64,000 nucleotides of DNA, taken from the NCBI RefSeq assembly GCF_001468085.1, contig NZ_LNZB01000006.1, positions 62,001-126,000 of the forward strand. Direction: 5' to 3'. The notes under the pieces are model-generated. The model worked only from the letters and a program-made list of their open reading frames with translations, was not told where the DNA came from and searched no databases. Positions 1-64,000 of the stretch are shown piece by piece. Within the stretch, counting starts at the first letter, position 1. The number at the start of each line of letters is the position of its first letter. The position numbers and the translations under genes are program-made. The stretch comes from Legionella waltersii. GTDB taxonomy: Bacteria; Pseudomonadota; Gammaproteobacteria; Legionellales; Legionellaceae.

Positions 1-102
1 ATACAAAATAGGCCAGGCAAGTGACATTACGCAAGCTAAATAAATGAACAGGGCCCACCAGTTAGTGTGTTTAGGCTCTTTGTTAACAGCGCTGTAACTC
101 AT
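1..102 (-). CDS. Membrane protein, N-terminal fragment cut by the window edge
   Basis: An open frame starts with ATG at 102 and stays open for 34 codons to the window edge. It begins MSYSAVNKEPKHTNWW and continues into a hydrophobic stretch (ALFIYLACVMSLAWPILY), so it reads as a short cytoplasmic tail followed by a first membrane segment. Its start codon overlaps the stop of the upstream GT4 gene in an ATGA arrangement, which is typical of translational coupling. The setting in a glycan cluster suggests a polytopic glycan-assembly protein (ligase, polymerase or lipid-linked glycosyltransferase), but that is inference from context only. The product cannot be named from 34 residues. Confidence 0.5.
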   Translation of the reverse strand, partial: MSYSAVNKEPKHTNWWALFIYLACVMSLAWPILY

Positions 103-1295
103 TTGGATAAAACCTTGTTATAGAGATTCAAAAAAACCTGCGTGCACTTTGATTCTGTAAAGTGTTCCTGCATTTTTGACCGTCCTTCTCGTCCCATTTG
201 TTCCAATAAACGGGAATTATTCATTAGCTCCATTATGTTTGTATTTAAAGAAGCTATGTCGCCTTCATTGACTAGAAAACCAGTTATTCCATCTTCAATG
301 ATGTCAGATAGCCCTCCAGATCGATAAGCTACAACCGGGGTTCCACAGAATAAAGCCTCAATTGCAACTAAACTCAATCCTTCATCTCGAGATGGCACAA
401 TAAGTAGTGAACTGGTTTGATATAACTGAGCTAGCTCATCTTGGCTCATTTGAGCATGCCAGCGAACTCGAGATGTTATGTTCAAGTGTTGAGCAAGAAT
501 TTTAAGCTTATGTTCATTAATTCCATCCCCAACAAGATCTAAGCTTATTGTATCAGGCAGATGCGCCAAAGCATTCAATAAATCAGAAACTCCCTTTTGT
601 TCGTTGAGTCGACCTACAAATAAAAGAGAGGGTCGACGGGGGTATTTTCCCAGCTCAAAAATCTTAGTATTGATTGGCATAGGTATAATCGGTATTTGTA
701 GATTTGGTACAACAGATATCGCTTTTCTCGACAACCATGAGCTGACAGAGGTGACCGCCGCAATTCGTTTTGCAATGTATGAAAATACCCGGATGGCTAT
801 TTTTGATGATAGAGCGAGCCTTAGGTCACTCCCATGAAGCGTGATAATAAGAGGGAGCTTTTTTGCAGCAAAGAAGCTTGAGATCCCATTAGGGATCCAC
901 CAATGCGCATGGATTAAATCAGGCTTAAATTCCTTAATAGTCTTTTTTATGCATCTATTTTGGGCAGTAAGCAGTCCTAAGAATGCGAGCTTTGATCTGT
1001 ATTGGCTTTTTACCTGCTCAGCCATACTACCAGTGTATGCTAGACTTTCCCAACCGGAAGGGGCGTAGCGGAATCGTTTTACTTCAATTCCATCTAATTC
1101 TTCAGAATGCTTCAGGTTTTTTGCTGAAGGCGCAATAACTTTGATGAGACAACCTCTACCACTTAATGACTTTGCTAATCTGAAGAGAAATTCCCCGGCG
1201 CTATCACCAATATAACGTGGGAATGAATGGGTTATGAATAGGATTCGAAGTGGAATTTGATCATTCGGTTGTGTTTTTATGCTGGGAAATCCCAT
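99..1295 (-). CDS. Glycosyltransferase family 4 protein
   Basis: This 398-residue protein has the GT-B layout of family 4 retaining glycosyltransferases. The N-terminal acceptor half starts at ILFITHSFPRYIGDSAGEF (about residues 19-37). The C-terminal nucleotide-sugar half carries LLFVGRLNEQKGV and the E-x7-E motif at Glu305 and Glu313 (DEGLSLVAIEA). It probably adds a hexose from an NDP- or GDP-sugar to a lipid-linked or LPS glycan on the cytoplasmic side of the inner membrane. The gene overlaps the end of the upstream GT2 gene by 35 bases and its stop overlaps the next start, so the cluster looks cotranscribed. The sugar specificity cannot be read from the sequence. Confidence 0.88.
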   Translation of the reverse strand: MGFPSIKTQPNDQIPLRILFITHSFPRYIGDSAGEFLFRLAKSLSGRGCLIKVIAPSAKNLKHSEELDGIEVKRFRYAPSGWESLAYTGSMAEQVKSQYRSKLAFLGLLTAQNRCIKKTIKEFKPDLIHAHWWIPNGISSFFAAKKLPLIITLHGSDLRLALSSKIAIRVFSYIAKRIAAVTSVSSWLSRKAISVVPNLQIPIIPMPINTKIFELGKYPRRPSLLFVGRLNEQKGVSDLLNALAHLPDTISLDLVGDGINEHKLKILAQHLNITSRVRWHAQMSQDELAQLYQTSSLLIVPSRDEGLSLVAIEALFCGTPVVAYRSGGLSDIIEDGITGFLVNEGDIASLNTNIMELMNNSRLLEQMGREGRSKMQEHFTESKCTQVFLNLYNKVLSK

Positions 1296-2226
1296 CTATC
1301 ATCCTTTTTAACTCACGCTGCTCAGCTCTCAGTGCAGCAATTTGTTCACCTAAAATGCCTGTGACAAAAAACAAAGTGCCAATGCTCAAGCTAGTTTGAA
1401 TAATCGCCCAAAATGGCCTAGTTCCTTGACCACTAATAAGTAACATGAAGCCGAAAAGGGTAGCCAGAAAAAACATGCAAGCCCCAAGAACCCCAAACGC
1501 TAAAAGTGGCTTTTGGCTGTGTTTAAGTTCAAACCAAACCGCTATCATGTCAAAGATTCCTTTAGGAATTCGAGATATCCCAAACTTAGACTGACCTTCA
1601 TGGCGTGGATACAATGGGATTGGTACTTCGCTTACTGTAAACCCGTCATTTACAGCCACAGCAACCATATAGCGATGCCAATCTGGCCGATCTGGTTGTG
1701 TTTCCATGATTTCTCGGCGATAAGCTTTTACATTATTTAAATCGCGTACAGGTAGCTTGAATAATCGTTTTGATAACTTATTGTAAACTGTTGAAACAAA
1801 GGCCTTTTGGTATTTACCTTTTTTAAAGCCAGTCACTATATCTGATCTTCCTTCAATTATGGGCTGAACAAGACTGGGTAAATCCAGAGGGTTGAATTGT
1901 AAATCAGCGGGATAAAACACAAGAATTTTAGCATTTGATTCTTGATATCCTAATCGAAGAGCATTGGCAATACCCATACTTTTTCGTTGTCTCAAACTTC
2001 TTAAAAATGGGTATTGGGATTTCAGACTTTCAAGAACGTTTGGGGTCTCATCTACTGAACCATCATCGATAACCAGTACTTCAAATTGCTCGGGATGTTC
2101 TTGTATTACTTCAGAAAATAACTGAATCAGTAACGGTAGATTTTTTGCTTCATCCTTGGCTGGAATAATAACAGCAATCTCTTTTTGTTTTGGTAGGGAA
2201 TCAGTTGTATTGTTTACTGTTAACAT
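1261..2226 (-). CDS. Glycosyltransferase family 2 with C-terminal membrane anchor
   Basis: A GT-A fold transferase of the DPM1/ArnC/GtrB type. The N-terminal part has IAVIIPAKDEAKNLPLLI and VLVIDDGSVDETP, followed by a PADLQ motif in place of DxD. The C-terminus has two membrane helices separated by a short loop. Such enzymes move a sugar from NDP-sugar to undecaprenyl or dolichyl phosphate, or elongate surface glycans. I chose the ATG at 2226. A TTG at 2253 directly adjoining the gmd stop would add nine residues (MINEWGLSP). The gene lies between gmd and the GT4 gene in one minus-strand run, consistent with O-chain or surface-glycan assembly. The family call is firm and the substrate unknown. 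Confidence 0.87.
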   Translation of the reverse strand: MLTVNNTTDSLPKQKEIAVIIPAKDEAKNLPLLIQLFSEVIQEHPEQFEVLVIDDGSVDETPNVLESLKSQYPFLRSLRQRKSMGIANALRLGYQESNAKILVFYPADLQFNPLDLPSLVQPIIEGRSDIVTGFKKGKYQKAFVSTVYNKLSKRLFKLPVRDLNNVKAYRREIMETQPDRPDWHRYMVAVAVNDGFTVSEVPIPLYPRHEGQSKFGISRIPKGIFDMIAVWFELKHSQKPLLAFGVLGACMFFLATLFGFMLLISGQGTRPFWAIIQTSLSIGTLFFVTGILGEQIAALRAEQRELKRMIDGISQHKNTTE

Positions 2227-2253
2227 TGGGCTAAGACCCCATTCGTTTATCAA

Positions 2254-3282
2254 TTAAAGTTCGGAATTGATGTAAATATCATTTTCAACCATCATTTGGC
2301 ATAAATGCTCCAAGCTTATCTCAGATTTCCATCCTAATAATTTTCTCGCTTTTTCAGGATTACCTATCAAATAATTAACGTCAGCGGGACGATAGAACTC
2401 AGGATTTATCTTCAGAATTACTTGTTGGGTTTTCTCATTGATTGCTATTTCATTGACACCAGAATTTTCAAATTTTAGGGGAATCTCCGCTGCCTCTGCA
2501 GCTATTTGAATGAAATAGCGAACGCTCTCAGCACGGTTTTTTGCAAGGACAAAGTCTTGTGGTTCATCTGTCTGCAGCATGAGCCAAATTCCTCTAACGT
2601 ATTCTTTCGCATATCCCCAATCGCGCTTTGAATCTATATTTCCTAACTCAAAATAATCCAATTTACCGGACCTGATTTTAGCTAAAGAACTGGTTATTTT
2701 TCGAGTTACAAACTCATGTCCTCTTAAGGGGGATTCGTGATTGAATAAAATTCCACTGCACGCGAATAGGTTATATCCCTTACGATAACTATCAGTTAAT
2801 ACATGTGCGTAAAGCTTTGCTGCTCCATAAGGACTGCAAGGATTGAAAGGAGTTGTTTCTGATTGAGGTTGAATGGGCGTATTTCCGAACATCTCTGACG
2901 TACTGGCCTGATAGAATCGAATATTGGGGTTAACTATGCGTTTACTTTCAAGGAAATTTAAGGGGCCAAGCGCATTGACATTGGTGGATGCTATTGGTTG
3001 GCTGAAGGAGCTTGATACAAGACTTTGAGCAGCTAGGTTATATACTTCATCGGGTTGTATTTGTTTAAGTAGCCAAAGAATAGAACTCATGTCTGTGATA
3101 TCAAATTCAACTAAATGTAGTCTTGGATGTTGATTTATTCCAAGTGTTTGAATCCGCCAGAAGTTAGTTTTACTGGATCGCCTATATGCACCATATACTA
3201 TGTATTGCTTTTCAAGTAATAATTGGGCTAAGTATGCTCCATCTTGTCCCGTAATGCCCGTTATGAGCGCCTTTTTATGCAT
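2254..3282 (-). CDS. gmd: GDP-mannose 4,6-dehydratase
   Basis: Converts GDP-mannose to GDP-4-keto-6-deoxymannose, the branch point to GDP-fucose, GDP-rhamnose or GDP-perosamine for surface glycans. The 342 residues form an extended SDR: the NADP-binding GITGQDGAYLAQ is at residues 9-20 and the R-R-S-S-K region near 34-38 binds NADP. The catalytic STSEMFG starts at Ser127, and the Y-x3-K pair is Tyr152/Lys156 (SPYGAAK). Length fits the family (about 340-370). It starts eight bases inside the end of the upstream TPR gene and its stop abuts the GT2 start, so the cluster is compact. No reductase or aminotransferase that would fix the final sugar is in view. Confidence 0.93.
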   Translation of the reverse strand: MHKKALITGITGQDGAYLAQLLLEKQYIVYGAYRRSSKTNFWRIQTLGINQHPRLHLVEFDITDMSSILWLLKQIQPDEVYNLAAQSLVSSSFSQPIASTNVNALGPLNFLESKRIVNPNIRFYQASTSEMFGNTPIQPQSETTPFNPCSPYGAAKLYAHVLTDSYRKGYNLFACSGILFNHESPLRGHEFVTRKITSSLAKIRSGKLDYFELGNIDSKRDWGYAKEYVRGIWLMLQTDEPQDFVLAKNRAESVRYFIQIAAEAAEIPLKFENSGVNEIAINEKTQQVILKINPEFYRPADVNYLIGNPEKARKLLGWKSEISLEHLCQMMVENDIYINSEL

Positions 3283-4525
3283 TAGCGATCCTTTTAAGCT
3301 TGTCTATATACTCTTTAGTTTCCTTCATCACTGGAAGCCAATCGTGAGCTGTCCTCTGTCTAATAATTGCTGTATTCGGATACCAGGGGCTACGTTCTTT
3401 CTTATGCCAACGCCAATCATGTGAATAGGAGAGCAGAAGTAAGGAGCTTTTCCCCATTGAGCCAGCAAGATTAGCAACAGCAGTATCAATAGTAATAATG
3501 AGGTCCAAGGCTTCAATTTGATGGACTGTATCCATCATGTTTTTTGTTGAGGGGATCAAGTCAATGATATTGTGTTGTTGTAGCTCTTCTTGATTGGTGT
3601 TCGGCATTTGAAGGCTATAAAATTGAATGGATTGGCTAGCGTTAAAAGGTTCTATGAAATGCTTATAGCTTTCAAAGCTACAAGAACGATTGAAATCAAT
3701 TGTATTGTCAGGATTCCCTGCCCACACTAAACCAATTTTATATTGACCTTTAAGTTCTATTTTTTTATTGCTTTGGATATAAGGGGATTGAGGTATGGAT
3801 TCTTTATCCAATGTATTGAAAATATAGGGTAAACTGGCCAGGGAAACAAAGTAATCAAATGAGGGTATATTGCTTCCATGAGCCAAGCATTGATCAACGC
3901 CTTTAATCCCCTTAGCTATGTCTATTAGCCTCTCCTGTATTTCCAGAATAATTGTTCCACCCAGGGACTTTACCAGCGGGAGATAACGTAGAAAAAATAT
4001 TGAATCACCAAGACCGCCTTCAGAGCAAATTAATAGTGTTTGATTTTTAAATGCTTGGCCTTTCCAACGTGTGTTGTTTGGAAAACGAATCGATTGTAGG
4101 TGAAGATTTGATATCCTTGATTCAAAAGCTTGAAAACCGTCCCTATAATTTTCAAGAGTAAGGTAAGTCGTCCCTAAAAATTCATAGGCGGGGTTATAAA
4201 CAGGGTTTATCTCTATTGATCGTTTGAAACAATTAATTGCTTCTTCAAATCGCAAAGCAGCTCTGTGAACGCATCCCAAATTTCTCCATAATAAATCGCT
4301 GTCAGGAGAAATGAGAAGTCCTTGCTGAAAGTAATCAATTGCCTTATCCAATTGATTTAAAAAGAAATAACTTGATCCAATATCGCTGTACAGTAATGGA
4401 TGTTCGGCTTCATTTAATGCACTTTGAAAATAGGGAATTGCGGCTCCATGCTCTTTTACTTGCGAGAGCCTAATGGCCTTTCGTAAATAAAATTGAGCCT
4501 TAAAGGGGAGTGTATCATACGACAT
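3275..4525 (-). CDS. TPR protein with glycosyltransferase-9-like C-terminal domain
   Basis: The first ~150 residues are tetratricopeptide repeats, for example LYSDIGSSYFFLNQLDKAID and LLWRNLGCVHRAALRFEEAI. The C-terminal ~250 residues resemble the ADP-heptose or O-GlcNAc-type GT-B fold: a LLICSEGGLGDSIFFLRYLP segment, a KIGLVWAGNPDN segment, and a late LIITIDTAVANLAGSMGK then WRWHKKERSPWYP signature. Proteins of this design are common in bacterial glycan and motility loci and are usually annotated as TPR glycosyltransferases, but substrates are mostly unknown. The gene ends inside the start of gmd, so it is probably the first gene of the same transcript. Cytoplasmic location is inferred from the lack of a signal peptide. 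Confidence 0.8.
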   Translation of the reverse strand: MSYDTLPFKAQFYLRKAIRLSQVKEHGAAIPYFQSALNEAEHPLLYSDIGSSYFFLNQLDKAIDYFQQGLLISPDSDLLWRNLGCVHRAALRFEEAINCFKRSIEINPVYNPAYEFLGTTYLTLENYRDGFQAFESRISNLHLQSIRFPNNTRWKGQAFKNQTLLICSEGGLGDSIFFLRYLPLVKSLGGTIILEIQERLIDIAKGIKGVDQCLAHGSNIPSFDYFVSLASLPYIFNTLDKESIPQSPYIQSNKKIELKGQYKIGLVWAGNPDNTIDFNRSCSFESYKHFIEPFNASQSIQFYSLQMPNTNQEELQQHNIIDLIPSTKNMMDTVHQIEALDLIITIDTAVANLAGSMGKSSLLLLSYSHDWRWHKKERSPWYPNTAIIRQRTAHDWLPVMKETKEYIDKLKRIANA

Positions 4526-4544
4526 AAAACGGCTTCTTTTTTTA

Positions 4545-5186
4545 TTAATTCAATGTATATTCAAGTCCAATAAATCCTGCCTGTTGGGTAGGTACATGTT
4601 GAATGGTTGTATCGCCAAAAGCATCTCTTCCTATACCAGCACTGCTATTGGAGTATATTCCTTGATAGAAGATAGTAGCGGCTAAATTAGGAGTGATATT
4701 GGTTCCAAGCCCTATTTGAAGCTCAGGAGCAATTTCATTAAGTGTGTCGTGAGAGGATGTTCTGTCCTCAAGATGGAACTGACGATAAGCTATACCGCCC
4801 TTTACCATATAGAACATAGCTTGGCTTTGTTGAAATTTACCTTTAACAGTCACTAGGCCATCAATAATAGGTTTTAAGTTAGCAAGAGGAATCACTGCGG
4901 GTACTCCATTGAAGATTTGGTTACCATTAAGCCTCATGCTGTTTCCAGATTGCAAACCAAGCTCAAATCCTATCGTGTTATTAGATAAATGTTTAAAAGA
5001 AGTCCCAAATGCAACTCGACCTTGGGCATAGTTTCCATCGCTTTTATAAGCCCCATTAATATGTCCGTAGCCACCATAAACCCCTAAATAAAATGGAGAA
5101 GTATTAGTTGTTGGTTCTACTCCCATCCCACCAGCAAATAGAGCATTAATTCCTAAAAAATGTAGCGCAATAATTCGTTTGAACAT
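4545..5186 (-). CDS. Outer-membrane beta-barrel protein
   Basis: A 213-residue protein with a probable signal peptide (MFKRIIALHFLGINALFA) and then alternating amphipathic strands rich in Gly and aromatic residues (PFYLGVYGGYGHINGAYK, GFELGLQSG, AGFIGLEYTLN at the C-terminus). This matches small OmpA/Ail-like eight-stranded barrels common in Legionella, though I cannot assign a family with certainty. It sits 19 bases downstream of the start of the TPR gene on the same strand but faces a longer upstream gap, so it probably has its own promoter. It contains no cysteines, as is usual for barrels. Function unknown; porin-like or adhesive roles are equally possible. Confidence 0.6.
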   Translation of the reverse strand: MFKRIIALHFLGINALFAGGMGVEPTTNTSPFYLGVYGGYGHINGAYKSDGNYAQGRVAFGTSFKHLSNNTIGFELGLQSGNSMRLNGNQIFNGVPAVIPLANLKPIIDGLVTVKGKFQQSQAMFYMVKGGIAYRQFHLEDRTSSHDTLNEIAPELQIGLGTNITPNLAATIFYQGIYSNSSAGIGRDAFGDTTIQHVPTQQAGFIGLEYTLN

Positions 5187-5356
5187 AAGATGAAATTCCT
5201 TTTTTAGATTGCAAAAAAGTCTAACAGTAAATAAGTAATATTAAAATATCGTTATTATTTTATAGAAGCTAATTTATCCTTCATTTTCTCCAAAATATGG
5301 AATAATCTATATAGATTAAGGCCTGATTTAGGGACAATTTAAATTATGGAGGCAGC

Positions 5357-5515
5357 ATGAAGCGAATAATCCATCTTAGTCTGTTTTTAATTTGTACATT
5401 CTTTTCATGTGCTAGCTTGTCTGCTACCCCTGAGTCCAAAGAGCATTTTTTAAATAAGATTAAAATATTAAATGACCGGCTAGATGCTATTCAAATAGTT
5501 ATTAACCAAAGTTAG
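5357..5515 (+). CDS. Orphan signal-peptide micro-ORF related to the next gene's N-terminus
   Basis: An ATG at 5357, preceded at good spacing by GGAGG (5348-5352), opens a 52-codon frame. The product is a clear signal peptide (MKRIIHLSLFLICTFFSCAS, ending near LSA) plus a short helix, KIKILNDRLDAIQIVINQ. This helix echoes the region VTTRIDALNAQVQSN in the adjacent DUF1566 protein. I read it either as a genuine tiny exported peptide or as the surviving N-terminus of a DUF1566 paralogue whose C-terminal domain is gone. Nothing resembling the domain lies in the 61 bases before the next start. It is too short for standard ORF cut-offs. Confidence 0.45.
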   Translation: MKRIIHLSLFLICTFFSCASLSATPESKEHFLNKIKILNDRLDAIQIVINQS

Positions 5516-5576
5516 AATTCATTATTAATGGAGTACTGGTTGGTTATTATGCTTTGATACACAAAAGGGACTTACA

Positions 5577-6248
5577 ATGAGAAGTATTGCTTATGCTAAT
5601 TTACTATTTTGCACTTCACTAGAAGTTATTGCGGCAACTCCTATTTCAACGGTGGAAGCCCAAGCTTTAATTGACTCAGTAACTACTCGAATTGACGCAT
5701 TAAATGCCCAGGTACAATCTAATCCTGCTTTTGCACATCCAATCGGAAGCTGTTACGGTGGAGGAGTGGTTTTTTATGTAAACCCAGATGCTACTGCTGC
5801 CCCTGGAAATCAAGGAATTATTGCTGCACTAACTGATGCGACTGGCGTAGCAGTTCCCTGGTCAACAGGAGGTACCGGCCCTTCAACTCAAACAGGGTAT
5901 TTTGGAGGACAACTTAATACCGTGAATAAAAGTGGTGGAGCATTTGCTTCTGCTACAGGATTTAATGGGGGTGGATTTTCTGATTGGTATCTACCTTCCA
6001 TTTTTGAATTAGGTACAATGTACTCGCAAGCTCGATTATGGGATTCAACCCATGGGGCTGGAAATTTTTGGACTCACTGTGCTGGAGTTGCATTTAGCAA
6101 TGCCAGCTACTGGTCCTCATCCACTTCCTTAACTACAGCAAACCCCGTGCCCTCTTTTGCTTGGAGTATAAACGGTAATACTGGGTTTGTTTCGCAAGCT
6201 ACAGTCGGAGTTGGAACTGCTTTAGTGCGAGCTGTAAGGGCATTTTAA
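5577..6248 (+). CDS. DUF1566 (Lcl C-terminal type) secreted protein
   Basis: A 223-residue protein. The N-terminus is weakly signal-like (MRSIAYANLLFCTSLEVIA, cleavage before ATP), followed by a short helix. The rest matches the DUF1566 fold also found at the C-terminus of the Legionella collagen-like adhesin Lcl: IGSCYGGGVVFYV, GGFSDWYLPSIFELGTMYSQ, ASYWSSSTS and the final ALVRAVRAF. The W-Y-L-P-S and Y-W-S-S-S motifs are diagnostic. Unlike Lcl it has no Gly-x-y collagen repeats. In Lcl this domain takes part in surface binding, so a surface or secreted binding role is plausible but unproven. The signal peptide is unusual in lacking a Lys-rich n-region. Confidence 0.72.
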   Translation: MRSIAYANLLFCTSLEVIAATPISTVEAQALIDSVTTRIDALNAQVQSNPAFAHPIGSCYGGGVVFYVNPDATAAPGNQGIIAALTDATGVAVPWSTGGTGPSTQTGYFGGQLNTVNKSGGAFASATGFNGGGFSDWYLPSIFELGTMYSQARLWDSTHGAGNFWTHCAGVAFSNASYWSSSTSLTTANPVPSFAWSINGNTGFVSQATVGVGTALVRAVRAF

Positions 6249-6256
6249 ATAAACCA

Positions 6257-7633
6257 TCAACATTCAGGCAAATTAACAGCCAAACCACCCATGGAAGTTT
6301 CTTTGTAAATGCTCTGCATGTCCATGCCCGTTTGTTTCATGGTCTTAATGACTTTGTCCAATGAAATTTGATGTTGACCATCACCGATAAGAGCCATTCG
6401 TGTTGCATTCACGGCTTTCACTGATCCCATCGCATTCCGTTCAATACAGGGGATTTGCACAAGACCTAAAACTGGATCGCAGGTCATTCCTAGATGATGT
6501 TCCATGGCAATTTCTGCGGCATTTTCAACTTGCTCTACACTACCACCCAGAACAGCGGTCAGGCCTGCGGCTGCCATTGACGAGGCAACCCCTACTTCAC
6601 CTTGGCAACCCACTTCTGCACCTGAAATCGATGCGCCCTTTTTATAAAGGATACCAATGGCTGCAGCGGTTAAGAAGTACGTGTAAATGTCTTCGTTGTT
6701 CATTTTGTCATGGGCTTCTTGGCAATATTTTAAGACCGCCGGAATAATTCCTGCAGCTCCGTTAGTAGGCGCAGTTACTATTCTTCCTCCAGCAGCATTT
6801 TCCTCATTGACGGCCATGGCATACAAATTAAGATGGTTCATGATGTCTGATTGCTCAAACACACTCTTAACTCCTTTTTGGTCCATTAGCTTGCGGTATA
6901 AATCAGGGGCACGTCGTTTAAGATTGAGACCTCCGGGTAAAGTACCATCGTGTTTGCACCCGCTTTCAATGCATTGGTCCATGACTTTGGCAATTGCTAA
7001 AATGCCTTTGTAGATTTCAGTGGTACTGCGCCAAGTTTTTTCATTGACCAGCATTAATTCAGCAATGGTTAAATGATGAGTTTTACATAATTCTAATAAT
7101 TCTGTGGCTGTAGAAAAGGGATAGGGTGGGGGCGTTGTGTCAGAACTTAGATTATCAAACTCTTCTTCGGTGGTTATAAAGCCACCGCCAATGGAGTAAT
7201 AAACTTGTTTAATGAGTAAGTTATCTTTACTATCAAATGCAGAATAACGCATGCCATTACTATGTTTTGGTAATAGTTCTTTTTGCAAAAATAAAAAATC
7301 AGAAGCTTCATCAAAATGAATGATTTTTTTTCCACCTAAGTGAAGTGATTTAGTGCGAATGATTTCCTGCATTCTAGGAACCATGGACTCTGGCACTACG
7401 GACTCAGGTGCTTTGCTCTCTAGTCCATTTAAAATCGCTTTATCGGTGCCATGACCTTTCCCTGTTAGCGCAAGAGAACCATAGAGTTCAATTTTGACAC
7501 GAGAAGTCATTTCAAAGAGATTTTTAGATTCCAAGAGATCAATAAAAGCATTTGCTGCAGACATCGGGCCTACAGTATGGGAACTCGAAGGGCCTATTCC
7601 TATTGAAAACAAATCAAACACACTGATATTCAT
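6257..7633 (-). CDS. sdaA: L-serine dehydratase, iron-sulfur type
   Basis: Deaminates L-serine to pyruvate and ammonia using a [4Fe-4S] cluster. The 458-residue single-chain form has an N-terminal domain beginning [15 protein letters not shown] and a catalytic domain. The three cluster cysteines are Cys343 (EVGCQGEVG), Cys385 (TCDPVLG) and Cys396 (IPCIERN). The chain ends in LAVNLPEC, so its last residue is Cys458. From published structural work on the L. pneumophila enzyme, the C-terminal cysteine enters the active site as an intrinsic inhibitor and cluster ligand; that feature is conserved here. Serine is a major carbon source for Legionella. The gene is divergent from mip and appears monocistronic. 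Confidence 0.95.
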
Positions 7634-7823
7634 TTGTAATGTCTCTCACTCAATTTAATGGCAAGTTTAGAAGCATATGCTCTTTTTGTCTATTGTTTCA
7701 TTATTTGTAGGGGGAATTGCTGGTAATTTTACTTGAATTTAGGCAAAATTACGTGGCTTGGTGTATTCTTTATAAGTTGTAATAAAAGAGCATGCAATTT
7801 ATGAACCTTAAAGGGGATAGTTT

Positions 7824-8522
7824 ATGAAGATGAAATTGGTTGCTGCAGCTGTTATGGGCTTTGCTTTATCTACAAGCATAGCTGCTACAGATGCTAGTTC
7901 ACTTGCTACTGACAATGATAAATTATCATACAGTATTGGTGCGGATTTAGGTAAAAACTTCAAAAATCAAGGTATTGAAATCAGCCCAGAAGCTTTAGCA
8001 AAAGGTATGCAAGATGCAATAAGTGGTACTCAGTTGATTTTGACCGAACAACAAATGAAAGACGTTTTGAATAAGTTTCAAAAAGATCTAATGGCTAAAA
8101 GAACAGCTGAGTTCAATAAAAAAGCCGATGAAAACAAAGTGAAAGGCGAAACCTTCTTAAGTCAAAACAAAAGCAAGGAAGGCGTAGTGGTATTACCAAG
8201 TGGTTTACAATACAAGATCATTTCTCCAGGAACAGGCGCAAAACCAGGTAAAACGGATACTGTAACTGTAGAGTACACAGGTCATTTAATCGATGGTACT
8301 GTATTTGATAGCACTGAGAAGTCAGGTAAGCCAGCCACATTCCAAGTGTCACAAGTCATTCCTGGTTGGACTGAAGCATTGCAATTAATGCCAGCTGGTT
8401 CTACTTGGGAAATTTATGTTCCATCAGGTCTAGCTTATGGACCACGAAGTGTTGGTGGACCAATCGGACCTAATGAGACTTTAATATTTAAGATTCATTT
8501 GATTTCTGTGAAAAAAGCTTAA
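7824..8522 (+). CDS. mip: Macrophage infectivity potentiator, FKBP-type peptidyl-prolyl isomerase
   Basis: A surface and periplasmic homodimeric cis-trans prolyl isomerase that promotes intracellular infection. The 232 residues contain a signal peptide ([21 protein letters not shown]) and an N-terminal dimerisation domain ([20 protein letters not shown]). A long connecting helix follows ([19 protein letters not shown]), and the C-terminal FKBP domain runs from about residue 125 to 230 ([47 protein letters not shown]). It agrees almost residue for residue with L. pneumophila Mip in the helix and FKBP domain and differs mainly in the signal and N-terminal domain, which marks a different Legionella species. 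An AAAGGGGA Shine-Dalgarno precedes the ATG and a strong terminator follows the stop. Confidence 0.98.
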
Positions 8523-8534
8523 TTTAAGCGCAGT

Positions 8535-8566
8535 AAAAATATCCCCGCTTCTGCGGGGATATTTTT
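8535..8566 (+). terminator. Rho-independent terminator of mip
   Basis: A perfect 14-bp stem (arms 8535-8548 and 8553-8566) with a TTCT loop encloses ATCCCCGC/GCGGGGAT. It is flanked by A-run and T-run tracts and lies 13 bases after the mip stop. This is the clearest intrinsic terminator in the window, and the symmetric A/T tracts could let it work in both directions. Confidence 0.9.
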
Positions 8567-8590
8567 ATAGGACTTAGAAAAATTCAGTGA

Positions 8591-8722
8591 CAGGACTTAC
8601 GAAAAGCCTCTAGGTTGTAGTGATGGGGACGGACCCCACTGGGGTCCGTCCCCTTTTCATTCGTCCCCGCTTCATTAAAAACATGTTTTAACGAAGCGAT
8701 TGAGAGTTTTTCGTAAGTCCTG
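8591..8722. repeat. MITE-like element with 15-bp perfect terminal inverted repeats
   Basis: The left end CAGGACTTACGAAAA (8591-8605) is the exact reverse complement of the right end (8708-8722), giving a 132-bp element with no coding capacity. Inside it lies a perfect 14+1+14 palindrome at 8625-8653. A further half end (AGGACTTAGAAAAA) sits just to the left near 8570. The same termini, with a different core, recur near 17.83 kb and 39.65 kb, with a solo end near 20.88 kb. It occupies the whole mip-ampG intergenic gap. Confidence 0.8.
8625..8653. repeat. 29-bp perfect palindrome, also present at 10194-10222
   Basis: The arms GGGGACGGACCCCA and TGGGGTCCGTCCCC are perfect reverse complements around a single C. 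The same 29 bases occur at 10194-10222 in a different repeat context, and a degenerate relative is found near 61760. The high GC content contrasts with the AT-rich surroundings. Confidence 0.8.
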
Positions 8723-8741
8723 AGTATAAGTGAACCATGGA

Positions 8742-10001
8742 ATGAATAAACGATTATTTATCATCTTTCTCCTGGGATTTTCTTCAGGCTTACCAATGGC
8801 ATTAATTAGTAGTACTCTGCAAGCATGGTATGCGAGCAGCGGTATGTCAGTCCTTGCTACGGGAACATTAAGTTTGGTGAGTATTCCTTACGCCTATCGT
8901 TTTTTTTGGGGACCAATTCTTGATCGCTATTCATTATTTGCTATAGGTAAAAGGCGCAGCTGGATCTTGACCATGCAACTATTTTTGTTGCTTGGATTTA
9001 ACGTCATGGCCTGGTATTCACCCTATCAGTATACAAAGCTAATGGCAATATTAGCTTTAGTATTAGCTTGCTTTTCTGCTACCCAAGATGTAGCTATTGA
9101 TGCTCACAGAGCCGAATATCTTCCGCCTTCAGAGCATGCTCTTGGTGCTTCATTGGCTGTTTTTGGTTATCGCTTAGCCCTATTACTATCGGGTGGTTTG
9201 GCTTTGATTATGGCTGAAAAGCTAGGGTGGGGCTTTACTTATCGATTCATGGGATTAGCCATGGCAGTTGGCATGTTTGCGATATTATTTAGTAAGGAAC
9301 CCGAGGTCGAAATACATGATCGGGGAAATTTTGTATCGTCTTTTATCATGCCAGTAAAGGAGTTATTAAGTCGACCCGGCATCATTTACTTATTCATTTT
9401 TATCTTTTGTTACAAGCTGGGGGAGGCTTTTACAACAACCACAAGTGGCATAGTGATGCCTTTTTTAATACAAGGAATTGGGTTTTCTTTAGAAACGATA
9501 GGTTATATTAATAAAATGCTTGGTATAGCCGCTATTTTAGCGGGAGGTTTGGTCGCTGGATTTTTGCTTCTACGGTATTCACTATACCGTTCCTTATTGA
9601 TATTTGGTTTATTACAAGCCTTGACTAATATTTTATTCGTTCTGTTGGCCCTAACTGGTAAAAGCGTGGTGTTGTTGGCTGTTGCAGTCTTTTCGGATAA
9701 TTTCATTGCTGGTATGGGATCAACTGCTTTAGTGGCTTTATTCATGCGTTTAGTGAACAAGCAGTACACTGGAACTCAGTTTTCTATATTGGTCGCTTTA
9801 TCCACTTTACCAAGAATTATTTCAGGACCAGTCGCAGCAGCAATTCAAATGGAAATTGGTTGGGTTGGTCTGTATGAGCTGTCCGTTCTTTCAGCGTTGA
9901 TTTTTATACCTTTCTTAATAAGGATCAAAGGATTAACGAAAGTAAGAATGCTTGAAAGTTCTGAGATTGAAAAGACAGGGGAGTTAAACCCTACTAGATG
10001 A
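8742..10001 (+). CDS. AmpG-family MFS permease
   Basis: A 12-helix major facilitator protein of about 419 residues, matching the AmpG family that imports anhydromuropeptides for peptidoglycan recycling. Visible signatures are an N-terminal FLLGFSSGLPMALISSTLQAW, the loop SIPYAYRFFWGPILDRY (AmpG-like P-Y-x-x-R-F-x-W-x-P-x-x-D) and the segment ATQDVAIDAHRAEYL. Legionella genomes carry several AmpG-like paralogues, some of which may move other substrates, so muropeptide transport is an inference. I chose ATG 8742; an upstream GTG at 8730 would add MNHG. The gene begins 20 bases after the MITE-like element, which may have displaced its promoter. Confidence 0.8.
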   Translation: MNKRLFIIFLLGFSSGLPMALISSTLQAWYASSGMSVLATGTLSLVSIPYAYRFFWGPILDRYSLFAIGKRRSWILTMQLFLLLGFNVMAWYSPYQYTKLMAILALVLACFSATQDVAIDAHRAEYLPPSEHALGASLAVFGYRLALLLSGGLALIMAEKLGWGFTYRFMGLAMAVGMFAILFSKEPEVEIHDRGNFVSSFIMPVKELLSRPGIIYLFIFIFCYKLGEAFTTTTSGIVMPFLIQGIGFSLETIGYINKMLGIAAILAGGLVAGFLLLRYSLYRSLLIFGLLQALTNILFVLLALTGKSVVLLAVAVFSDNFIAGMGSTALVALFMRLVNKQYTGTQFSILVALSTLPRIISGPVAAAIQMEIGWVGLYELSVLSALIFIPFLIRIKGLTKVRMLESSEIEKTGELNPTR

Positions 10002-10003
10002 TT

Positions 10004-10090
10004 TGGTACCGAGGGTGGGACTCGAACCCACACGGTGTCACCACCACCGGATTTTGAATCCGGCGCGTCTACCAATTCCGCCACCCCGGC
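10004..10090 (-). tRNA. tRNA-Leu(CAA)
   Basis: Reading the minus strand, an 87-base class II tRNA starts GCCGGGGTGG. It has a D-arm with AATTGGTAGACGC, the anticodon stem-loop CCGGA-TTCAAAA-TCCGG (anticodon CAA, codon UUG), a long variable arm and the T-arm GGTTCGAGTCC. The acceptor stem pairs GCCGGGG with CCTCGGT (two G-U pairs). Discriminator A and an encoded CCA follow at 10007-10004. It is convergent with the permease gene, whose stop lies three bases away. Confidence 0.96.
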
Positions 10091-10193
10091 ACGCGCGCTC
10101 ATTATAACAAAGATATAAATTCTCACAATGGTTCTGCTTGTTATTTTTAGAGATTTTTGGGGTATTACCTAATCTAGGGTACTGGTTAATCCA

Positions 10194-10222
10194 GGGGACG
10201 GACCCCACTGGGGTCCGTCCCC
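10194..10222. repeat. Second copy of the 29-bp perfect palindrome
   Basis: Identical to 8625-8653 (arms GGGGACGGACCCCA/TGGGGTCCGTCCCC around C). Here it stands directly upstream of the long inverted repeat at 10255-10352 rather than inside the CAGGACTTACG element, so it behaves as a separate module. Confidence 0.8.
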
Positions 10223-10232
10223 GTCCTTGTTC

Positions 10233-10430
10233 GTGAAAGCGGATAGTTCGGTATCCGCTTGCTGACGCGCGCGGCTCGGTTCATTCCCGGCTTTGACTAG
10301 GATTTGATTCAGACAGCAACGAAGGAGCCGAGCCGCGCGCGTCAGCAAGCGGACCGATGCGCGCCGTATAGAAGAACCTAATGTCACCGCTTTAGGCAGC
10401 GCCATTAGCGAAGCACTCGATCTTTGGTAT
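10233..10430. repeat. REP-like palindromic repeat with 25-bp perfect arms
   Basis: The arms at 10255-10279 and 10328-10352 are perfect 25-base reverse complements (CCGCTTGCTGACGCGCGCGG plus CTCGG and its complement), separated by 48 bases. The unit from TTCGTGAAAG to the right arm aligns closely with 19455-19566. The right flank (TAGGCAGCGCCATTAGCGAAG) is the inverted counterpart of 19419-19461. It is GC-rich in an AT-rich genome and has no credible ORF. Together with the 29-bp palindrome it fills most of the 566-base tRNA-to-CDS gap (10091-10656). I see no gene in the remainder. Confidence 0.75.
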
Positions 10431-10596
10431 CAATGCCCCATTTTAAAAAATGAGTCGATTCCTCAGCCGTGCTGGAATGGAAATTACGATGCTTATATAT
10501 CCACTCCATCACGGTCGTGTATATGGCTCGGATATAATGATAAGAGGTCCTATAAAAATTGTTAGGAATATGACAAGAAATTAGCGAATCCAACAA

Positions 10597-10626
10597 TTGA
10601 CAAATGAAAGCACATATAATTAATAT
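10597..10626 (+). promoter_or_regulatory. Candidate sigma-70 promoter for the small secreted-protein gene
   Basis: TTGACA at 10597-10602 is a consensus -35 box. At 18-base spacing TAATAT (10621-10626) can serve as -10; a perfect TATAAT at 10615-10620 is too close at 12 bases. It lies about 30 bases upstream of the ATG at 10657. Confidence 0.4.
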
Positions 10627-10656
10627 TTTATTTACCTATTTTGTTCAGGGGTACAC

Positions 10657-11043
10657 ATGAATAAATACTTAGCACCAACTCTTGCTATCTTCTTAGGTCC
10701 TTGGAGTATTAATGCATACTCTATGACGTGCCCTGATCCTGCAACTACTTCGTTGCAATGGGGTGTTCCCCCTGAGCCATGGGCAGTAAATCCTTTTTCT
10801 CCTAATCAGCCTCAAGGTGAAGAGGGTACAAAGTTTGTAAGGGCGAATATTCTAGTAGCAGGATATGGACAAGGGGTTATGTGTACTTATCGTATCTCCG
10901 TTGGAGAATATTCGATTTGGTGGTTGGTTAGAACCAAAATTCCCTCGAATACAGATAATACCTGGATTCGTACTTCCGGTGGGTATGTGTGTGCCGAAGG
11001 ATTAAATGAATGCCATTTTTATGTGGCGAGTAAGCCGAGCTGA
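10657..11043 (+). CDS. Small secreted protein, DUF3757-like
   Basis: A 128-residue protein with a signal peptide (MNKYLAPTLAIFLGPWSINAYS) and a mature domain starting TCPDPATTSLQWG. Four cysteines (25, 76, 112, 118) are spaced as for two disulfides, and tryptophan is frequent. The TCP start and the late C-x5-C resemble small Legionella exported proteins annotated DUF3757, but I make that family link from memory of pattern only. There is no known activity. The gene is isolated between repeats and a pseudogene, and a consensus -35 box lies upstream. Periplasmic or type II-secreted location is likely. Confidence 0.6.
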   Translation: MNKYLAPTLAIFLGPWSINAYSMTCPDPATTSLQWGVPPEPWAVNPFSPNQPQGEEGTKFVRANILVAGYGQGVMCTYRISVGEYSIWWLVRTKIPSNTDNTWIRTSGGYVCAEGLNECHFYVASKPS

Positions 11044-11044
11044 G

Positions 11045-11290
11045 CTAGGTGTAATTAGTCGCTCAGGTCTACCATTGATACCATTGATGATATCTTCTAA
11101 ATCTTTAAAATCCCAATTTTTTCTGTAAAGAGTAATGGGCAACAATATCTGTTTTTCCATGATCCAGAGCGACATCAATATCATAGGTAGGTCGTAGATC
11201 ATCTTCTATTAAATCAGTTATTCATAGTCCAACGATTCGGCCACCGACATAAACAATTTGCTCAATGGTTGCAGTAAGTTTTTCGCATGG
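11045..11290 (-). pseudogene. Remnant of an AbiEii/MNT-type nucleotidyltransferase gene
   Basis: On the minus strand a frame reads CEKLTATIEQIVYVGGRIVG, then L and an in-frame TGA, then ITDLIEDDLRPTYDIDVALD, and ends at a TAA after LQKKLGF. The next frame continues DLEDIINGINGRPERLI. This order (VGG, then RPTxDIDV, then DLEDIIxxxxGRPE) matches the nucleotidyltransferase family usually annotated AbiEii/AbiGii toxin-like. The middle of the family is missing between LGF and DLEDII, and there is one internal stop and one frame change, so the gene is dead. No partner antitoxin gene is visible beside it. Confidence 0.65.
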
Positions 11291-11300
11291 TTTAGAAAAA

Positions 11301-12707
11301 TCAATTTATTCTACGTACATGAACTTTGCGTCCTTTTAATTTTCCACTTTGTAAATATTGGTAGGCTTTATCTGCTTGGCTGTGGTGGATTGCAACATAG
11401 GAGTACATAGCAGTGATGTTAATTTTGCCAATTGTGTTGCCTGCTAATCCTGCATCTTTGGTTAATGCCCCAAGGATGTCACCCGGGCGAATTTTGTCTT
11501 TTTTACCGGAAGCAATACAGAGTGTGACCATTTCTGGCACCAAGCGAGCCGTGTTGTTATTTTCTAATTCATTCATGTTTCCCCAATGAATGGGGTGCGG
11601 GTAGTTCTCTTCAATGGCGCAAATTCGTTGTGCATCTGCGGGCGTTACAATGCTTAAGGCAATGCCTTTGCTCCCAGCTCGTCCTGTTCGACCAATACGA
11701 TGAATATGGACGTCATGATCAAAAGCGAGATCAAAATTAATCACTGCAGGAAGTTCTTTTATATCAAGTCCTCGTGCTGCAACATCAGTGGCGACAAGAA
11801 TAGAACAACTTTGGTTGGCAAAACGCAAGACAGCAAGATCTCGTTCGACTTGTTCCATATCACCATTTAAAGCGATGGCACTGAATCCTTCATTGATGAG
11901 CTGGTCTGTGACTTCTACTGTTTGTTGTTTGGTATTACAGAAGATTAACACTGAAACGGGCCGATAGTGCAACAGTAATGATTTTAATAAGGGAAATTTC
12001 TGAGCATGTTTCGAGACTTCATAAAAATGCTGTTCAATATCCATTTCTTCAGAAGGAGTTACCACATGAACTTCTTTCGGGTCCTTCATAAATTGTTTTG
12101 AAAGCCGTTTGATTTCTTCAGGATAAGTCGCAGAAAAAAGTAGGGTTTGTCGTTGTTTGGGACAAACCGACATAATGGTTTTAATGTCATCAAAAAAGCC
12201 CATATCCAGCATTCGGTCTGCCTCGTCCAAAACTAAAGCGTTTACCTGAGATAAGTTTAAAGAGGCTTTTTTTAAATGCTTAAGTATTCTCCCCGGTGTT
12301 CCTACAACAATATGAGCTCCATGCCGTAATGAATCAAGCTGAGGCTGCATTGGTATACCGCCAGATAAATTAATAATTTTGACATTAGGCATCAAACAGG
12401 CTAATCGACGGATAGCTTGGCTGACTTGTTCGGCGAGTTCACGAGTAGGGCAAAGAACCAAGGCTTGTACTGCAAAAAAAGAAATTTTTAAATTATTTAA
12501 TAAAGACAAAGCAAAAGCAGCGGTCTTTCCACTCCCTGTTTTTGCTTGAGCTATGATATCTTCTTTTCTAAGAATGATGGGCAAGCTTTGCATTTGGATA
12601 GGGGTCATATGTTCATAATTTGAAGAAGCAAGACTTTTTATTAATTCTTGGCGAAGGGGTAATTGAGAGAATGATAGGTCTTGGTCGCTGTGTTCTGATG
12701 CAGTCAT
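11301..12707 (-). CDS. dbpA: ATP-dependent RNA helicase DbpA
   Basis: A DEAD-box helicase that remodels 23S rRNA during 50S subunit assembly. The 468 residues show a Q-motif (MTPIQMQSLP), Walker A AKTGSGKT with Lys61, PTRELAEQ, DEAD at 161-164, SAT at 192-194, and HRIGRTGRAG in the second RecA domain. The last ~75 residues form the DbpA RNA-binding (RRM-like) domain that recognises the 23S peptidyl-transferase-centre hairpin, with the typical IRPGDILGALTKDAGLAG segment. Length fits the E. coli protein (about 457). The gene is monocistronic on the minus strand and followed by the nucleotidyltransferase remnant. Confidence 0.93.
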   Translation of the reverse strand: MTASEHSDQDLSFSQLPLRQELIKSLASSNYEHMTPIQMQSLPIILRKEDIIAQAKTGSGKTAAFALSLLNNLKISFFAVQALVLCPTRELAEQVSQAIRRLACLMPNVKIINLSGGIPMQPQLDSLRHGAHIVVGTPGRILKHLKKASLNLSQVNALVLDEADRMLDMGFFDDIKTIMSVCPKQRQTLLFSATYPEEIKRLSKQFMKDPKEVHVVTPSEEMDIEQHFYEVSKHAQKFPLLKSLLLHYRPVSVLIFCNTKQQTVEVTDQLINEGFSAIALNGDMEQVERDLAVLRFANQSCSILVATDVAARGLDIKELPAVINFDLAFDHDVHIHRIGRTGRAGSKGIALSIVTPADAQRICAIEENYPHPIHWGNMNELENNNTARLVPEMVTLCIASGKKDKIRPGDILGALTKDAGLAGNTIGKINITAMYSYVAIHHSQADKAYQYLQSGKLKGRKVHVRRIN

Positions 12708-12946
12708 GGAAGGTGCTTATTGTTATAATAGGTGAATAGCTTAGCGCTTTTTAGTGTAATTTTAAATCAATTCATGTTGAACAAGCTTAATCTGATGCTT
12801 GCAATTGTCTTTTCTACTTGAATCCCTGTGGTTCAAAATAACATTAAAATCAACTCAAAGACATTAATAGAGAGTGATTTTAATGTTTCTATTAGATGTA
12901 TCATTTTACAAAGAGATCTAAGTAAAAATAATAGGAGCTACTTAAA

Positions 12947-13156
12947 TTAAAGGGCTGTTATATTTTGTGCTTGAAGACCTTTTGCTCCTTGCGTCACAAT
13001 GAATTGTACTCGCTGACCTTCAGTGAGGGTTTTAAAGCCAGAACTTGAAATTTCTTTAAAGTGAGCAAACACATCCGGGCCGCCTTCTTGCTCAATAAAA
13101 CCAAATCCTTTGATCTCGTTAAACCATTTAACGACTCCATTTACTGTTTTAGACAT
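12947..13156 (-). CDS. Cold-shock domain protein (CspA family)
   Basis: A 69-residue single OB-fold protein with both nucleic-acid-binding motifs, RNP1 as KGFGFIEQ and RNP2 as DVFAHF. It binds single-stranded RNA and DNA as an RNA chaperone. Size and motif spacing match CspA/CspD/CspE types, which cannot be told apart here. An AAGGATAC Shine-Dalgarno-like stretch precedes the ATG. A good promoter lies about 150 bases upstream, giving a long leader as in cold-inducible csp genes. Confidence 0.93.
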
Positions 13157-13301
13157 AAGTATCCTTAAGTATTAATTATAGTGCCTGTATAGGCGTATTT
13201 AGCCGGAAACCGGTCAAGAATTAAAAACTACCGAACGAGGGATTAAATGAATAAAACGACGATTTGGAAAGTATAAAAATAGACATTTTCTAGCTGAGAT
13301 C

Positions 13302-13331
13302 AGTATACTATTCTTTAGTGCTATCAGTCAA
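13302..13331 (-). promoter_or_regulatory. Sigma-70 promoter upstream of the cold-shock gene
   Basis: On the minus strand TTGACT (13331-13326) and TATACT (13307-13302) are separated by 18 bases. Start of transcription near 13295 would leave a leader of roughly 140 bases before the csp ATG at 13156. The leader contains two short hairpins, CCGG-TTT-CCGG and GCCT-ATAC-AGGC. A second TATAAT lies closer to the gene without a good -35. Confidence 0.55.
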
Positions 13332-13407
13332 TTTTATTTAGGCTTTACCGCGTATGGGACCGGAACGCGTATCATCTCAATCAACCCAACCCAAAATAGC
13401 GTCTGAA

Positions 13408-14754
13408 TCAGATTTTATCTTCCGTGATATTAATCATCATTTGCAGTGCTTTCTTAGCATTATCAATAACCCATTGCTGATCCTCGTTGGATAGACGGTT
13501 TCTTGCTCCTGTGAACTCATTGACCACGTCCCCAGCTTTTACTTCGTTATAAGGTAATTGTTTCCCTTGGCGTAATAGATCCAGTAGAGCGACAAGATGA
13601 GGGGGATCATTACGTGACATGGTTGCGCAACCACAACCGATTCCTTTTTCTTCCTCATTTTTAGGAGCTTCTGCAAGGTTAACAACAGTGATGCCAAGAT
13701 TTTTACAGTATTGCTTTAGGTTGTCTACCATATGGTTTTCAGTACCAATTGCATAGTGTTTAGTACCAGCTCTATCGTGTACCACATAATCCCAGATAAA
13801 AGCAGTTGATCCTGCGTATTGGGCGACTTTAATGACTTCATTTCGGCATTCTGGATGAACTATCGTTGTATATCCCTTGCTTTGCCAGTATTCGCACATC
13901 GATGCTTGATAGTGAGTATGGACAGCACACTGGCTCGCAAACAAAATAAGCTCAGAGTTATCAAACTGAGATAACGTGTCTTTATCTTGTTCATGTAAAG
14001 AATATTGAGCTCCGGCTGTTCCACCAGGCCAATAGGCTAAATTTTTAATGCCTAGCCAATAGGCGATGTTTTCGCCCATATGTTGGTCTGGTATAAAGAG
14101 TATTTTTTTATTTTGCTTTTGCGCCCATTGAACGATTTTCTTAACGTTTGAGCTTGTGCAAACAGCACCACCTTGTGCTCCAGTCATTGCTTTAACTCGC
14201 CCAGAAGTGTTCATGTAGCACACCGGTAAAATATTTTCAGCCCCATACCGTTCATTCAAGTCCATAAATGCAGGTTCTACCATAAAATCTTTTGCCAACA
14301 TTTCCATGGTACAGCCTGATTTTGGATTGGTGATGTAAACTTGTTGATGTGGATTAGCCAGAATGCTGATTGATTCAGCCATGAAGTGGACTGCTGATTC
14401 AATGATTACTGATTTTTGTGGATTGTTAGCAGCCATTAGAGCTAATTGATAGGAATCACCAATTTGCCCACCGAATTGTTCTATTAAACGAACAATATCC
14501 CCGCCCATGTAATAATGGGCTAGCAGTAATAAGTGATCACCAAAATGATTTTGGGCTTGTTGGACGTAGGGCTTCATCCAGTTTACGATAGTTGTCAGCT
14601 TGCGGTCTGGTAATGCTTGGTATTCTTCAGCGTAAGGAATAAATTCTTCTTGATACCAATCAAGAGGGTAATCACTTTGGCAAATAGCCATGTCACTATG
14701 CATAGGCATTAATGTAACATGTGGCCGATATTCTGTTGATTTCTTAAACATCAA
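13408..14754 (-). CDS. nadA: Quinolinate synthase
   Basis: Condenses iminoaspartate (from NadB) with dihydroxyacetone phosphate to quinolinate using an oxygen-sensitive [4Fe-4S] cluster. Family landmarks are LLLAHYYMGGDIVRLIEQFG, PVCYMNTSGRVKA with the first cluster cysteine, IPDQHMGENIAYWLG, HPECRNEVIKVAQYAGST with the second, and IGCGCATM with the third. At 448 residues it is about 100 longer than the E. coli enzyme. The extra length is mainly an N-terminal extension of about 50 residues and longer loops, and all ligand cysteines are kept. It starts 23 bases after nadB ends, forming a purB-nadB-nadA unit. Confidence 0.93.
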   Translation of the reverse strand: MMFKKSTEYRPHVTLMPMHSDMAICQSDYPLDWYQEEFIPYAEEYQALPDRKLTTIVNWMKPYVQQAQNHFGDHLLLLAHYYMGGDIVRLIEQFGGQIGDSYQLALMAANNPQKSVIIESAVHFMAESISILANPHQQVYITNPKSGCTMEMLAKDFMVEPAFMDLNERYGAENILPVCYMNTSGRVKAMTGAQGGAVCTSSNVKKIVQWAQKQNKKILFIPDQHMGENIAYWLGIKNLAYWPGGTAGAQYSLHEQDKDTLSQFDNSELILFASQCAVHTHYQASMCEYWQSKGYTTIVHPECRNEVIKVAQYAGSTAFIWDYVVHDRAGTKHYAIGTENHMVDNLKQYCKNLGITVVNLAEAPKNEEEKGIGCGCATMSRNDPPHLVALLDLLRQGKQLPYNEVKAGDVVNEFTGARNRLSNEDQQWVIDNAKKALQMMINITEDKI

Positions 14755-14777
14755 ATCACACCTCTAATACAATCAAT

Positions 14778-16427
14778 TTAAGGCATAGAGCCATCTACTG
14801 CACCAAGCTTGGCAATGCTTTCCATTGCATTGGTGTTTTTATTGGGAAAGTCCTCTCTATAATGCCCACCACGAGACTCTCTTCTTGAAAGAGCCGCTTT
14901 TACAATAAGCTCAGCATTGAGAATAATGTTTCTGAGCTCTATAAAATCTCGTGTAATACAATGTTTCCAGTAATACTCTTCAATAATTTTTTTTCTCTTC
15001 ATTATTAATTGTAGGAGATCTTCAAGCCCTGCTTCAGTGCGTACAATGCCCGCATAGGAAGTCATTTCGCCTCTTAATCCACGCCATTGTGCATTGATCT
15101 GACTGGCACGACGAGCATTTACTTCCCCTGGTGAACTCCAATTGGGTACATGATTAAGTAATTTTAATGGGCTGATAGCGTCTTTCAGTGAGCTTCTGGC
15201 CGCATTACCTCCCATAACTAGAGCTTCAAGAAGAGAGTTACTGGCTAAACGATTGGCTCCATGCAGGCCTGTAAAGGCCACTTCTCCAATCGCGTACAAG
15301 CGTTTAAGATCGGTTCTACCATCAACATCAGTTAAGATGCCCCCGCATTGATAATGAGCAGCAGGAACTACTGGTATCATGTCTTGCCCCATGTCGATTC
15401 CTATGGATAAAAGCGTACTGTATATTTGCGGGAATCGTTTTTTTAGAAAGCCTTTATTCTGGTGGCTTATATCAAGATACACATATCCAGCCTGAGTTTG
15501 TTCGATCTCGCTGAAAATTGCTCTTGCTACGACGTCACGTGTTGCTAGCTCCATTTGTTCAGGAGCGTATTTTTTCATAAATCGCTCACCAGTCTCTGGA
15601 TTCTTTAGGACCGCTCCTTCACCTCGAACGGCTTCAGAAATTAAAAAGTTGTTAAGAGAATGATGGTGCAAAAGAGTTGGATGAAATTGGTAAAACTCCA
15701 TATTCCCTACTCGTGCGCCCGCACGGTATGCCATAGCAACACCATCTCCAGTAGCCACCATTGGATTAGTTGTGTAGCGATACGTTTTTCCAGCCCCACC
15801 GGTGGCCAGAACTACACAATTGGCAAGAAAAGTATGAATCATGTTCTTGTTGCAATCCAATACATAAGCCCCAAGCACTTCGCTTTGAATCTCTGTACGA
15901 TGTGGGTGGTATTGGGTAATTAAGTTAACGGCAACATGATGTTCAAAAAAATGAATTTGTTGATGTTGGCGAGTTAAATAGTTTAGGGTTTCAGTTAAAT
16001 TCAGGCCTGTTTGATCACCACAATTAAAAATTCGTCGGTGACTATGACCACCTTCTTGAGCGAGATGAAAGTGACCGCTGGCGTCCTTTTTAAATTGAAC
16101 TTGGTATTCAGTTAATTGTTTAATAATTTCTGGGCCTTGGCGAATTATAAATTCCACTGCAGGCAAATAACACAATCCATCTCCAGCAGCCAAGGTATCT
16201 TTTACATGTGATTCAAGGGAGTCTTCAGGCAAAAATGCTGCTGCAATTCCTCCTTGGGCGTATCGGCTATTGGACTCCGAAGACTCAACTTTACTGATTA
16301 AAGCGATATTTAAATTAGGCTGAAGGCGAAGTAGCTGGAGGCAATAATGCAAGCCAGCTAACCCAGTACCAATGACAAGGACGTCAAATTCGTAGGACTG
16401 GCCTTGTTGTGAATTGGTGTCATTCAT
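14778..16427 (-). CDS. nadB: L-aspartate oxidase
   Basis: An FAD enzyme that oxidises L-aspartate to iminoaspartate, the first step of de novo NAD synthesis. The 549 residues show the dinucleotide motif GTGLAG at 20-25, SRYAQGGIAA, the succinate-dehydrogenase-like substrate loop (QFHPT, EAVRGEGAVL), and ANRLASNSLLEALVMGGNAA. The C-terminal helical domain contains ESRGGHYREDFP. The ATG overlaps the purB stop by four bases and nadA follows after 23 bases, so the two NadA/NadB partners are co-expressed. Length agrees with the family (about 530-550). Confidence 0.95.
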   Translation of the reverse strand: MNDTNSQQGQSYEFDVLVIGTGLAGLHYCLQLLRLQPNLNIALISKVESSESNSRYAQGGIAAAFLPEDSLESHVKDTLAAGDGLCYLPAVEFIIRQGPEIIKQLTEYQVQFKKDASGHFHLAQEGGHSHRRIFNCGDQTGLNLTETLNYLTRQHQQIHFFEHHVAVNLITQYHPHRTEIQSEVLGAYVLDCNKNMIHTFLANCVVLATGGAGKTYRYTTNPMVATGDGVAMAYRAGARVGNMEFYQFHPTLLHHHSLNNFLISEAVRGEGAVLKNPETGERFMKKYAPEQMELATRDVVARAIFSEIEQTQAGYVYLDISHQNKGFLKKRFPQIYSTLLSIGIDMGQDMIPVVPAAHYQCGGILTDVDGRTDLKRLYAIGEVAFTGLHGANRLASNSLLEALVMGGNAARSSLKDAISPLKLLNHVPNWSSPGEVNARRASQINAQWRGLRGEMTSYAGIVRTEAGLEDLLQLIMKRKKIIEEYYWKHCITRDFIELRNIILNAELIVKAALSRRESRGGHYREDFPNKNTNAMESIAKLGAVDGSMP

Positions 16428-17794
16428 GAAAACGCCTTTACTAATTGAGCGGCAAGTCCAGTGTATGTTTCTGGGGTTAAATGAATAAGTTGATTCTTAG
16501 CTGTTTCAGGAATAGTTAAATTTTTAATAAATTGTTTAATTTGCTCCGGATCAATTGCTTGGCCGCGAGTTAATGATTTCAATTGTTCGTAGGCTTCTGG
16601 GACATTGTAGCGTCGCATGACTGTTTGCACAGCTTCAGCCAAAACCTCCCAATTTGCATTTAAATCCTCTTGCAATGCTTCTTTGTTGATTTGTAATTTG
16701 TTGTTTCCTTTTGCTATGGAGTGATAGGCGATTAAGCTGTAGGAAAACGCAACACCTAAATTTCGCAACACAGTTGAATCTGACAAATCTCTTTGTAGGC
16801 GGGATTGGGTTAGTTTATTCGCAAAATGAATCAACAAGGCATTTGATAAGCCTAAGTTTCCTTCTGCATTTTCAAAGTCGATAGGGTTTACTTTATGTGG
16901 CATGGTTGAGGAGCCTACTTCTCCTTCAATTGCCTTTTGTTTAAAATAAGAGAGTGAAATATAACTCCAAATATCCTGAGTGTAGTCTAAGAGTATATTA
17001 TTAATTCTCACCATAATTTGTGATACTTCAGCAATGCCGTCATGTGGCTCAATTTGGGTAGTGTAGGGGTTAAAGGATAAGCCCAAAGAAGTAACAAAAT
17101 TAGAACAGTGCTTACGCCAATCAACATCAGGATACGCTATCGTATGGGCGTTGTAATTGCCAACCGCTCCGTTGAACTTACCTGGAATCAATACTTCTGC
17201 CAATTGTTGCTGAGGTCTTTTTAGGCGTGCTACAAAATTGACTAACTCTTTACCCATCGTTGTAGGCGTTGCTGGTTGGCCGTGAGTACGTGACAACATA
17301 GCAACATCAGCATGTTGTTTACCCAATAACATAATGCTTGCCATAATTTCAGCCAGAGTAGGTTGTATGACCTGAGCGATGGCTTGTTTAATCATTAATG
17401 CATAGGCCAGGTTATTGATGTCTTCCGAAGTACAGGCAAAATGGATAAAACCTACGATGCTCTTCAATTGATCGTTTTCTTGAAATCGATCCTTTAGGTA
17501 ATACTCTATTGATTTGACATCGTGATTAGTCTCTTTTTCAAACTCTTTAATTTTTTCTGCTTCAGTTTCATTAAACTCAGAAATGATAGTGGCTAGGAAT
17601 TGCTTGGATTTTTCATCCAATGCAGGAATTTCAGGAATAGCTTCATTAGCTGCTAAGGACTCCAGCCATTTTATTTCGACCATGAGTCGATAATAAATAA
17701 GTGCAAATTCACTAAAATAAGGGCTTAAGGCTCTGGTTTTATTAAGATAACGGCCATCAATGGGTGAAATTGCGTTTAATGCGGTCAGGTTCAT
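16424..17794 (-). CDS. purB: Adenylosuccinate lyase
   Basis: Cleaves fumarate from SAICAR and from adenylosuccinate in purine synthesis. The 456 residues match the E. coli-type PurB: ISPIDGRYLNKTRALSPYFSE at the N-terminus, CTSEDINNLAY, SRTHGQPATPTTMGKE (catalytic His), and the fumarase-superfamily signature GSSTMPHKVNPIDFENAEGN near residue 295. It is the first gene of a purB-nadB-nadA run and overlaps nadB by four bases. A link is plausible because fumarate released by PurB can accept electrons from NadB, but that is inference. Confidence 0.96.
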   Translation of the reverse strand: MNLTALNAISPIDGRYLNKTRALSPYFSEFALIYYRLMVEIKWLESLAANEAIPEIPALDEKSKQFLATIISEFNETEAEKIKEFEKETNHDVKSIEYYLKDRFQENDQLKSIVGFIHFACTSEDINNLAYALMIKQAIAQVIQPTLAEIMASIMLLGKQHADVAMLSRTHGQPATPTTMGKELVNFVARLKRPQQQLAEVLIPGKFNGAVGNYNAHTIAYPDVDWRKHCSNFVTSLGLSFNPYTTQIEPHDGIAEVSQIMVRINNILLDYTQDIWSYISLSYFKQKAIEGEVGSSTMPHKVNPIDFENAEGNLGLSNALLIHFANKLTQSRLQRDLSDSTVLRNLGVAFSYSLIAYHSIAKGNNKLQINKEALQEDLNANWEVLAEAVQTVMRRYNVPEAYEQLKSLTRGQAIDPEQIKQFIKNLTIPETAKNQLIHLTPETYTGLAAQLVKAFS

Positions 17795-17830
17795 AGCGAG
17801 TTTATCCAGGATATAAAGACCATATGATAT

Positions 17831-17955
17831 CAGGACTTACGAAAAACTCCCAATCTCTTTGTTAAAAAATGGTTTTAATTCGGTCATTTAGTTTGTCTAA
17901 AATTCCTCATTAAAACCATTTTTTGCCTCGATCTTCGTTTTTTTCATAAGTTCTG
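17831..17955. repeat. MITE-like element of 125 bp (CAGGACTTACGAAAAA family)
   Basis: The termini CAGGACTTACGAAAAA and TTTTTTTCATAAGTTCTG are inverted. A perfect 16-base inner inverted repeat pairs AAAAAATGGTTTTAAT with ATTAAAACCATTTTTT. The whole unit aligns along its length with 39651-39774, including TTTGTTAAAAA, the TTTAGTTTGTCTAAA centre and TTGCCTCGATCTT. It has no coding capacity and lies upstream of purB. Confidence 0.8.
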
Positions 17956-18068
17956 AACAGAAGCGAGGCCTGATGTGAATTATTGTGATAAAAAACCCGT
18001 GATAATTATTCTAAATTTGCTCAATGTGTGTATAATGGGTGCCAAATTGCTGTCTCGGGTCACGATTT

Positions 18069-19331
18069 ATGAATACACTGATTGAATGCTATAAAGCTGG
18101 TTTATTTAAACGACAGTACTGGCTGCAAAACTTGATATCAGGGGTGATAGTGGGTGTAGTGGCACTGCCTTTGGCAATGGCCTTTGCGATAGCATCTGGC
18201 GCTAAACCGGAGCAGGGCTTATACACTGCTATTGTTGCAGGGGTTATTGTATCAATTTTTGGCGGAAGTAAAGTTCAGATTGCTGGTCCAACTGGTGCTT
18301 TCATTGTTATTTTGTCCGGGATTACTGTGCAATATGGTATTTCTGGATTGCAGATAGCTACTTTGATGGCTGGTTTCATCTTGTTGGTGTTCGGACTATT
18401 GCGTCTGGGCTCTGTGATTAAATTCATTCCAGATCCTGTTATTGTAGGCTTTACATCAGGTATTGCTGTTGTGATTTGGGTGGGGCAATGGCAGTATTTT
18501 TTGGGTTTGCCTGAAGTTAGTGGTTCCCATTTTCATGATAAATTGATTGGTCTAGTGCAAGTACTACCGCAATTCCATATTGCAACCACACTTATTGCCT
18601 GCTTTGCTTTAACAATGGTCCTCTTTTCTCATAAAATTCCTGGCTTAAAGCGTATCCCAGGTCCTTTATCTGCTTTAGTTTTGGCGACATTGTTGCAGTA
18701 TGTATTTCAATTTAAAGGAGTTGAGACGATTGGAAGTTTGTTTGGTGGAATCCCTAATGGTTTGCCCAACTTTCAATTGCCTGAACTCACTACGGAGAGG
18801 TTTTATGAGTTATTAAAGCCGGCATTTACCATAGCACTACTGGGTGCAATTGAATCATTACTCTCTGCAGTTGTTGCTGATGGCATGACAGGAGATCGAC
18901 ACAACTCTAACAGGGAGTTGGTTGGGCAGGGGATAGCAAATATTATTTCGCCCTTATTTGGTGGCTTTGCTGCTACAGGAGCAATTGCACGTACAGCGAC
19001 CAATATTCGCAATGGTGGTAATAATCCATTAGCAGGCATTGTCCATGCTTTGACATTAGTTTTAATTATCCTCTTTCTTTCCCCCTTGGCAGTTCATATT
19101 CCATTAGCTGCACTGGCTGCTATTTTGTTTGTTGTTGCTTGGAATATGAGTGAAGTGCATCATTTTGTGGAAATTATTCGTAGTGAACCTAAGTCAAATA
19201 TTGCTGTATTGCTGGTTACTTTTGCAGTAACTGTTCTTGTTGATTTAGTGATGGCAGTTGGGGTTGGGGTACTCATAGCTGGATTGTTTTCTATGGCTTC
19301 TAAGTTACGTTTGTCGCTGAAAAGCGAGTAG
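18069..19331 (+). CDS. SulP-family inorganic anion transporter without a STAS domain
   Basis: A polytopic transporter for sulfate, bicarbonate or another small anion, with SLC26/SulP motifs: LPLAMAFAIASGAKPEQGLYTAI near the N-terminus, FGGSKVQIAGPTGAFIV, and GQGIANIISPLFGGFAATGAIART. From the ATG at 18069 it is 420 residues and ends right after the last membrane helix (ASKLRLSLKSE). Typical SulP proteins continue for about 100 residues into a cytosolic STAS domain, which is absent here, and a repeat begins just after the stop. An upstream GTG at 18039 would add ten residues, but it lies almost on a TATAAT box (18031-18036), which favours the ATG. Substrate unknown. Confidence 0.87.
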   Translation: MNTLIECYKAGLFKRQYWLQNLISGVIVGVVALPLAMAFAIASGAKPEQGLYTAIVAGVIVSIFGGSKVQIAGPTGAFIVILSGITVQYGISGLQIATLMAGFILLVFGLLRLGSVIKFIPDPVIVGFTSGIAVVIWVGQWQYFLGLPEVSGSHFHDKLIGLVQVLPQFHIATTLIACFALTMVLFSHKIPGLKRIPGPLSALVLATLLQYVFQFKGVETIGSLFGGIPNGLPNFQLPELTTERFYELLKPAFTIALLGAIESLLSAVVADGMTGDRHNSNRELVGQGIANIISPLFGGFAATGAIARTATNIRNGGNNPLAGIVHALTLVLIILFLSPLAVHIPLAALAAILFVVAWNMSEVHHFVEIIRSEPKSNIAVLLVTFAVTVLVDLVMAVGVGVLIAGLFSMASKLRLSLKSE

Positions 19332-19388
19332 AACTTATCCGCTCTCTGACGGCTGAGGAATCGACTCCTATTATAGTGCCTCCGCTAA

Positions 19389-19585
19389 TCTCTTCTCTGA
19401 TGGTCAGTAAGCGTAGGTCCGGCGCTTCGCCGAATGGCGCTGCCTACAGCGGCGTCATTCGTGAAAGTAGATGGTTTCGTATCCGCTTGCTGACGCGCGC
19501 GGCTCGGTTCACTCCCTGCTGTGACTAGGAATTGATTCAGAGAGCAAAGAAGAAACCGAGCCGCGACCATGAGGGGCGGATAATA
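19389..19585. repeat. REP-like palindromic repeat related to 10233-10430
   Basis: ATTCGTGAAAG, then TATCCGCTTGCTGACGCGCG plus CGGCTCGG (about 19480-19507), a 45-base spacer, and the complementary CCGAGCCGCG (19556-19565) reproduce the repeat near 10.3 kb. The right arm is degraded here (ACCATGAGGGGCGGAT). The left part GGCGCTTCGCCGAATGGCGC forms its own hairpin. The element fills the SulP-to-hydrolase gap, and I see no gene in it. Confidence 0.72.
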
Positions 19586-19591
19586 TACTAC

Positions 19592-20590
19592 CTATCCATA
19601 CATCGATTGAAACTTATCAAGAACATCGCCATAAAAATGTTGATAAGTATTTATTGAAGTAGGTTCATACAGCTCATTAAACTGGATTTTATCCAAAGGA
19701 ATGACCCTAACTCCTGCCTCGTTAATACTTCTGAAGTAGATGGTCTTAGTCGAGATATCAAATACCATGCTTAGTTGGGTTGGGGTAGCGGTTGCTGGTG
19801 CTTGAGCTACATCACTTAGTGAATTAAAAGCATAGGCAATGCGCTCTTCTTTGGCTACGAAGCTTGGGAGTCTTTTGATGAAATGAGCGGCTCGGACAAA
19901 TCGTGCGTTGGAATCATATCCACCGGGCAACTCTTTGCTACCACCATATTCTTGATAATCACTTAAAAGAGCCAGAGCACTGCGGTAGTCAGAATTTGAG
20001 ACTACTGGTGCTGGGAATGTATCTTGGGTATGGACTACTGACCTCCCATCAACAAACTCTATGAGAGCAGAGTTACCATTCGCATCGTTGACAAGCAATT
20101 GAGCATTCATTACTACGTTTCGATACGTATCAGGCACAAGTTGATAGTTGGCCAAATCATCTATAACTTCTTGAACGGATTGATGATTATCAAGTACATA
20201 TTGTACCCATTCTGAAGTTTTTAAAGTAGGTTGTTCTGGGTTATTAGGATAGCCCGCTGAACCTGTAACAAAAATGGAGGCAGTAAGCCCCTTTTCATTC
20301 ATTCCATTGATTCCAGGACCAGCTTTAAATTTATGTCCACCATGGAATATGATGCTTGCATACTGATTTTTCCACATTAAAGGATGCATTTGGTGGTAAT
20401 CAACACTTGCAACCATCAGCGTGTTTCTCGGATGAATGACAACAGCACCTTCCCTGTACTTCCAGTCGAAATTCATTGCCAGTATCGCGGGAGTATTTTT
20501 CTTAAAAACCAATGCTGTATTGGCATTGAGAGAAAGGGAAACTGTATTTAAAGAAACAGCTATTGATAGTAGTCCTATACGTTTGAACAT
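19592..20590 (-). CDS. Choloylglycine/penicillin-V acylase family protein lacking the catalytic cysteine
   Basis: A 332-residue exported Ntn-hydrolase-fold protein. After a signal peptide ending near Ala23 the sequence runs NTALVFKKNTPAILAMNFDW, aligning with the family start CTRxxY...GRNLDW; Asp42 matches the conserved Asp. Later landmarks include GINGMNEKGLTASIF, MNAQLLVNDANGNSALIEF and YDSNARFVRAAHF with the conserved Arg. The position of the essential N-terminal cysteine is Asn24, and there is no cysteine anywhere in the protein. It may therefore be an inactive binding protein, or use Thr25 after a shifted cleavage. Canonical members hydrolyse bile salts, penicillin V or acyl-homoserine lactones. 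Confidence 0.8.
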   Translation of the reverse strand: MFKRIGLLSIAVSLNTVSLSLNANTALVFKKNTPAILAMNFDWKYREGAVVIHPRNTLMVASVDYHQMHPLMWKNQYASIIFHGGHKFKAGPGINGMNEKGLTASIFVTGSAGYPNNPEQPTLKTSEWVQYVLDNHQSVQEVIDDLANYQLVPDTYRNVVMNAQLLVNDANGNSALIEFVDGRSVVHTQDTFPAPVVSNSDYRSALALLSDYQEYGGSKELPGGYDSNARFVRAAHFIKRLPSFVAKEERIAYAFNSLSDVAQAPATATPTQLSMVFDISTKTIYFRSINEAGVRVIPLDKIQFNELYEPTSINTYQHFYGDVLDKFQSMYG

Positions 20591-21072
20591 TATTAATCCT
20601 TATAATGATTAAATGTATGACAGGTATTGGACTGAACGAAAGGCATCAGTTTTTGAGGCATCCTGTCCTCACTAAAAACAAAAAAGCAAATTATTTTAAC
20701 CCAAATAGGGATGGTTTGTCATTTCTGTTGAGTTACTCTTTAAATAGCAATAAATCGATTGTACTTAGTTTTGGAAAATAACTTAGAGGAGTCTGAGTGA
20801 TTGGTTTTGATTGAGCGTTTTATCAATTCGGATTATAGACAATTGCTGTGTTCAGAAGACCAGGTAATACCAAGGTAACAGGACTTATGAAAACCCCTAA
20901 TCTCTTTGTTAACACTAAATTTCAATTTCAGAAAAACCAGATCAATTTATATTCACAATAGTTCAAGATGTTTTTTGGTAGTTTGGAGATGAATTTGATT
21001 TCAGGTTTTATTTCCAATAAAGCCACATTTTCAGTAGAATATTCACCACTTTAAGAATTTGGGGAAGTGAGA
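20591..21072. other. Intergenic region of 482 bases with a solo MITE end
   Basis: Between the acylase-family gene and ppsA (divergent) I see no credible ORF. At 20879-20912 one end of the CAGGACTTAYGAAAA family is present (CAGGACTTATGAAAACCCCT, then TCTCTTTGTTAA) without its partner end, so this copy is truncated. The rest is AT-rich and must contain the promoters of both flanking genes. I could not place them confidently. Confidence 0.6.
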
Positions 21073-23454
21073 ATGGTCAAAAAGCACACTATAGATTTAG
21101 CTCAGCTTGGAATGGGTGATCTAGAACAAGTAGGCGGTAAAAATTCTTCCCTAGGTGAAATGATTAGTCAACTATCCTCTGCAGGTGTATTAGTTCCTGG
21201 TGGATTTGCGACAACGGCTGATTCCTTTAAAGAGTTTTTAGCACAAAATGGGCTGGATAAAAAAATACATGAGAAACTATCCACGCTGGATACTGATGAT
21301 GTCAATCAATTAGCTCTAGTCGGAAAGCAAATCAGAGAAATGGTTATTAATACACCGTTTACTCCCGAGTTTGAATCTGAAGTCCGAAAGTCCTACCTAA
21401 AGCTAACAGAGTCCATTGGTCATAATGATTTTAGCGTAGCTGTTCGTTCGTCCGCTACTGCTGAAGATTTGCCAGATGCATCTTTCGCAGGCCAACAAGA
21501 AACCTTTCTAAACGTGAAAGGGATCGATCACGTTCTTGATTGCATCAAACACGTGTTTGCTTCCTTGTATAACGATCGCGCCATTGCCTATAGAGTTCAC
21601 CATAATTTTGCGCATCACGAGGTTGCTTTATCTGCAGGTATTCAACAAATGATTCGCAGTGATTTGGCCGCAAGTGGAGTCATGTTCACTATGGATACCG
21701 AATCTGGATTTGACCAAGTTGTTTTTATTACTTCCTCTTATGGTTTAGGAGAAATGGTCGTTCAAGGTGCAGTTAACCCAGATGAATTTTATGTCCATAA
21801 ACCCTGCCTTAAGGAGGGTAGACCAGCAATAATTCGTAGAACCTTAGGCAGCAAAGCACAAAAAATGACGTATTGCGATGATCCAGCACTTGCCAGACGA
21901 GTAAAAATAGTTGATGTAGACAGTAAAGACAGTATTCTTTTTTCTCTAACCTCAACTGAAGTAGAGCAATTAGCGCAACAAGCCATGATCATTGAAAATC
22001 ATTATGGTCGTCCTATGGACATTGAATGGGCAAAGGATGGAGTGAATGGAAAGCTCTATATTTTGCAAGCCAGGCCTGAAACAGTCAAAAGCAGAAGCAA
22101 TAAACAAGTACTGGAGCGTTATAAATTACTAAAGCACAGCGATATTTTGACCGAAGGACGTAGCATCGGGCAAAAAATTGGCCAAGGAAAAGCAAAAGTT
22201 ATAAGAAATATCAGTGAAATGCACCGTGTTGAGCCAGGTGATGTCTTAATCTCAGACATGACTGATCCAGATTGGGAACCAGTTATGAAGAGAGCCTCAG
22301 CAATTGTAACTAATCGTGGTGGAAGAACTTGCCATGCGGCCATAATTGCTCGAGAACTTGGTATTCCAGCAGTAGTTGGTTGTGGTGATGCGACTAAAAC
22401 AATTAAAGACGGTGATGAGGTGACTGTCAGTTGTGCTGAAGGCGATACTGGCTTTGTTTATGCGGGAATTTTGCCTTTTGAGCAAGATAGACTTGATGTG
22501 GACACGATGCCTGAGCTGCCAATTAAAGTGATGTTGAACGTAGGCAATCCTGAACGTGCATTTTCATTTCAATCGATTCCAAATTCAGGTGTAGGTTTGG
22601 CACGGTTAGAGTTTTTAATTTCTAATACGATAGGTATTCATCCTCGAGCTCTATTGGAGTTTGATTCTCTCAAAGATTTAAAATTAAAGGAGCAAATTCG
22701 GGAAAAAACGGCGGCCTATGATTCTCCTGTAGACTATTATGTTGAGCGTTTGAAAGAGGGGATTGCTACCATTGCTGCAGCTTTTTACCCCAAACCAGTG
22801 ATAGTAAGGCTATCTGATTTTAAATCCAATGAATATGCAAACCTACTTGGCGGTACTTTGTATGAGCCGGATGAAGAAAATCCAATGCTAGGTTTTCGTG
22901 GTGCTTCCAGATACGTCTCAAGCAATTTTGCGGAGTGTTTTGCGCTAGAGTGTAAAGCGGTTAAACGAGTTAGAGAAGACATGGGTTTAACCAACGTCGA
23001 GGTCATGATTCCCTTCGTCAGGACTGTTTCTGAGGCAGCAGGTGTTATCGATGTTTTAAAAGAGCATGGTTTAGAGCGAGGAAAGCACGGACTACGTGTG
23101 ATCATGATGTGTGAATTGCCATCAAATGCTTTATTAGCAAGCCAGTTTCTAGAGCATTTTGATGGATTCTCCATTGGTTCCAATGATCTTACCCAGCTTA
23201 CCTTAGGATTGGATAGGGATTCTGGTTTAGTTGCTGCTCAGTTTGATGAACGTAATGATGCGGTGAAAGCTCTATTGCATATGGCCATTCAAGCCTGCAA
23301 AAAAGCTGGGAAATACATAGGAATTTGTGGACAAGGTCCTTCTGATCACCAGGATTTTGCTGAATGGTTAATGAAAGAAGGGATCGATAGTGTATCTTTA
23401 AATCCTGATTCTGTATTAGAAACTTGCTTATTCTTGGCCAAAACATCAAATTGA
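21073..23454 (+). CDS. ppsA: Phosphoenolpyruvate synthase
   Basis: Makes PEP from pyruvate with ATP to AMP and phosphate, the entry to gluconeogenesis on amino-acid carbon. Starting at ATG 21073 (GGGGAAG upstream; a GTG at 21067 would add two residues) the protein is 793 residues. It has an ATP-grasp N-terminal domain ([38 protein letters not shown]), the phospho-histidine domain [19 protein letters not shown] with His421, and the PEP-binding TIM barrel with [20 protein letters not shown] and the catalytic Cys motif [11 protein letters not shown]. His421 has the same number as in E. coli. A CPA2 antiporter gene follows after ten bases. Confidence 0.96.
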
Positions 23455-23464
23455 TGAGGACAAA

Positions 23465-24898
23465 ATGAAGGTACACAGTAGCAAATGGATTTTGCTTTTA
23501 TCCTTATTAATTCCCACGATCTCTTATGCCGCTGAAACGGTAGAGCAGCATGAGCCTATCGCTTCTGTTTTGCTTGGAGTGATGAGTATTTTATTTCTTG
23601 CTCTCATTGGCCGATGGCTGGCAAAGCGCTTTAATCAACCTGCAGTTCTTGGGGAATTGATCATTGGAGTTGTGGTTGGCAACTTGTTCTATTATTTTGG
23701 AAACCAATTGGTAGTCATTCTTCGAGAGGGATCATCCATCTATGATGTTATGAAAGGGTTACTATCTGGTCAAACTCTCAATGAAGCAGTTTCAGGTATT
23801 ATTCCAAATCCCATTTATGCGAATGAAATCATCTCAGCTTTAAGCGGAATAGCCGGAACGGAGTATCTGAAAGTAGCCTATATTGTGGATATCTTTTCTC
23901 GCTTTGGGGTTATTTTTTTACTGTTCATGGTGGGACTTGAAACATCTCTTGATGATTTGAAAAAAACAGGCAAAGAATCCGTGCTTGTTGCACTAATAGG
24001 GATTATCGCTCCTATGGCACTGGGCTATCTAGTCGCTTATTTTATGTTGCCTGCTGGGTCTTATAAGGTAGATTTATTCATTGGAGCGACCTTAAGTGCT
24101 ACTAGTATTGGGATTACTGCGCGAGTACTTAAAGAAATGAATCAATTAGGAACTCGAGAGGCAAGGACTATTTTGGGGGCTGCCACTCTTGATGATATTT
24201 TGGGGCTTATTATACTAGCAGTTGTTAGCAGTATCGTAATTAGCGGAGTTGTAGATATTCAGCGTGTCATAACAATTATAATCTCGGCATTGGTATTTTT
24301 TGCCGGCACCTTATTAATTGGCCCATGGGCACTTGAAAGGGCGGTTCGGCTATTTAAATTTCTGGATCCCTGGGAGTCTAAATTATTTATTTCTTTTTTA
24401 TTTATTATGGTCTTAGCTTGGCTTGCTTCCTTCATACAGCTGGCTTCTATCATTGGTGCTTTTGCAGCGGGCGTGATTTTACATGATGATTATTTTAAAG
24501 AAGAAAAAAATCCTCAAAAATCAGCTAGAAGTATTCATCATTTAGTATCCCCCTTAGAAGCTATCCTTGCGCCAATGTTTTTTATCCTGATTGGCATACA
24601 AGTCAAGCTAGAAACCTTTTTAAGCTGGAATGTTATTGGTATTGCGGTTGGTCTGCTCATTGCAGCAATTTTAGGTAAATTAGTCAGTGGACTTGGTGCT
24701 AATCGTAAAGACGACCGCTTACTTATCGGTATAGGTATGTTACCTAGGGGAGAAGTTGGTTTGGTTTTCGCATCCATTGGTAGAACCTTAGGGGTGATTA
24801 ACGACAATATATTCTCTGCCGTGGTGTTAATGGTTGTGGTGACTACTTTTATTTCTCCACCTTTATTAAAATTACGTTATCGGGCAAGCAAAGTATGA
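23465..24898 (+). CDS. CPA2-family cation:proton antiporter
   Basis: A 477-residue inner-membrane exchanger of the monovalent cation:proton antiporter-2 (KefB/NhaS3-like) family. The core motifs are FNQPAVLGELIIGVVVGN, the helix FGVIFLLFMVGLETSLDDL, GATLSATSIGITARVLKEM, and the paired acidic residues in ATLDDILGLI. It ends after the last helix with no TrkA-N or RCK domain. Two odd features are a cleavable-looking N-terminus (KWILLLSLLIPTISYAAE) and an insertion of about 70 polar residues between helices 2 and 3 (ILREGSSIYDVMKGLLSGQT to YLKVAYIVDIFSR). It overlaps nadC by four bases. Confidence 0.85.
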   Translation: MKVHSSKWILLLSLLIPTISYAAETVEQHEPIASVLLGVMSILFLALIGRWLAKRFNQPAVLGELIIGVVVGNLFYYFGNQLVVILREGSSIYDVMKGLLSGQTLNEAVSGIIPNPIYANEIISALSGIAGTEYLKVAYIVDIFSRFGVIFLLFMVGLETSLDDLKKTGKESVLVALIGIIAPMALGYLVAYFMLPAGSYKVDLFIGATLSATSIGITARVLKEMNQLGTREARTILGAATLDDILGLIILAVVSSIVISGVVDIQRVITIIISALVFFAGTLLIGPWALERAVRLFKFLDPWESKLFISFLFIMVLAWLASFIQLASIIGAFAAGVILHDDYFKEEKNPQKSARSIHHLVSPLEAILAPMFFILIGIQVKLETFLSWNVIGIAVGLLIAAILGKLVSGLGANRKDDRLLIGIGMLPRGEVGLVFASIGRTLGVINDNIFSAVVLMVVVTTFISPPLLKLRYRASKV

Positions 24899-25737
24899 AT
24901 GATGTATTGTCGCAAGTGTCGTTTATGGTTAAACAGGCATTGAATGAAGATATTGGAACAGGTGATGTAACCGCTTCATTGCTTCCACATGATTTATTGG
25001 TGGACGCAGAAATTATTTCAAGAGAACCTATGTTAGTTTGTGGCCAACCATGGGTGAATGAAGTGTTCAAGCAAGTTGATGACTCTATTGACATCGACTG
25101 GAAAGTGTCTGAAGGAGAGTGGTTAAGCACAAAAGCGTCATTATGTAATCTACAGGGGCCCGCACGTAGTATCTTGACAGCAGAAAGAACAGCATTAAAT
25201 TTTTTACAAACTCTTTCGGCTACGGCAACACAAACCCATAGATACGTTCAACAATTGAAAGGTACAAAGGCTCGTTTGCTTGACACACGGAAAACGATAC
25301 CTGGATATCGATTGGCACAAAAATACGCTGTTCTTCTTGGAGGTGGGCATAATCATCGTTTAGGCCTATACGATGCTTTTTTGATTAAAGAAAACCACAT
25401 TAAAGCCTGTGGTTCAGTGACAAATGCCATTCAAAAAGCGAGAGAGTCTAATAACCAATTATTCATTGAAGTGGAAGTAGAAACTCTTGATGAACTTCGC
25501 GAAGCATTGGAGGCAAGTCCTGATCGAGTTTTGCTCGATAACTTTACGCTGGATCGGTATATTCAAGCCGTGTCAATGAATAAAGTTAAGCAAACTAAGC
25601 TTGAAGCATCTGGGGGAATAACTATTGAGAACATCGCAGAGGTGGCAAAGACAGGTGTTGATTATATTTCAGTTGGCGACATTACCAAATCCATTAAAGC
25701 CATTGATTTAAGTCTATTAGTTCGGGAAGTATTATGA
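24895..25737 (+). CDS. nadC: Nicotinate-nucleotide pyrophosphorylase (carboxylating)
   Basis: Converts quinolinate and PRPP to nicotinate mononucleotide, CO2 and pyrophosphate. The 280 residues show the type II PRTase pattern: ALNEDIGTGDVTASLLP, LTAERTALNFLQTLSATAT, the basic quinolinate site DTRKTIPGYRLAQKYAVLLG with GGHNHR, KENHIKACG, and the barrel end LEASGGITIENI and DYISVGDITKS. It overlaps its neighbours by four bases on each side. Its partners nadA and nadB are about 7 kb away on the other strand. Confidence 0.96.
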   Translation: MNDVLSQVSFMVKQALNEDIGTGDVTASLLPHDLLVDAEIISREPMLVCGQPWVNEVFKQVDDSIDIDWKVSEGEWLSTKASLCNLQGPARSILTAERTALNFLQTLSATATQTHRYVQQLKGTKARLLDTRKTIPGYRLAQKYAVLLGGGHNHRLGLYDAFLIKENHIKACGSVTNAIQKARESNNQLFIEVEVETLDELREALEASPDRVLLDNFTLDRYIQAVSMNKVKQTKLEASGGITIENIAEVAKTGVDYISVGDITKSIKAIDLSLLVREVL

Positions 25738-26825
25738 TGCCAAGTATTGTGTTTACAGGAGGAGGAACTGCAGGGCATGTGACCCCTAATATTGCTTTAA
25801 TGAAGCAATTCAAAGAAGAAGGATGGGAGATTGCTTACGTTGGAGCACCTAAAAGTGTAGAGAAAGACATGATATCCTCCTTGAAGATGCCCTTTTATGA
25901 AGTCAGTAGTGGTAAGTTACGTAGGTATTTTAGTTTAAAAAACCTGTTGGATCCCTTTAAAATCCTCTGGGGAGTTATTCAATCCTTTGTACTCTTTTAT
26001 AAGCTAAAGCCAGATGTTGTGTTCTCCAAAGGTGGTTTTGTAGCTTTTCCTGTCGTGGTTGGTGCTTGGCTAAACCGCATTCCAATAGTTGCTCACGAGT
26101 CAGACATGAGCCCAGGTCTAGCTAATCGGTTATCCTACCCGTTTGTAAATAAAATTTGCCTGACTTTTGAGGGTGGAAAAAAGCATTTTAAGCGACCTGA
26201 AAAAATTGAAGTCACAGGCACTCCTATTAGGGAACAGCTGTTTTTAGGCGATCGAGTCAAGGGTCTACAGCTTTGTGGGTTTAATGAAAATAAGCCTTGT
26301 CTGCTTGTGATAGGTGGGAGTCAAGGTGCTGGTTCCATTAATACTGCTGTTCGCGGCGCATTGAAGCAAATCCTTAACGACTTTCAAGTTATTCATTTAT
26401 GTGGGAAAGGCAAGTTGGATAATGGTTTTAATGGAACTGAAGGGTATTTTCAGCTTGAATATGCTAACGAAGAATTAGCTGATTTATTGGCTGCGTCAGC
26501 TGTCGTGTTATCAAGATCGGGTGCAAATTCGCTGTATGAAATATTGGCTTTAGGCAAACCCCATCTATTAGTACCATTGTCAGCAAAGGTGAGTAGAGGA
26601 GATCAAATCCAAAATGCCAACTACTTTAAACAGCTAGGAATCAGCTTGGTGATAGAGGATGAAGCACTGTCTCCTGAATCATTGCTTAATGCACTGAACG
26701 AATTAATTACGAATAGAGGTAAGATTGAAAAGAAGATTAAAGCATTACACATAGAATCAGCTACCTCTAAAATAGTGGCCTTAATTAAGGAGCAAGCCCA
26801 TGTTCAATCCCCAAGGACTGTATGA
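25734..26825 (+). CDS. murG: UDP-GlcNAc:lipid I N-acetylglucosaminyltransferase (MurG)
   Basis: Adds GlcNAc to lipid I to form lipid II at the inner face of the membrane. The 363-residue GT28 protein has the N-terminal lipid-binding loop GGGTAGHVTPNIAL, the second Gly-rich site VVFSKGGFVAFPVV, VAHESDMSPGLANRLSYPF, GGSQGAGSIN and RSGANSLYEILALGKPHLL. The stretches SSGKLRRYFSLKN and HESDMSPGLANR resemble the Firmicutes-type MurG more than the E. coli type. The gene sits outside any division/cell-wall cluster, coupled to nadC (four-base overlap) and an M20 peptidase. It could be the only MurG or a second copy; the window cannot tell. Confidence 0.9.
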   Translation: MMPSIVFTGGGTAGHVTPNIALMKQFKEEGWEIAYVGAPKSVEKDMISSLKMPFYEVSSGKLRRYFSLKNLLDPFKILWGVIQSFVLFYKLKPDVVFSKGGFVAFPVVVGAWLNRIPIVAHESDMSPGLANRLSYPFVNKICLTFEGGKKHFKRPEKIEVTGTPIREQLFLGDRVKGLQLCGFNENKPCLLVIGGSQGAGSINTAVRGALKQILNDFQVIHLCGKGKLDNGFNGTEGYFQLEYANEELADLLAASAVVLSRSGANSLYEILALGKPHLLVPLSAKVSRGDQIQNANYFKQLGISLVIEDEALSPESLLNALNELITNRGKIEKKIKALHIESATSKIVALIKEQAHVQSPRTV

Positions 26826-28215
26826 TTTTGTATCTCAACAGTGGGATGAGGAAATCCTTCCTAGTTTATGTGATTACATAAAGATACCCAACAAGTCACC
26901 GCATTTTGATGCAAATTGGCAAGAGCATGGCTTCATGGAGCAAGCTGTCAATCATATTGCGACTTGGTGTAGGCAACATGCTCCCAAAGACATGACTTTG
27001 GAGGTTGTTCGCTTAGACAATCGTACTCCCCTTATATTTATGGAGGTTCCTGGGCAAATTGATGAAACTGTATTGCTGTATGGGCATTTGGATAAACAAC
27101 CAGAAATGAGTGGTTGGCATGATGATTTACATCCTTGGAAACCAGTTTTGAAGAATGGCCTCTTGTATGGACGTGGGGGTGCAGACGATGGATATTCTGC
27201 TTATGCCTCCCTTACTGCTATACGTGCTTTAGAGGAGCAAGGATTACCACATCCTCGTTGTGTGCTGATTATCGAGGCTTGTGAAGAAAGTGGAAGTTAT
27301 GATTTGCCTTATTACATTGAAGCTTTAAAGGAACGGATTGGTAAACCTTCATTGGTCATTTGTTTGGACTCAGGTGCAGGGAATTATGAGCAACTTTGGA
27401 TGACCACTTCATTACGAGGTAATTTGGTGGGTAAGCTCACTGTCGAATTAATTAACGAAGGAGTGCATTCTGGCAGTGCTAGTGGAATTGTGGCTGACAG
27501 TTTTAGGGTGGCAAGGAATTTAATCAATCGCGTAGAGGATGAGATAACTGGCGAGATAAAATTACCTGAGCTTCACTGTGAAATCCCTCAGGAGAGAATT
27601 CAACAAGCTGAACAGTGTGCTGAGATTTTAGGGGACACCGTATTTAGCGAGTTTCCTTGGTGGGAAGGTGTAAGTCCTGTGGTTATGGATAAAAAGCAAT
27701 TAATTCTGAACCGAACATGGAGGCCAGCGCTGACAGTGACTGGAGCAGATGGGTTTCCTGCTGTTGCTGATGCAGGAAACGTAATGCGACCTATTTCTGC
27801 TTTTAAATTATCCATGCGTTTACCTCCTTTGGTCAATCCTGAATGTGCTGGAAAGGCAATGAAGGACGCATTAACCAAATCCCCTTTGTACAATGCAAAA
27901 GTTGATTTTAAGATGGAAAGCGGGGGCTCAAAAGGTTGGAATGCACCAAAGTTATCAACTTGGCTTGCTAAAGCGGCGGATGAAGCCTCAATGGCTTATT
28001 ATGATAAACCTGCAGCTTATATCGGCGAAGGTGGAACCATCCCGTTTATGGGTATGCTTGGTGAGAAGTTTCCTCAAGCTCAATTTATGATTACGGGAGT
28101 TTTGGGACCACATTCAAACGCACATGGTCCAAATGAATTTTTACACCTTGATATGGTTAAAAAATTAACTGCTTGTGTATCCTACGTATTATTTCAATTT
28201 AGCCAAGAAAAATAA
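26800..28215 (+). CDS. M20 family metallopeptidase (dipeptidase-like)
   Basis: A 471-residue cytoplasmic di-zinc exopeptidase. Metal-site motifs are LLYGHLDKQPEMSGWH, GRGGADDGYSAYA (bridging Asp), IEACEESGSYDLPYY (catalytic Glu pair) and LDSGAGNYEQLW. The inserted dimerisation domain starts at RGNLVGKLTVELINEGVHSG, and the last zinc His is probably in GPHSNAHGPNEF. The pattern matches the CPG2/carnosinase-like branch that trims dipeptides. It starts 26 bases inside murG, so expression follows the nadC-murG transcript. The substrate, possibly peptides for amino-acid catabolism, is inferred. Confidence 0.87.
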   Translation: MFNPQGLYDFVSQQWDEEILPSLCDYIKIPNKSPHFDANWQEHGFMEQAVNHIATWCRQHAPKDMTLEVVRLDNRTPLIFMEVPGQIDETVLLYGHLDKQPEMSGWHDDLHPWKPVLKNGLLYGRGGADDGYSAYASLTAIRALEEQGLPHPRCVLIIEACEESGSYDLPYYIEALKERIGKPSLVICLDSGAGNYEQLWMTTSLRGNLVGKLTVELINEGVHSGSASGIVADSFRVARNLINRVEDEITGEIKLPELHCEIPQERIQQAEQCAEILGDTVFSEFPWWEGVSPVVMDKKQLILNRTWRPALTVTGADGFPAVADAGNVMRPISAFKLSMRLPPLVNPECAGKAMKDALTKSPLYNAKVDFKMESGGSKGWNAPKLSTWLAKAADEASMAYYDKPAAYIGEGGTIPFMGMLGEKFPQAQFMITGVLGPHSNAHGPNEFLHLDMVKKLTACVSYVLFQFSQEK

Positions 28216-28261
28216 TAAGAATTAACCTCGACATTCCAGCAAAAAGTTGAGATACTCCTTT

Positions 28262-28281
28262 GCGGCTCTGGAACGAGCCGC
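28262..28281 (+). terminator. GC-rich hairpin after the M20 peptidase gene
   Basis: The perfect 7-bp stem GCGGCTC/GAGCCGC with a TGGAAC loop lies 46 bases after the stop and 25 bases before the next ATG. No T-run follows, so it may be a weak or factor-assisted terminator. Confidence 0.4.
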
Positions 28282-28306
28282 TTAGTCCAACAATTAGGAG
28301 AAAATT

Positions 28307-28624
28307 ATGAAAGCAAGATTCATTGCACTGTTATTGTCTATTTTTATCACTTCATATCCTGCGCAGGCAGATAATAATCACCAAGCACTTAAACCCTCTG
28401 CCACTGAAGTTATCGCTAGGATAAATCTTAATAAAGCCGATGTTTCATCGTTAACTGGATCTTTTAAAGGAATCGGAAAAAAACGTGCGGAAGCAATCAT
28501 CGAATACCGAGAAAGTCATCATGGGTTTAAATCTATAGAGGAGTTGGCATACGTGCGTGGAATAGGGCAGCGATTTGTTGATAAAAATAGAGAAAAGTTA
28601 AAAGAAATCTATGAGGTTAGTTAA
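28307..28624 (+). CDS. ComEA-like helix-hairpin-helix DNA-binding protein
   Basis: A 105-residue exported protein with a signal peptide (MKARFIALLLSIFITSYPAQA) and a C-terminal double HhH domain: INLNKADVSSLTGSFKGIGK, then RAEAIIEYRESHHGFKSIEE and LAYVRGIGQRFVDKNREKL. In competent bacteria such proteins bind incoming double-stranded DNA in the periplasm and ratchet it through the outer membrane. Legionella is naturally competent, and single-domain ComEA proteins of this size serve that role in Gram-negatives. A strong AGGAGA Shine-Dalgarno lies upstream. The gene is alone between hairpins, which fits separate regulation. Confidence 0.85.
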   Translation: MKARFIALLLSIFITSYPAQADNNHQALKPSATEVIARINLNKADVSSLTGSFKGIGKKRAEAIIEYRESHHGFKSIEELAYVRGIGQRFVDKNREKLKEIYEVS

Positions 28625-28657
28625 GAAATCCTGTTGATTATATGAATTTTTCAAACG

Positions 28658-28674
28658 CCGCAGCTTGTCTGCGG
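28658..28674. terminator. Short hairpin between the comEA-like gene and mreB
   Basis: CCGCAG-CTTGT-CTGCGG forms a 6-bp stem 34 bases after the comEA-like stop. A T-rich tract lies on its left side, so if it terminates anything it would better suit the opposite direction. It is included as a possible boundary element only. Confidence 0.3.
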
Positions 28675-28739
28675 TGGTTAGTTCAAAAAAAATCTTGTGT
28701 TACAACTGTCGATTTTTGGTCGAATATAGGATAAAGTAG

Positions 28740-30689
<1,950 letters not shown>

Positions 30690-30693
<4 letters not shown>

Positions 30694-31169
30694 TTGTGCC
30701 CCAGGTGCGCTTATGGATAGGTTTCCTTGCTGCTTTAGCCTTATCAATACTACCTATGCCAGAGTTAATCTCAGGATTCAGGCCCCCATGGGTTTTGCTC
30801 TTTGTAGTATACATAGAGTATTTTTTACCGGGGAATTTTAAACTTATTTCTTTAGTGCTTGTTGGCCTTTTTTTAGATGTACTCCTATCGTCAGTGATTG
30901 GTGAGCATTCATTTGCATTATTGCTGGTGACTTGGATTGCTTCATCAAAATCTAGACGGTTTCAATTTTTCTCCATGATTCAACAAATCTGTTTAATTGG
31001 CTTTTTTTGCTTACTTTATCAATTTTGTATCGTGTTTATCGATTCTTTACTTGGTTTAAATTACAGAGTATACATGCCCTTTACTAGTGCGCTGATGGGG
31101 ATGTTTATTTGGCCTTGGATCAGAATACTTGGTGATTCATCCTTATTCATACGACTAATTTATAGATAA
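30690..31169 (+). CDS. mreD: Rod-shape-determining protein MreD
   Basis: A small polytopic membrane partner of MreC in the elongasome. The 159 residues are mostly hydrophobic with about five helices and the family motifs LSILPMPELISGFRPPWVLL (R-P-P-W at the first loop) and LGLNYRVYMPFTSALMGMF. It overlaps mreC by four bases and is the last gene of the operon, facing the convergent rluE gene three bases away. Confidence 0.93.
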
Positions 31170-31172
31170 ACA

Positions 31173-31712
31173 TCAGGTGTAGATTAATTTAAATTCGCCT
31201 GGCGCTAGATTATCTAATGTCCAATTTCCAATTCGGTATCTGACTAAACGTAAGGTTGGGAAACCAATAGCCGCTGTCATTTTACGAATTTGGTGATTTT
31301 TCCCCTCCCTTAATGTAATTTCTAACCAGGTTGTTGGTATGTTTTTCCTTTCTCGAATTGGCGGGACTCTTGGCCATAGATTAGGTTCATCAATAATACG
31401 AATATCTGCAGGTAAGTACTGAATATCATTTAATTTTAATCCATTTCGAAGTACTTGAAGCTCTGTATCATTGGGAATGCCCTCCACTTGAACCCAATAG
31501 AGTTTTTTCTTGTTAAATTTGGGGTGGGTTAATCGATGTTGGAGTTGTCCATCATTGCTCAAGAGCAATAGCCCTTCACTATTTTTATCCAAGCGCCCCG
31601 CAGCATAAAATCCTGGCATGTTGATGAAGGCAGAAAGTGTTTCTTCAGGCTTTTCTCCAGTAAATTGTGTTAATACCCCAAAGGGTTTATTGAACAATAT
31701 TATCTCACTCAT
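31173..31712 (-). CDS. rluE: 23S rRNA pseudouridine synthase RluE-type
   Basis: Makes pseudouridine in 23S rRNA (position 2457 in E. coli). The 179 residues belong to the RsuA/RluE family and keep the catalytic loop [17 protein letters not shown] with Asp42. The start [15 protein letters not shown] and the K-x-Y-W-V-Q-V-E-G segment also fit. There is no S4 domain, which separates RluE from RsuA, RluB and RluF. It is convergent with mreD and has a short upstream gap shared with the divergent lipoprotein gene. Confidence 0.9.
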
Positions 31713-31787
31713 GGTACATAGGTCTTTGGATTGATTTAAACAGTGTAATTACTATACAATTACACATTTTACTCTTTATGGTGATGC

Positions 31788-32492
31788 ATGTACATGAAAT
31801 GGACATTGTTATTGATGGTCATCTTGACTCAAGTGGGGTGTGCTGTGAATCATAAGGTAATGGTCGGTGATGAGGCAGTGATTGTTCAAGAGTACAAAGG
31901 CGAGGGCAAAACGTATGTTCACGTTCATCACAATGAGCAAACGGCCTTAAAAGCAGCGAAAACAGTGATTCGTAAAGACGGTGGTCGTTTGATCACCTTG
32001 GTTCACTCTGGAGGAAGAAATATCGTTTTCCACTTAAATGATCAACGTTATGAATTTGATCCTAATCGGATATATACGGACATAGGTATTAAAAAAACCC
32101 TAACGCAATACAGCCATTATACACCTGAAGCCCATCGAGAAGTTAAAAAATTAGCAAGTCAAATAAAAGCCTTATTACCAGAAGGTAAAGTAGTAGCAGT
32201 ACACAATAATTCATCCTACTCTTTAAAGGATTACTTACCAGGACATGAGTTAGCTAGGGATGCTAAGAAGTTGCACATGAGTCCTGATAACTATTTTAGA
32301 AATTTTTATTTAGTGACCAAGCTTACTGATTACCTTCGATTAAAACTTGCTGGATTTAATGGGGTATTACAAAAAACATCCGCGACAGATGATGGGTCAT
32401 TGTCCATTTATCTTGCTAAACAAGAGTATATTAACGTAGAAGCTGGATATGATCAGCTTGCTGAACAAATTAAGATGCTTCTTCATGCCTAG
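31788..32492 (+). CDS. Putative lipoprotein of unknown function
   Basis: A 234-residue protein with an N-terminal hydrophobic stretch ending in a lipobox-like TQVGC (Cys18, imperfect at -3). The mature part carries repeated polar motifs: YVHVHHNEQTALKAAK, ITLVHSGGRNIVFHL, YEFDPNRIYTDIGIKKTL, VAVHNNSSYSLKDYLPG and ATDDGSLSIYLAKQEYINVE. The H-x-N-E...H-S-G...H-N-N...N-V-E-A pattern suggests a metal-dependent hydrolase-like fold related to uncharacterised proteins in other phyla, but I cannot name a family. A second ATG lies six bases downstream. The gene is monocistronic with a palindromic repeat directly after it. Confidence 0.7.
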   Translation: MYMKWTLLLMVILTQVGCAVNHKVMVGDEAVIVQEYKGEGKTYVHVHHNEQTALKAAKTVIRKDGGRLITLVHSGGRNIVFHLNDQRYEFDPNRIYTDIGIKKTLTQYSHYTPEAHREVKKLASQIKALLPEGKVVAVHNNSSYSLKDYLPGHELARDAKKLHMSPDNYFRNFYLVTKLTDYLRLKLAGFNGVLQKTSATDDGSLSIYLAKQEYINVEAGYDQLAEQIKMLLHA

Positions 32493-32496
32493 GGCC

Positions 32497-32620
32497 TATT
32501 AACAAGTCTACTGCCTTAGACTAATCAGTTTGATTTTCTGAGATCCGCTGCTCACATTCTTCAATGTATGTTGCGCTACGATTCTCGAAAATCAAACTTT
32601 CTAGGCTCAAGCCAGCAAAT
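32497..32620. repeat. Palindromic intergenic repeat upstream of icd
   Basis: GTTTGATTTTC (32528-32538) pairs perfectly with GAAAATCAAAC (32587-32597), enclosing a further hairpin (ACATT...AATGT). The unit starts GGGCCTATTAACAAG four bases after the lipoprotein stop. It resembles dispersed Legionella intergenic repeats and may double as a transcription terminator. It is unrelated in sequence to the other repeats here. Confidence 0.6.
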
Positions 32621-32753
32621 GGTTAACACACCTTATGCAGGTCTATGCAAAAAAGCATTTTAACGATGAAATTATTCTTTGCGATATTTGGGAATCAGCG
32701 ATATCGCATGCTATCATTTATGTTTATGTGTTTATCAATTTACGGAGTCGTCA

Positions 32754-34010
32754 ATGTCATACGATAAAATTAAAGTTCCAGCTCATGGCGAAGCAATTAC
32801 GGTTAATAAAGACAATTCTTTGAATGTGCCTAATACCCCTATAATCCCATTTATCGAAGGTGATGGTATAGGTGTTGACGTAACTCCGCCTATGATTCGA
32901 GTTGTGGATGCTGCTGTTGAGAAAGCCTATGACGGCAAACGTAAAATTGCTTGGATGGAAGTTTATGCTGGAGAAAAGGCGACTAAGGTGTATGGAAGTG
33001 ACCAATGGCTCCCTAGGGAAACGTTAGAGGCGATGAAAAAATACGTTGTTTCTATTAAAGGTCCCTTGACCACTCCAGTGGGTGGTGGTATTCGTTCTTT
33101 GAACGTTGCAATTCGTCAAGATATGGACCTCTTCATTTGCATGCGACCAATTCGATATTTTAATGGTGTACCAAGTCCAGTCAAAGAGCCATGGAAAACC
33201 GACATGGTGATTTTCCGAGAAAACTCTGAAGACATTTATGCTGGAATTGAGTGGCAAGCTGATACCCCTGAAGCGAAGAAGGTTATTCAATTTTTAACTC
33301 AAGAAATGGGTGTTAAAAAAATTCGTTTTCCAGAGCATTGCGGCATTGGGGTGAAACCAGTTTCTAAAGAAGGTACAACTCGATTAGTAAAAGCAGCGAT
33401 TCAATACGCGATTGATAATGATCGTCAAACTGTTACGTTTGTGCATAAAGGCAACATCATGAAGTTTACTGAGGGTGCATTTAAAGAGTGGGGATATCAA
33501 GTTGCACGTGATGTTTTTGGCGCTAAAGAATATCAAGGCGGTCCATGGATGGAGTTTAAAAATCCAAAAACTGGTAAGCAGATTATTGTAAATGACGTGA
33601 TTGCTGACGCTTTCTTACAACAAATTCTATTAAGACCAGAAGATTATAGTGTGATAGCCACTTTAAATCTAAATGGCGATTATATTTCTGATGCGTTGGC
33701 AGCACAGGTTGGAGGAATTGGAATTGCACCTGGTGCTAATAGGAGTGATGAGATGGCAGTTTTTGAAGCAACTCATGGAACAGCGCCTAAGTATGCTGGC
33801 CAGGACAAAGTAAACCCCGGTTCTATCATTCTATCTGCTGAAATGATGTTAAGACATATGGGATGGTCTGAGGCAGCAGATTTGATCATTAGAGGAATGG
33901 AAGGAGCCATCGAAGCCAAGACAGTAACTTATGATTTTCAACGTGGAATTCCTGGTTCAACTTTGCTGAGTAGCTCAGAATTTGGTGGAGCTGTTATTCG
34001 TCATATGTAA
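32754..34010 (+). CDS. icd: Isocitrate dehydrogenase, NADP-dependent
   Basis: A TCA-cycle enzyme converting isocitrate to 2-oxoglutarate. With the start at ATG 32754 (GGAG 11 bases upstream, and [15 protein letters not shown] like other Icd N-termini) it has 418 residues; longer in-frame extensions upstream are unlikely. Landmarks are [16 protein letters not shown], the substrate and phosphorylation-site segment [14 protein letters not shown] with Ser115, [29 protein letters not shown], and the NADP-type [19 protein letters not shown]. Ser115 is the counterpart of E. coli Ser113. Confidence 0.97.
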
Positions 34011-34375
34011 TTGGGGGTTAGCGTTTCGTTTTTTTGGAGGGAGCTTTGCTCATCACTTTGTTTCCCTTGCCATTGAGGTTTAATGGCAGGGTTCAATCGA
34101 GCCGTGCGCGTAAGCAAGTGGAATTTCTTACGCAAATAAATCCGCTCCCTCACGGTCGCGGCTTGGATTAGACCGTGAATCTCTTGAGAAGTGAAGAAAA
34201 AAATGGCCCCAACAAAGCCCGTTTTTTAGATAACAAAAAATTAACATTCAATTGCACTCTAACTAATCATTATGACATTGAAAATTTCAAAGACTAATTT
34301 TTTCAATAAAAATAACGAAATTTACTGGCCAAATGTGTGTAGGGAGTCTATAAAAATAGTAAGAGGTTGTAAGTT
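34011..34375. other. Intergenic region of 365 bases with a degenerate REP-like repeat
   Basis: I see no gene between icd and clpS. Around 34085-34180 a degenerate palindrome is visible: TTCAATCGAGCCGTGCGCGT, then AAGCAAGTGGA on the left and ATCCGCTCCCTCACGGTCGC, then GGCTTGGATTAG on the right. This resembles the REP-like elements near 10.3 and 19.5 kb but with many mismatches. The remainder is AT-rich and presumably carries the clpS promoter. Confidence 0.55.
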
Positions 34376-34711
34376 ATGAGTGGGCGAAATTTAGAGGAGA
34401 ATATCCCAGTTGGTATTGCCGATACTGAACTGAGTACGGATGTCAGGACGGCGGTAAAAGTACCAAGGAGATACAAAGTAGTTTTGCTTAACGATGACTA
34501 TACACCGATGGATTTTGTTGTGGAAGTACTGAAGCAGTTTTTTCATTTAAATGAAGAGATGGCAATTCAGGTAATGTTGCAGGTTCATTTTCAGGGAAAA
34601 GGGGTATGTGGGATATTTACTAGAGACATAGCAGAAACAAAAGTAGCTCAAGTAAATGCCTATGCCAGAATGAACGAACATCCACTGCTTTCGAGCATGG
34701 AGCCCGAATAA
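34376..34711 (+). CDS. clpS: ATP-dependent Clp protease adaptor ClpS
   Basis: Delivers N-end-rule substrates to ClpAP. The 111 residues have a flexible N-terminal tail and the core [20 protein letters not shown] with the N-degron pocket (N-D-D-Y-T-P-M), then [23 protein letters not shown] helices (here [16 protein letters not shown]) and [11 protein letters not shown] at the C-terminus. It lies 32 bases upstream of clpA, the conserved gene order, with an AGAGG ribosome-binding site. Confidence 0.95.
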
Positions 34712-34743
34712 AAAATGTGTTGGGTTGGTAAGGAGCAACGACA

Positions 34744-37011
34744 ATGTTAAATAAAGAACTAGAATTCACCTTGAATCTAGCTTTCAAGGAGGCAAAAGAG
34801 AAGCGTCATGAATTCATGACCGTCGAACATTTGCTGTTGTCTTTGCTTGATAACCCTGCTGCAGGTAATGTTTTACAAGCATGTGATGCAAATATAGAGG
34901 CCTTACGCAGAGACCTCGTTGAATTTATAGACGAAACCACACCAAGAATCCCTGAGGATGAATTGGATAGGGAGACTCAACCCACATTAGGATTCCAACG
35001 AGTTTTACAACGAGCTGTGTTTCATGTGCAATCCGCTGGAAAGACCGAAGTAACTGGAGCAAATGTTCTAGCAGCAATCTTCAGTGAACAAGAAAGCCAA
35101 GCAGTCTACTTTCTACGAAGAGAGAATATTACCCGATTAGATGTCATCAATTATATTTCTCATGGTGTTTCAAAATATCAAAATAATGATATGCACGAAA
35201 ACATGAACTCCTCAATGGATGAGGACATGATGATGAATGAGGGTAATGAATCACCACTAGAAAGCTACTGTACTAATTTGAATAGACGAGCTAAACAAGG
35301 AAAAATTGATCCATTAATTGGACGTCATGAGGAAACTCAACGTACGATCCAAGTTCTTTGTCGTCGCAGAAAAAACAATCCTTTATTGGTTGGTGAAGCT
35401 GGTGTTGGTAAAACAGCCATTGCAGAGGGATTAGCAAGGCAAATAGTGGATGGCGATATACCAGACTCAATTAAAGGTTGTGTTGTTTATTCTCTGGATT
35501 TAGGGGCATTACTTGCTGGAACTAAATACAGAGGAGATTTTGAAAAACGTCTAAAGGCTGTTTTGAAACAGCTCGGTCAGCAACCCGGCGCTGTTTTATT
35601 TATCGATGAGATTCATACGATTATTGGTGCAGGTGCAGCCTCAGGAGGAGTGATGGATGCCTCCAATTTAATTAAACCACTCTTAGCGAATGGTGAATTA
35701 AAATGCATAGGCTCTACCACCTATCAAGAATACAGAGGCATCTTCGAAAAAGACAGAGCGCTAGCAAGGCGTTTTCAAAAAATTGATATCTCCGAGCCAA
35801 CTGTTGATGAAACGTTTGAAATTCTTAAAGGACTGAAAGGGCGTCTGGAAGAGCATCATGGGGTTAAGTTCTCTATTCCTTCATTAAAAGCCGCTGCGGA
35901 ATTATCAGCAAAATACATTAATGATCGTTTTCTACCCGACAAAGCGATAGATGTAGTTGATGAAGCTGGAGCTTATCAGAATTTATTAACTGCGAATAAG
36001 CGTAAGAAAATTATTAGCGTCACTGAAATAGAAAGTGTCGTGGCTAAAATCGCTCGAATTCCAATCAAGAAGGTCTCTGCTAGAGATAAAGATACTCTGA
36101 GGAATTTAGAGCGTGACTTGAAATTGCTTGTGTATGGACAAGATCAGGCTATTACTGCTCTAGCATCAGCGATTAAATTAGGGCGGTCAGGTTTAAGAGA
36201 GCCACAAAAACCAGTTGGTTGCTTCTTGTTTGCAGGTCCAACTGGAGTTGGTAAAACGGAGGTCACAAGGCAGTTAGCTAATGTGCTAGGTATAGAATTG
36301 CTACGCTTTGATATGTCTGAGTATATGGAAAAACACACTGTATCTCGTTTGATCGGCGCACCTCCAGGCTATGTAGGATATGACCAAGGTGGCTTATTAA
36401 CCGAAGCGGTTACAAAAAATCCTCACGCTGTCCTATTGCTTGATGAGATTGAAAAAGCCCATCCTGATGTGTTTAATTTGTTATTGCAAATAATGGATCA
36501 TGGGACTTTGACTGATACCAATGGTCGTCAAGCGGATTTTAGACACATCATTTTAGTAATGACAAGTAATGCTGGGGCAACCGAAATAGTTCGTAATTCG
36601 ATAGGGTTTTCTACACAAGACAACACCAACGATGGTTTAGAGGTTATTAAAAAACAATTTAGTCCTGAATTTAGAAACCGATTGGATGCCATCATTAACT
36701 TTGCTCCATTAGACAATCAAACCATTGGTTTAGTTGTTGATAAATTCATTATGGAATTGGATGAGCAGTTGAGTCATAAGGGAGTGACATTTACAGTGGA
36801 TAAATCTGCTAGGGAATGGTTGATGGAGCATGGGTATGATAAATCCATGGGAGCTCGCCCAATGGCTAGATTGATTCAAGAAAATGTGAAAAAGCCACTT
36901 GCTGATGAACTGTTGTTTGGCAAGCTTATGCATGGCGGTCATGTCATATTGAAAGTTAAGGACGGTAAACTACACTTTGAAAGCCACGATCATCGTGAAG
37001 GCGTTTTTTAA
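34744..37011 (+). CDS. clpA: ATP-dependent Clp protease ATP-binding subunit ClpA
   Basis: A AAA+ unfoldase that feeds ClpP. The 755 residues comprise an N-terminal Clp-N domain ([20 protein letters not shown]), a first AAA module ([26 protein letters not shown]), and a second AAA module ([43 protein letters not shown]). The C-terminal D2-small domain has an [21 protein letters not shown] sensor region. Length and order fit ClpA rather than ClpB, as there is no middle coiled coil. It ends just before a 14-bp hairpin. Confidence 0.97.
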
Positions 37012-37017
37012 GTGAGT

Positions 37018-37050
37018 GACCTATGTTTTGTATCAAACAAGGCATAGGTC
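37018..37050 (+). terminator. 14-bp hairpin after clpA
   Basis: GACCTATGTTTTGT pairs with ACAAGGCATAGGTC (two G-U pairs) around an ATCAA loop. It begins six bases after the clpA stop. The following bases are not a T-run, so it may act as an mRNA 3'-end stabiliser or a weak terminator. Confidence 0.5.
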
Positions 37051-37193
37051 TATCATCAATTCAAGCTCATCTTGTTTTATAGTTGATACCTAATTACTGA
37101 ACAGCTATAGATGCAGCATTTTATAGTTAGATTTAGCTTACATTATTCAGTTTTATCGCTATAATATTTGCTTTATTCCCCAATGAAATTTAT

Positions 37194-37982
37194 ATGCTTT
37201 CCGTAATCATCATTACTAAAAATGAAGAGTCAAACATTAGACGATGTTTAGAGTCTGTTCGCTTTGCTGATGAAGTCATTGTATTGGATTCAGGCAGTAC
37301 TGATAACACGATAGCTATTGCTAAAGAGTTTACTGATAAGGTTTATTCCACGGATTGGCAAGGGTATGGAGTTCAGAAGCAACGAGCTCTTTTAAAGGCA
37401 ACAAGTGATTGGGTGCTAAATTTGGATGCAGATGAATCAGTTAGCCCTGAATTGCAAAATGAAATTATTGAAGTGATAAACTCGGATGCAGCTGATGCCT
37501 ATCGTATACCCATACAAATGGTATTTTACAAAAAACCATTAAGATACTCAGGCAGTCCTAAGCGTCACATTCGATTATTCAAAAGGAAGAATACAGCGTA
37601 CAGCGCGGATATTGTGCATGAAAAAATAGTGGTTCCTAGTACAGCTAAAGTAGGTAGGTTAAAAAACCCCATTATGCACCACTCCTTTAAGGACGTGCAT
37701 CATGTTCTTTATAAATTAAATAAATATTCTTCTTATAGTGCCAAAATTCGAATTGAGTCTAAAAAAAGTATAGGTATGGCTAAGATATTACTATCCACAA
37801 CGTGGATGTTTTTTAGATCGTATGTTTTGCAGAGAGGTTTTTTAGACGGCCAACCCGGATTTTTATTTGCAGTATTTAATGCTCAGGGAACTTTTTACCG
37901 GGGTATTAAGCAAATATATAAAGACAAAGAGCTAGGTCATTTACCTAAGGTATCAACTCCAGAGGACGAATTGTGCAATTAA
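37194..37982 (+). CDS. Glycosyltransferase family 2 protein (LPS-core type)
   Basis: A 262-residue GT-A enzyme of the WaaE/LgtF-like group. It shows LSVIIITKNEESNIRRCLES, VIVLDSGSTDNTIAIA, WQGYGVQKQRALLKA, the metal-binding LNLDADESVSPEL and YSADIVHEKIVV. Members add a glucose or similar residue to LPS core heptose or to glycolipid. It overlaps the next gene (an O-antigen-ligase-like protein) by ten bases, which supports an LPS role. The acceptor is not predictable from the sequence. Confidence 0.85.
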   Translation: MLSVIIITKNEESNIRRCLESVRFADEVIVLDSGSTDNTIAIAKEFTDKVYSTDWQGYGVQKQRALLKATSDWVLNLDADESVSPELQNEIIEVINSDAADAYRIPIQMVFYKKPLRYSGSPKRHIRLFKRKNTAYSADIVHEKIVVPSTAKVGRLKNPIMHHSFKDVHHVLYKLNKYSSYSAKIRIESKKSIGMAKILLSTTWMFFRSYVLQRGFLDGQPGFLFAVFNAQGTFYRGIKQIYKDKELGHLPKVSTPEDELCN

Positions 37983-39226
37983 GCTTATCCAGTGCGAAAG
38001 GTTTGTTATTAGCCCCAGTTTTTTTTGTTTTGTTTACCTTTTTCATACCGATTAGCCCTACCATTAAATCAATTTGTTTTGTGTGCAGCTTGATAGCAAT
38101 CTTGATTGTGCCTGAATATAGAAATCTTATCAAAGAAGCGTTTGGCACGCTATGGGGAAGGGCTGCCGCAATTCTCTTCGTATATATTGTTATTGCTACT
38201 CTATGGAGTCCTGCCCCGTATTTGGATCAGCTAGGAGTCGTTGGTAAGTATTGTAAACTTATTTATCTACCTCTGCTGGCTGTAGGTTTTATGAGTCCTA
38301 AAGTAAGAAATTGGAGCATTAATGCCTACTTAGCAGCAATTTTCCTAACGTGTATTATTTCAATGTTGAAGGCACTGAACCTAATAGAGTCACAAGATCC
38401 CGGGATGGTGTTTTATAATCATATCATCACTGGATTCATGGTGGCTTTGGCTGCTTATTTAGCAGGCTTACAGATGTTTAAAAATAGTGGATGGCTCCGG
38501 AGCATCTATTTATTTTTATTGGTATTTACAAGTTATCAAGTTCTATTTATTAATACAGGAAGAACAGGGTATTTAGTGTATATCGTATTGATGGTTTTAT
38601 TACTGGTACAGACCCTGTCCATTAAGAAAGCTGTGTTAGGTTTATTAGTATTTACTGGGACTATGAGTTTGGTTTACCAATTTAGTCCGGTAATGCAGAT
38701 TAGAACATTTGAATTATTAAAAGATATTCAACAATTACAGCATAATAATAAAAATACCTCATTAGGGTACCGAATTCAGTTTCATCATTATGCGAAACAA
38801 TTAATGATGAAGAATCCCTGGATTGGCATTGGTACAGGTGGATTTAAATACAGCTTTGCAAAAGATGATCCTGTTCCAAGCTGGGGTAAAGAGCTCACGG
38901 ATCCTCACAGTCAGTACTGGATGATTTTGGCAGAGCAGGGAATAATTGGTTTGTTTTTATTCATCATGTTTCTAGCAAGTTTATTTGTTACTGCGTTCCG
39001 TGTTTCAGAAAGTAGACCCATTTTACTTGGTGTATTAATCGCTTTTTGTATTGGCTCAATCTCAGATACCATACTGTGTTATTCAACCGCCGGCTATTTA
39101 TTAATTGTATTAAGTGCCCTTTGTTTTGGTGAGTTAATTGCTAACAAAAGGACATCAGAGGAGACTAAAATCCAGAATGCCAACTCGACCCACCTTAATC
39201 ATTCAGGAGGGGAAGCCGCTTTTTAG
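37973..39226 (+). CDS. O-antigen ligase-like membrane protein
   Basis: A 417-residue polytopic protein of the Wzy_C/WaaL family, with about eleven to twelve helices and a large periplasmic loop. The loop carries the WaaL-type motif HHYAKQLMMKNPWIGIGTGG, followed by a DPHSQYWMILAEQGIIGLFLF stretch containing the conserved H-x-x-Y/W region. WaaL joins undecaprenyl-linked O-chain to lipid A-core in the periplasm; Wzy polymerases look similar, so ligase versus polymerase is not settled. The start is a GTG overlapping the upstream GT2 gene. A hairpin of AGGGCTT/AAGCCCT follows the stop. Confidence 0.82.
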   Translation: MQLSLSSAKGLLLAPVFFVLFTFFIPISPTIKSICFVCSLIAILIVPEYRNLIKEAFGTLWGRAAAILFVYIVIATLWSPAPYLDQLGVVGKYCKLIYLPLLAVGFMSPKVRNWSINAYLAAIFLTCIISMLKALNLIESQDPGMVFYNHIITGFMVALAAYLAGLQMFKNSGWLRSIYLFLLVFTSYQVLFINTGRTGYLVYIVLMVLLLVQTLSIKKAVLGLLVFTGTMSLVYQFSPVMQIRTFELLKDIQQLQHNNKNTSLGYRIQFHHYAKQLMMKNPWIGIGTGGFKYSFAKDDPVPSWGKELTDPHSQYWMILAEQGIIGLFLFIMFLASLFVTAFRVSESRPILLGVLIAFCIGSISDTILCYSTAGYLLIVLSALCFGELIANKRTSEETKIQNANSTHLNHSGGEAAF

Positions 39227-39229
39227 GAT

Positions 39230-39250
39230 AGGGCTTACGAAAAAAGCCCT
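39230..39250 (+). terminator. Hairpin after the O-antigen ligase-like gene
   Basis: AGGGCTT (39230-39236) pairs with AAGCCCT (39244-39250) around ACGAAAA, four bases after the stop. The sequence also resembles one end of the CAGGACTTACGAAAAA repeat family (GGGCTTACGAAAAAA), so it may be a decayed repeat end used as a terminator. Confidence 0.45.
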
Positions 39251-39279
39251 TGAGTTCAAAATCCTATGGAGTATAACCC

Positions 39280-39612
39280 CTAATAAATGGCTATTTTTTC
39301 TATGGGTTTCTGCAATGAACATTCTTCAGAATAAGAACCATCATTACAAAGTACGAGTCCCTCAGCATTTACATTTGACATAACACCACCATGCCATAAG
39401 CAACAGCCTTTTAAAAACTGTAGATCCATTACCGCATGGCGAGTGCAATAACAGGTAGAGTAGAAGCCATTTTGGCATACAAGCCGCCCTGCAGATGAAT
39501 CACAATAGTTAATTCCTCCCATGCTTCCACAACAGCCCTCTGCAAAGACTGATGGTACGCTCAGAAATAGTAGGCCAGCTAAGGATATTGATTTTATTGT
39601 TTTTATTATCAT
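39280..39612 (-). CDS. Small secreted cysteine-rich protein
   Basis: A 110-residue protein with a clear signal peptide (MIIKTIKSISLAGLLFLSVP, ending VFA) and ten cysteines at 27, 28, 37, 46, 54, 56, 70, 71, 89 and 98. The mature region holds two related halves, CCGSMGGINYC...GRLVCQNGFYSTC and CCLWHGGVMSN...GLVLCNDGSYSEEC, each with CC-x3-GG, then VC/LC-x-(N/D)-G-x-x-S-x-x-C. Short CC-GG domains of this kind are common in uncharacterised exported proteobacterial proteins. Disulfides suggest a periplasmic or external location. Function unknown. Confidence 0.7.
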   Translation of the reverse strand: MIIKTIKSISLAGLLFLSVPSVFAEGCCGSMGGINYCDSSAGRLVCQNGFYSTCYCTRHAVMDLQFLKGCCLWHGGVMSNVNAEGLVLCNDGSYSEECSLQKPIEKIAIY

Positions 39613-39650
39613 TTTAGTTTACCTGAGGGGTCTTTACTTTAAGAATAGCA

Positions 39651-39774
39651 CAGGACTTATGAAAAACCCCAGTTTCTTTGTTAAAAACTGACTTTCAATT
39701 CGAGCATCTAGTTTATCTAAATTCCCTTATTGGAATCGATGTTTGCCTCGATCTTTAGCTTTTCATAAATTCTG
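39651..39774. repeat. MITE-like element of 124 bp (CAGGACTTAYGAAAAA family)
   Basis: It begins CAGGACTTATGAAAAACCCC and ends AGCTTTTCATAAATTCTG, with complementary termini. It aligns with 17831-17955 over its whole length (TTTGTTAAAAA, TCTAGTTTATCTAAATTCCC, TGCCTCGATCTT). It lies between the Cys-rich gene and the rhomboid gene and has no ORF. Confidence 0.78.
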
Positions 39775-39789
39775 TAGCTTACTATTGGG

Positions 39790-40389
39790 TCAAATAAAAT
39801 GAAACACCAATTGTGGATAGGTTTCGAGTAAATAACAGGTTGCTAACCCAGACAACAAACCAAACAAATGCCCTTGCCAGGAAACGCCTTTTTCCCCAGG
39901 GAAAATACCTAAAAATAGACCTGCAAAATAATATAGGCTTAAAACACCTAGAATAATGGTTGTTACTGTCCCGTGCTGATAAATATTGTACACCAAAAAG
40001 CCCCAATAACCGGTGATAATTGCGCTTGCTCCAACATGCAGGCCAGGTTTAGCAAATAACCAAATGCTTAAACCACTGAGCAAAGTGATCATGAAGGTCA
40101 CTGTCAAGTAATAATTGAGACCATTAATCAGAATAAAATTACTTAAAACAACCAATGGTATTGAATTGAAAAAAATGTGATTAAAATTGACATGAAGTAC
40201 AGGGGCAAAGACAATACCACGGAGACCAATTATTCGGCGTGGTATTATTCCCAGCAATAAGAGATTCCTAAATACTCGAGTGACTATAAACATAGTCCAT
40301 GGAATAAGAAGTATGATGCCCAGAACATACAAATTATTCTTGGTCTGACTAACGATTTGAGTTAAGCTCGTTAATAATTCACTAATCAT
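39790..40389 (-). CDS. Rhomboid-family intramembrane serine protease
   Basis: A 199-residue six-helix protein of the GlpG/rhomboid superfamily, which cleaves transmembrane substrates in the bilayer. The catalytic dyad is Ser122 in GLHVGASAIITG (G-x-S) and His174 in WQGHLFGLLSG. The oxyanion-side H-x-N-x-x-H region is HVNFNHIFFNS (His66, Asn68, His71). All catalytic landmarks are present, so it is probably active. It starts immediately after the M23 peptidase gene on the same strand, with two bases between them. Substrate unknown. Confidence 0.88.
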   Translation of the reverse strand: MISELLTSLTQIVSQTKNNLYVLGIILLIPWTMFIVTRVFRNLLLLGIIPRRIIGLRGIVFAPVLHVNFNHIFFNSIPLVVLSNFILINGLNYYLTVTFMITLLSGLSIWLFAKPGLHVGASAIITGYWGFLVYNIYQHGTVTTIILGVLSLYYFAGLFLGIFPGEKGVSWQGHLFGLLSGLATCYLLETYPQLVFHFI

Positions 40390-40391
40390 GA

Positions 40392-41288
40392 TTATTTGTT
40401 ATTGTTCTCCGCGGTAGTCGGCTTAGTATTGGGTTGTAAAGGCGGCTTTGGAGTAATTGCTATATTCCGATATTGTACAAATAATAATGGCTCTACTAAG
40501 GTTTGATTTACTATCATTGTCCAATGTAAGTGGGGACCAGTTGCTCTTCCAGTCATTCCAATAAGCCCAATAAGTTGTCCTTGTGTTACTTTATCACCAA
40601 TTTTAACGTCTATTTTGCTTAGGTGAGCATAAAGCGAGAAAACACCCATCCCATGATCAAGAATCACAGTGTTACCTGTAAAGAAATAATCTCCAGTTTC
40701 TACAACAGTACCATTGTTAACGGCATACACAGGTTGGCCTTCTTGAGCGGCTATATCTAGTCCGGAGTGTGGATCTCTAGGTTGTTTATTATAAAATCGA
40801 TTAAGCCCAAATAAGCTCGATACAGGTCCAGTAATTGGGGCTGTAAATGATTGTTGGAATGGATTTTCATTTGAAAAATGCGCGAAAATGTCCGTTAATT
40901 TTTTTGTTTCTTTCGCAATTCGTTTTAAGTCCTGAGGTTGCGGATCGACTTTGCTTAAGTCTTTAATAGTTAGGTATTGGGTATTATATAATTTGTTGCT
41001 CACGTGGAAAGGGATAGTTGTTTTGATTGGTTTCGTAATTTGTATGTATTGTATAGAGTCCGTTTTTTTTAAAGGGATAGCAACGATAAGTAGCCATTGA
41101 TTTTTTTTATCACTTGGAAGAACAACGATTCGACTTCCCTCATAATAAGCAGTGGGTTCCTGCTTAATATCAATAGGTATAATCGTTAGACCTCCATTCA
41201 CTGAATGGTTTTCTGGTAAGGCTATAGCAAAGCAAGGGGTTAAGACAAACAGCAAATTAATAATGAAAGTGAATAGACATTTATACAT
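40392..41288 (-). CDS. M23 family metallopeptidase
   Basis: A 298-residue exported LytM-type zinc endopeptidase that likely cuts peptidoglycan cross-links. It has a signal peptide (MYKCLFTFIINLLFVLTPCF, then AIA), an N-terminal beta domain, and the C-terminal M23 domain. The metal ligands are His174 and Asp178 (HSGLDIAA) and His255, with the catalytic His222 (YAHLSK) and His253 (GPHLHW). All are intact, so it is not a degenerate activator. It is eight bases downstream of xseA and two bases upstream of the rhomboid gene, so the three are probably one transcript. Confidence 0.92.
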   Translation of the reverse strand: MYKCLFTFIINLLFVLTPCFAIALPENHSVNGGLTIIPIDIKQEPTAYYEGSRIVVLPSDKKNQWLLIVAIPLKKTDSIQYIQITKPIKTTIPFHVSNKLYNTQYLTIKDLSKVDPQPQDLKRIAKETKKLTDIFAHFSNENPFQQSFTAPITGPVSSLFGLNRFYNKQPRDPHSGLDIAAQEGQPVYAVNNGTVVETGDYFFTGNTVILDHGMGVFSLYAHLSKIDVKIGDKVTQGQLIGLIGMTGRATGPHLHWTMIVNQTLVEPLLFVQYRNIAITPKPPLQPNTKPTTAENNNK

Positions 41289-41296
41289 GGCACTGT

Positions 41297-42628
41297 TTAG
41301 TCCTTTATCAGAGTTACTTCACATGTTAACCGCCCTTTAGATAAAATGATATCCAGGGCATCCCCAACTTGAACTTGTTTGCTAGTAAACAGAATTTCCT
41401 CTTCTTTTTTTACTATAGCATACCCTCTATCAAGTGTGGCCAAAGGGCTGACCACATGTAATGTCGATAGGCAAGTTATTAATCGTTGCTTAGAATCATT
41501 GAGTTTACGTTTAATCTCTTGCAAAAGTTGCACTAAAAGTTGTTTCAACCTCATCTGCGCTTGAGCCACCTGTTTTATAGGATTATAGCTATGCAGTGTT
41601 GTTGAGTAGAGATGCAATACGTGTTGCTGTTGTTTTAATGCATTTTGGATGGTAAATATGAGTTGTTTTTCCAAATAATCAAGGGTTTGCCAGTGATTAC
41701 CAATGGCTTGCTTAGGAGAAGCAATTTTATCGACCAAGTGATTGATCTTAATTTGTAAAGCCTGATGAACTCTGAGAATCGCTTTGTACAGTCTGGATTC
41801 GAGAGCTTCTATCAGGGCAAAAAGATCAATACTATTAGGTGTTACGGCTGCAGCTGCAGCGGTTGGAGTTTCTGCCCGATAATCGGCTACAAAATCAGCG
41901 ATTGTAAAATCGGTTTCATGACCTACACCAGAAACAACAGGGATTTTGCTTGAAACTATGGCTCTCGCTAATTGTTCGTCATTAAAAGCCCATAAATCTT
42001 CAATGCTCCCTCCGCCACGAGCTAGAATAAGAACTTGGCAGCGATTTTGTTGATTTGCAAGATTTAAAGCACTCACCAATTGTTGTGAGGCTGTTTGCCC
42101 CTGAACTTCACTTGGGTAAATAATGATCTTGGCCACTGCAAATCGACGACCTAAGGTCGCTAAAATATCTCTGATAGCTGCTCCGTTAGGTGAGGTAATA
42201 ATTCCAATGCTCTCAGGAAACTTGGGTAAAGCTCGTTTTCGTTCAGGATTAAATAGTCCTTCTGTGGCAAGTTTATTTTTTAATTCTTCAAATTGTTGAT
42301 ACAAAGCCCCAAGTCCGGCCTCAGTGATTGCTTCCACAATTAATTGGTATTCACCACGAGCTTCATACACGCTTAATTTTCCGCTTGCTACTACATGTTG
42401 GCCATCAGAAAACGTATTGCGAGTGTTATTGGTTTGTCTGTTTTTAAAAAAGGCACAGCGAATCTGAGCAGCACTGTCTTTTAAAGTGAAATAATAGTGA
42501 CCGGATGATGGCTTACTTAAATTAGAAATTTCACCCTCAACATGCACCACCCCAAAATCATGCTCAAGAAAACCTTTAACTTGTCTGTTTAATTGGCTTA
42601 CAGTAACTATCGATAATTTTGAATCCAT
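41297..42628 (-). CDS. xseA: Exodeoxyribonuclease VII large subunit
   Basis: The catalytic subunit of exonuclease VII, which degrades single-stranded DNA from both ends. The 443 residues show the N-terminal OB fold (VEGEISNLSKPSSGHYYFTL) and the catalytic domain with IGIITSPNGAAIRDILATL, LARGGGSIEDLWAFNDE, VSGVGHETDFTIADFVADYR and AETPTAAAAAVTP. A long C-terminal coiled-coil stretch follows, and the end is DRGYAIVKKEEEIL. Length is normal. The small subunit xseB is not in the window. Confidence 0.95.
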   Translation of the reverse strand: MDSKLSIVTVSQLNRQVKGFLEHDFGVVHVEGEISNLSKPSSGHYYFTLKDSAAQIRCAFFKNRQTNNTRNTFSDGQHVVASGKLSVYEARGEYQLIVEAITEAGLGALYQQFEELKNKLATEGLFNPERKRALPKFPESIGIITSPNGAAIRDILATLGRRFAVAKIIIYPSEVQGQTASQQLVSALNLANQQNRCQVLILARGGGSIEDLWAFNDEQLARAIVSSKIPVVSGVGHETDFTIADFVADYRAETPTAAAAAVTPNSIDLFALIEALESRLYKAILRVHQALQIKINHLVDKIASPKQAIGNHWQTLDYLEKQLIFTIQNALKQQQHVLHLYSTTLHSYNPIKQVAQAQMRLKQLLVQLLQEIKRKLNDSKQRLITCLSTLHVVSPLATLDRGYAIVKKEEEILFTSKQVQVGDALDIILSKGRLTCEVTLIKD

Positions 42629-42757
42629 ATTGGAAAAAACCCACTCATATATAGTGACTTATTTAAAAAAACTCAGGTTATAGCAAATCAAACTTTGATT
42701 TGAAATCCTAAGTTATTATATGATGGTTTATTAAATTAAAGAAATTGAGGATGTCCA

Positions 42758-44482
42758 ATGAAAAAGACGCTATTTATAGCGACAATCTTTGTATCCTCCA
42801 TTGCTACCGCCGATACTTTGTATGATGCTGTCCAACATGGCATGATTGCTAATCCCGATGTATTGTTAAATACCGCGAAAGGATTGTCAGCAAAACAAGC
42901 CATCGATAAAGCAAAAGGCGCTTATTATCCTTCAATTGATGTGACCGGTAGCTTTGGTAGGGAGAGGAGTCAAAACCCTACTAGCCAAGCTATTGATTCA
43001 TCAGGAATTGCAATTTTAAATAGAACGGAGTCAATGGTAGAGCTTAGGCAAAAGCTATTTTCTGGTGGGGGAGTAGTCAACGAAGTAAAACGTAATCAGT
43101 ATTTATCCCAAGCACAAGAGTGGAGAACTCAAGGGGTTGCTGAAGATCTTGCTCTAGAAATCACAAAGGATTATTTAGCGGTCCTGTTGCATGAACGATT
43201 GTACAAATACTCTATTTCAAATTTGGCTGCACACCATGCCGTTTTTAAAATGATTAAAGAACGCGCAGATGCTGGAATATCTAGGTTGGCAGAAGTTGAT
43301 CAAGCACAAGCTAGGTTAGCTTTAGCTGAGGCGAATAAAATTAGTGCGTTGGCTAATTTACAGGAAGCACGCATCAATTATGCAAAGGCTGTTGGGAAAT
43401 GGCCAGAGAATCTTAAACAACCCAAGATACCTTCTCGTGCAAGCTTGCCAAGTAATTTAGCAAAAGCGATTGAAAAAGGTTTGGACAATCATCCAACGGT
43501 TAAATCAACCTATGCAGATGTGAAACAAGCAAAGGCACAATTTGAAGTCGCTCGAGCAGGGTATTATCCTCAAGTCGAGTTTGTGGTGCATGCTTCAAAC
43601 AATAAAAATCTAAGTGGATTGTATGGCCCAAATAATTCGGATCTAGCAGCTATTCGAATGACTTATAATGCCTTCAAGGGCGGAGCTGATTCCGCTGCTG
43701 TTAGAGAGACAGCTTATCAAGTGCAAGAGGCCTATGAAACGAAAAACCGATCTCTATTGGAACTAAAGGAAGCTATTCGCTTGGCTTGGAATGCTTATGT
43801 ATCTGCTGGGTTAAGGTTATCCCCTCTTAAAATGCATGTGTTTTCCTCAAGGAAAACAAGAGCGGCCTATCAAGATGAGTTTAAAATTGGAAAAAGAACG
43901 TTGCTGGATCTCTTAGATTCACAAAATGAATATTATCAGTCCCAAATTGAATTAGCTCGTGGAGAGAATGATGAAATACTTTCTCGATACAGGATACTCA
44001 ATGGCATGGGCTGTTTATTAAAATATTTGAGTTTGAAATTACCTGAAAATGTCGTTAACAACGATGTCTATTCTTCGGCTCAAACTAATATTTTACTGGA
44101 TAATAGAATGGATGGAGTCCCTTATCCTAATAACACAGATAATTCCATGGCTTTAACTCATCCATTGAAGAACATGGACAGGACGCCACTCACTCAATCC
44201 ATGCTGGATAAGAATACAACTTATCCAAAACAAGTAACGCCCAAGTCCTGGTATGTTTCAGTCAGTTCTTTTAAAGATAAGAAACAAGCAATGGTCTTGG
44301 TTAATCACCTTGTTGAGCTAGGATTTAGTGCATTTATTAGTCCATATCAGAATTTGTATGCTGTTTTCGTTGGCCCTTACGAATACCGTGGTCATGCTGG
44401 TAATGGCATGGAGAGAATAAAGGAATTAGCCCATGTGCAGGGAGTACTGGTTGCCTTTAAAGAGCCACCTAAAAAAATATAA
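42758..44482 (+). CDS. lapE: TolC-family outer-membrane channel with C-terminal SPOR domain (LapE-like)
   Basis: A 574-residue outer-membrane factor of type I secretion. It has a signal peptide (MKKTLFIATIFVSSIATA), two TolC/OEP repeats (LYDAVQHGMIANPDVLLNTA and the second at ARAGYYPQVEFVVHASN), and the typical GKRTLLDLLDSQNEYYQSQ segment. The C-terminal ~80 residues are not TolC-like: WYVSVSSFKDKKQAMVLVNH, then LYAVFVGPYEYRGHAG matches a SPOR fold, which elsewhere binds denuded peptidoglycan. The gene starts a unit with lapG and lapD, so it is probably the outer-membrane exit for a LapA-like or RtxA adhesin. The ABC transporter and membrane-fusion genes are not beside it. Confidence 0.85.
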   Translation: MKKTLFIATIFVSSIATADTLYDAVQHGMIANPDVLLNTAKGLSAKQAIDKAKGAYYPSIDVTGSFGRERSQNPTSQAIDSSGIAILNRTESMVELRQKLFSGGGVVNEVKRNQYLSQAQEWRTQGVAEDLALEITKDYLAVLLHERLYKYSISNLAAHHAVFKMIKERADAGISRLAEVDQAQARLALAEANKISALANLQEARINYAKAVGKWPENLKQPKIPSRASLPSNLAKAIEKGLDNHPTVKSTYADVKQAKAQFEVARAGYYPQVEFVVHASNNKNLSGLYGPNNSDLAAIRMTYNAFKGGADSAAVRETAYQVQEAYETKNRSLLELKEAIRLAWNAYVSAGLRLSPLKMHVFSSRKTRAAYQDEFKIGKRTLLDLLDSQNEYYQSQIELARGENDEILSRYRILNGMGCLLKYLSLKLPENVVNNDVYSSAQTNILLDNRMDGVPYPNNTDNSMALTHPLKNMDRTPLTQSMLDKNTTYPKQVTPKSWYVSVSSFKDKKQAMVLVNHLVELGFSAFISPYQNLYAVFVGPYEYRGHAGNGMERIKELAHVQGVLVAFKEPPKKI

Positions 44483-45122
44483 TTCTAGATTAGGTTTATT
44501 CTTAAGATTAAGCCTTATCTTATTTGTGTTTAATGGATTTCCAATACTAGCTTACTCACAAATTACAGTTGAAAAGATCAAAACATTAGCTCTCCAATAC
44601 CAAGGAGACGCTCAAAAGCGATTTAATGCATGGGCTAAATTAATGGCTTCTTTGAAAAATAAGCCAGAACTAGAACAGCTTGAGAAGGTGAATTCTTTTT
44701 TTAATCAATTTGAATACCAGCCTGATACTGGGCTAGGGGATAATGATGATTATTGGAAATCCCCTATAGAGTTCATCGTTGATGGGGGAGGGGACTGTGA
44801 AGATTATGCAATCATCAAATATTTCAGTCTAATCACACTCGGTGTGCCTACTGAGAAATTAAGGATTACCTACGTAACCTCTTTAACTCTAAACCAAGCA
44901 CATATGGTTTTATCGTACTACCCTTCACCTGAGGCGGAACCACTTATTTTGGATAGCTTGGAAAGTAAAATCAAAAAAGCGTCTAAGCGTCCTGATCTAA
45001 AACCGATCTATAGTTTCAACGGTGATGGTTTATGGTTAACAAAAAAAATAGGTCAAGGAACTTCTGTTGGTGATCCAAGAAGTTTGAACAAATGGAATGA
45101 TCTGATAAAACGGATGGAATAA
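44433..45122 (+). CDS. lapG: LapG-type periplasmic cysteine protease (BTLCP)
   Basis: A transglutaminase-like protease that clips the N-terminus of a LapA/RtxA-type adhesin and frees it from the outer-membrane pore. The 229 residues contain a hydrophobic N-terminal segment (LRLSLILFVFNGFPILAYS) and the catalytic triad Cys122 (GGGDCEDYA), His157 (NQAHMVL) and Asp174 (LILDSL). The C-to-H spacing is 35 and H-to-D is 17, as in characterised LapG. Calcium-binding Asp residues are present near DNDDYW. The start at 44433 lies inside the 3' end of lapE, and a later start would still leave the signal segment. lapD follows. Confidence 0.93.
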   Translation: MCREYWLPLKSHLKKYNSRLGLFLRLSLILFVFNGFPILAYSQITVEKIKTLALQYQGDAQKRFNAWAKLMASLKNKPELEQLEKVNSFFNQFEYQPDTGLGDNDDYWKSPIEFIVDGGGDCEDYAIIKYFSLITLGVPTEKLRITYVTSLTLNQAHMVLSYYPSPEAEPLILDSLESKIKKASKRPDLKPIYSFNGDGLWLTKKIGQGTSVGDPRSLNKWNDLIKRME

Positions 45123-45138
45123 GAAAGGTGATACTACC

Positions 45139-47070
45139 ATGACATTAACGAAAAAATTAGCGGTGGGTGTGTTAATCATGTTGTTCTTAGTATTCATAGG
45201 AACTTACCTGATTACTATGAATAATGCACGAAATTTCTTCATTCAACAGGTGGAAAGTAATGCTCAGGACACGGCTACCTCATTAGGTCTTTCTTTGTCT
45301 CAACCTTTGATTAGTCATGATTTGCCGACCATTAACTCCATGGTGAATGCGGTGTTTGATAGGGGATATTTTTCGTCAATTAAGCTCAAAAACATGAAAG
45401 GAAAAATACTTGTATCTAAAACTCAACCCAGTCAACACTGGGATATTCCTAATTGGTTTGTAAATCTTGTTTCTTGGCCTACTTCAGAAAAAACATCATT
45501 AGTGATGGATGGTTGGATGCAAGCCGGTGTTGTAGTCGTTGCGGGTGATCCAAGCTATGTCTATGTTTCCTTGTGGAGAAATGCAGTTGAAATGGTCAAT
45601 GCTTATTTATTGTTTGCCATTATTTCTCTAGCCTTAGTCGTTGCATTTATTCAATTTATATTAAAACCTTTAAAGCGAGTCACCAATCAGGCCCTCGCTA
45701 TCTCAGAGCATGAGTTTCCTATAGAAACGCACATCCCTAAAACCCCAGAGCTCAAGCAAGTGACCTTGGCTATGAATCAGATGGTGAGTAAGATCAAATC
45801 TTTTTTTGAAGACCAAGCTCAACAAACTGAAGCATTACGGGTTCAGGTGTACCAGGACACACTAACAGGGATGAATAATAGACGATACTTTTTACAGCAA
45901 TTGACATTGCTTTTAGAACATGAAGATGAATTTGTTCCTGGTTATGTGCTAATGCTTGTTGTAGATGGTTTGGATGAATTAAACCATAAAGAAGGTTATC
46001 AGCAGGGTGACAATTTAGTGTTAACGGTATCTAAGCTCTTTCAGGAGTTTTGGAAGCAATTGAGTGTAAGCACTTTAGCACGAATTAATGGTTCCACTTT
46101 CGCGCTGATCAGTCATGAAACAGATCCAAACAAATTTGAAAAAGAATGCATTGAATTTGAGAAATCAATTAAGCAAGCTGTAAGTGGAGTTGATTTGTGT
46201 GCAATTTATATGGGTGCTTCAAGTTATTTTTTGCACCAATCAGTTTCAAACTTATTAACCGTTGTTGATCAATCGGTTAAAAAAGCACGAGAAAATGGTG
46301 TATTTTATTGTCATAAAGAACATGAGACCTACAAATATTCCCATACGATTAATCAGGATGACATTCGACACGCTTTAGACCGTAAAAAAATTAGTTTGTA
46401 TTCCCAGGAAGTTACTGATGGTAAGCAATGTCTTCACCATGAAGTATTTGTTCGTATTCATGATGATGAGTTAGGTGAGTTTGGAGCTGGTTATTTTATG
46501 CCAATTGCTGAAAAATTAGGCATGGCCTCGTTGATAGACTTGTATGTACTTAAAGCAATATCTACATTGGATAAAAACTTAAACACTAAGTATGCACTTA
46601 ATATTTCCGAAAACACTTTAGCAGATAAACTCAATAGCACGGCTTACTTGCAACAATTAACTAAAATACCAGAAGGAATTTTAAAAAATTTAGCTTTAGA
46701 ACTCAATGAGCTGTACGTCATTTCTCATTTCTCAAATGTGAAGCAATTTATAAAACAAGCCAAAAAATTAGGTGTAGCGATTGGAATCGACAGAGTCGGT
46801 GTGCAATTTTCTCCACTGCAATATTTAAGTAACTTGAATATCGATTATTTAAAATTGCACGGTAGTCTAGTTTCAGATATTGAGGACAATGAGAGCAAGC
46901 AATTTTTTATCTATTATTTTAATGAAATGGCTCAAACAATGGATGTCCAAGTCGTTGCAACTCAAGTTGAGAATAAGGAACAATGGAGTGCATTGCAAAA
47001 GGCCCATATAAAATGGGGTCAAGGTCGCTTTCTTGCAAAGGTGGAGTTAATTAAACAGGCGGCCGACTAA
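45139..47070 (+). CDS. lapD: LapD-type c-di-GMP receptor with degenerate GGDEF and EAL domains
   Basis: An inside-out signalling protein that sequesters LapG when cytoplasmic c-di-GMP is high. The 643 residues have helix 1 (about 8-28), a periplasmic LapD/MoxY domain with HWDIPNWF near 100-107, helix 2 (about 153-174), HAMP, then GGDEF and EAL domains. The GGDEF site is NGSTF (317-321) and the EAL signature is EVF (435-437), so neither synthase nor phosphodiesterase chemistry is expected; the EAL domain should act as a receptor. It follows lapG by 16 bases. The match to the LapD family is by architecture and gene order. Confidence 0.92.
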   Translation: MTLTKKLAVGVLIMLFLVFIGTYLITMNNARNFFIQQVESNAQDTATSLGLSLSQPLISHDLPTINSMVNAVFDRGYFSSIKLKNMKGKILVSKTQPSQHWDIPNWFVNLVSWPTSEKTSLVMDGWMQAGVVVVAGDPSYVYVSLWRNAVEMVNAYLLFAIISLALVVAFIQFILKPLKRVTNQALAISEHEFPIETHIPKTPELKQVTLAMNQMVSKIKSFFEDQAQQTEALRVQVYQDTLTGMNNRRYFLQQLTLLLEHEDEFVPGYVLMLVVDGLDELNHKEGYQQGDNLVLTVSKLFQEFWKQLSVSTLARINGSTFALISHETDPNKFEKECIEFEKSIKQAVSGVDLCAIYMGASSYFLHQSVSNLLTVVDQSVKKARENGVFYCHKEHETYKYSHTINQDDIRHALDRKKISLYSQEVTDGKQCLHHEVFVRIHDDELGEFGAGYFMPIAEKLGMASLIDLYVLKAISTLDKNLNTKYALNISENTLADKLNSTAYLQQLTKIPEGILKNLALELNELYVISHFSNVKQFIKQAKKLGVAIGIDRVGVQFSPLQYLSNLNIDYLKLHGSLVSDIEDNESKQFFIYYFNEMAQTMDVQVVATQVENKEQWSALQKAHIKWGQGRFLAKVELIKQAAD

Positions 47071-47155
47071 GGTCGATTTGATTATATTTTCTTTGTAATC
47101 AACCTCAACAATAAGTTATTATAGGGCTTCGATTAATACTAACAATAATCCTATT

Positions 47156-47884
47156 ATGAACTATTTTAACGTAAACCAAGTGCGTTTTTTTAAGGCATTT
47201 TTACTGATTTTAGTTGCTAGTGTTATTACCTCTTGTGTAGACCTGTCTGGCTCAAGAAGTAGTTATCGAAAAAATCACTCAACCCAAACACCACCTCAAA
47301 AGGTGGCCACGGCAAGTCAACAAAAAAAAGCAATTGCAACTAAACAAGGGCGAGTGTACACAATGCTTGGTGGATTGGGATTATTTAGCAAAGGGATGTA
47401 TCGTTTAAGTGATTCAGTCAATGATACTTTCCATGTTCCTGCTAACAGTTCAATGTGGTATAACGCAGGGCATTTAAGCCAACAAATTATAAATAGATAT
47501 TATAAAGAGAAAGTTCACACGCCAATTATCTTAGTAGGTCATTCTCTAGGGGCGAATGAACAGATTAAGGTTGCAAGGAATTTAAATGCTGCTGGCGTAC
47601 CAGTTGATTTATTGGTAACTGTTGATGCCGTGTCACAAACCATTGTACCACCTAATGTGAAGGAAGCTCTAAACATGTATAAACCTGGTTTTGTACCTAT
47701 GTTTAGTGGACTTAAATTAAGAGCGGTCAATCCCCAAGCCACTAAAATTTATAATGTGAATGTTGGGGAATTTAAAAGTGTTAAAGTAAATCATTTTACA
47801 ATTGATAAAGACGATACTGTTCAAGCTATGATAATGGATAAGATTGATAAGGTGTTAGTTGATGGAAATAAGAAACGAGCTTAA
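47156..47884 (+). CDS. Lipoprotein with alpha/beta-hydrolase (lipase-like) domain
   Basis: A 242-residue lipoprotein. The lipobox ITSC places the lipidated Cys at 27. A polar linker (about 30-65) is followed by an alpha/beta-hydrolase-like domain with the nucleophile elbow GHSLG at 128-132 (Ser130), preceded by IILVGHS and followed by DLLVTVDAVSQ, the likely acid site. The family of small GHSLG-type lipoproteins is often annotated as thioesterase or lipase-like. The gene overlaps the monooxygenase gene downstream by 23 bases, so the two are coupled. Substrate unknown; the envelope location is inferred from the lipobox. Confidence 0.72.
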   Translation: MNYFNVNQVRFFKAFLLILVASVITSCVDLSGSRSSYRKNHSTQTPPQKVATASQQKKAIATKQGRVYTMLGGLGLFSKGMYRLSDSVNDTFHVPANSSMWYNAGHLSQQIINRYYKEKVHTPIILVGHSLGANEQIKVARNLNAAGVPVDLLVTVDAVSQTIVPPNVKEALNMYKPGFVPMFSGLKLRAVNPQATKIYNVNVGEFKSVKVNHFTIDKDDTVQAMIMDKIDKVLVDGNKKRA

Positions 47885-49196
47885 TGATCGTTCATCTGCT
47901 AGAGTATGTGTAATTGGTGCTGGTCCAAGCGGACTAGCCGCAATCAAAAATCTGCAAGAGCAAGGTGTTAGTACTATCACCGCATTTGAAAAAAATGATC
48001 AAATTGGTGGAAATTGGGTATACAGTGAACACAATGATCATTCAAGTGTTTATGAAACAACCCATATCATAAGCTCTAAACGTTGGTCACAGTTTGAGGA
48101 TTTTCCAATGCCAGCAGAGTATTCGGATTATCCCTCACACGTTCAACTCCTGGATTATTTTAAAAGTTATTCCCAACACTTTAATCTGGACAGACACATC
48201 CAGTTTAACACCACCGTTTTAAATGTCCGTCGTATTGATGAAAAAACTTGGAAGGTTGTCTACCAAAACTCTCTAGGAGTTCATGAAGAACTTTATGACT
48301 ACGTATTAGTCGCAAATGGACATCATTGGGATCCATTAATGCCAGTCTATCCTGGGGTGTTTTCTGGTGAAATATTGCATTCACATCAATACAAAAAAGC
48401 GGCCTCATTCAAAGATAAACGAGTCCTTGTGGTTGGAGGAGGCAACTCTGCTTGTGATGTAGCTGTTGAAATTTCAAGAGTAGCGCCGGGAACATGCATC
48501 AGTATGCGTAGGGGCTACCATATTTTTCCTAAATTTATTTTTGGTAAGCCAACTGATGTAGCAGTAGCAAAAATACAATGGATGCCTTCTTGGTTGAGGC
48601 AAAAGTTTATTAGCTTGGTAATCAGAGGGTTACAAGGGCGATATCCAAAATATCACTTGATGAAACCGGATTGTAATCCTTTAGAAATTCACCCGACAAT
48701 CAATACTGAGCTGTTGTATTTTATCCGTCATGGAAAAATTCATCCTCGTCCAGGAATTACCCGATTTGATGGCAATACTGTGTTTTTCACAGATGGAACA
48801 CAAGGTGAATTTGATACGATCATCTTTGCTACAGGTTATCAAATTAGTTTTCCATTTTTTGATAAAGAGTGTATTGATTACAGTAATTCAACCAAAATCC
48901 CTCTATATCGAAAAATGATGCACCCAGATTTTGAAAATTTATATTTCATTGGACTTTGTCAACCCCAGGGTTGCATTTGGCCCTTAGCCGATTATCAATC
49001 AAAAATAGTAGCCCGAATTATTACAGGCTCTTTAAAACGTCCAGAAGATATACACAAGAAAATTGCCAAGGAAATTAATAAACCACATCATCGTTTTAAG
49101 TCCCATATGCGTCATGCTTTAGAAGTAGATTATCATGCCTTCAGAAAGGAGTTGCTGGATATGCTTGGTTATAAGAAAATAGGATTGAAATTCTAA
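47862..49196 (+). CDS. Flavin-containing monooxygenase
   Basis: A class B FAD/NADPH monooxygenase of about 444 residues. It has the FAD motif VCVIGAGPSGLAAIKNL, the FMO fingerprint F-x-G-x-x-x-H-x-x-x-Y in FSGEILHSHQYKKA, the NADPH motif VLVVGGGNSACDVAVEIS, and FATGY in the third domain. Such enzymes oxidise soft nucleophiles (N or S atoms) or perform Baeyer-Villiger reactions. I chose the ATG at 47862; a TTG at 47859 would add one residue. It starts inside the lipoprotein gene, and the SDR gene converges on it. Substrate unknown. Confidence 0.9.
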   Translation: MEIRNELNDRSSARVCVIGAGPSGLAAIKNLQEQGVSTITAFEKNDQIGGNWVYSEHNDHSSVYETTHIISSKRWSQFEDFPMPAEYSDYPSHVQLLDYFKSYSQHFNLDRHIQFNTTVLNVRRIDEKTWKVVYQNSLGVHEELYDYVLVANGHHWDPLMPVYPGVFSGEILHSHQYKKAASFKDKRVLVVGGGNSACDVAVEISRVAPGTCISMRRGYHIFPKFIFGKPTDVAVAKIQWMPSWLRQKFISLVIRGLQGRYPKYHLMKPDCNPLEIHPTINTELLYFIRHGKIHPRPGITRFDGNTVFFTDGTQGEFDTIIFATGYQISFPFFDKECIDYSNSTKIPLYRKMMHPDFENLYFIGLCQPQGCIWPLADYQSKIVARIITGSLKRPEDIHKKIAKEINKPHHRFKSHMRHALEVDYHAFRKELLDMLGYKKIGLKF

Positions 49197-49241
49197 TTCT
49201 CAAACCTTTACAACAAAGACAATGTTTAAACTGCAATGCGT

Positions 49242-50063
49242 TTATACTTCCGTCCTCTTTAACAAAGAACACATTAGCTTTTCAACACTGTTTTTATGTG
49301 GGTATTCTTGCAAGACTATGGAGTTGGTTCTGCTCTCGCAATAACCTTTTACTTCCTTATCAGGGAGAATATAAAACTTATTTTCTTCGACTTCTCGAAC
49401 AATATGCTCTGCAATATCTATCGCCGGTCTTGAATGGGATAATAAATGACCTAGTTGCTTGTGGAAATTTGAGCTGGGGCTGGATAATAATGACGTATCT
49501 GTAAATGAGGGGAAGACAACAGATACATTCACTGGTTTTTCTAAACGAATTAAATCGAAATACAAGGATTCTGATAATGCTAATACAGCATGCTTTGACA
49601 TGGAGTAAGCAGCCATTTGTGAACCTGTGCAGAGGGCATAAAGACTCGCCATATTAATGATGTGGGACTGATTGGTTTGTTTAAATAAATAAGGTATAAA
49701 ACTGCGAATGACATTCGTTATTCCATAGAGATTCACTTCCATAACGCGGTGAATGTCATTCTCTGTGAGTTCCCAAACAGGGCCAAGATTGCCGATAATG
49801 CCCGCATTATTAAATAGCCAGTCGAGCTGTTTAACCTTGTCGTAGCAAAAGGTGGCAAGCTGAACTACTTCTTCTTTTTTGCTAACATCGCAAGAGTAGT
49901 AAAATACTTTTTGGGGATATCGGTTGATTAACTCATTTGCTTCTAGGCTGAGTTTGTCTTTATTAATATCTGTCATTATAACTGTAAATGATTTTTCTAG
50001 GCAAACTTGAGTTAACGCAAGCCCAATACCATTTGCTGCCCCTGTAATTAATACTGCTTTCAT
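49242..50063 (-). CDS. Short-chain dehydrogenase/reductase
   Basis: A classical SDR of about 273 residues (ATG 50063, MKAVLITGAANGIG; an ATG at 50081 would add MKTRVI). It has the TGAANGIG cofactor motif, NNAGIIG, and the catalytic Ser-Tyr-Lys set in NMASLYALCTGSQMAAYSMS with Lys following (YSMSKHAVLAL). Cofactor and substrate cannot be told. It lies convergent to the FMO gene with about 45 bases between stops, so it may belong to the same metabolic neighbourhood without shared transcription. Confidence 0.88.
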   Translation of the reverse strand: MKAVLITGAANGIGLALTQVCLEKSFTVIMTDINKDKLSLEANELINRYPQKVFYYSCDVSKKEEVVQLATFCYDKVKQLDWLFNNAGIIGNLGPVWELTENDIHRVMEVNLYGITNVIRSFIPYLFKQTNQSHIINMASLYALCTGSQMAAYSMSKHAVLALSESLYFDLIRLEKPVNVSVVFPSFTDTSLLSSPSSNFHKQLGHLLSHSRPAIDIAEHIVREVEENKFYILPDKEVKGYCESRTNSIVLQEYPHKNSVEKLMCSLLKRTEV

Positions 50064-50266
50064 GATTACCCTTGTTTTCAAGCATAAATGTCAAATTGAT
50101 AGGTATTTCTTTAGTAGGAAACCTAGCATTATTGGGGATTTAGTTATAGGCTCCAATCGCTATTATACAGCATCCCTATTTTTCTAAGAATAATGGGTGC
50201 TAATTATCTACAAGTCCTGATCTACATTTATAAATGATGGTAAACTATTACAGTACAATTATTTGC

Positions 50267-50297
50267 TATAATTGAGTAAATCCCTAGTAGCAAGGAG
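50267..50297 (+). promoter_or_regulatory. Extended -10 promoter and Shine-Dalgarno for the Pro/Glu-rich micro-gene
   Basis: TGCTATAAT ends at 50272, giving an extended -10 box (TATAAT 50267-50272) with no good -35. Transcription would start near 50279. AAGGAG at 50292-50297 is a strong ribosome-binding site seven bases before a TTG codon at 50305. The upstream TTG at 50272 would lie outside the transcript. Confidence 0.55.
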
Positions 50298-50304
50298 TGC
50301 TATC

Positions 50305-50472
50305 TTGAATACCCCAGAATATCCTGAAGAGCCTTTTGAATACCCAATAGAGCCTGTGGAATACCCTTCAGAGCCATCTGAGTTTCCTATAAGCCCTGAA
50401 CCATTTGAGCCAAATGATCCTAACTCACCTGAACCTGATCCCTTTGATCTTCCAGAAGATAGATTGGTTTAG
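50305..50472 (+). CDS. Acidic Pro/Glu-rich micro-protein (55 aa)
   Basis: With a TTG start at 50305 the product is 55 residues, of which 16 are Pro, 12 Glu and four Asp. There is no Lys, and a single Arg near the end. It is built of repeats: EYPEEPFEYPIEPVEYPSEP, then SEFPISPEPFEPNDP and SPEPDPFDLPED. No signal peptide or membrane helix is present; the chain should be extended and very acidic. Its stop is one base from the trpC stop (convergent). No family is recognised. The promoter and ribosome-binding site support expression. Confidence 0.5.
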   Translation: MNTPEYPEEPFEYPIEPVEYPSEPSEFPISPEPFEPNDPNSPEPDPFDLPEDRLV

Positions 50473-50473
50473 T

Positions 50474-51259
50474 TTAATCATTTATAAGGGAACGTAGTGC
50501 GAATCCTATATCTTTTGTCCGCATTAAGCTTTCTCCTATTAAAAAAGTTTCTATGCCATGGGAAAGCATCAATTTGATGTCAGTTCTTGAATTGATACCG
50601 CTTTCTGTAATGACTAGCTTATTGCCAGGTACTTGATCTTTTAATCGAATACTAAGTTGAATATCCGTTTTAAAGGTATGCAAACTTCGGTTGTTAATTC
50701 CCATTAACGGAGTTGGTAATTGGATTGCTCTATTAAGCTCCTCCTCAGTATGACTTTCTACTAACACCGACATATTAAGTTCTTTTGCCATTTGGCAATA
50801 ATCCATCAATTGTGCATCATCCAATAAAGCAACAATCAGTAAGATACAATCTGCTCCTAAAGCTCGACTTTCATAGATCTGATAGGGATCAATGATAAAG
50901 TCCTTGCGTAGAACTGGAAGATGACAGTGAGACTTAGCTAATAATAAATAGTCTGGATGACCTTGGAAAAAATCTTGATCAGTGAGTACAGATAAACAAC
51001 TTGCGCCATTCTGAGCATAGGCCGTAGCTATGTCTACGACATCAAAGTCTGTTCTAATTATACCTTTGCTTGGGGATGCCTTTTTAATTTCAGCGATAAT
51101 GGCTGGTGAAGTAGACTTAAGTGCTGCTACAAAATCTCTTATAGGAGGGGATTGATCAAGCTCCAAAGTCGATAATGGTTTGTTTTGTTTTGCAGCTTCT
51201 ACTTCTTCTAATTTTTTTTGAGCGATACGTTCTAAAATACTATTCATTTGTGGTTTCAT
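50474..51259 (-). CDS. trpC: Indole-3-glycerol-phosphate synthase
   Basis: Closes the indole ring in tryptophan synthesis. This is a 261-residue single-domain TIM barrel, not fused to TrpF. Markers are the N-terminal [89 protein letters not shown] and TESGI. The catalytic Lys, Glu and Asn residues are in place. It overlaps trpD by 20 bases and ends the trpGDC run. Confidence 0.95.
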
Positions 51260-52274
51260 TGTTTAATTGTTGAGTGAGGTGACATAATTTATGGAAAAGA
51301 TCATTTGCTTTGCCTGAATCTATGGCAAAGATTGCGAGTTCTATCGCATTGGTAAAGCTTAGATCATCCTTTGCACAATAGATTGCTGCTGCTGAGTTGA
51401 TAATCAGCATGTCTCTAGCTGGTCCTTCAGCTCCTGAAAAAACGGATTGAATAATCTCTAAACTTTGTAGAGGTGAATCAACGACAATAGAATCTAAAGA
51501 TTTGTGGTTTAAGCCATATTCCTTGGGATCAATAGTCCATGATTTAAATTTCTCCTGATGGTATTCAACGACATCTGTGGGGGCAGCGATACTAATTTCA
51601 TCAAGTCCATCTTGAGAATGAACGACTAGGGCTCTTTCACTTCCTAGGTTTGCTAATACCGTTGCAATGGGTTTAAGCCAATGTTTTGCGAAAACCCCCA
51701 CTACTTGACGCTTAACTGCAGACGGATTAACCAGTGGTCCAAGTAAATTGAACAATGTCCTTATACCTAATTGTTGTCTAGCAGTCTTAGCATGCTGCAT
51801 AGCTGGATGGTAATGAGGAGCAAATAAAAAAGCTAGACCACATTGTTTAATGCATTGTTGAATCCCTGAATCATCTAAATTTAAAGCAAAACCGGCTTGC
51901 TCAAGCAAATCTGCACTACCACTGCGACTTGATACTGAACGGTTTCCATGTTTTGCCACCGGGATACCAGTAGCTGCAACAACAAAACTTGAGGCGGTCG
52001 ATACGTTAAAAGTATTCCTCCCATCTCCTCCTGTTCCTACTATATCAACAAGCCCTTGTCCTAATTGCAGTGAGTGGGCATGTTCTTTCATCACTTGTGC
52101 TGCTGCAGTAAGTTCGCTGGTTGTTTCTCCTTTCATGCGCATAAGAGCGAGAAACACCGCGATTTGTGTATCATTGAGCTCACCTTTCATGCAAGCATGA
52201 ATCACTTCTTGCATTTGCTCAGGACTTAAATCTTGTTTACAAATCAGTTGTTCAAAGAGTTGTTTAGGTATCAT
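51240..52274 (-). CDS. trpD: Anthranilate phosphoribosyltransferase
   Basis: Transfers ribose 5-phosphate from PRPP to anthranilate. The 344 residues show the PRPP-binding [65 protein letters not shown] and [13 protein letters not shown]. The gene overlaps trpG by 11 bases and trpC by 20, so the three enzymes are made from one message. There is no fusion to TrpG. Confidence 0.95.
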
Positions 52275-52830
52275 AGTCTAAAAAATTCTTAAGTAAGGTC
52301 ATGCCATGTTCGCTTAAAATGGCTTCTGGATGAAATTGTAGCCCAAAAAGAGGGTATTGACGATGCGAAATTGCCATGACGGTTTCATTTGCCCAGGCGT
52401 CTATAGAAAAACACTGCGGTAAACTAGCTGTATCAACTGCAAGTGAGTGGTATCGAGTCGCATTGAAATAATTAGGGATTCCCTTAAATAATCGTTGATA
52501 ATTGTGTCTAATAGAGGACGTTTTGCCATGAATTATTTCAGAAGCCGGGACCACTTGTCCTCCAAAGGCGTGAGCCAAACATTGATGTCCTAGGCATATA
52601 CCCAGTATGGGAATAGTTTGATGAAAAGAGTGAATGACGTCTAACGATATTCCTGCTTCAGTTGGTGAATTGGGGCCTGGCGAGATCACTAAATAATCAG
52701 GCTTAAGCGATGTGATTGTTTCGATATCAATCTGATCGTTCTCAAATACTTCTACACTCTGTTGCAAGATTTGGAAGTATTGAACCAGGTTGTAGGTGAA
52801 CGAATCATAGTTATCAATAAGTAACAGCAT
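52264..52830 (-). CDS. trpG: Anthranilate/aminodeoxychorismate synthase component II (glutamine amidotransferase)
   Basis: A class I glutamine amidotransferase supplying ammonia to TrpE (and possibly PabB). From the ATG at 52830 it has 188 residues and starts MLLLIDNYDSFTYNLVQYF, the usual TrpG/PabA N-terminus; an upstream ATG at 52848 would add MIFTFY. The catalytic Cys is in LGICLGHQCLAHAFG, and the His-Glu pair is in QFHPEAILSEHG. The trpE gene is not in this window, as is also true for other split trp arrangements. Confidence 0.92.
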   Translation of the reverse strand: MLLLIDNYDSFTYNLVQYFQILQQSVEVFENDQIDIETITSLKPDYLVISPGPNSPTEAGISLDVIHSFHQTIPILGICLGHQCLAHAFGGQVVPASEIIHGKTSSIRHNYQRLFKGIPNYFNATRYHSLAVDTASLPQCFSIDAWANETVMAISHRQYPLFGLQFHPEAILSEHGMTLLKNFLDYDT

Positions 52831-52874
52831 ATAAAATGTAAAGATCAAAATAATTGCAATAAGTCAGCAGTGAA

Positions 52875-53600
52875 TTATATATAAAAATCCTCTCCAAGAT
52901 ACACTTGCCGTACTTGCTGATTGGCTAAAATGTCTTGGGGTGATCCTTCACAGAGTATTTTACCTTGGCTAACGATATATCCGCGTTCACAGATGTCTAA
53001 GGTTTCTCTCACATTGTGATCCGTAATCAATACTCCAATTCCTTTACTGCATAAATGTTGAATGATTTTCTTTATATCAATAACAGAAATAGGATCAACC
53101 CCTGCAAAAGGTTCATCAAGTAAAATAAAAGAAGGCTCAATAGCTAGAGCTCTAGCTATTTCAACACGACGTCTCTCTCCACCAGACAATGCCATCCCTA
53201 GATTGTTTTCGATATGGGAGATATGAAATTCTTGCAACAGTAAATCGAGCTTTTCTTCTCGTGCTTGCTCATCCAGATCGTCTCTGAGTTCTAGGATTGC
53301 CATGATATTATCTGCAACACTAAGTTTGCGAAAAACAGATGCTTCCTGAGGTAGATAACTGATACCAAGGCGTGCTCTTTGGTGCATCGCATCTTGCGTA
53401 ATGTCTTTGCCATCCAAAACAATATGACCTTCATCGCAAGATTGCAGTCCTACAATCATATAGAAACAGGTCGTTTTACCAGCGCCATTGGGTCCAAGTA
53501 AGCCAACACATTCTCCTTTTTTGACGTGAATACTTACTCCATTGACTACTGTCCTTCCTTTAAATGATTTTTTTAGGTTTTTGGCTTCAAGTAGGCTCAT
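52875..53600 (-). CDS. lptB: LPS export ABC transporter ATP-binding protein LptB
   Basis: The ATPase of the LptB2FG extractor that moves LPS from the inner membrane. The 241 residues have Walker [10 protein letters not shown], the Q-loop in [13 protein letters not shown], the ABC signature [16 protein letters not shown], Walker [14 protein letters not shown] and the H-loop LITDHN. This pattern is close to the E. coli protein (241 residues). It overlaps lptA by four bases and follows the kdsD-kdsC-lptC-lptA order. Confidence 0.96.
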
Positions 53601-54106
53601 GATTTTTTTTCTGGATAGAGGATGATGGTTGTTCTATTTTTATCATCACTAAAGGATGTAAGATGTTGGTTCAGTGTGTCAACATTTATTTTTGCAGCAT
53701 GGAGTGAATTTGGACCCTGTTCGATTTTAGCATTTCCAATCAACTCGATCAGATGTTTCAAAGGATAATATTTTATGGTATCCGCGTAAGCATGAAATGG
53801 AGGTTTGCTTGGATCAGTAATAGTCCAATAGTGTGCTTGCTTTTCTTTAGAACCTTTAGCAATAGCAAAGGATAAATGATTAGTTTCATCCCCTTGTGTT
53901 ATGGCTTCGGCGGCATGTAAATTTGTTGAACCTTGCACAAACTCAACATTGCCTATGTAAGTTCCTTTATGATTTTTTTGGTTAAGATCGGCTGAATTTG
54001 CAACGACATGCATGGTTTCTTCTTTATCAGAGGGTAATGCATAGCCCAATAACACGTAAGCAAATGTAAAGAAGAAAAGTAAGTAACTAACCCTTCGCTG
54101 GAACAT
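53597..54106 (-). CDS. lptA: LPS transport periplasmic protein LptA
   Basis: A periplasmic beta-jellyroll bridge protein that carries LPS between LptC and LptD. With the ATG at 54106 the product is about 169 residues. It has a signal peptide ([21 protein letters not shown], then YA) and the OstA/LptA domain ([43 protein letters not shown]). An upstream ATG at 54160 would add 18 residues overlapping lptC and is unlikely to be used. It overlaps lptC by 20 bases and lptB by four. Confidence 0.9.
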
Positions 54107-54659
54107 AGCTGCCTCTAGCTTGGTGGAGAAGCTCCACGCGTTTTTCATCAAGATAAGCATTCATTCCTGTGGATTGTATGGTATTGCCTGGTTGTTCAAA
54201 GGTCACAAATAGACTTGTTGTTGCTTTTTTCTCTTTAGGGTAATAGGTTACTTCCTCAGTTCTGAGGGTACTTTCCTGGTTTTTGTTACCTGGATTTTGG
54301 TGAACAACAACTTGTTCTATAAAAGTGATCTGCTTTCCATTATCAAATGATTTTGCTCTTTGTGAGTCAATTTCCCAAGCGGATTGTCCTTCTTGCTTAA
54401 TAAGGATGTGGGGATTTTTTAGTAAATGCAGATTATTTTTGGGGATGTGTTCTACCATAGGGGTTGTTAAATAGCTGGCTAGAGTCCCATCAACATTAAA
54501 TTGTCGAACCTTAAGATTTGTTATTGTGGTTTCTACATCATTAAGTAAGTTTATTTTGCTCAAGGATGGTCCTTGGTTCATGTGTGCGTAATACCAACCT
54601 GAACCAGTAAGTACAAACAAGGTCAAAAACACCCAAAGAGCCTGCCTAGTTGATTTCAT
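54087..54659 (-). CDS. lptC: LPS export protein LptC
   Basis: A bitopic inner-membrane protein that receives LPS from LptFG. The 190 residues have one N-terminal membrane helix (LWVFLTLFVLTGSGWYYAHM) and a periplasmic LptC fold (VRQFNVDGTLASYLTTPMVE, EVTYYPKEKKATTSLFVTFE, TGMNAYLDEKRVELLHQARG). It overlaps kdsC by four bases. Sequence similarity among LptC proteins is low, so the call rests on fold pattern and the conserved gene order. Confidence 0.9.
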   Translation of the reverse strand: MKSTRQALWVFLTLFVLTGSGWYYAHMNQGPSLSKINLLNDVETTITNLKVRQFNVDGTLASYLTTPMVEHIPKNNLHLLKNPHILIKQEGQSAWEIDSQRAKSFDNGKQITFIEQVVVHQNPGNKNQESTLRTEEVTYYPKEKKATTSLFVTFEQPGNTIQSTGMNAYLDEKRVELLHQARGSYVPAKG

Positions 54660-55189
54660 TGCTTGAGATAGCCCTCAAGTGCAAGTTCAGTTTTATTTTG
54701 GGCATTGAGGATCAAATCGCATAATTCACGCACAGCTCCCCGGCCCCCTGTTTGCTCAGTTCGCCAGTCAGCAAATTCCAATACTTGAGAAACAGCATTA
54801 CGAACGGCAACACCAAGACCAACAGCTTGAATCAAAGGTAAATCGGGTAAATCATCGCCTATGTACGCAAATTCTTCATCGCTATAACCTAGCTTTTGTT
54901 TTAGTTGATCATAGGCATCACGTTTGTCCACTTGACCTTTGTAATAATGAATGACGCCTAACTGTTTCATACGGTGATCAATGACGTTGTTGATCGACGT
55001 GGTAATAACAGCGACTTGAATTCCTGCCGCCATCAATAATTTAAGCCCCATACCATCTTGCACATGGAATGATTTTAGTTCGTTACCAAAGTTGTCGATG
55101 TGCAATAAGCCATCGCTTAGCACTCCGTCTACGTCACAAATCAGGCATTTTATTTTCTTTGCTTTTTCTATTAAATCATTCATAGTCAT
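54656..55189 (-). CDS. kdsC: 3-deoxy-D-manno-octulosonate 8-phosphate phosphatase
   Basis: Hydrolyses Kdo-8-phosphate to Kdo. The 177 residues form a C0-type HAD phosphatase with no cap domain: the nucleophile loop LICDVDGVLSDG (Asp19 and Asp21), VITTSINNVIDHRMKQLGV (motif II region) and FAYIGDDLPDLPLIQAVGLG (motif IV). Its start lies five bases after the kdsD stop and its stop overlaps lptC by four bases. Confidence 0.95.
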   Translation of the reverse strand: MTMNDLIEKAKKIKCLICDVDGVLSDGLLHIDNFGNELKSFHVQDGMGLKLLMAAGIQVAVITTSINNVIDHRMKQLGVIHYYKGQVDKRDAYDQLKQKLGYSDEEFAYIGDDLPDLPLIQAVGLGVAVRNAVSQVLEFADWRTEQTGGRGAVRELCDLILNAQNKTELALEGYLKQ

Positions 55190-55194
55190 CTCTA

Positions 55195-56157
55195 TTAAAA
55201 CACGCCAGCTTTGAGCAAATCATGTAAGTGCAGTACGGCGTGAGGTCGATTATCTTCTTCTACGACTACCAAAGAAGTGATGCTGTGTTTTTGCATCAGC
55301 GCTATGGCTTCAGCAGCAAGCATACCTCTAGGTATGGTTCTGCAATTTTTTGTCATTACTTCTTGGAGTTGTGTGGTATTGATGTCGTAGTGGTTTGTTA
55401 AAGTACGACGAATATCACCATCGGTATACACACCAACCAGGTATCCGTGATTGTCTACTACACAAGTCATTCCTAGTTTCTTATTGGTGACTTCTATCAA
55501 TGCCTCACTAATGGTTGCTTTTTCGTTGCAGAGAGGCAGTTCATCATTTTTATGGCAGATGTCATCGATTCGTAAAAGCAATCGTTTACCAAGAGCGCCT
55601 CCAGGGTGCGATAAAGCAAAATCTTCCGCAGTAAATCCCCTTGCTTGCAAAAGAGCGATAGCTAAAGCGTCCCCCATAACAAGTGATACCGTAGTACTGG
55701 TGGTTGGGGCCAAGCCAAGAGGACAAGCTTCTTGTTTAATACTTACATCCAAATGAACGTTTGCTGATTTGGCAAGAATCGATTGTGGATTGCCTGTAAG
55801 AGTAATTAGTGGTATTTCAAGACGTTTTATGAGCGGGAGCAAGGTCAGTAGCTCATTGGTATTTCCTGAGTTGGAAATCGCAACAACAATGTCTTGGCGA
55901 GTAATCATGCCGAGATCACCATGACTCGCTTCACCTGGGTGCATAAAAAAAGCTGGGCTACCTGTGCTCGAAAAGGTTGAGGCTAATTTGTTGGCGATAT
56001 GTCCGGATTTTCCCATTCCAGTCACTACAATTCGACCCTTGCACGCCAGCAGCAATTCGCATGCTTTTTCAAATTCACCATCAATTCGTTGAGTTAACTC
56101 AAATACAGCTTGAGCTTCAGTTTCTATAACTGCCAGTCCCAATGTGCAAAAGTTCAT
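55195..56157 (-). CDS. kdsD: Arabinose-5-phosphate isomerase
   Basis: Interconverts ribulose 5-phosphate and arabinose 5-phosphate, feeding Kdo synthesis. The 320 residues have an N-terminal SIS domain (VTGMGKSGHIANKLASTFSS, GDLGMITRQDIVVAISNSG) and a pair of CBS domains (MTCVVDNHGYLVGVYTDGD, SITSLVVVEEDNRPHAVLHL). The architecture equals E. coli KdsD/GutQ. It is the first gene of the kds-lpt run, divergent from mlaF across about 210 bases. Confidence 0.95.
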   Translation of the reverse strand: MNFCTLGLAVIETEAQAVFELTQRIDGEFEKACELLLACKGRIVVTGMGKSGHIANKLASTFSSTGSPAFFMHPGEASHGDLGMITRQDIVVAISNSGNTNELLTLLPLIKRLEIPLITLTGNPQSILAKSANVHLDVSIKQEACPLGLAPTTSTTVSLVMGDALAIALLQARGFTAEDFALSHPGGALGKRLLLRIDDICHKNDELPLCNEKATISEALIEVTNKKLGMTCVVDNHGYLVGVYTDGDIRRTLTNHYDINTTQLQEVMTKNCRTIPRGMLAAEAIALMQKHSITSLVVVEEDNRPHAVLHLHDLLKAGVF

Positions 56158-56369
56158 AATTATTTAGTTGTTTTTGTATTTGGACTTCATTGTAACATAA
56201 TGTGTTTGAATGGAGTAGGGAGAGGGTTATTAACTGGAGGGACTGTAAACTTGATTATCTGGGCTACCTCTACGTCAATGCAAATTTTTTTTTTGTCCCG
56301 CCTTAATAATTAATCACATTTTTACCAATCCAGTATATACTCCTATATTCAAGATAAAAATTTGGAACA

Positions 56370-57173
56370 ATGAGAATGCCTGATAATTGGGTTGTAATAA
56401 ACAATCTAACTTTTACTTTGGGTGAGCGCTTTATATTCAATGGCATTAATATGGCGGTACAAAAAGGTAAAATAACTGCCATCATGGGGCCAAGTGGGGC
56501 TGGAAAAACCACCTTATTAAGGCTTATTGGTGCCCAATGGACCCCTGATCAGGGTGAAATTTTTGTTAACGGTCAAAATATTCATCAACTACCTCGAAAA
56601 GCGTTGTATGAAGCCAGAAAAAATATGGGACTATTGTTTCAAAGCAGCGCATTGTTTACGCAATTATCCGTGTTTGACAATGTTGCCTTTCCCTTAAGAG
56701 AACATACTCAACTGAATGCTTCAATGATCAAGGACATTGTATTAATGAAATTAGAAGCAGTTGGATTAAGGGGCGCTGCTAACTTAATGCCAGCTGAGTT
56801 ATCAGGTGGAATGGCCAGAAGGGTGGCTTTAGCTCGAACAATCGCTTTAGATCCTGCTTTAATGATGTATGATGAGCCATTTACAGGACAAGATCCAATT
56901 TCTATGGGTGTTTTGGTCCGTTTAATTAAACGCTTGAATGAGTTGCTCCATACAACCACCATCATTGTCTCTCATGATGTTGAGGAAACCTGTTCTATAG
57001 CAGATTATATTTATTTAATCTCTGGTGGCCACATCATCGGGGAGGGAAGTCCTAATGATCTTCGATGCTCCACTGAGCCTCGAATTAAGCAATTTATGCA
57101 TGGAGAAGCAGATGGAGCTGTTCCATTTCATTATCCAGCAAGACCGTATACAGAGGAGTTATTAGATGCTTAA
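56370..57173 (+). CDS. mlaF: Phospholipid ABC transporter ATP-binding protein MlaF
   Basis: The ATPase of the MlaFEDB complex that maintains outer-membrane lipid asymmetry. The 267 residues show Walker [16 protein letters not shown]-loop [23 protein letters not shown] signature [16 protein letters not shown], Walker [14 protein letters not shown] and [19 protein letters not shown]. The L-F-Q-S and P-F-T-G-Q-D-P motifs mark the Mkl/MlaF subgroup. It starts ATGAGAATG (56370), with a second ATG six bases downstream, and overlaps mlaE by eight bases. Confidence 0.95.
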
Positions 57174-57948
57174 TGCGATAGCTCGAATTGGTAGTAAGGG
57201 GGTTAGAACCCTGCAGAGCATTGGTAGCTCTGGTATGTTTTTATTTCTAATGCTTTTTAGAAAACCAGACGTGGTTCGCTTATGGCCTTTATTGCGCTAT
57301 CAACTTTACTTTATTGGTGTATTGTCCTGTTTAATTATCGTGGTTTCTGCATTATTTATTGGTATGGTTGTAGGTTTGCAGGGTTATAATACTTTGCAGA
57401 AATTTGGTGCAGCTAGCCAATTGGGCCAATTATTAGCCTTGAGTGTAGCAAGGGAGCTCGGTCCTGTTATCAGTGCTTTGTTGTTTGCAGGTCGAGCAGG
57501 GTCTGCATTAACGGCCGAGATCGGCTTGATGAAAGCAACAGAGCAATTATCGAGTATGGATATGATGGGGGTTGATCCCTTGGGGCGTGTCATTTATCCC
57601 CGTTTTATTGCTGGTTTTATAGCTCTACCTGTATTGGCACTCATCTTTTCTGCAGTGGCAATTTATGGTGGTTATTTTATAGGTGTGCATTGGTTAGGTG
57701 TTGACGCAGGAAGTTTTTGGTCAAACATGCAAGCAGCCGTTAATTTTCGAATTGATGTGTTTAGTGGAATAATTAAAAGCTTAGTTTTTGCATTTGTGGT
57801 AACCTGGATTTCAGTGTTTCAGGGTTCCGAGTGTGTGCCAACATCAGAGGGAATAAGTCAAGCTACAACAAAGACCGTAGTTTATTCCTCTCTTGCTGTT
57901 TTAGGCCTAGATTTCTTGTTGACTGCAATGATGATTGGAGATTGGTAA
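57166..57948 (+). CDS. mlaE: Phospholipid ABC transporter permease MlaE
   Basis: The permease of the Mla complex, 260 residues. It shows the MlaE family pattern: an amphipathic N-terminal helix, [58 protein letters not shown] and [12 protein letters not shown]. Length and motifs fit well. mlaD begins directly after its stop. Confidence 0.95.
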
Positions 57949-58425
57949 ATGAATAAGCAACGTTATGTAGATATGAGCGTAGGGATATTTATGTTGCTTG
58001 GTTTGTTAGCACTTTTGGTGATGGTGATGAAGGTGAGTAGTTTCACGGACTTTATTTCGCCTAAAAGTTATCGAGTGACAGCTGATTTTACTGATATTGG
58101 TGGTCTTAAGGTCAGGGCTCCAGTGACGGTAGCTGGAGTTCGTATTGGAGAGGTCAGTCACATCGAGCTCCAGACAGGAGATCTAAATGCCAGAGTAACG
58201 ATGACCTTAAGAAATGATAAAAAGATTCCTTTTGAGGATGTTTCTGCACGAATTTTGACCGAAGGCTTGCTTGGTTCCAATTATATTAGTATTGTTCCAG
58301 GTTTTGAGGATGATAACAGCAAAGACCACCCCTATTTACGAGATGGGGATGCCATTGCTAAGACTCAGGAAGCCATTATTCTTGAAAACCTGATAGGACA
58401 ATTATTATTTAATATTAAAAAATAG
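57949..58425 (+). CDS. mlaD: Phospholipid transport protein MlaD (MCE domain)
   Basis: A periplasmic hexameric MCE-ring protein anchored by one N-terminal helix (VGIFMLLGLLALLVMVMKV). The MCE domain follows (YRVTADFTDIGGLKVRAPVT, VAGVRIGEVSHIEL, ARILTEGLLGSNYISIVPG). At 158 residues it is slightly shorter than the E. coli protein (183), lacking part of the C-terminal tail. It starts at the base after the mlaE stop, and mlaC follows after seven bases. Confidence 0.94.
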   Translation: MNKQRYVDMSVGIFMLLGLLALLVMVMKVSSFTDFISPKSYRVTADFTDIGGLKVRAPVTVAGVRIGEVSHIELQTGDLNARVTMTLRNDKKIPFEDVSARILTEGLLGSNYISIVPGFEDDNSKDHPYLRDGDAIAKTQEAIILENLIGQLLFNIKK

Positions 58426-58432
58426 GTGAACC

Positions 58433-59038
58433 ATGAGAGTATATAAAACAATTGCACTCGTTGTGTGTATGGCTTTGGCTCAATTAGTAATAGCCCAAAG
58501 TTCTCCTATTCCCATGCTCGAAAATACTGCAAACCAAATTATTTCGGTTTTAAAAGAGAATAAAACACGGTTGAAAAGTAACCCTAACATCATCTATAAA
58601 GCCGTTGAGGCGAATTTACTGCCTATAGTTGACGTGTTGGGGATGTCACGTTCTGTTTTAGGTAGACAAGCATGGAACAAAGCATCAGTTGACGAGCGAG
58701 CCCAATTTTCGAGAGCCTTTACCAGGTTAGTAATACGCACTTATTCAAGCCCTCTTGCAGAGTACTCTGATGAAACCATTCAGTTTTTACCATTGAGAGG
58801 ATCTTTAAATTCTAAATTTATTCGAGTAAATAGCGTGATTGTACGATCTGCAGGTCAAAATATACCGCTGAGTTATAGTTTGGTCGCTAAGAATGGCTAT
58901 TGGAAAATTTATGACATCAGTGTTGAGGGTGTTAGCCTTTTGCAAAGTTTTAGATCACAATTTGCCCAGGCATTACAGCATTCAAGTATCGCTGAAGTGA
59001 TTAAGGAAATGGAAAGAAATCAACGGAAAAAGGCTTAA
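58433..59038 (+). CDS. mlaC: Periplasmic phospholipid-binding protein MlaC
   Basis: A soluble shuttle between the outer-membrane MlaA complex and MlaFEDB. The 201 residues have a signal peptide (MRVYKTIALVVCMALAQLVI, then AQ) and the Tol-Tol/Ttg2 fold: VDVLGMSRSVLGRQAWNKAS, FSRAFTRLVIRTYSSPLAEY, YSLVAKNGYWKIYDISVEGV and SLLQSFRSQFAQ. No MlaA gene is in the window. Confidence 0.93.
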   Translation: MRVYKTIALVVCMALAQLVIAQSSPIPMLENTANQIISVLKENKTRLKSNPNIIYKAVEANLLPIVDVLGMSRSVLGRQAWNKASVDERAQFSRAFTRLVIRTYSSPLAEYSDETIQFLPLRGSLNSKFIRVNSVIVRSAGQNIPLSYSLVAKNGYWKIYDISVEGVSLLQSFRSQFAQALQHSSIAEVIKEMERNQRKKA

Positions 59039-59043
59039 TTACT

Positions 59044-59325
59044 GTGACGACTATTAAGTTTAAACCTGAGACAAATTTAACGTTTAAAACTGTGGTAACT
59101 GTCAGAAACCAGCTTTATCAGGCTATGGCAGAAAGTCCTGCAGAGAAGTTTTGTCTCGATTTAAGTGCTGTAAATCATTGCGATAGTGCTGGACTTGCAT
59201 TGATTATTGAAGCACGAAAATTATGCAAACAGAAGAATAAAATTTTTGATGTAGTAGGAATATCCCCTGAAACTCAATCTCTGGCCGAATTTTGTGGAGT
59301 AAAGAGCTTATTGCAATTTGCTTAA
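59044..59325 (+). CDS. mlaB: STAS-domain protein MlaB
   Basis: A small cytoplasmic STAS protein that binds MlaF and stabilises the complex. The 93 residues start with GTG and contain LDLSAVNHCDSAGLALIIEA, the conserved STAS Ser-loop (D-S-A-G-L-A), and LAEFCGVKSLLQF. It follows mlaC by five bases and closes the mlaFEDCB order. Confidence 0.9.
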   Translation: MTTIKFKPETNLTFKTVVTVRNQLYQAMAESPAEKFCLDLSAVNHCDSAGLALIIEARKLCKQKNKIFDVVGISPETQSLAEFCGVKSLLQFA

Positions 59326-59356
59326 AACAATCCTGAGCTAGGTATTAGTTATTGAA

Positions 59357-59377
59357 CCCCGAATATCAAATTCGGGG
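59357..59377 (+). terminator. Hairpin between mlaB and the bolA-family gene
   Basis: CCCCGAAT/ATTCGGGG form an 8-bp stem around an ATCAA loop, 32 bases after the mlaB stop. There is no T-run downstream, so it may attenuate rather than end transcription into the ibaG-murA genes. Confidence 0.45.
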
Positions 59378-59466
59378 TAGTAATGTGAAATCCCCTATAG
59401 TCATTAAATTTTTTTTATCAGAAAGGATAAAAAATTTGTAATTATTTCAATTAGTGAGCTAAGTTT

Positions 59467-61728
<2,262 letters not shown>

Positions 61729-61759
61729 AAAATGATAGTTACTCTACTTGCGTTAAGGG

Positions 61760-61880
61760 TCGGATCTCAATGGGGTCTTTTCCCTTGTTCGTGGTACCCT
61801 CTAGAGCTTATTTCGCTCCGTTAGGGTCTCGGCTCAGTTAGCACATAATAAAGCTGAGCCGAGACCGTAAGGGAGCGGAT
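61760..61880. repeat. Imperfect palindromic repeat with 23-bp arms
   Basis: GCTCCGTTAGGGTCTCGGCT plus CAG (61815-61837) pairs at 21 of 23 positions with 61854-61876, around a 16-base loop. The left flank contains GGTCGGATCTCAATGGGGTC, a degenerate form of the 29-bp palindrome, followed by TTGTTCGTGG. The same module order (palindrome, TTCGTG, long inverted repeat) is seen near 10.2 kb. It fills the gap after the Nif3-like gene; no ORF is visible. Confidence 0.68.
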
Positions 61881-61982
61881 ATTGAGTGATATCTTACTAG
61901 GAATATTGCAGAATCACTTATCTATTGTACCAAGACAGCTACTGCGATAACATGTAAGAATCTATGCTAAAGGACTGTTACA

Positions 61983-62576
61983 ATGATCAATTTTGGAAAA
62001 ATGCCTATCCTGTTCTTATTGATTATTTTATTTTCTGGCCAACTGTTTTCAGCAAATAAACAGAATTTAGCATTCAGAAGTTTTTGGCATCCTACATACT
62101 TAGGAGAACGTTTAGATTACTGCACTTTGGATGGAAAAGAGTGTGGCAAGGCGGTAGCTAATCAATATTGCCAAATGTTGGGGTATGATTACGCCACTCA
62201 AAATGTGATAGCTTATAACGTTGGTTTAACCCATTTTTTAAAAAGCAGAGCTCAGTGCAAAGGATGGAGATGCAATGGTTTTATGGCCATTTCTTGCGCA
62301 ATGGGGATTTCCCATCAGCCACCAAAACCCTACCATTATCGAGAAAAACGTTTCGCAGTTCCGCGCTTCAACGATTATCGCATAGATTGGTGTTACGAAT
62401 TGAATAAAGGATGTGGTAAAAGGGCGGCTAATTCATTTTGCAGCAGAATGGGATATATGCAAGCTAAGTCATTTGTTAAACAAGCTCAAGTGAGTGCTAC
62501 TAAGACCATTGGAAGTCAGGAACTCTGTTTTGGTGAACGTTGCAATGCTTTTCAAATGATAATTTGTTCGAGGTAA
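61983..62576 (+). CDS. Secreted protein with a tandem duplicated six-cysteine domain
   Basis: A 197-residue exported protein with a signal peptide (PILFLLIILFSGQLFSA). It consists of two copies of an ~85-residue domain offset by 90 residues. Cys at 47, 54, 63, 92, 97, 105 recur exactly at 137, 144, 153, 182, 187, 195. Each copy has D-(Y/W)-C-x6-C-G-K-x-x-A-N-x-(Y/F)-C-x3-GY, then C-x4-C-x7-C. Similar single-domain secreted proteins exist in many proteobacteria without known function. The six cysteines per copy imply three disulfides and an extracytoplasmic site. It stands alone between a repeat and fleQ. Confidence 0.75.
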   Translation: MINFGKMPILFLLIILFSGQLFSANKQNLAFRSFWHPTYLGERLDYCTLDGKECGKAVANQYCQMLGYDYATQNVIAYNVGLTHFLKSRAQCKGWRCNGFMAISCAMGISHQPPKPYHYREKRFAVPRFNDYRIDWCYELNKGCGKRAANSFCSRMGYMQAKSFVKQAQVSATKTIGSQELCFGERCNAFQMIICSR

Positions 62577-62633
62577 TTTATTTGATTAATCTGTATATTT
62601 TTATGGCATAATCATTTGGGTTCTGACAATAAT

Positions 62634-62663
62634 TTGACAGCACTTAGGTGATTGACCGATACT
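62634..62663 (+). promoter_or_regulatory. Candidate sigma-70 promoter of fleQ
   Basis: A consensus -35 TTGACA (62634-62639) is followed after 18 bases by GATACT (62658-62663), a partial -10. It ends 34 bases before the fleQ ATG at 62698. Confidence 0.45.
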
Positions 62664-62697
62664 TATAACTATAAAGCTCAAGCTTAAGGATAGGTAT

Positions 62698-64000
62698 ATG
62701 AGTAGCAATGATAGGATATACATCATCGACGATAACGCAGATCGTTGCGCCAAACTCAAAGTAATATTCGATTTTACAGGTCATTCATGCACTACAGTTG
62801 AATATGATAATTGGCAACTAATTACCAATCCTAACCCAGATGTTATAGTCCTTGGGGCTAGTAAATCAATAGAAAGAACCTTAGACGAGCTAGATCTCTT
62901 ATCCAAACATTTTTCAAAGATTCCTATTTTAGTTGTTGACGTAGAATTAAACCCACATCAATGCGTTGATCGCAATGTTGTGGACTGTTTAAAATTCCCA
63001 TTTAATTATGCAAAAATGCTTGAATCCCTACATCGGTGCCAAATTGCAAAGGAAGCGGTGAAGTTCATTAACGCTGGATCACATAAGACCCCACTTTTTC
63101 GCAGTTTGGTGGGTAATAGTGAGAGTATTCGGAATGTACGTCGATTGATTGAACAAGTTGCTGATACGGAAGCGAGTGTTTTAATTTTGGGAGAGTCTGG
63201 CACTGGTAAAGAAGTGGTGGCAAGAAATATTCATGCCTTATCCTCAAGGTCAAATAAGCCATTTGTTCCAATCAACTGTGGTGCTATTCCTGGGGAATTA
63301 CTGGAAAGCGAGCTATTTGGGCATGAGAAAGGAGCCTTTACTGGTGCTATTACTTCAAGGCAAGGGCGCTTTGAACTTGCCAATGGTGGAACTTTATTTC
63401 TGGACGAAATAGGGGATATGCCTTTGGCAATGCAGGTAAAATTATTAAGAGTATTGCAAGAGCGTTGTTTTGAAAGAGTAGGATCCAATAAGAGCATTGA
63501 TGTTAATGTACGAGTGATTGCTGCAACACATAGAAACTTAGAAGTTGCCATTCAAGAAGGAAAATTTAGAGAAGATTTATTTTACAGACTCAATGTATTT
63601 CCAATAGAGATGCCTCCATTGAGGATCAGAAATACCGATATTCCTTTGCTGTTTAATGAACTAATTTCAAGGATTGAAGGGGAAGGAAGACCTGCAGTAC
63701 GCTTAATGCCCGATGCTATGGATGTTTTAACTCAATATAGCTGGCCAGGTAATGTTAGAGAACTTGCTAATTTGGTTGAAAGATTATCTATTCTCTATCC
63801 AAATGGAATTGTGTGCAAAAATGATTTGCCACGGCGTTTCCAAGGAGAGTACAAATCTTCTTATGTTGAATCAAGTCAAGCAGGAATAGAGCGTGATGCT
63901 CTCTTAGAAATTACTAAACAAGAACCCGTGACAAGTGCTGAAGGTATTGATTTGAAGGAACACTTAGTGAGAACAGAGCTCGCATTAATTAGCCAGGCTC
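62698..64000 (+). CDS. fleQ: Flagellar master regulator FleQ (sigma-54-dependent), cut by the window edge
   Basis: An AAA+ enhancer-binding protein that controls flagellar genes and is modulated by c-di-GMP in relatives. The 434 visible codons include an N-terminal FleQ receiver-like domain without the acceptor Asp (VIVLGASKS where a D-x would sit). The AAA+ domain has Walker A GESGTGKE (165-172), the sigma-54 contact loop GAFTGA (212-217), Walker B LFLDEIGDM, FREDLFYRLNVFPIEMP and SWPGNVRELANLVE. The C-terminal helix-turn-helix lies beyond the window. The regulator is a natural c-di-GMP partner for the Lap system upstream, though linkage is not implied by the sequence. Confidence 0.93.
   Translation, partial: MSSNDRIYIIDDNADRCAKLKVIFDFTGHSCTTVEYDNWQLITNPNPDVIVLGASKSIERTLDELDLLSKHFSKIPILVVDVELNPHQCVDRNVVDCLKFPFNYAKMLESLHRCQIAKEAVKFINAGSHKTPLFRSLVGNSESIRNVRRLIEQVADTEASVLILGESGTGKEVVARNIHALSSRSNKPFVPINCGAIPGELLESELFGHEKGAFTGAITSRQGRFELANGGTLFLDEIGDMPLAMQVKLLRVLQERCFERVGSNKSIDVNVRVIAATHRNLEVAIQEGKFREDLFYRLNVFPIEMPPLRIRNTDIPLLFNELISRIEGEGRPAVRLMPDAMDVLTQYSWPGNVRELANLVERLSILYPNGIVCKNDLPRRFQGEYKSSYVESSQAGIERDALLEITKQEPVTSAEGIDLKEHLVRTELALISQA

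What the first reader, a model, noticed from the sequence alone, without database searches (positions are those of the whole stretch)
19592..20590. Choloylglycine-hydrolase-family protein that lacks the catalytic cysteine and has no cysteine at all
The family's nucleophile is the N-terminal Cys exposed after signal or propeptide cleavage. Aligning NTALVFKKNTPAILAMNFDW with CTRxxY...GRNLDW puts Asn24 at that place, and no Cys occurs anywhere in 332 residues. The rest of the active-site framework (Asp42, the late Arg) is kept. It may be a pseudoenzyme (a binding or decoy protein for acyl amides or penicillins), or it may use Thr25 as an Ntn nucleophile after a shifted cleavage.
Basis: partly seen in the sequence, partly recalled or inferred. 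Interest (0 to 1): 0.7.

Follow-up and report, generated by a model that had tools for sequence, protein, structure and literature searches.

The report
Bile-salt-hydrolase relative without its nucleophile
A probably secreted Legionella-type protein built like bile-salt and penicillin-cutting enzymes has an asparagine where the cutting cysteine should be; some relatives lost that cysteine too, so it probably still binds its target but no longer cuts it.

Summary
Confirmed. ORF 19592-20590(-) is an intact 332-aa choloylglycine-hydrolase (PF02275) protein with no Cys. Asn24 occupies the nucleophile column: it aligns without gaps to Cys of 61-69% identical orthologues, and in an AlphaFold model residue 24 lies on Cys1/Cys2 of solved PVA/BSH structures. 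A one-base error is excluded: orthologues read use TGT, the window AAT, with AGT (Ser) in one relative.

It is not alone. Of 26 orthologue clusters, 16 have Cys, 8 Ser, 2 Asn. A separate group of the family keeps Asn-Thr in 7 of 7 members (support 100/98) beside a Cys sister, so the tree needs three origins of Asn. Asp42, Asn98, Asn199, Arg230 and Arg233 are kept in all 17 Cys-less proteins seen.

The gene lies beside ppsA in eight of eight relatives' loci, evolves no faster than its neighbours, and is the genome's only member. Best reading: an exported Ntn-fold pseudoenzyme that binds an acyl-amide ligand without hydrolysing it. Thr25 as shifted nucleophile is unlikely. Activity and ligand are untested.

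The parts
19592..20590 (-). Cys-less choloylglycine-hydrolase-family ORF, 332 aa
   Evidence: sole PF02275 match of the genome at E 0.001
20522..20590 (-). Presumed Sec signal peptide, residues 1-23, ending L-N-A; cleavage would expose Asn24
   Evidence: read from the sequence; Ala23 conserved; helix 2-14 and low confidence at 10-21 in the model. No signal-peptide program was run
20519..20521 (-). Codon AAT, Asn24, in the place of the catalytic Cys1/Cys2 (TGT in seven orthologous loci, AGT in one)
20516..20518 (-).
20474..20476 (-). Met39, equivalent of CpBSH Arg18 (Val in all 16 Cys-bearing orthologues)
20465..20467 (-). Asp42, equivalent of CpBSH Asp21, kept
20297..20299 (-). Asn98 of the GMNEKG motif, kept
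20267..20269 (-). Val108, equivalent of PaPVA Trp87 / BSH Asn82 (oxyanion-hole position)
   Evidence: alignment (Trp87 by count)
20099..20101 (-). Gln164, where 215 of 217 Cys-bearing proteins have His
19994..19996 (-). Asn199, equivalent of Asn175, kept
19892..19903 (-). Arg230 and Arg233 (RFVR), one of them presumably the Arg228 equivalent, both kept

Best explanation
The gene encodes an exported pseudoenzyme of the choloylglycine-hydrolase family. The chain is made with a Sec-type signal peptide; signal peptidase would cut after Ala23 and expose Asn24 where relatives expose the catalytic Cys (inferred from sequence). The Ntn fold (predicted) and the pocket polar residues Asp42, Asn98, Asn199, Arg230 and Arg233 remain (shown by alignment). 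Without a thiol or hydroxyl at position 1 no acyl-enzyme can form, so the usual amide hydrolysis should be absent (inferred). The retained pocket most likely holds an acyl amide or similar ligand without cutting it, outside the cell after type II secretion, as reported for a choloylglycine hydrolase of L. pneumophila (inferred). The state evolved stepwise: the Arg18 equivalent and the aromatic oxyanion residue were lost while the Cys was still there, then Cys went to Asn, probably via Ser (TGT, AGT, AAT).
For: Column identity by sequence and structure. Of 26 orthologue clusters 16 Cys, 8 Ser, 2 Asn. Codons TGT in 7 orthologous loci, AGT in 1, AAT in the window. Holding the clade's two Asn rows as one clade is rejected (AU p 0.015). 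A second group, P0158/P0180-P0184/P0186, has Asn-Thr in 7 of 7 at support 100/98 with the Cys-bearing P0185 as sister; strongly supported branches force three changes to Asn, and all nine Asn rows as one clade are rejected (p 2e-67). The five polar pocket residues are kept in 17 of 17 Cys-less rows. Rates: this gene over concatenated neighbours is 1.59-1.77 on the window's branch, against 1.91-2.58 for L112 and 0.85 for L113: no acceleration. Extra departures at family-conserved columns (window 11 of 47, Cys-bearing rows 4-7; 33 against 6 on terminal branches, binomial p 0.004) suggest that the catalytic constraint itself is relaxed. Same gene beside ppsA in 8 of 8 fetched loci. A Cys2Ser CpBSH is called catalytically inactive (PMC12903841, passages). 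L. pneumophila 130b ORF 12245, 'choloylglycine hydrolase', is 608-fold higher in wild-type than in T2SS-mutant supernatants (PMC12239567, passages); a GspD hit lies in the window's genome.
Against: No ligand, partner or activity was tested; binding is inferred from conservation alone. The Asn may be younger than the window's long branch, in which case the rate comparison says little about the time after the loss. A single origin of all ten Cys-less orthologues is not rejected (AU p 0.09), so 'many losses' within the clade rests on the best tree. Five of the ten Cys-less orthologues depart at 7 of the 47 columns, no more than the highest Cys-bearing row, and His164 is kept in 12 of 17 Cys-less rows, so the relaxation is uneven. 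That ORF 12245 is the orthologue is likely (P0003 is named L. pneumophila; G034, 96% identical to it, has one CBAH match) but not shown. Extra changes at conserved columns also fit loss of all function.
Confidence: 0.6

Rival explanations
1. Loss of use: the gene lost its enzymatic job in this species and is drifting toward a pseudogene, with no binding role.
For: The window departs at 11 of 47 family-conserved columns, the most of any clade member together with P0018; Thr109 and Gln164 are odd at otherwise conserved columns; 18 of 45 genomes of the genus have no PF02275 match.
Against: Full-length frame, no stop; rate relative to neighbours not raised; five polar pocket residues kept; Asn kept through deep divergence in the second group.
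Confidence: 0.2
2. Catalysis without the usual side-chain nucleophile: the free alpha-amino group and Asp42 activate water, or Asn itself takes part, giving a slow or different reaction.
For: Asp42, Asn199 and both Arg are still there; Asn was reached in three lineages, always with Ser/Thr next; Legionella has a precedent of a 'pseudo' enzyme with new chemistry, the pseudokinase SidJ (reference titles seen in PMC10211241).
Against: The oxyanion-hole strand is altered in both Asn groups, though in the window's clade at position 108 also in the Cys-bearing rows; a Cys2Ser change is already called inactivating in CpBSH.
Confidence: 0.1
3. Register shift: cleavage after Asn24 (by signal peptidase or by itself, as nylon hydrolase cuts Asn266/Thr267) exposes Thr25 as an Ntn threonine nucleophile.
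For: 8 of 9 Asn rows are followed by Thr and one by Ser; NylC cleaves at Asn266/Thr267 (PMC6021441, abstract start in the listing).
Against: Ser/Thr at this position is universal also in Cys enzymes; Ala is kept at -1 of the normal site in 16 of 17 Cys-less rows; downstream strand residues align without a gap to Cys relatives; neighbouring strand residues point to opposite faces (general knowledge); both models place the Asn, not the Thr, on Cys1/Cys2.
Confidence: 0.05
4. Sequencing or start-site error hiding a normal Cys.
For: Only one assembly of this genome was read here.
Against: TGT to AAT needs two base changes; no Cys upstream in frame; the 90% cluster P0001 has 2 member sequences on 3 contigs, one of 3.7 Mb (the second member was not read); Asn and Ser forms recur in other clusters.
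Confidence: 0.01

Closest known systems
Choloylglycine hydrolase family (Pfam PF02275, MEROPS C59): Gram-negative BtBSH (3hbc/6ufy), PaPVA (4wl2), AtPVA (5j9r)
   Different: No nucleophile; Arg18 equivalent Met; oxyanion aromatic Trp87 of PaPVA replaced by Val
Laboratory mutants of the family: C1S/C1G PVA of B. sphaericus (2iwm, 2z71), C2A BSH (2rf8, 5gs7), R18L CpBSH (2rg2), C1S Shewanella CGH (5x9i)
   Same: Same positions changed (entry titles)
   Different: Man-made single changes; here the loss is natural and recurrent and comes with pocket changes; none of the titles listed names Asn at position 1
Inactive proteasome alpha and beta subunits
   Same: Natural Ntn-fold proteins that are inactive (PMC9140057, passages)
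   Different: They are thought to scaffold active paralogues; this genome has no other PF02275 protein for it to assist
L. pneumophila 130b ORF 12245, type II secreted choloylglycine hydrolase (PMC12239567, passages)
   Same: Probable orthologue; same family; signal sequence confirmed there by SignalP 6.0
   Different: The L. pneumophila cluster P0003 keeps the Cys; no activity is given in the passages seen

Membership tests
PF02275 choloylglycine hydrolase family (by descent) | Profile match over the curated cut-off along the whole domain | tested here: met
   87.2 bits against 20.4, residues 25-305, profile 2-309 of 316
[quoted passage not shown]
Catalytic BSH/PVA | N-terminal Cys nucleophile | tested here: not met
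   Asn24
Catalytic BSH/PVA | Arg18 that stabilises the thiolate | tested here: not met
   Met39; Val in 16 of 16 Cys-bearing orthologues
Catalytic BSH/PVA | Asn82 (BSH) or aromatic (PVA) at the oxyanion position | tested here: not met
   Val108
Catalytic BSH/PVA | Asp21, Asn175, Arg228 | tested here: met
   Asp42, Asn199, Arg230/Arg233
Catalytic BSH/PVA | NCBIfam equivalog cut-offs for BSH or penicillin V amidase | tested here: not met
   64.8 of 350 and 45.2 of 600 bits
Catalytic BSH/PVA | Hydrolysis of bile salts, penicillin V or acyl-homoserine lactones | not testable with these tools
   needs an assay
Pseudoenzyme | Homologue lacking conserved catalytic motif residues | tested here: met
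   definition in the abstract of PMC10211241; residue losses above
Pseudoenzyme | Retained function under selection | tested here: inconclusive
   rate not raised but age of the loss unknown; dN/dS computation failed
Type II secretion substrate | T2SS-dependent release | not tested
   only the L. pneumophila protein 12245 is reported; GspD hit in own genome

The most novel reading that the evidence does not exclude
Asn-Thr at the mature N-terminus is a new working configuration of the Ntn fold, reached at least three times (once as Asn-Ser): either Asn takes part in new chemistry, or the precursor is trimmed at Asn-Thr to give a threonine Ntn hydrolase inside the choloylglycine-hydrolase family. 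The conserved P0158 group and the window protein would be its members.
Probability: 0.1. Interest if true: 0.85.

Novelty: new variant of a known kind. Interest (0 to 1): 0.5.

Why it matters
Bile salt hydrolases and penicillin V acylases tend to be annotated by family alone, and several of the Ser and Cys orthologues listed here carry one and the same name, linear amide C-N hydrolase or choloylglycine hydrolase. Natural nucleophile loss in this family did not turn up in the literature searches made here. If the Asn forms bind without cutting, they are natural traps for acyl amides and show how an Ntn hydrolase turns into a binding protein step by step, since Cys, Ser and Asn forms of one orthologue survive side by side. 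If they turn out to catalyse something, the family has a chemistry that has not been looked for.

Tried and rejected
Shifted nucleophile (Thr25): weighed and set low; see rivals. Regulator of an active paralogue: rejected for this genome, which has a single PF02275 match. A Cys-loss-specific speed-up of the gene: looked for and not found in the window; with the single gene purB as yardstick the Ser-bearing G029 branch is 4.0 times, the window 3.6, L118 4.5 and L112 2.0, too noisy to use. dN/dS by two methods failed with errors in every comparison and was not repeated; synonymous sites between these species are expected to be saturated. A first version of the column script failed on a print format and was rerun. 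One origin of all ten Cys-less orthologues was not rejected (p 0.09), nor of the eight Ser ones (p 0.20). Placing ORF 12245 on the Philadelphia-1 map was weighed only from recalled locus numbers, without a call, and led nowhere. Literature: no paper holds 'choloylglycine hydrolase' together with 'pseudoenzyme'; the listings of the other eight searches showed no report of natural Cys-less members, but only seven papers were opened, for passages, and subscription journals are mostly not held. The genome scan by alignment kept the best 80 of 374 loci and brought only four Legionella orthologues.

Rows dropped or partial: P0064 (a fragment) was left out of the alignments (119 of 120 proteins); the first search listed 120 of 124 hits; one search used 45 of 120 proteins and left columns 24 and 39 out of the tree, one search used 40 of 245 and left out column 24; one search used all 245, of which 11 have a gap in the column. 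The 33 and 6 were counted by hand from the table. Two notebook lines are too broad and are corrected here: sulP is next to the gene in 6 of 8 loci, not all, and the second Asn group's 51-82% identities are to P0158.

Full report
What is there. The ORF at 19592-20590 on the minus strand encodes 332 residues without a Cys. Three codons separate its Met from the upstream stop, none of them Cys. Pfam PF02275 matches at 87.2 bits, cut-off 20.4; NCBIfam's BSH and PVA equivalog models match far under their cut-offs (64.8 of 350, 45.2 of 600). The closest solved relatives by sequence are choloylglycine hydrolases (5j9r, 3hbc, 6ufy).

How common is the loss? Two searches of about 5.8 billion proteins gave the same 26 clusters of orthologues (P0001-P0026, 56-100% identity). 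Their nucleophile column is Cys in 16, Ser in 8, Asn in 2 (window and P0026). Over all 245 proteins from three searches it is Cys 217, Asn 9, Ser 8, gap 11. Of 52 other loci of the family read from the order, 52 have Cys, with several genes fetched twice. In the genus, 9 of 45 genomes carry the orthologue. So Cys loss, as far as seen, is concentrated in this orthologue group and in one more.

The second group. P0158 (29% identical to the window), P0180-P0184 and P0186 all have Asn-Thr at the presumed start of the mature chain and form one branch (100/98), with the Cys-bearing P0185 next to it; Cys-bearing L. jordanis P0187 lies further out. A model of P0158 (pLDDT 82.0) puts its Asn26 on Cys1/Cys2 as well. 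This group keeps the Arg18 equivalent but replaces the Tyr of the oxyanion strand by Ala, Thr or Pro in all seven. No genome of the order searched holds a member of it: the best of 143 genomes matches P0158 at 49%. Strongly supported branches force three changes to Asn, and all nine Asn proteins as one clade are rejected at p 2e-67; the two of the window's clade held together at p 0.015. The six others are 51-82% identical to P0158; only 106 of 307 columns are invariant in the seven, so an unselected residue would be expected to vary.

How the window got there. Seven orthologous DNA loci have TGT, one Ser locus (G029) AGT, the window AAT, so Cys to Ser to Asn needs one base per step. The best tree needs six changes of state; starred branches force at least two; a single origin of all ten Cys-less orthologues gives p 0.09 and so is not excluded. 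The window groups with the Cys-bearing L. pneumophila and L. norrlandica proteins (100/93), and in an unrooted tree of five neighbour genes it lies on the same side with L112 (96% identical to P0003) and L113 (L. norrlandica) at support 100. ppsA lies next to the gene in 8 of 8 loci and sulP on the other side in 6 of 8: same locus, vertical descent.

Selection. Relative to nine neighbour genes the window's branch in this gene is not long: 0.351 against 0.199, ratio 1.77, while L112 has 1.91; with five genes and one more species, 1.59 for the window, 2.58 for L112, 0.85 for L113. At 47 columns conserved in at least 90% of the 93 other family rows, the window departs at 11 and Cys-bearing orthologues at 4-7. 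Beyond the five columns changed in nearly the whole clade, departures number 33 on Cys-less and 6 on Cys-bearing terminal branches of total length 3.22 and 1.83 (binomial p 0.004; 0.009 after removing those shared by descent). Against this: five of the ten Cys-less rows depart at 7 columns, within the Cys-bearing range. Four of the window's six extra changes sit at the oxyanion strand (Phe107, Thr109), beside Asn199 (Ser198) and at a His column (Gln164) that is His in 215 of 217 Cys-bearing proteins, 5 of 9 Asn and 7 of 8 Ser ones; the other two are Asn75 and Ala78. Reading: the chemistry is less defended, while the protein as a whole is kept. The weak point is that the loss may be recent on the branch.

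How it may work. Export is likely: a signal-peptide-like start, and in L. pneumophila 130b a choloylglycine hydrolase (ORF 12245) ranks second in a table of T2SS-dependent exoproteins, 608-fold (PMC12239567, passages). The orthologue link is likely, not shown. With Asn at position 1 there is no acyl acceptor; CpBSH C2S is called catalytically inactive (PMC12903841, passages). Since neither the BSH Asn nor the PVA aromatic is present, and both were gone before the Cys, the ligand is probably neither a bile salt nor penicillin V (inference). A pocket that binds an acyl amide and does not cut it is the simplest reading. Thr25 is unlikely to replace the nucleophile: Ser/Thr there is the family norm, Ala is kept at -1, and the strand is in register.

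Known or new. Inactive Ntn-fold proteins are known in the proteasome (PMC9140057, passages). In the choloylglycine-hydrolase family I saw only laboratory mutants (titles), and no held paper joins 'choloylglycine hydrolase' with 'pseudoenzyme'. So: a new variant of a known kind.

Noticed in passing
window 19335-19565: A dispersed repeat of about 230 bp, with 39 other copies of 200 bases or more at 86-92% identity in this genome (a lower bound: 40 of 156 candidates were scored; 158 matches with partial ones), ends 26 bases from the stop codon of the Cys-less gene; imperfect inverted arms at 19334-19349 and 19537-19552.
   Followed up: partly
window 18039-19331: The sulphate permease (PF00916) is 430 aa and lacks the C-terminal STAS domain that the relative in L116 has; syntenic copies in six genomes are 543-574 aa counted from the first aligned codon. 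The frame ends just before the repeat.
   Followed up: partly
G087:C59, G118:C1, G035:C280: Three other choloylglycine-hydrolase-family matches in the order carry one in-frame stop each.
   Followed up: no
L149 (G081) and P0027: More distant Cys-bearing relatives already have Val at the Arg18 position, so that loss seems older than the orthologue clade.
   Followed up: partly
not in the window; PMC3220658: A choloylglycine hydrolase is listed there among possible gene transfers involving Parachlamydia and a Legionella-like amoebal pathogen (one passage seen); which paralogue is meant was not checked.
   Followed up: no
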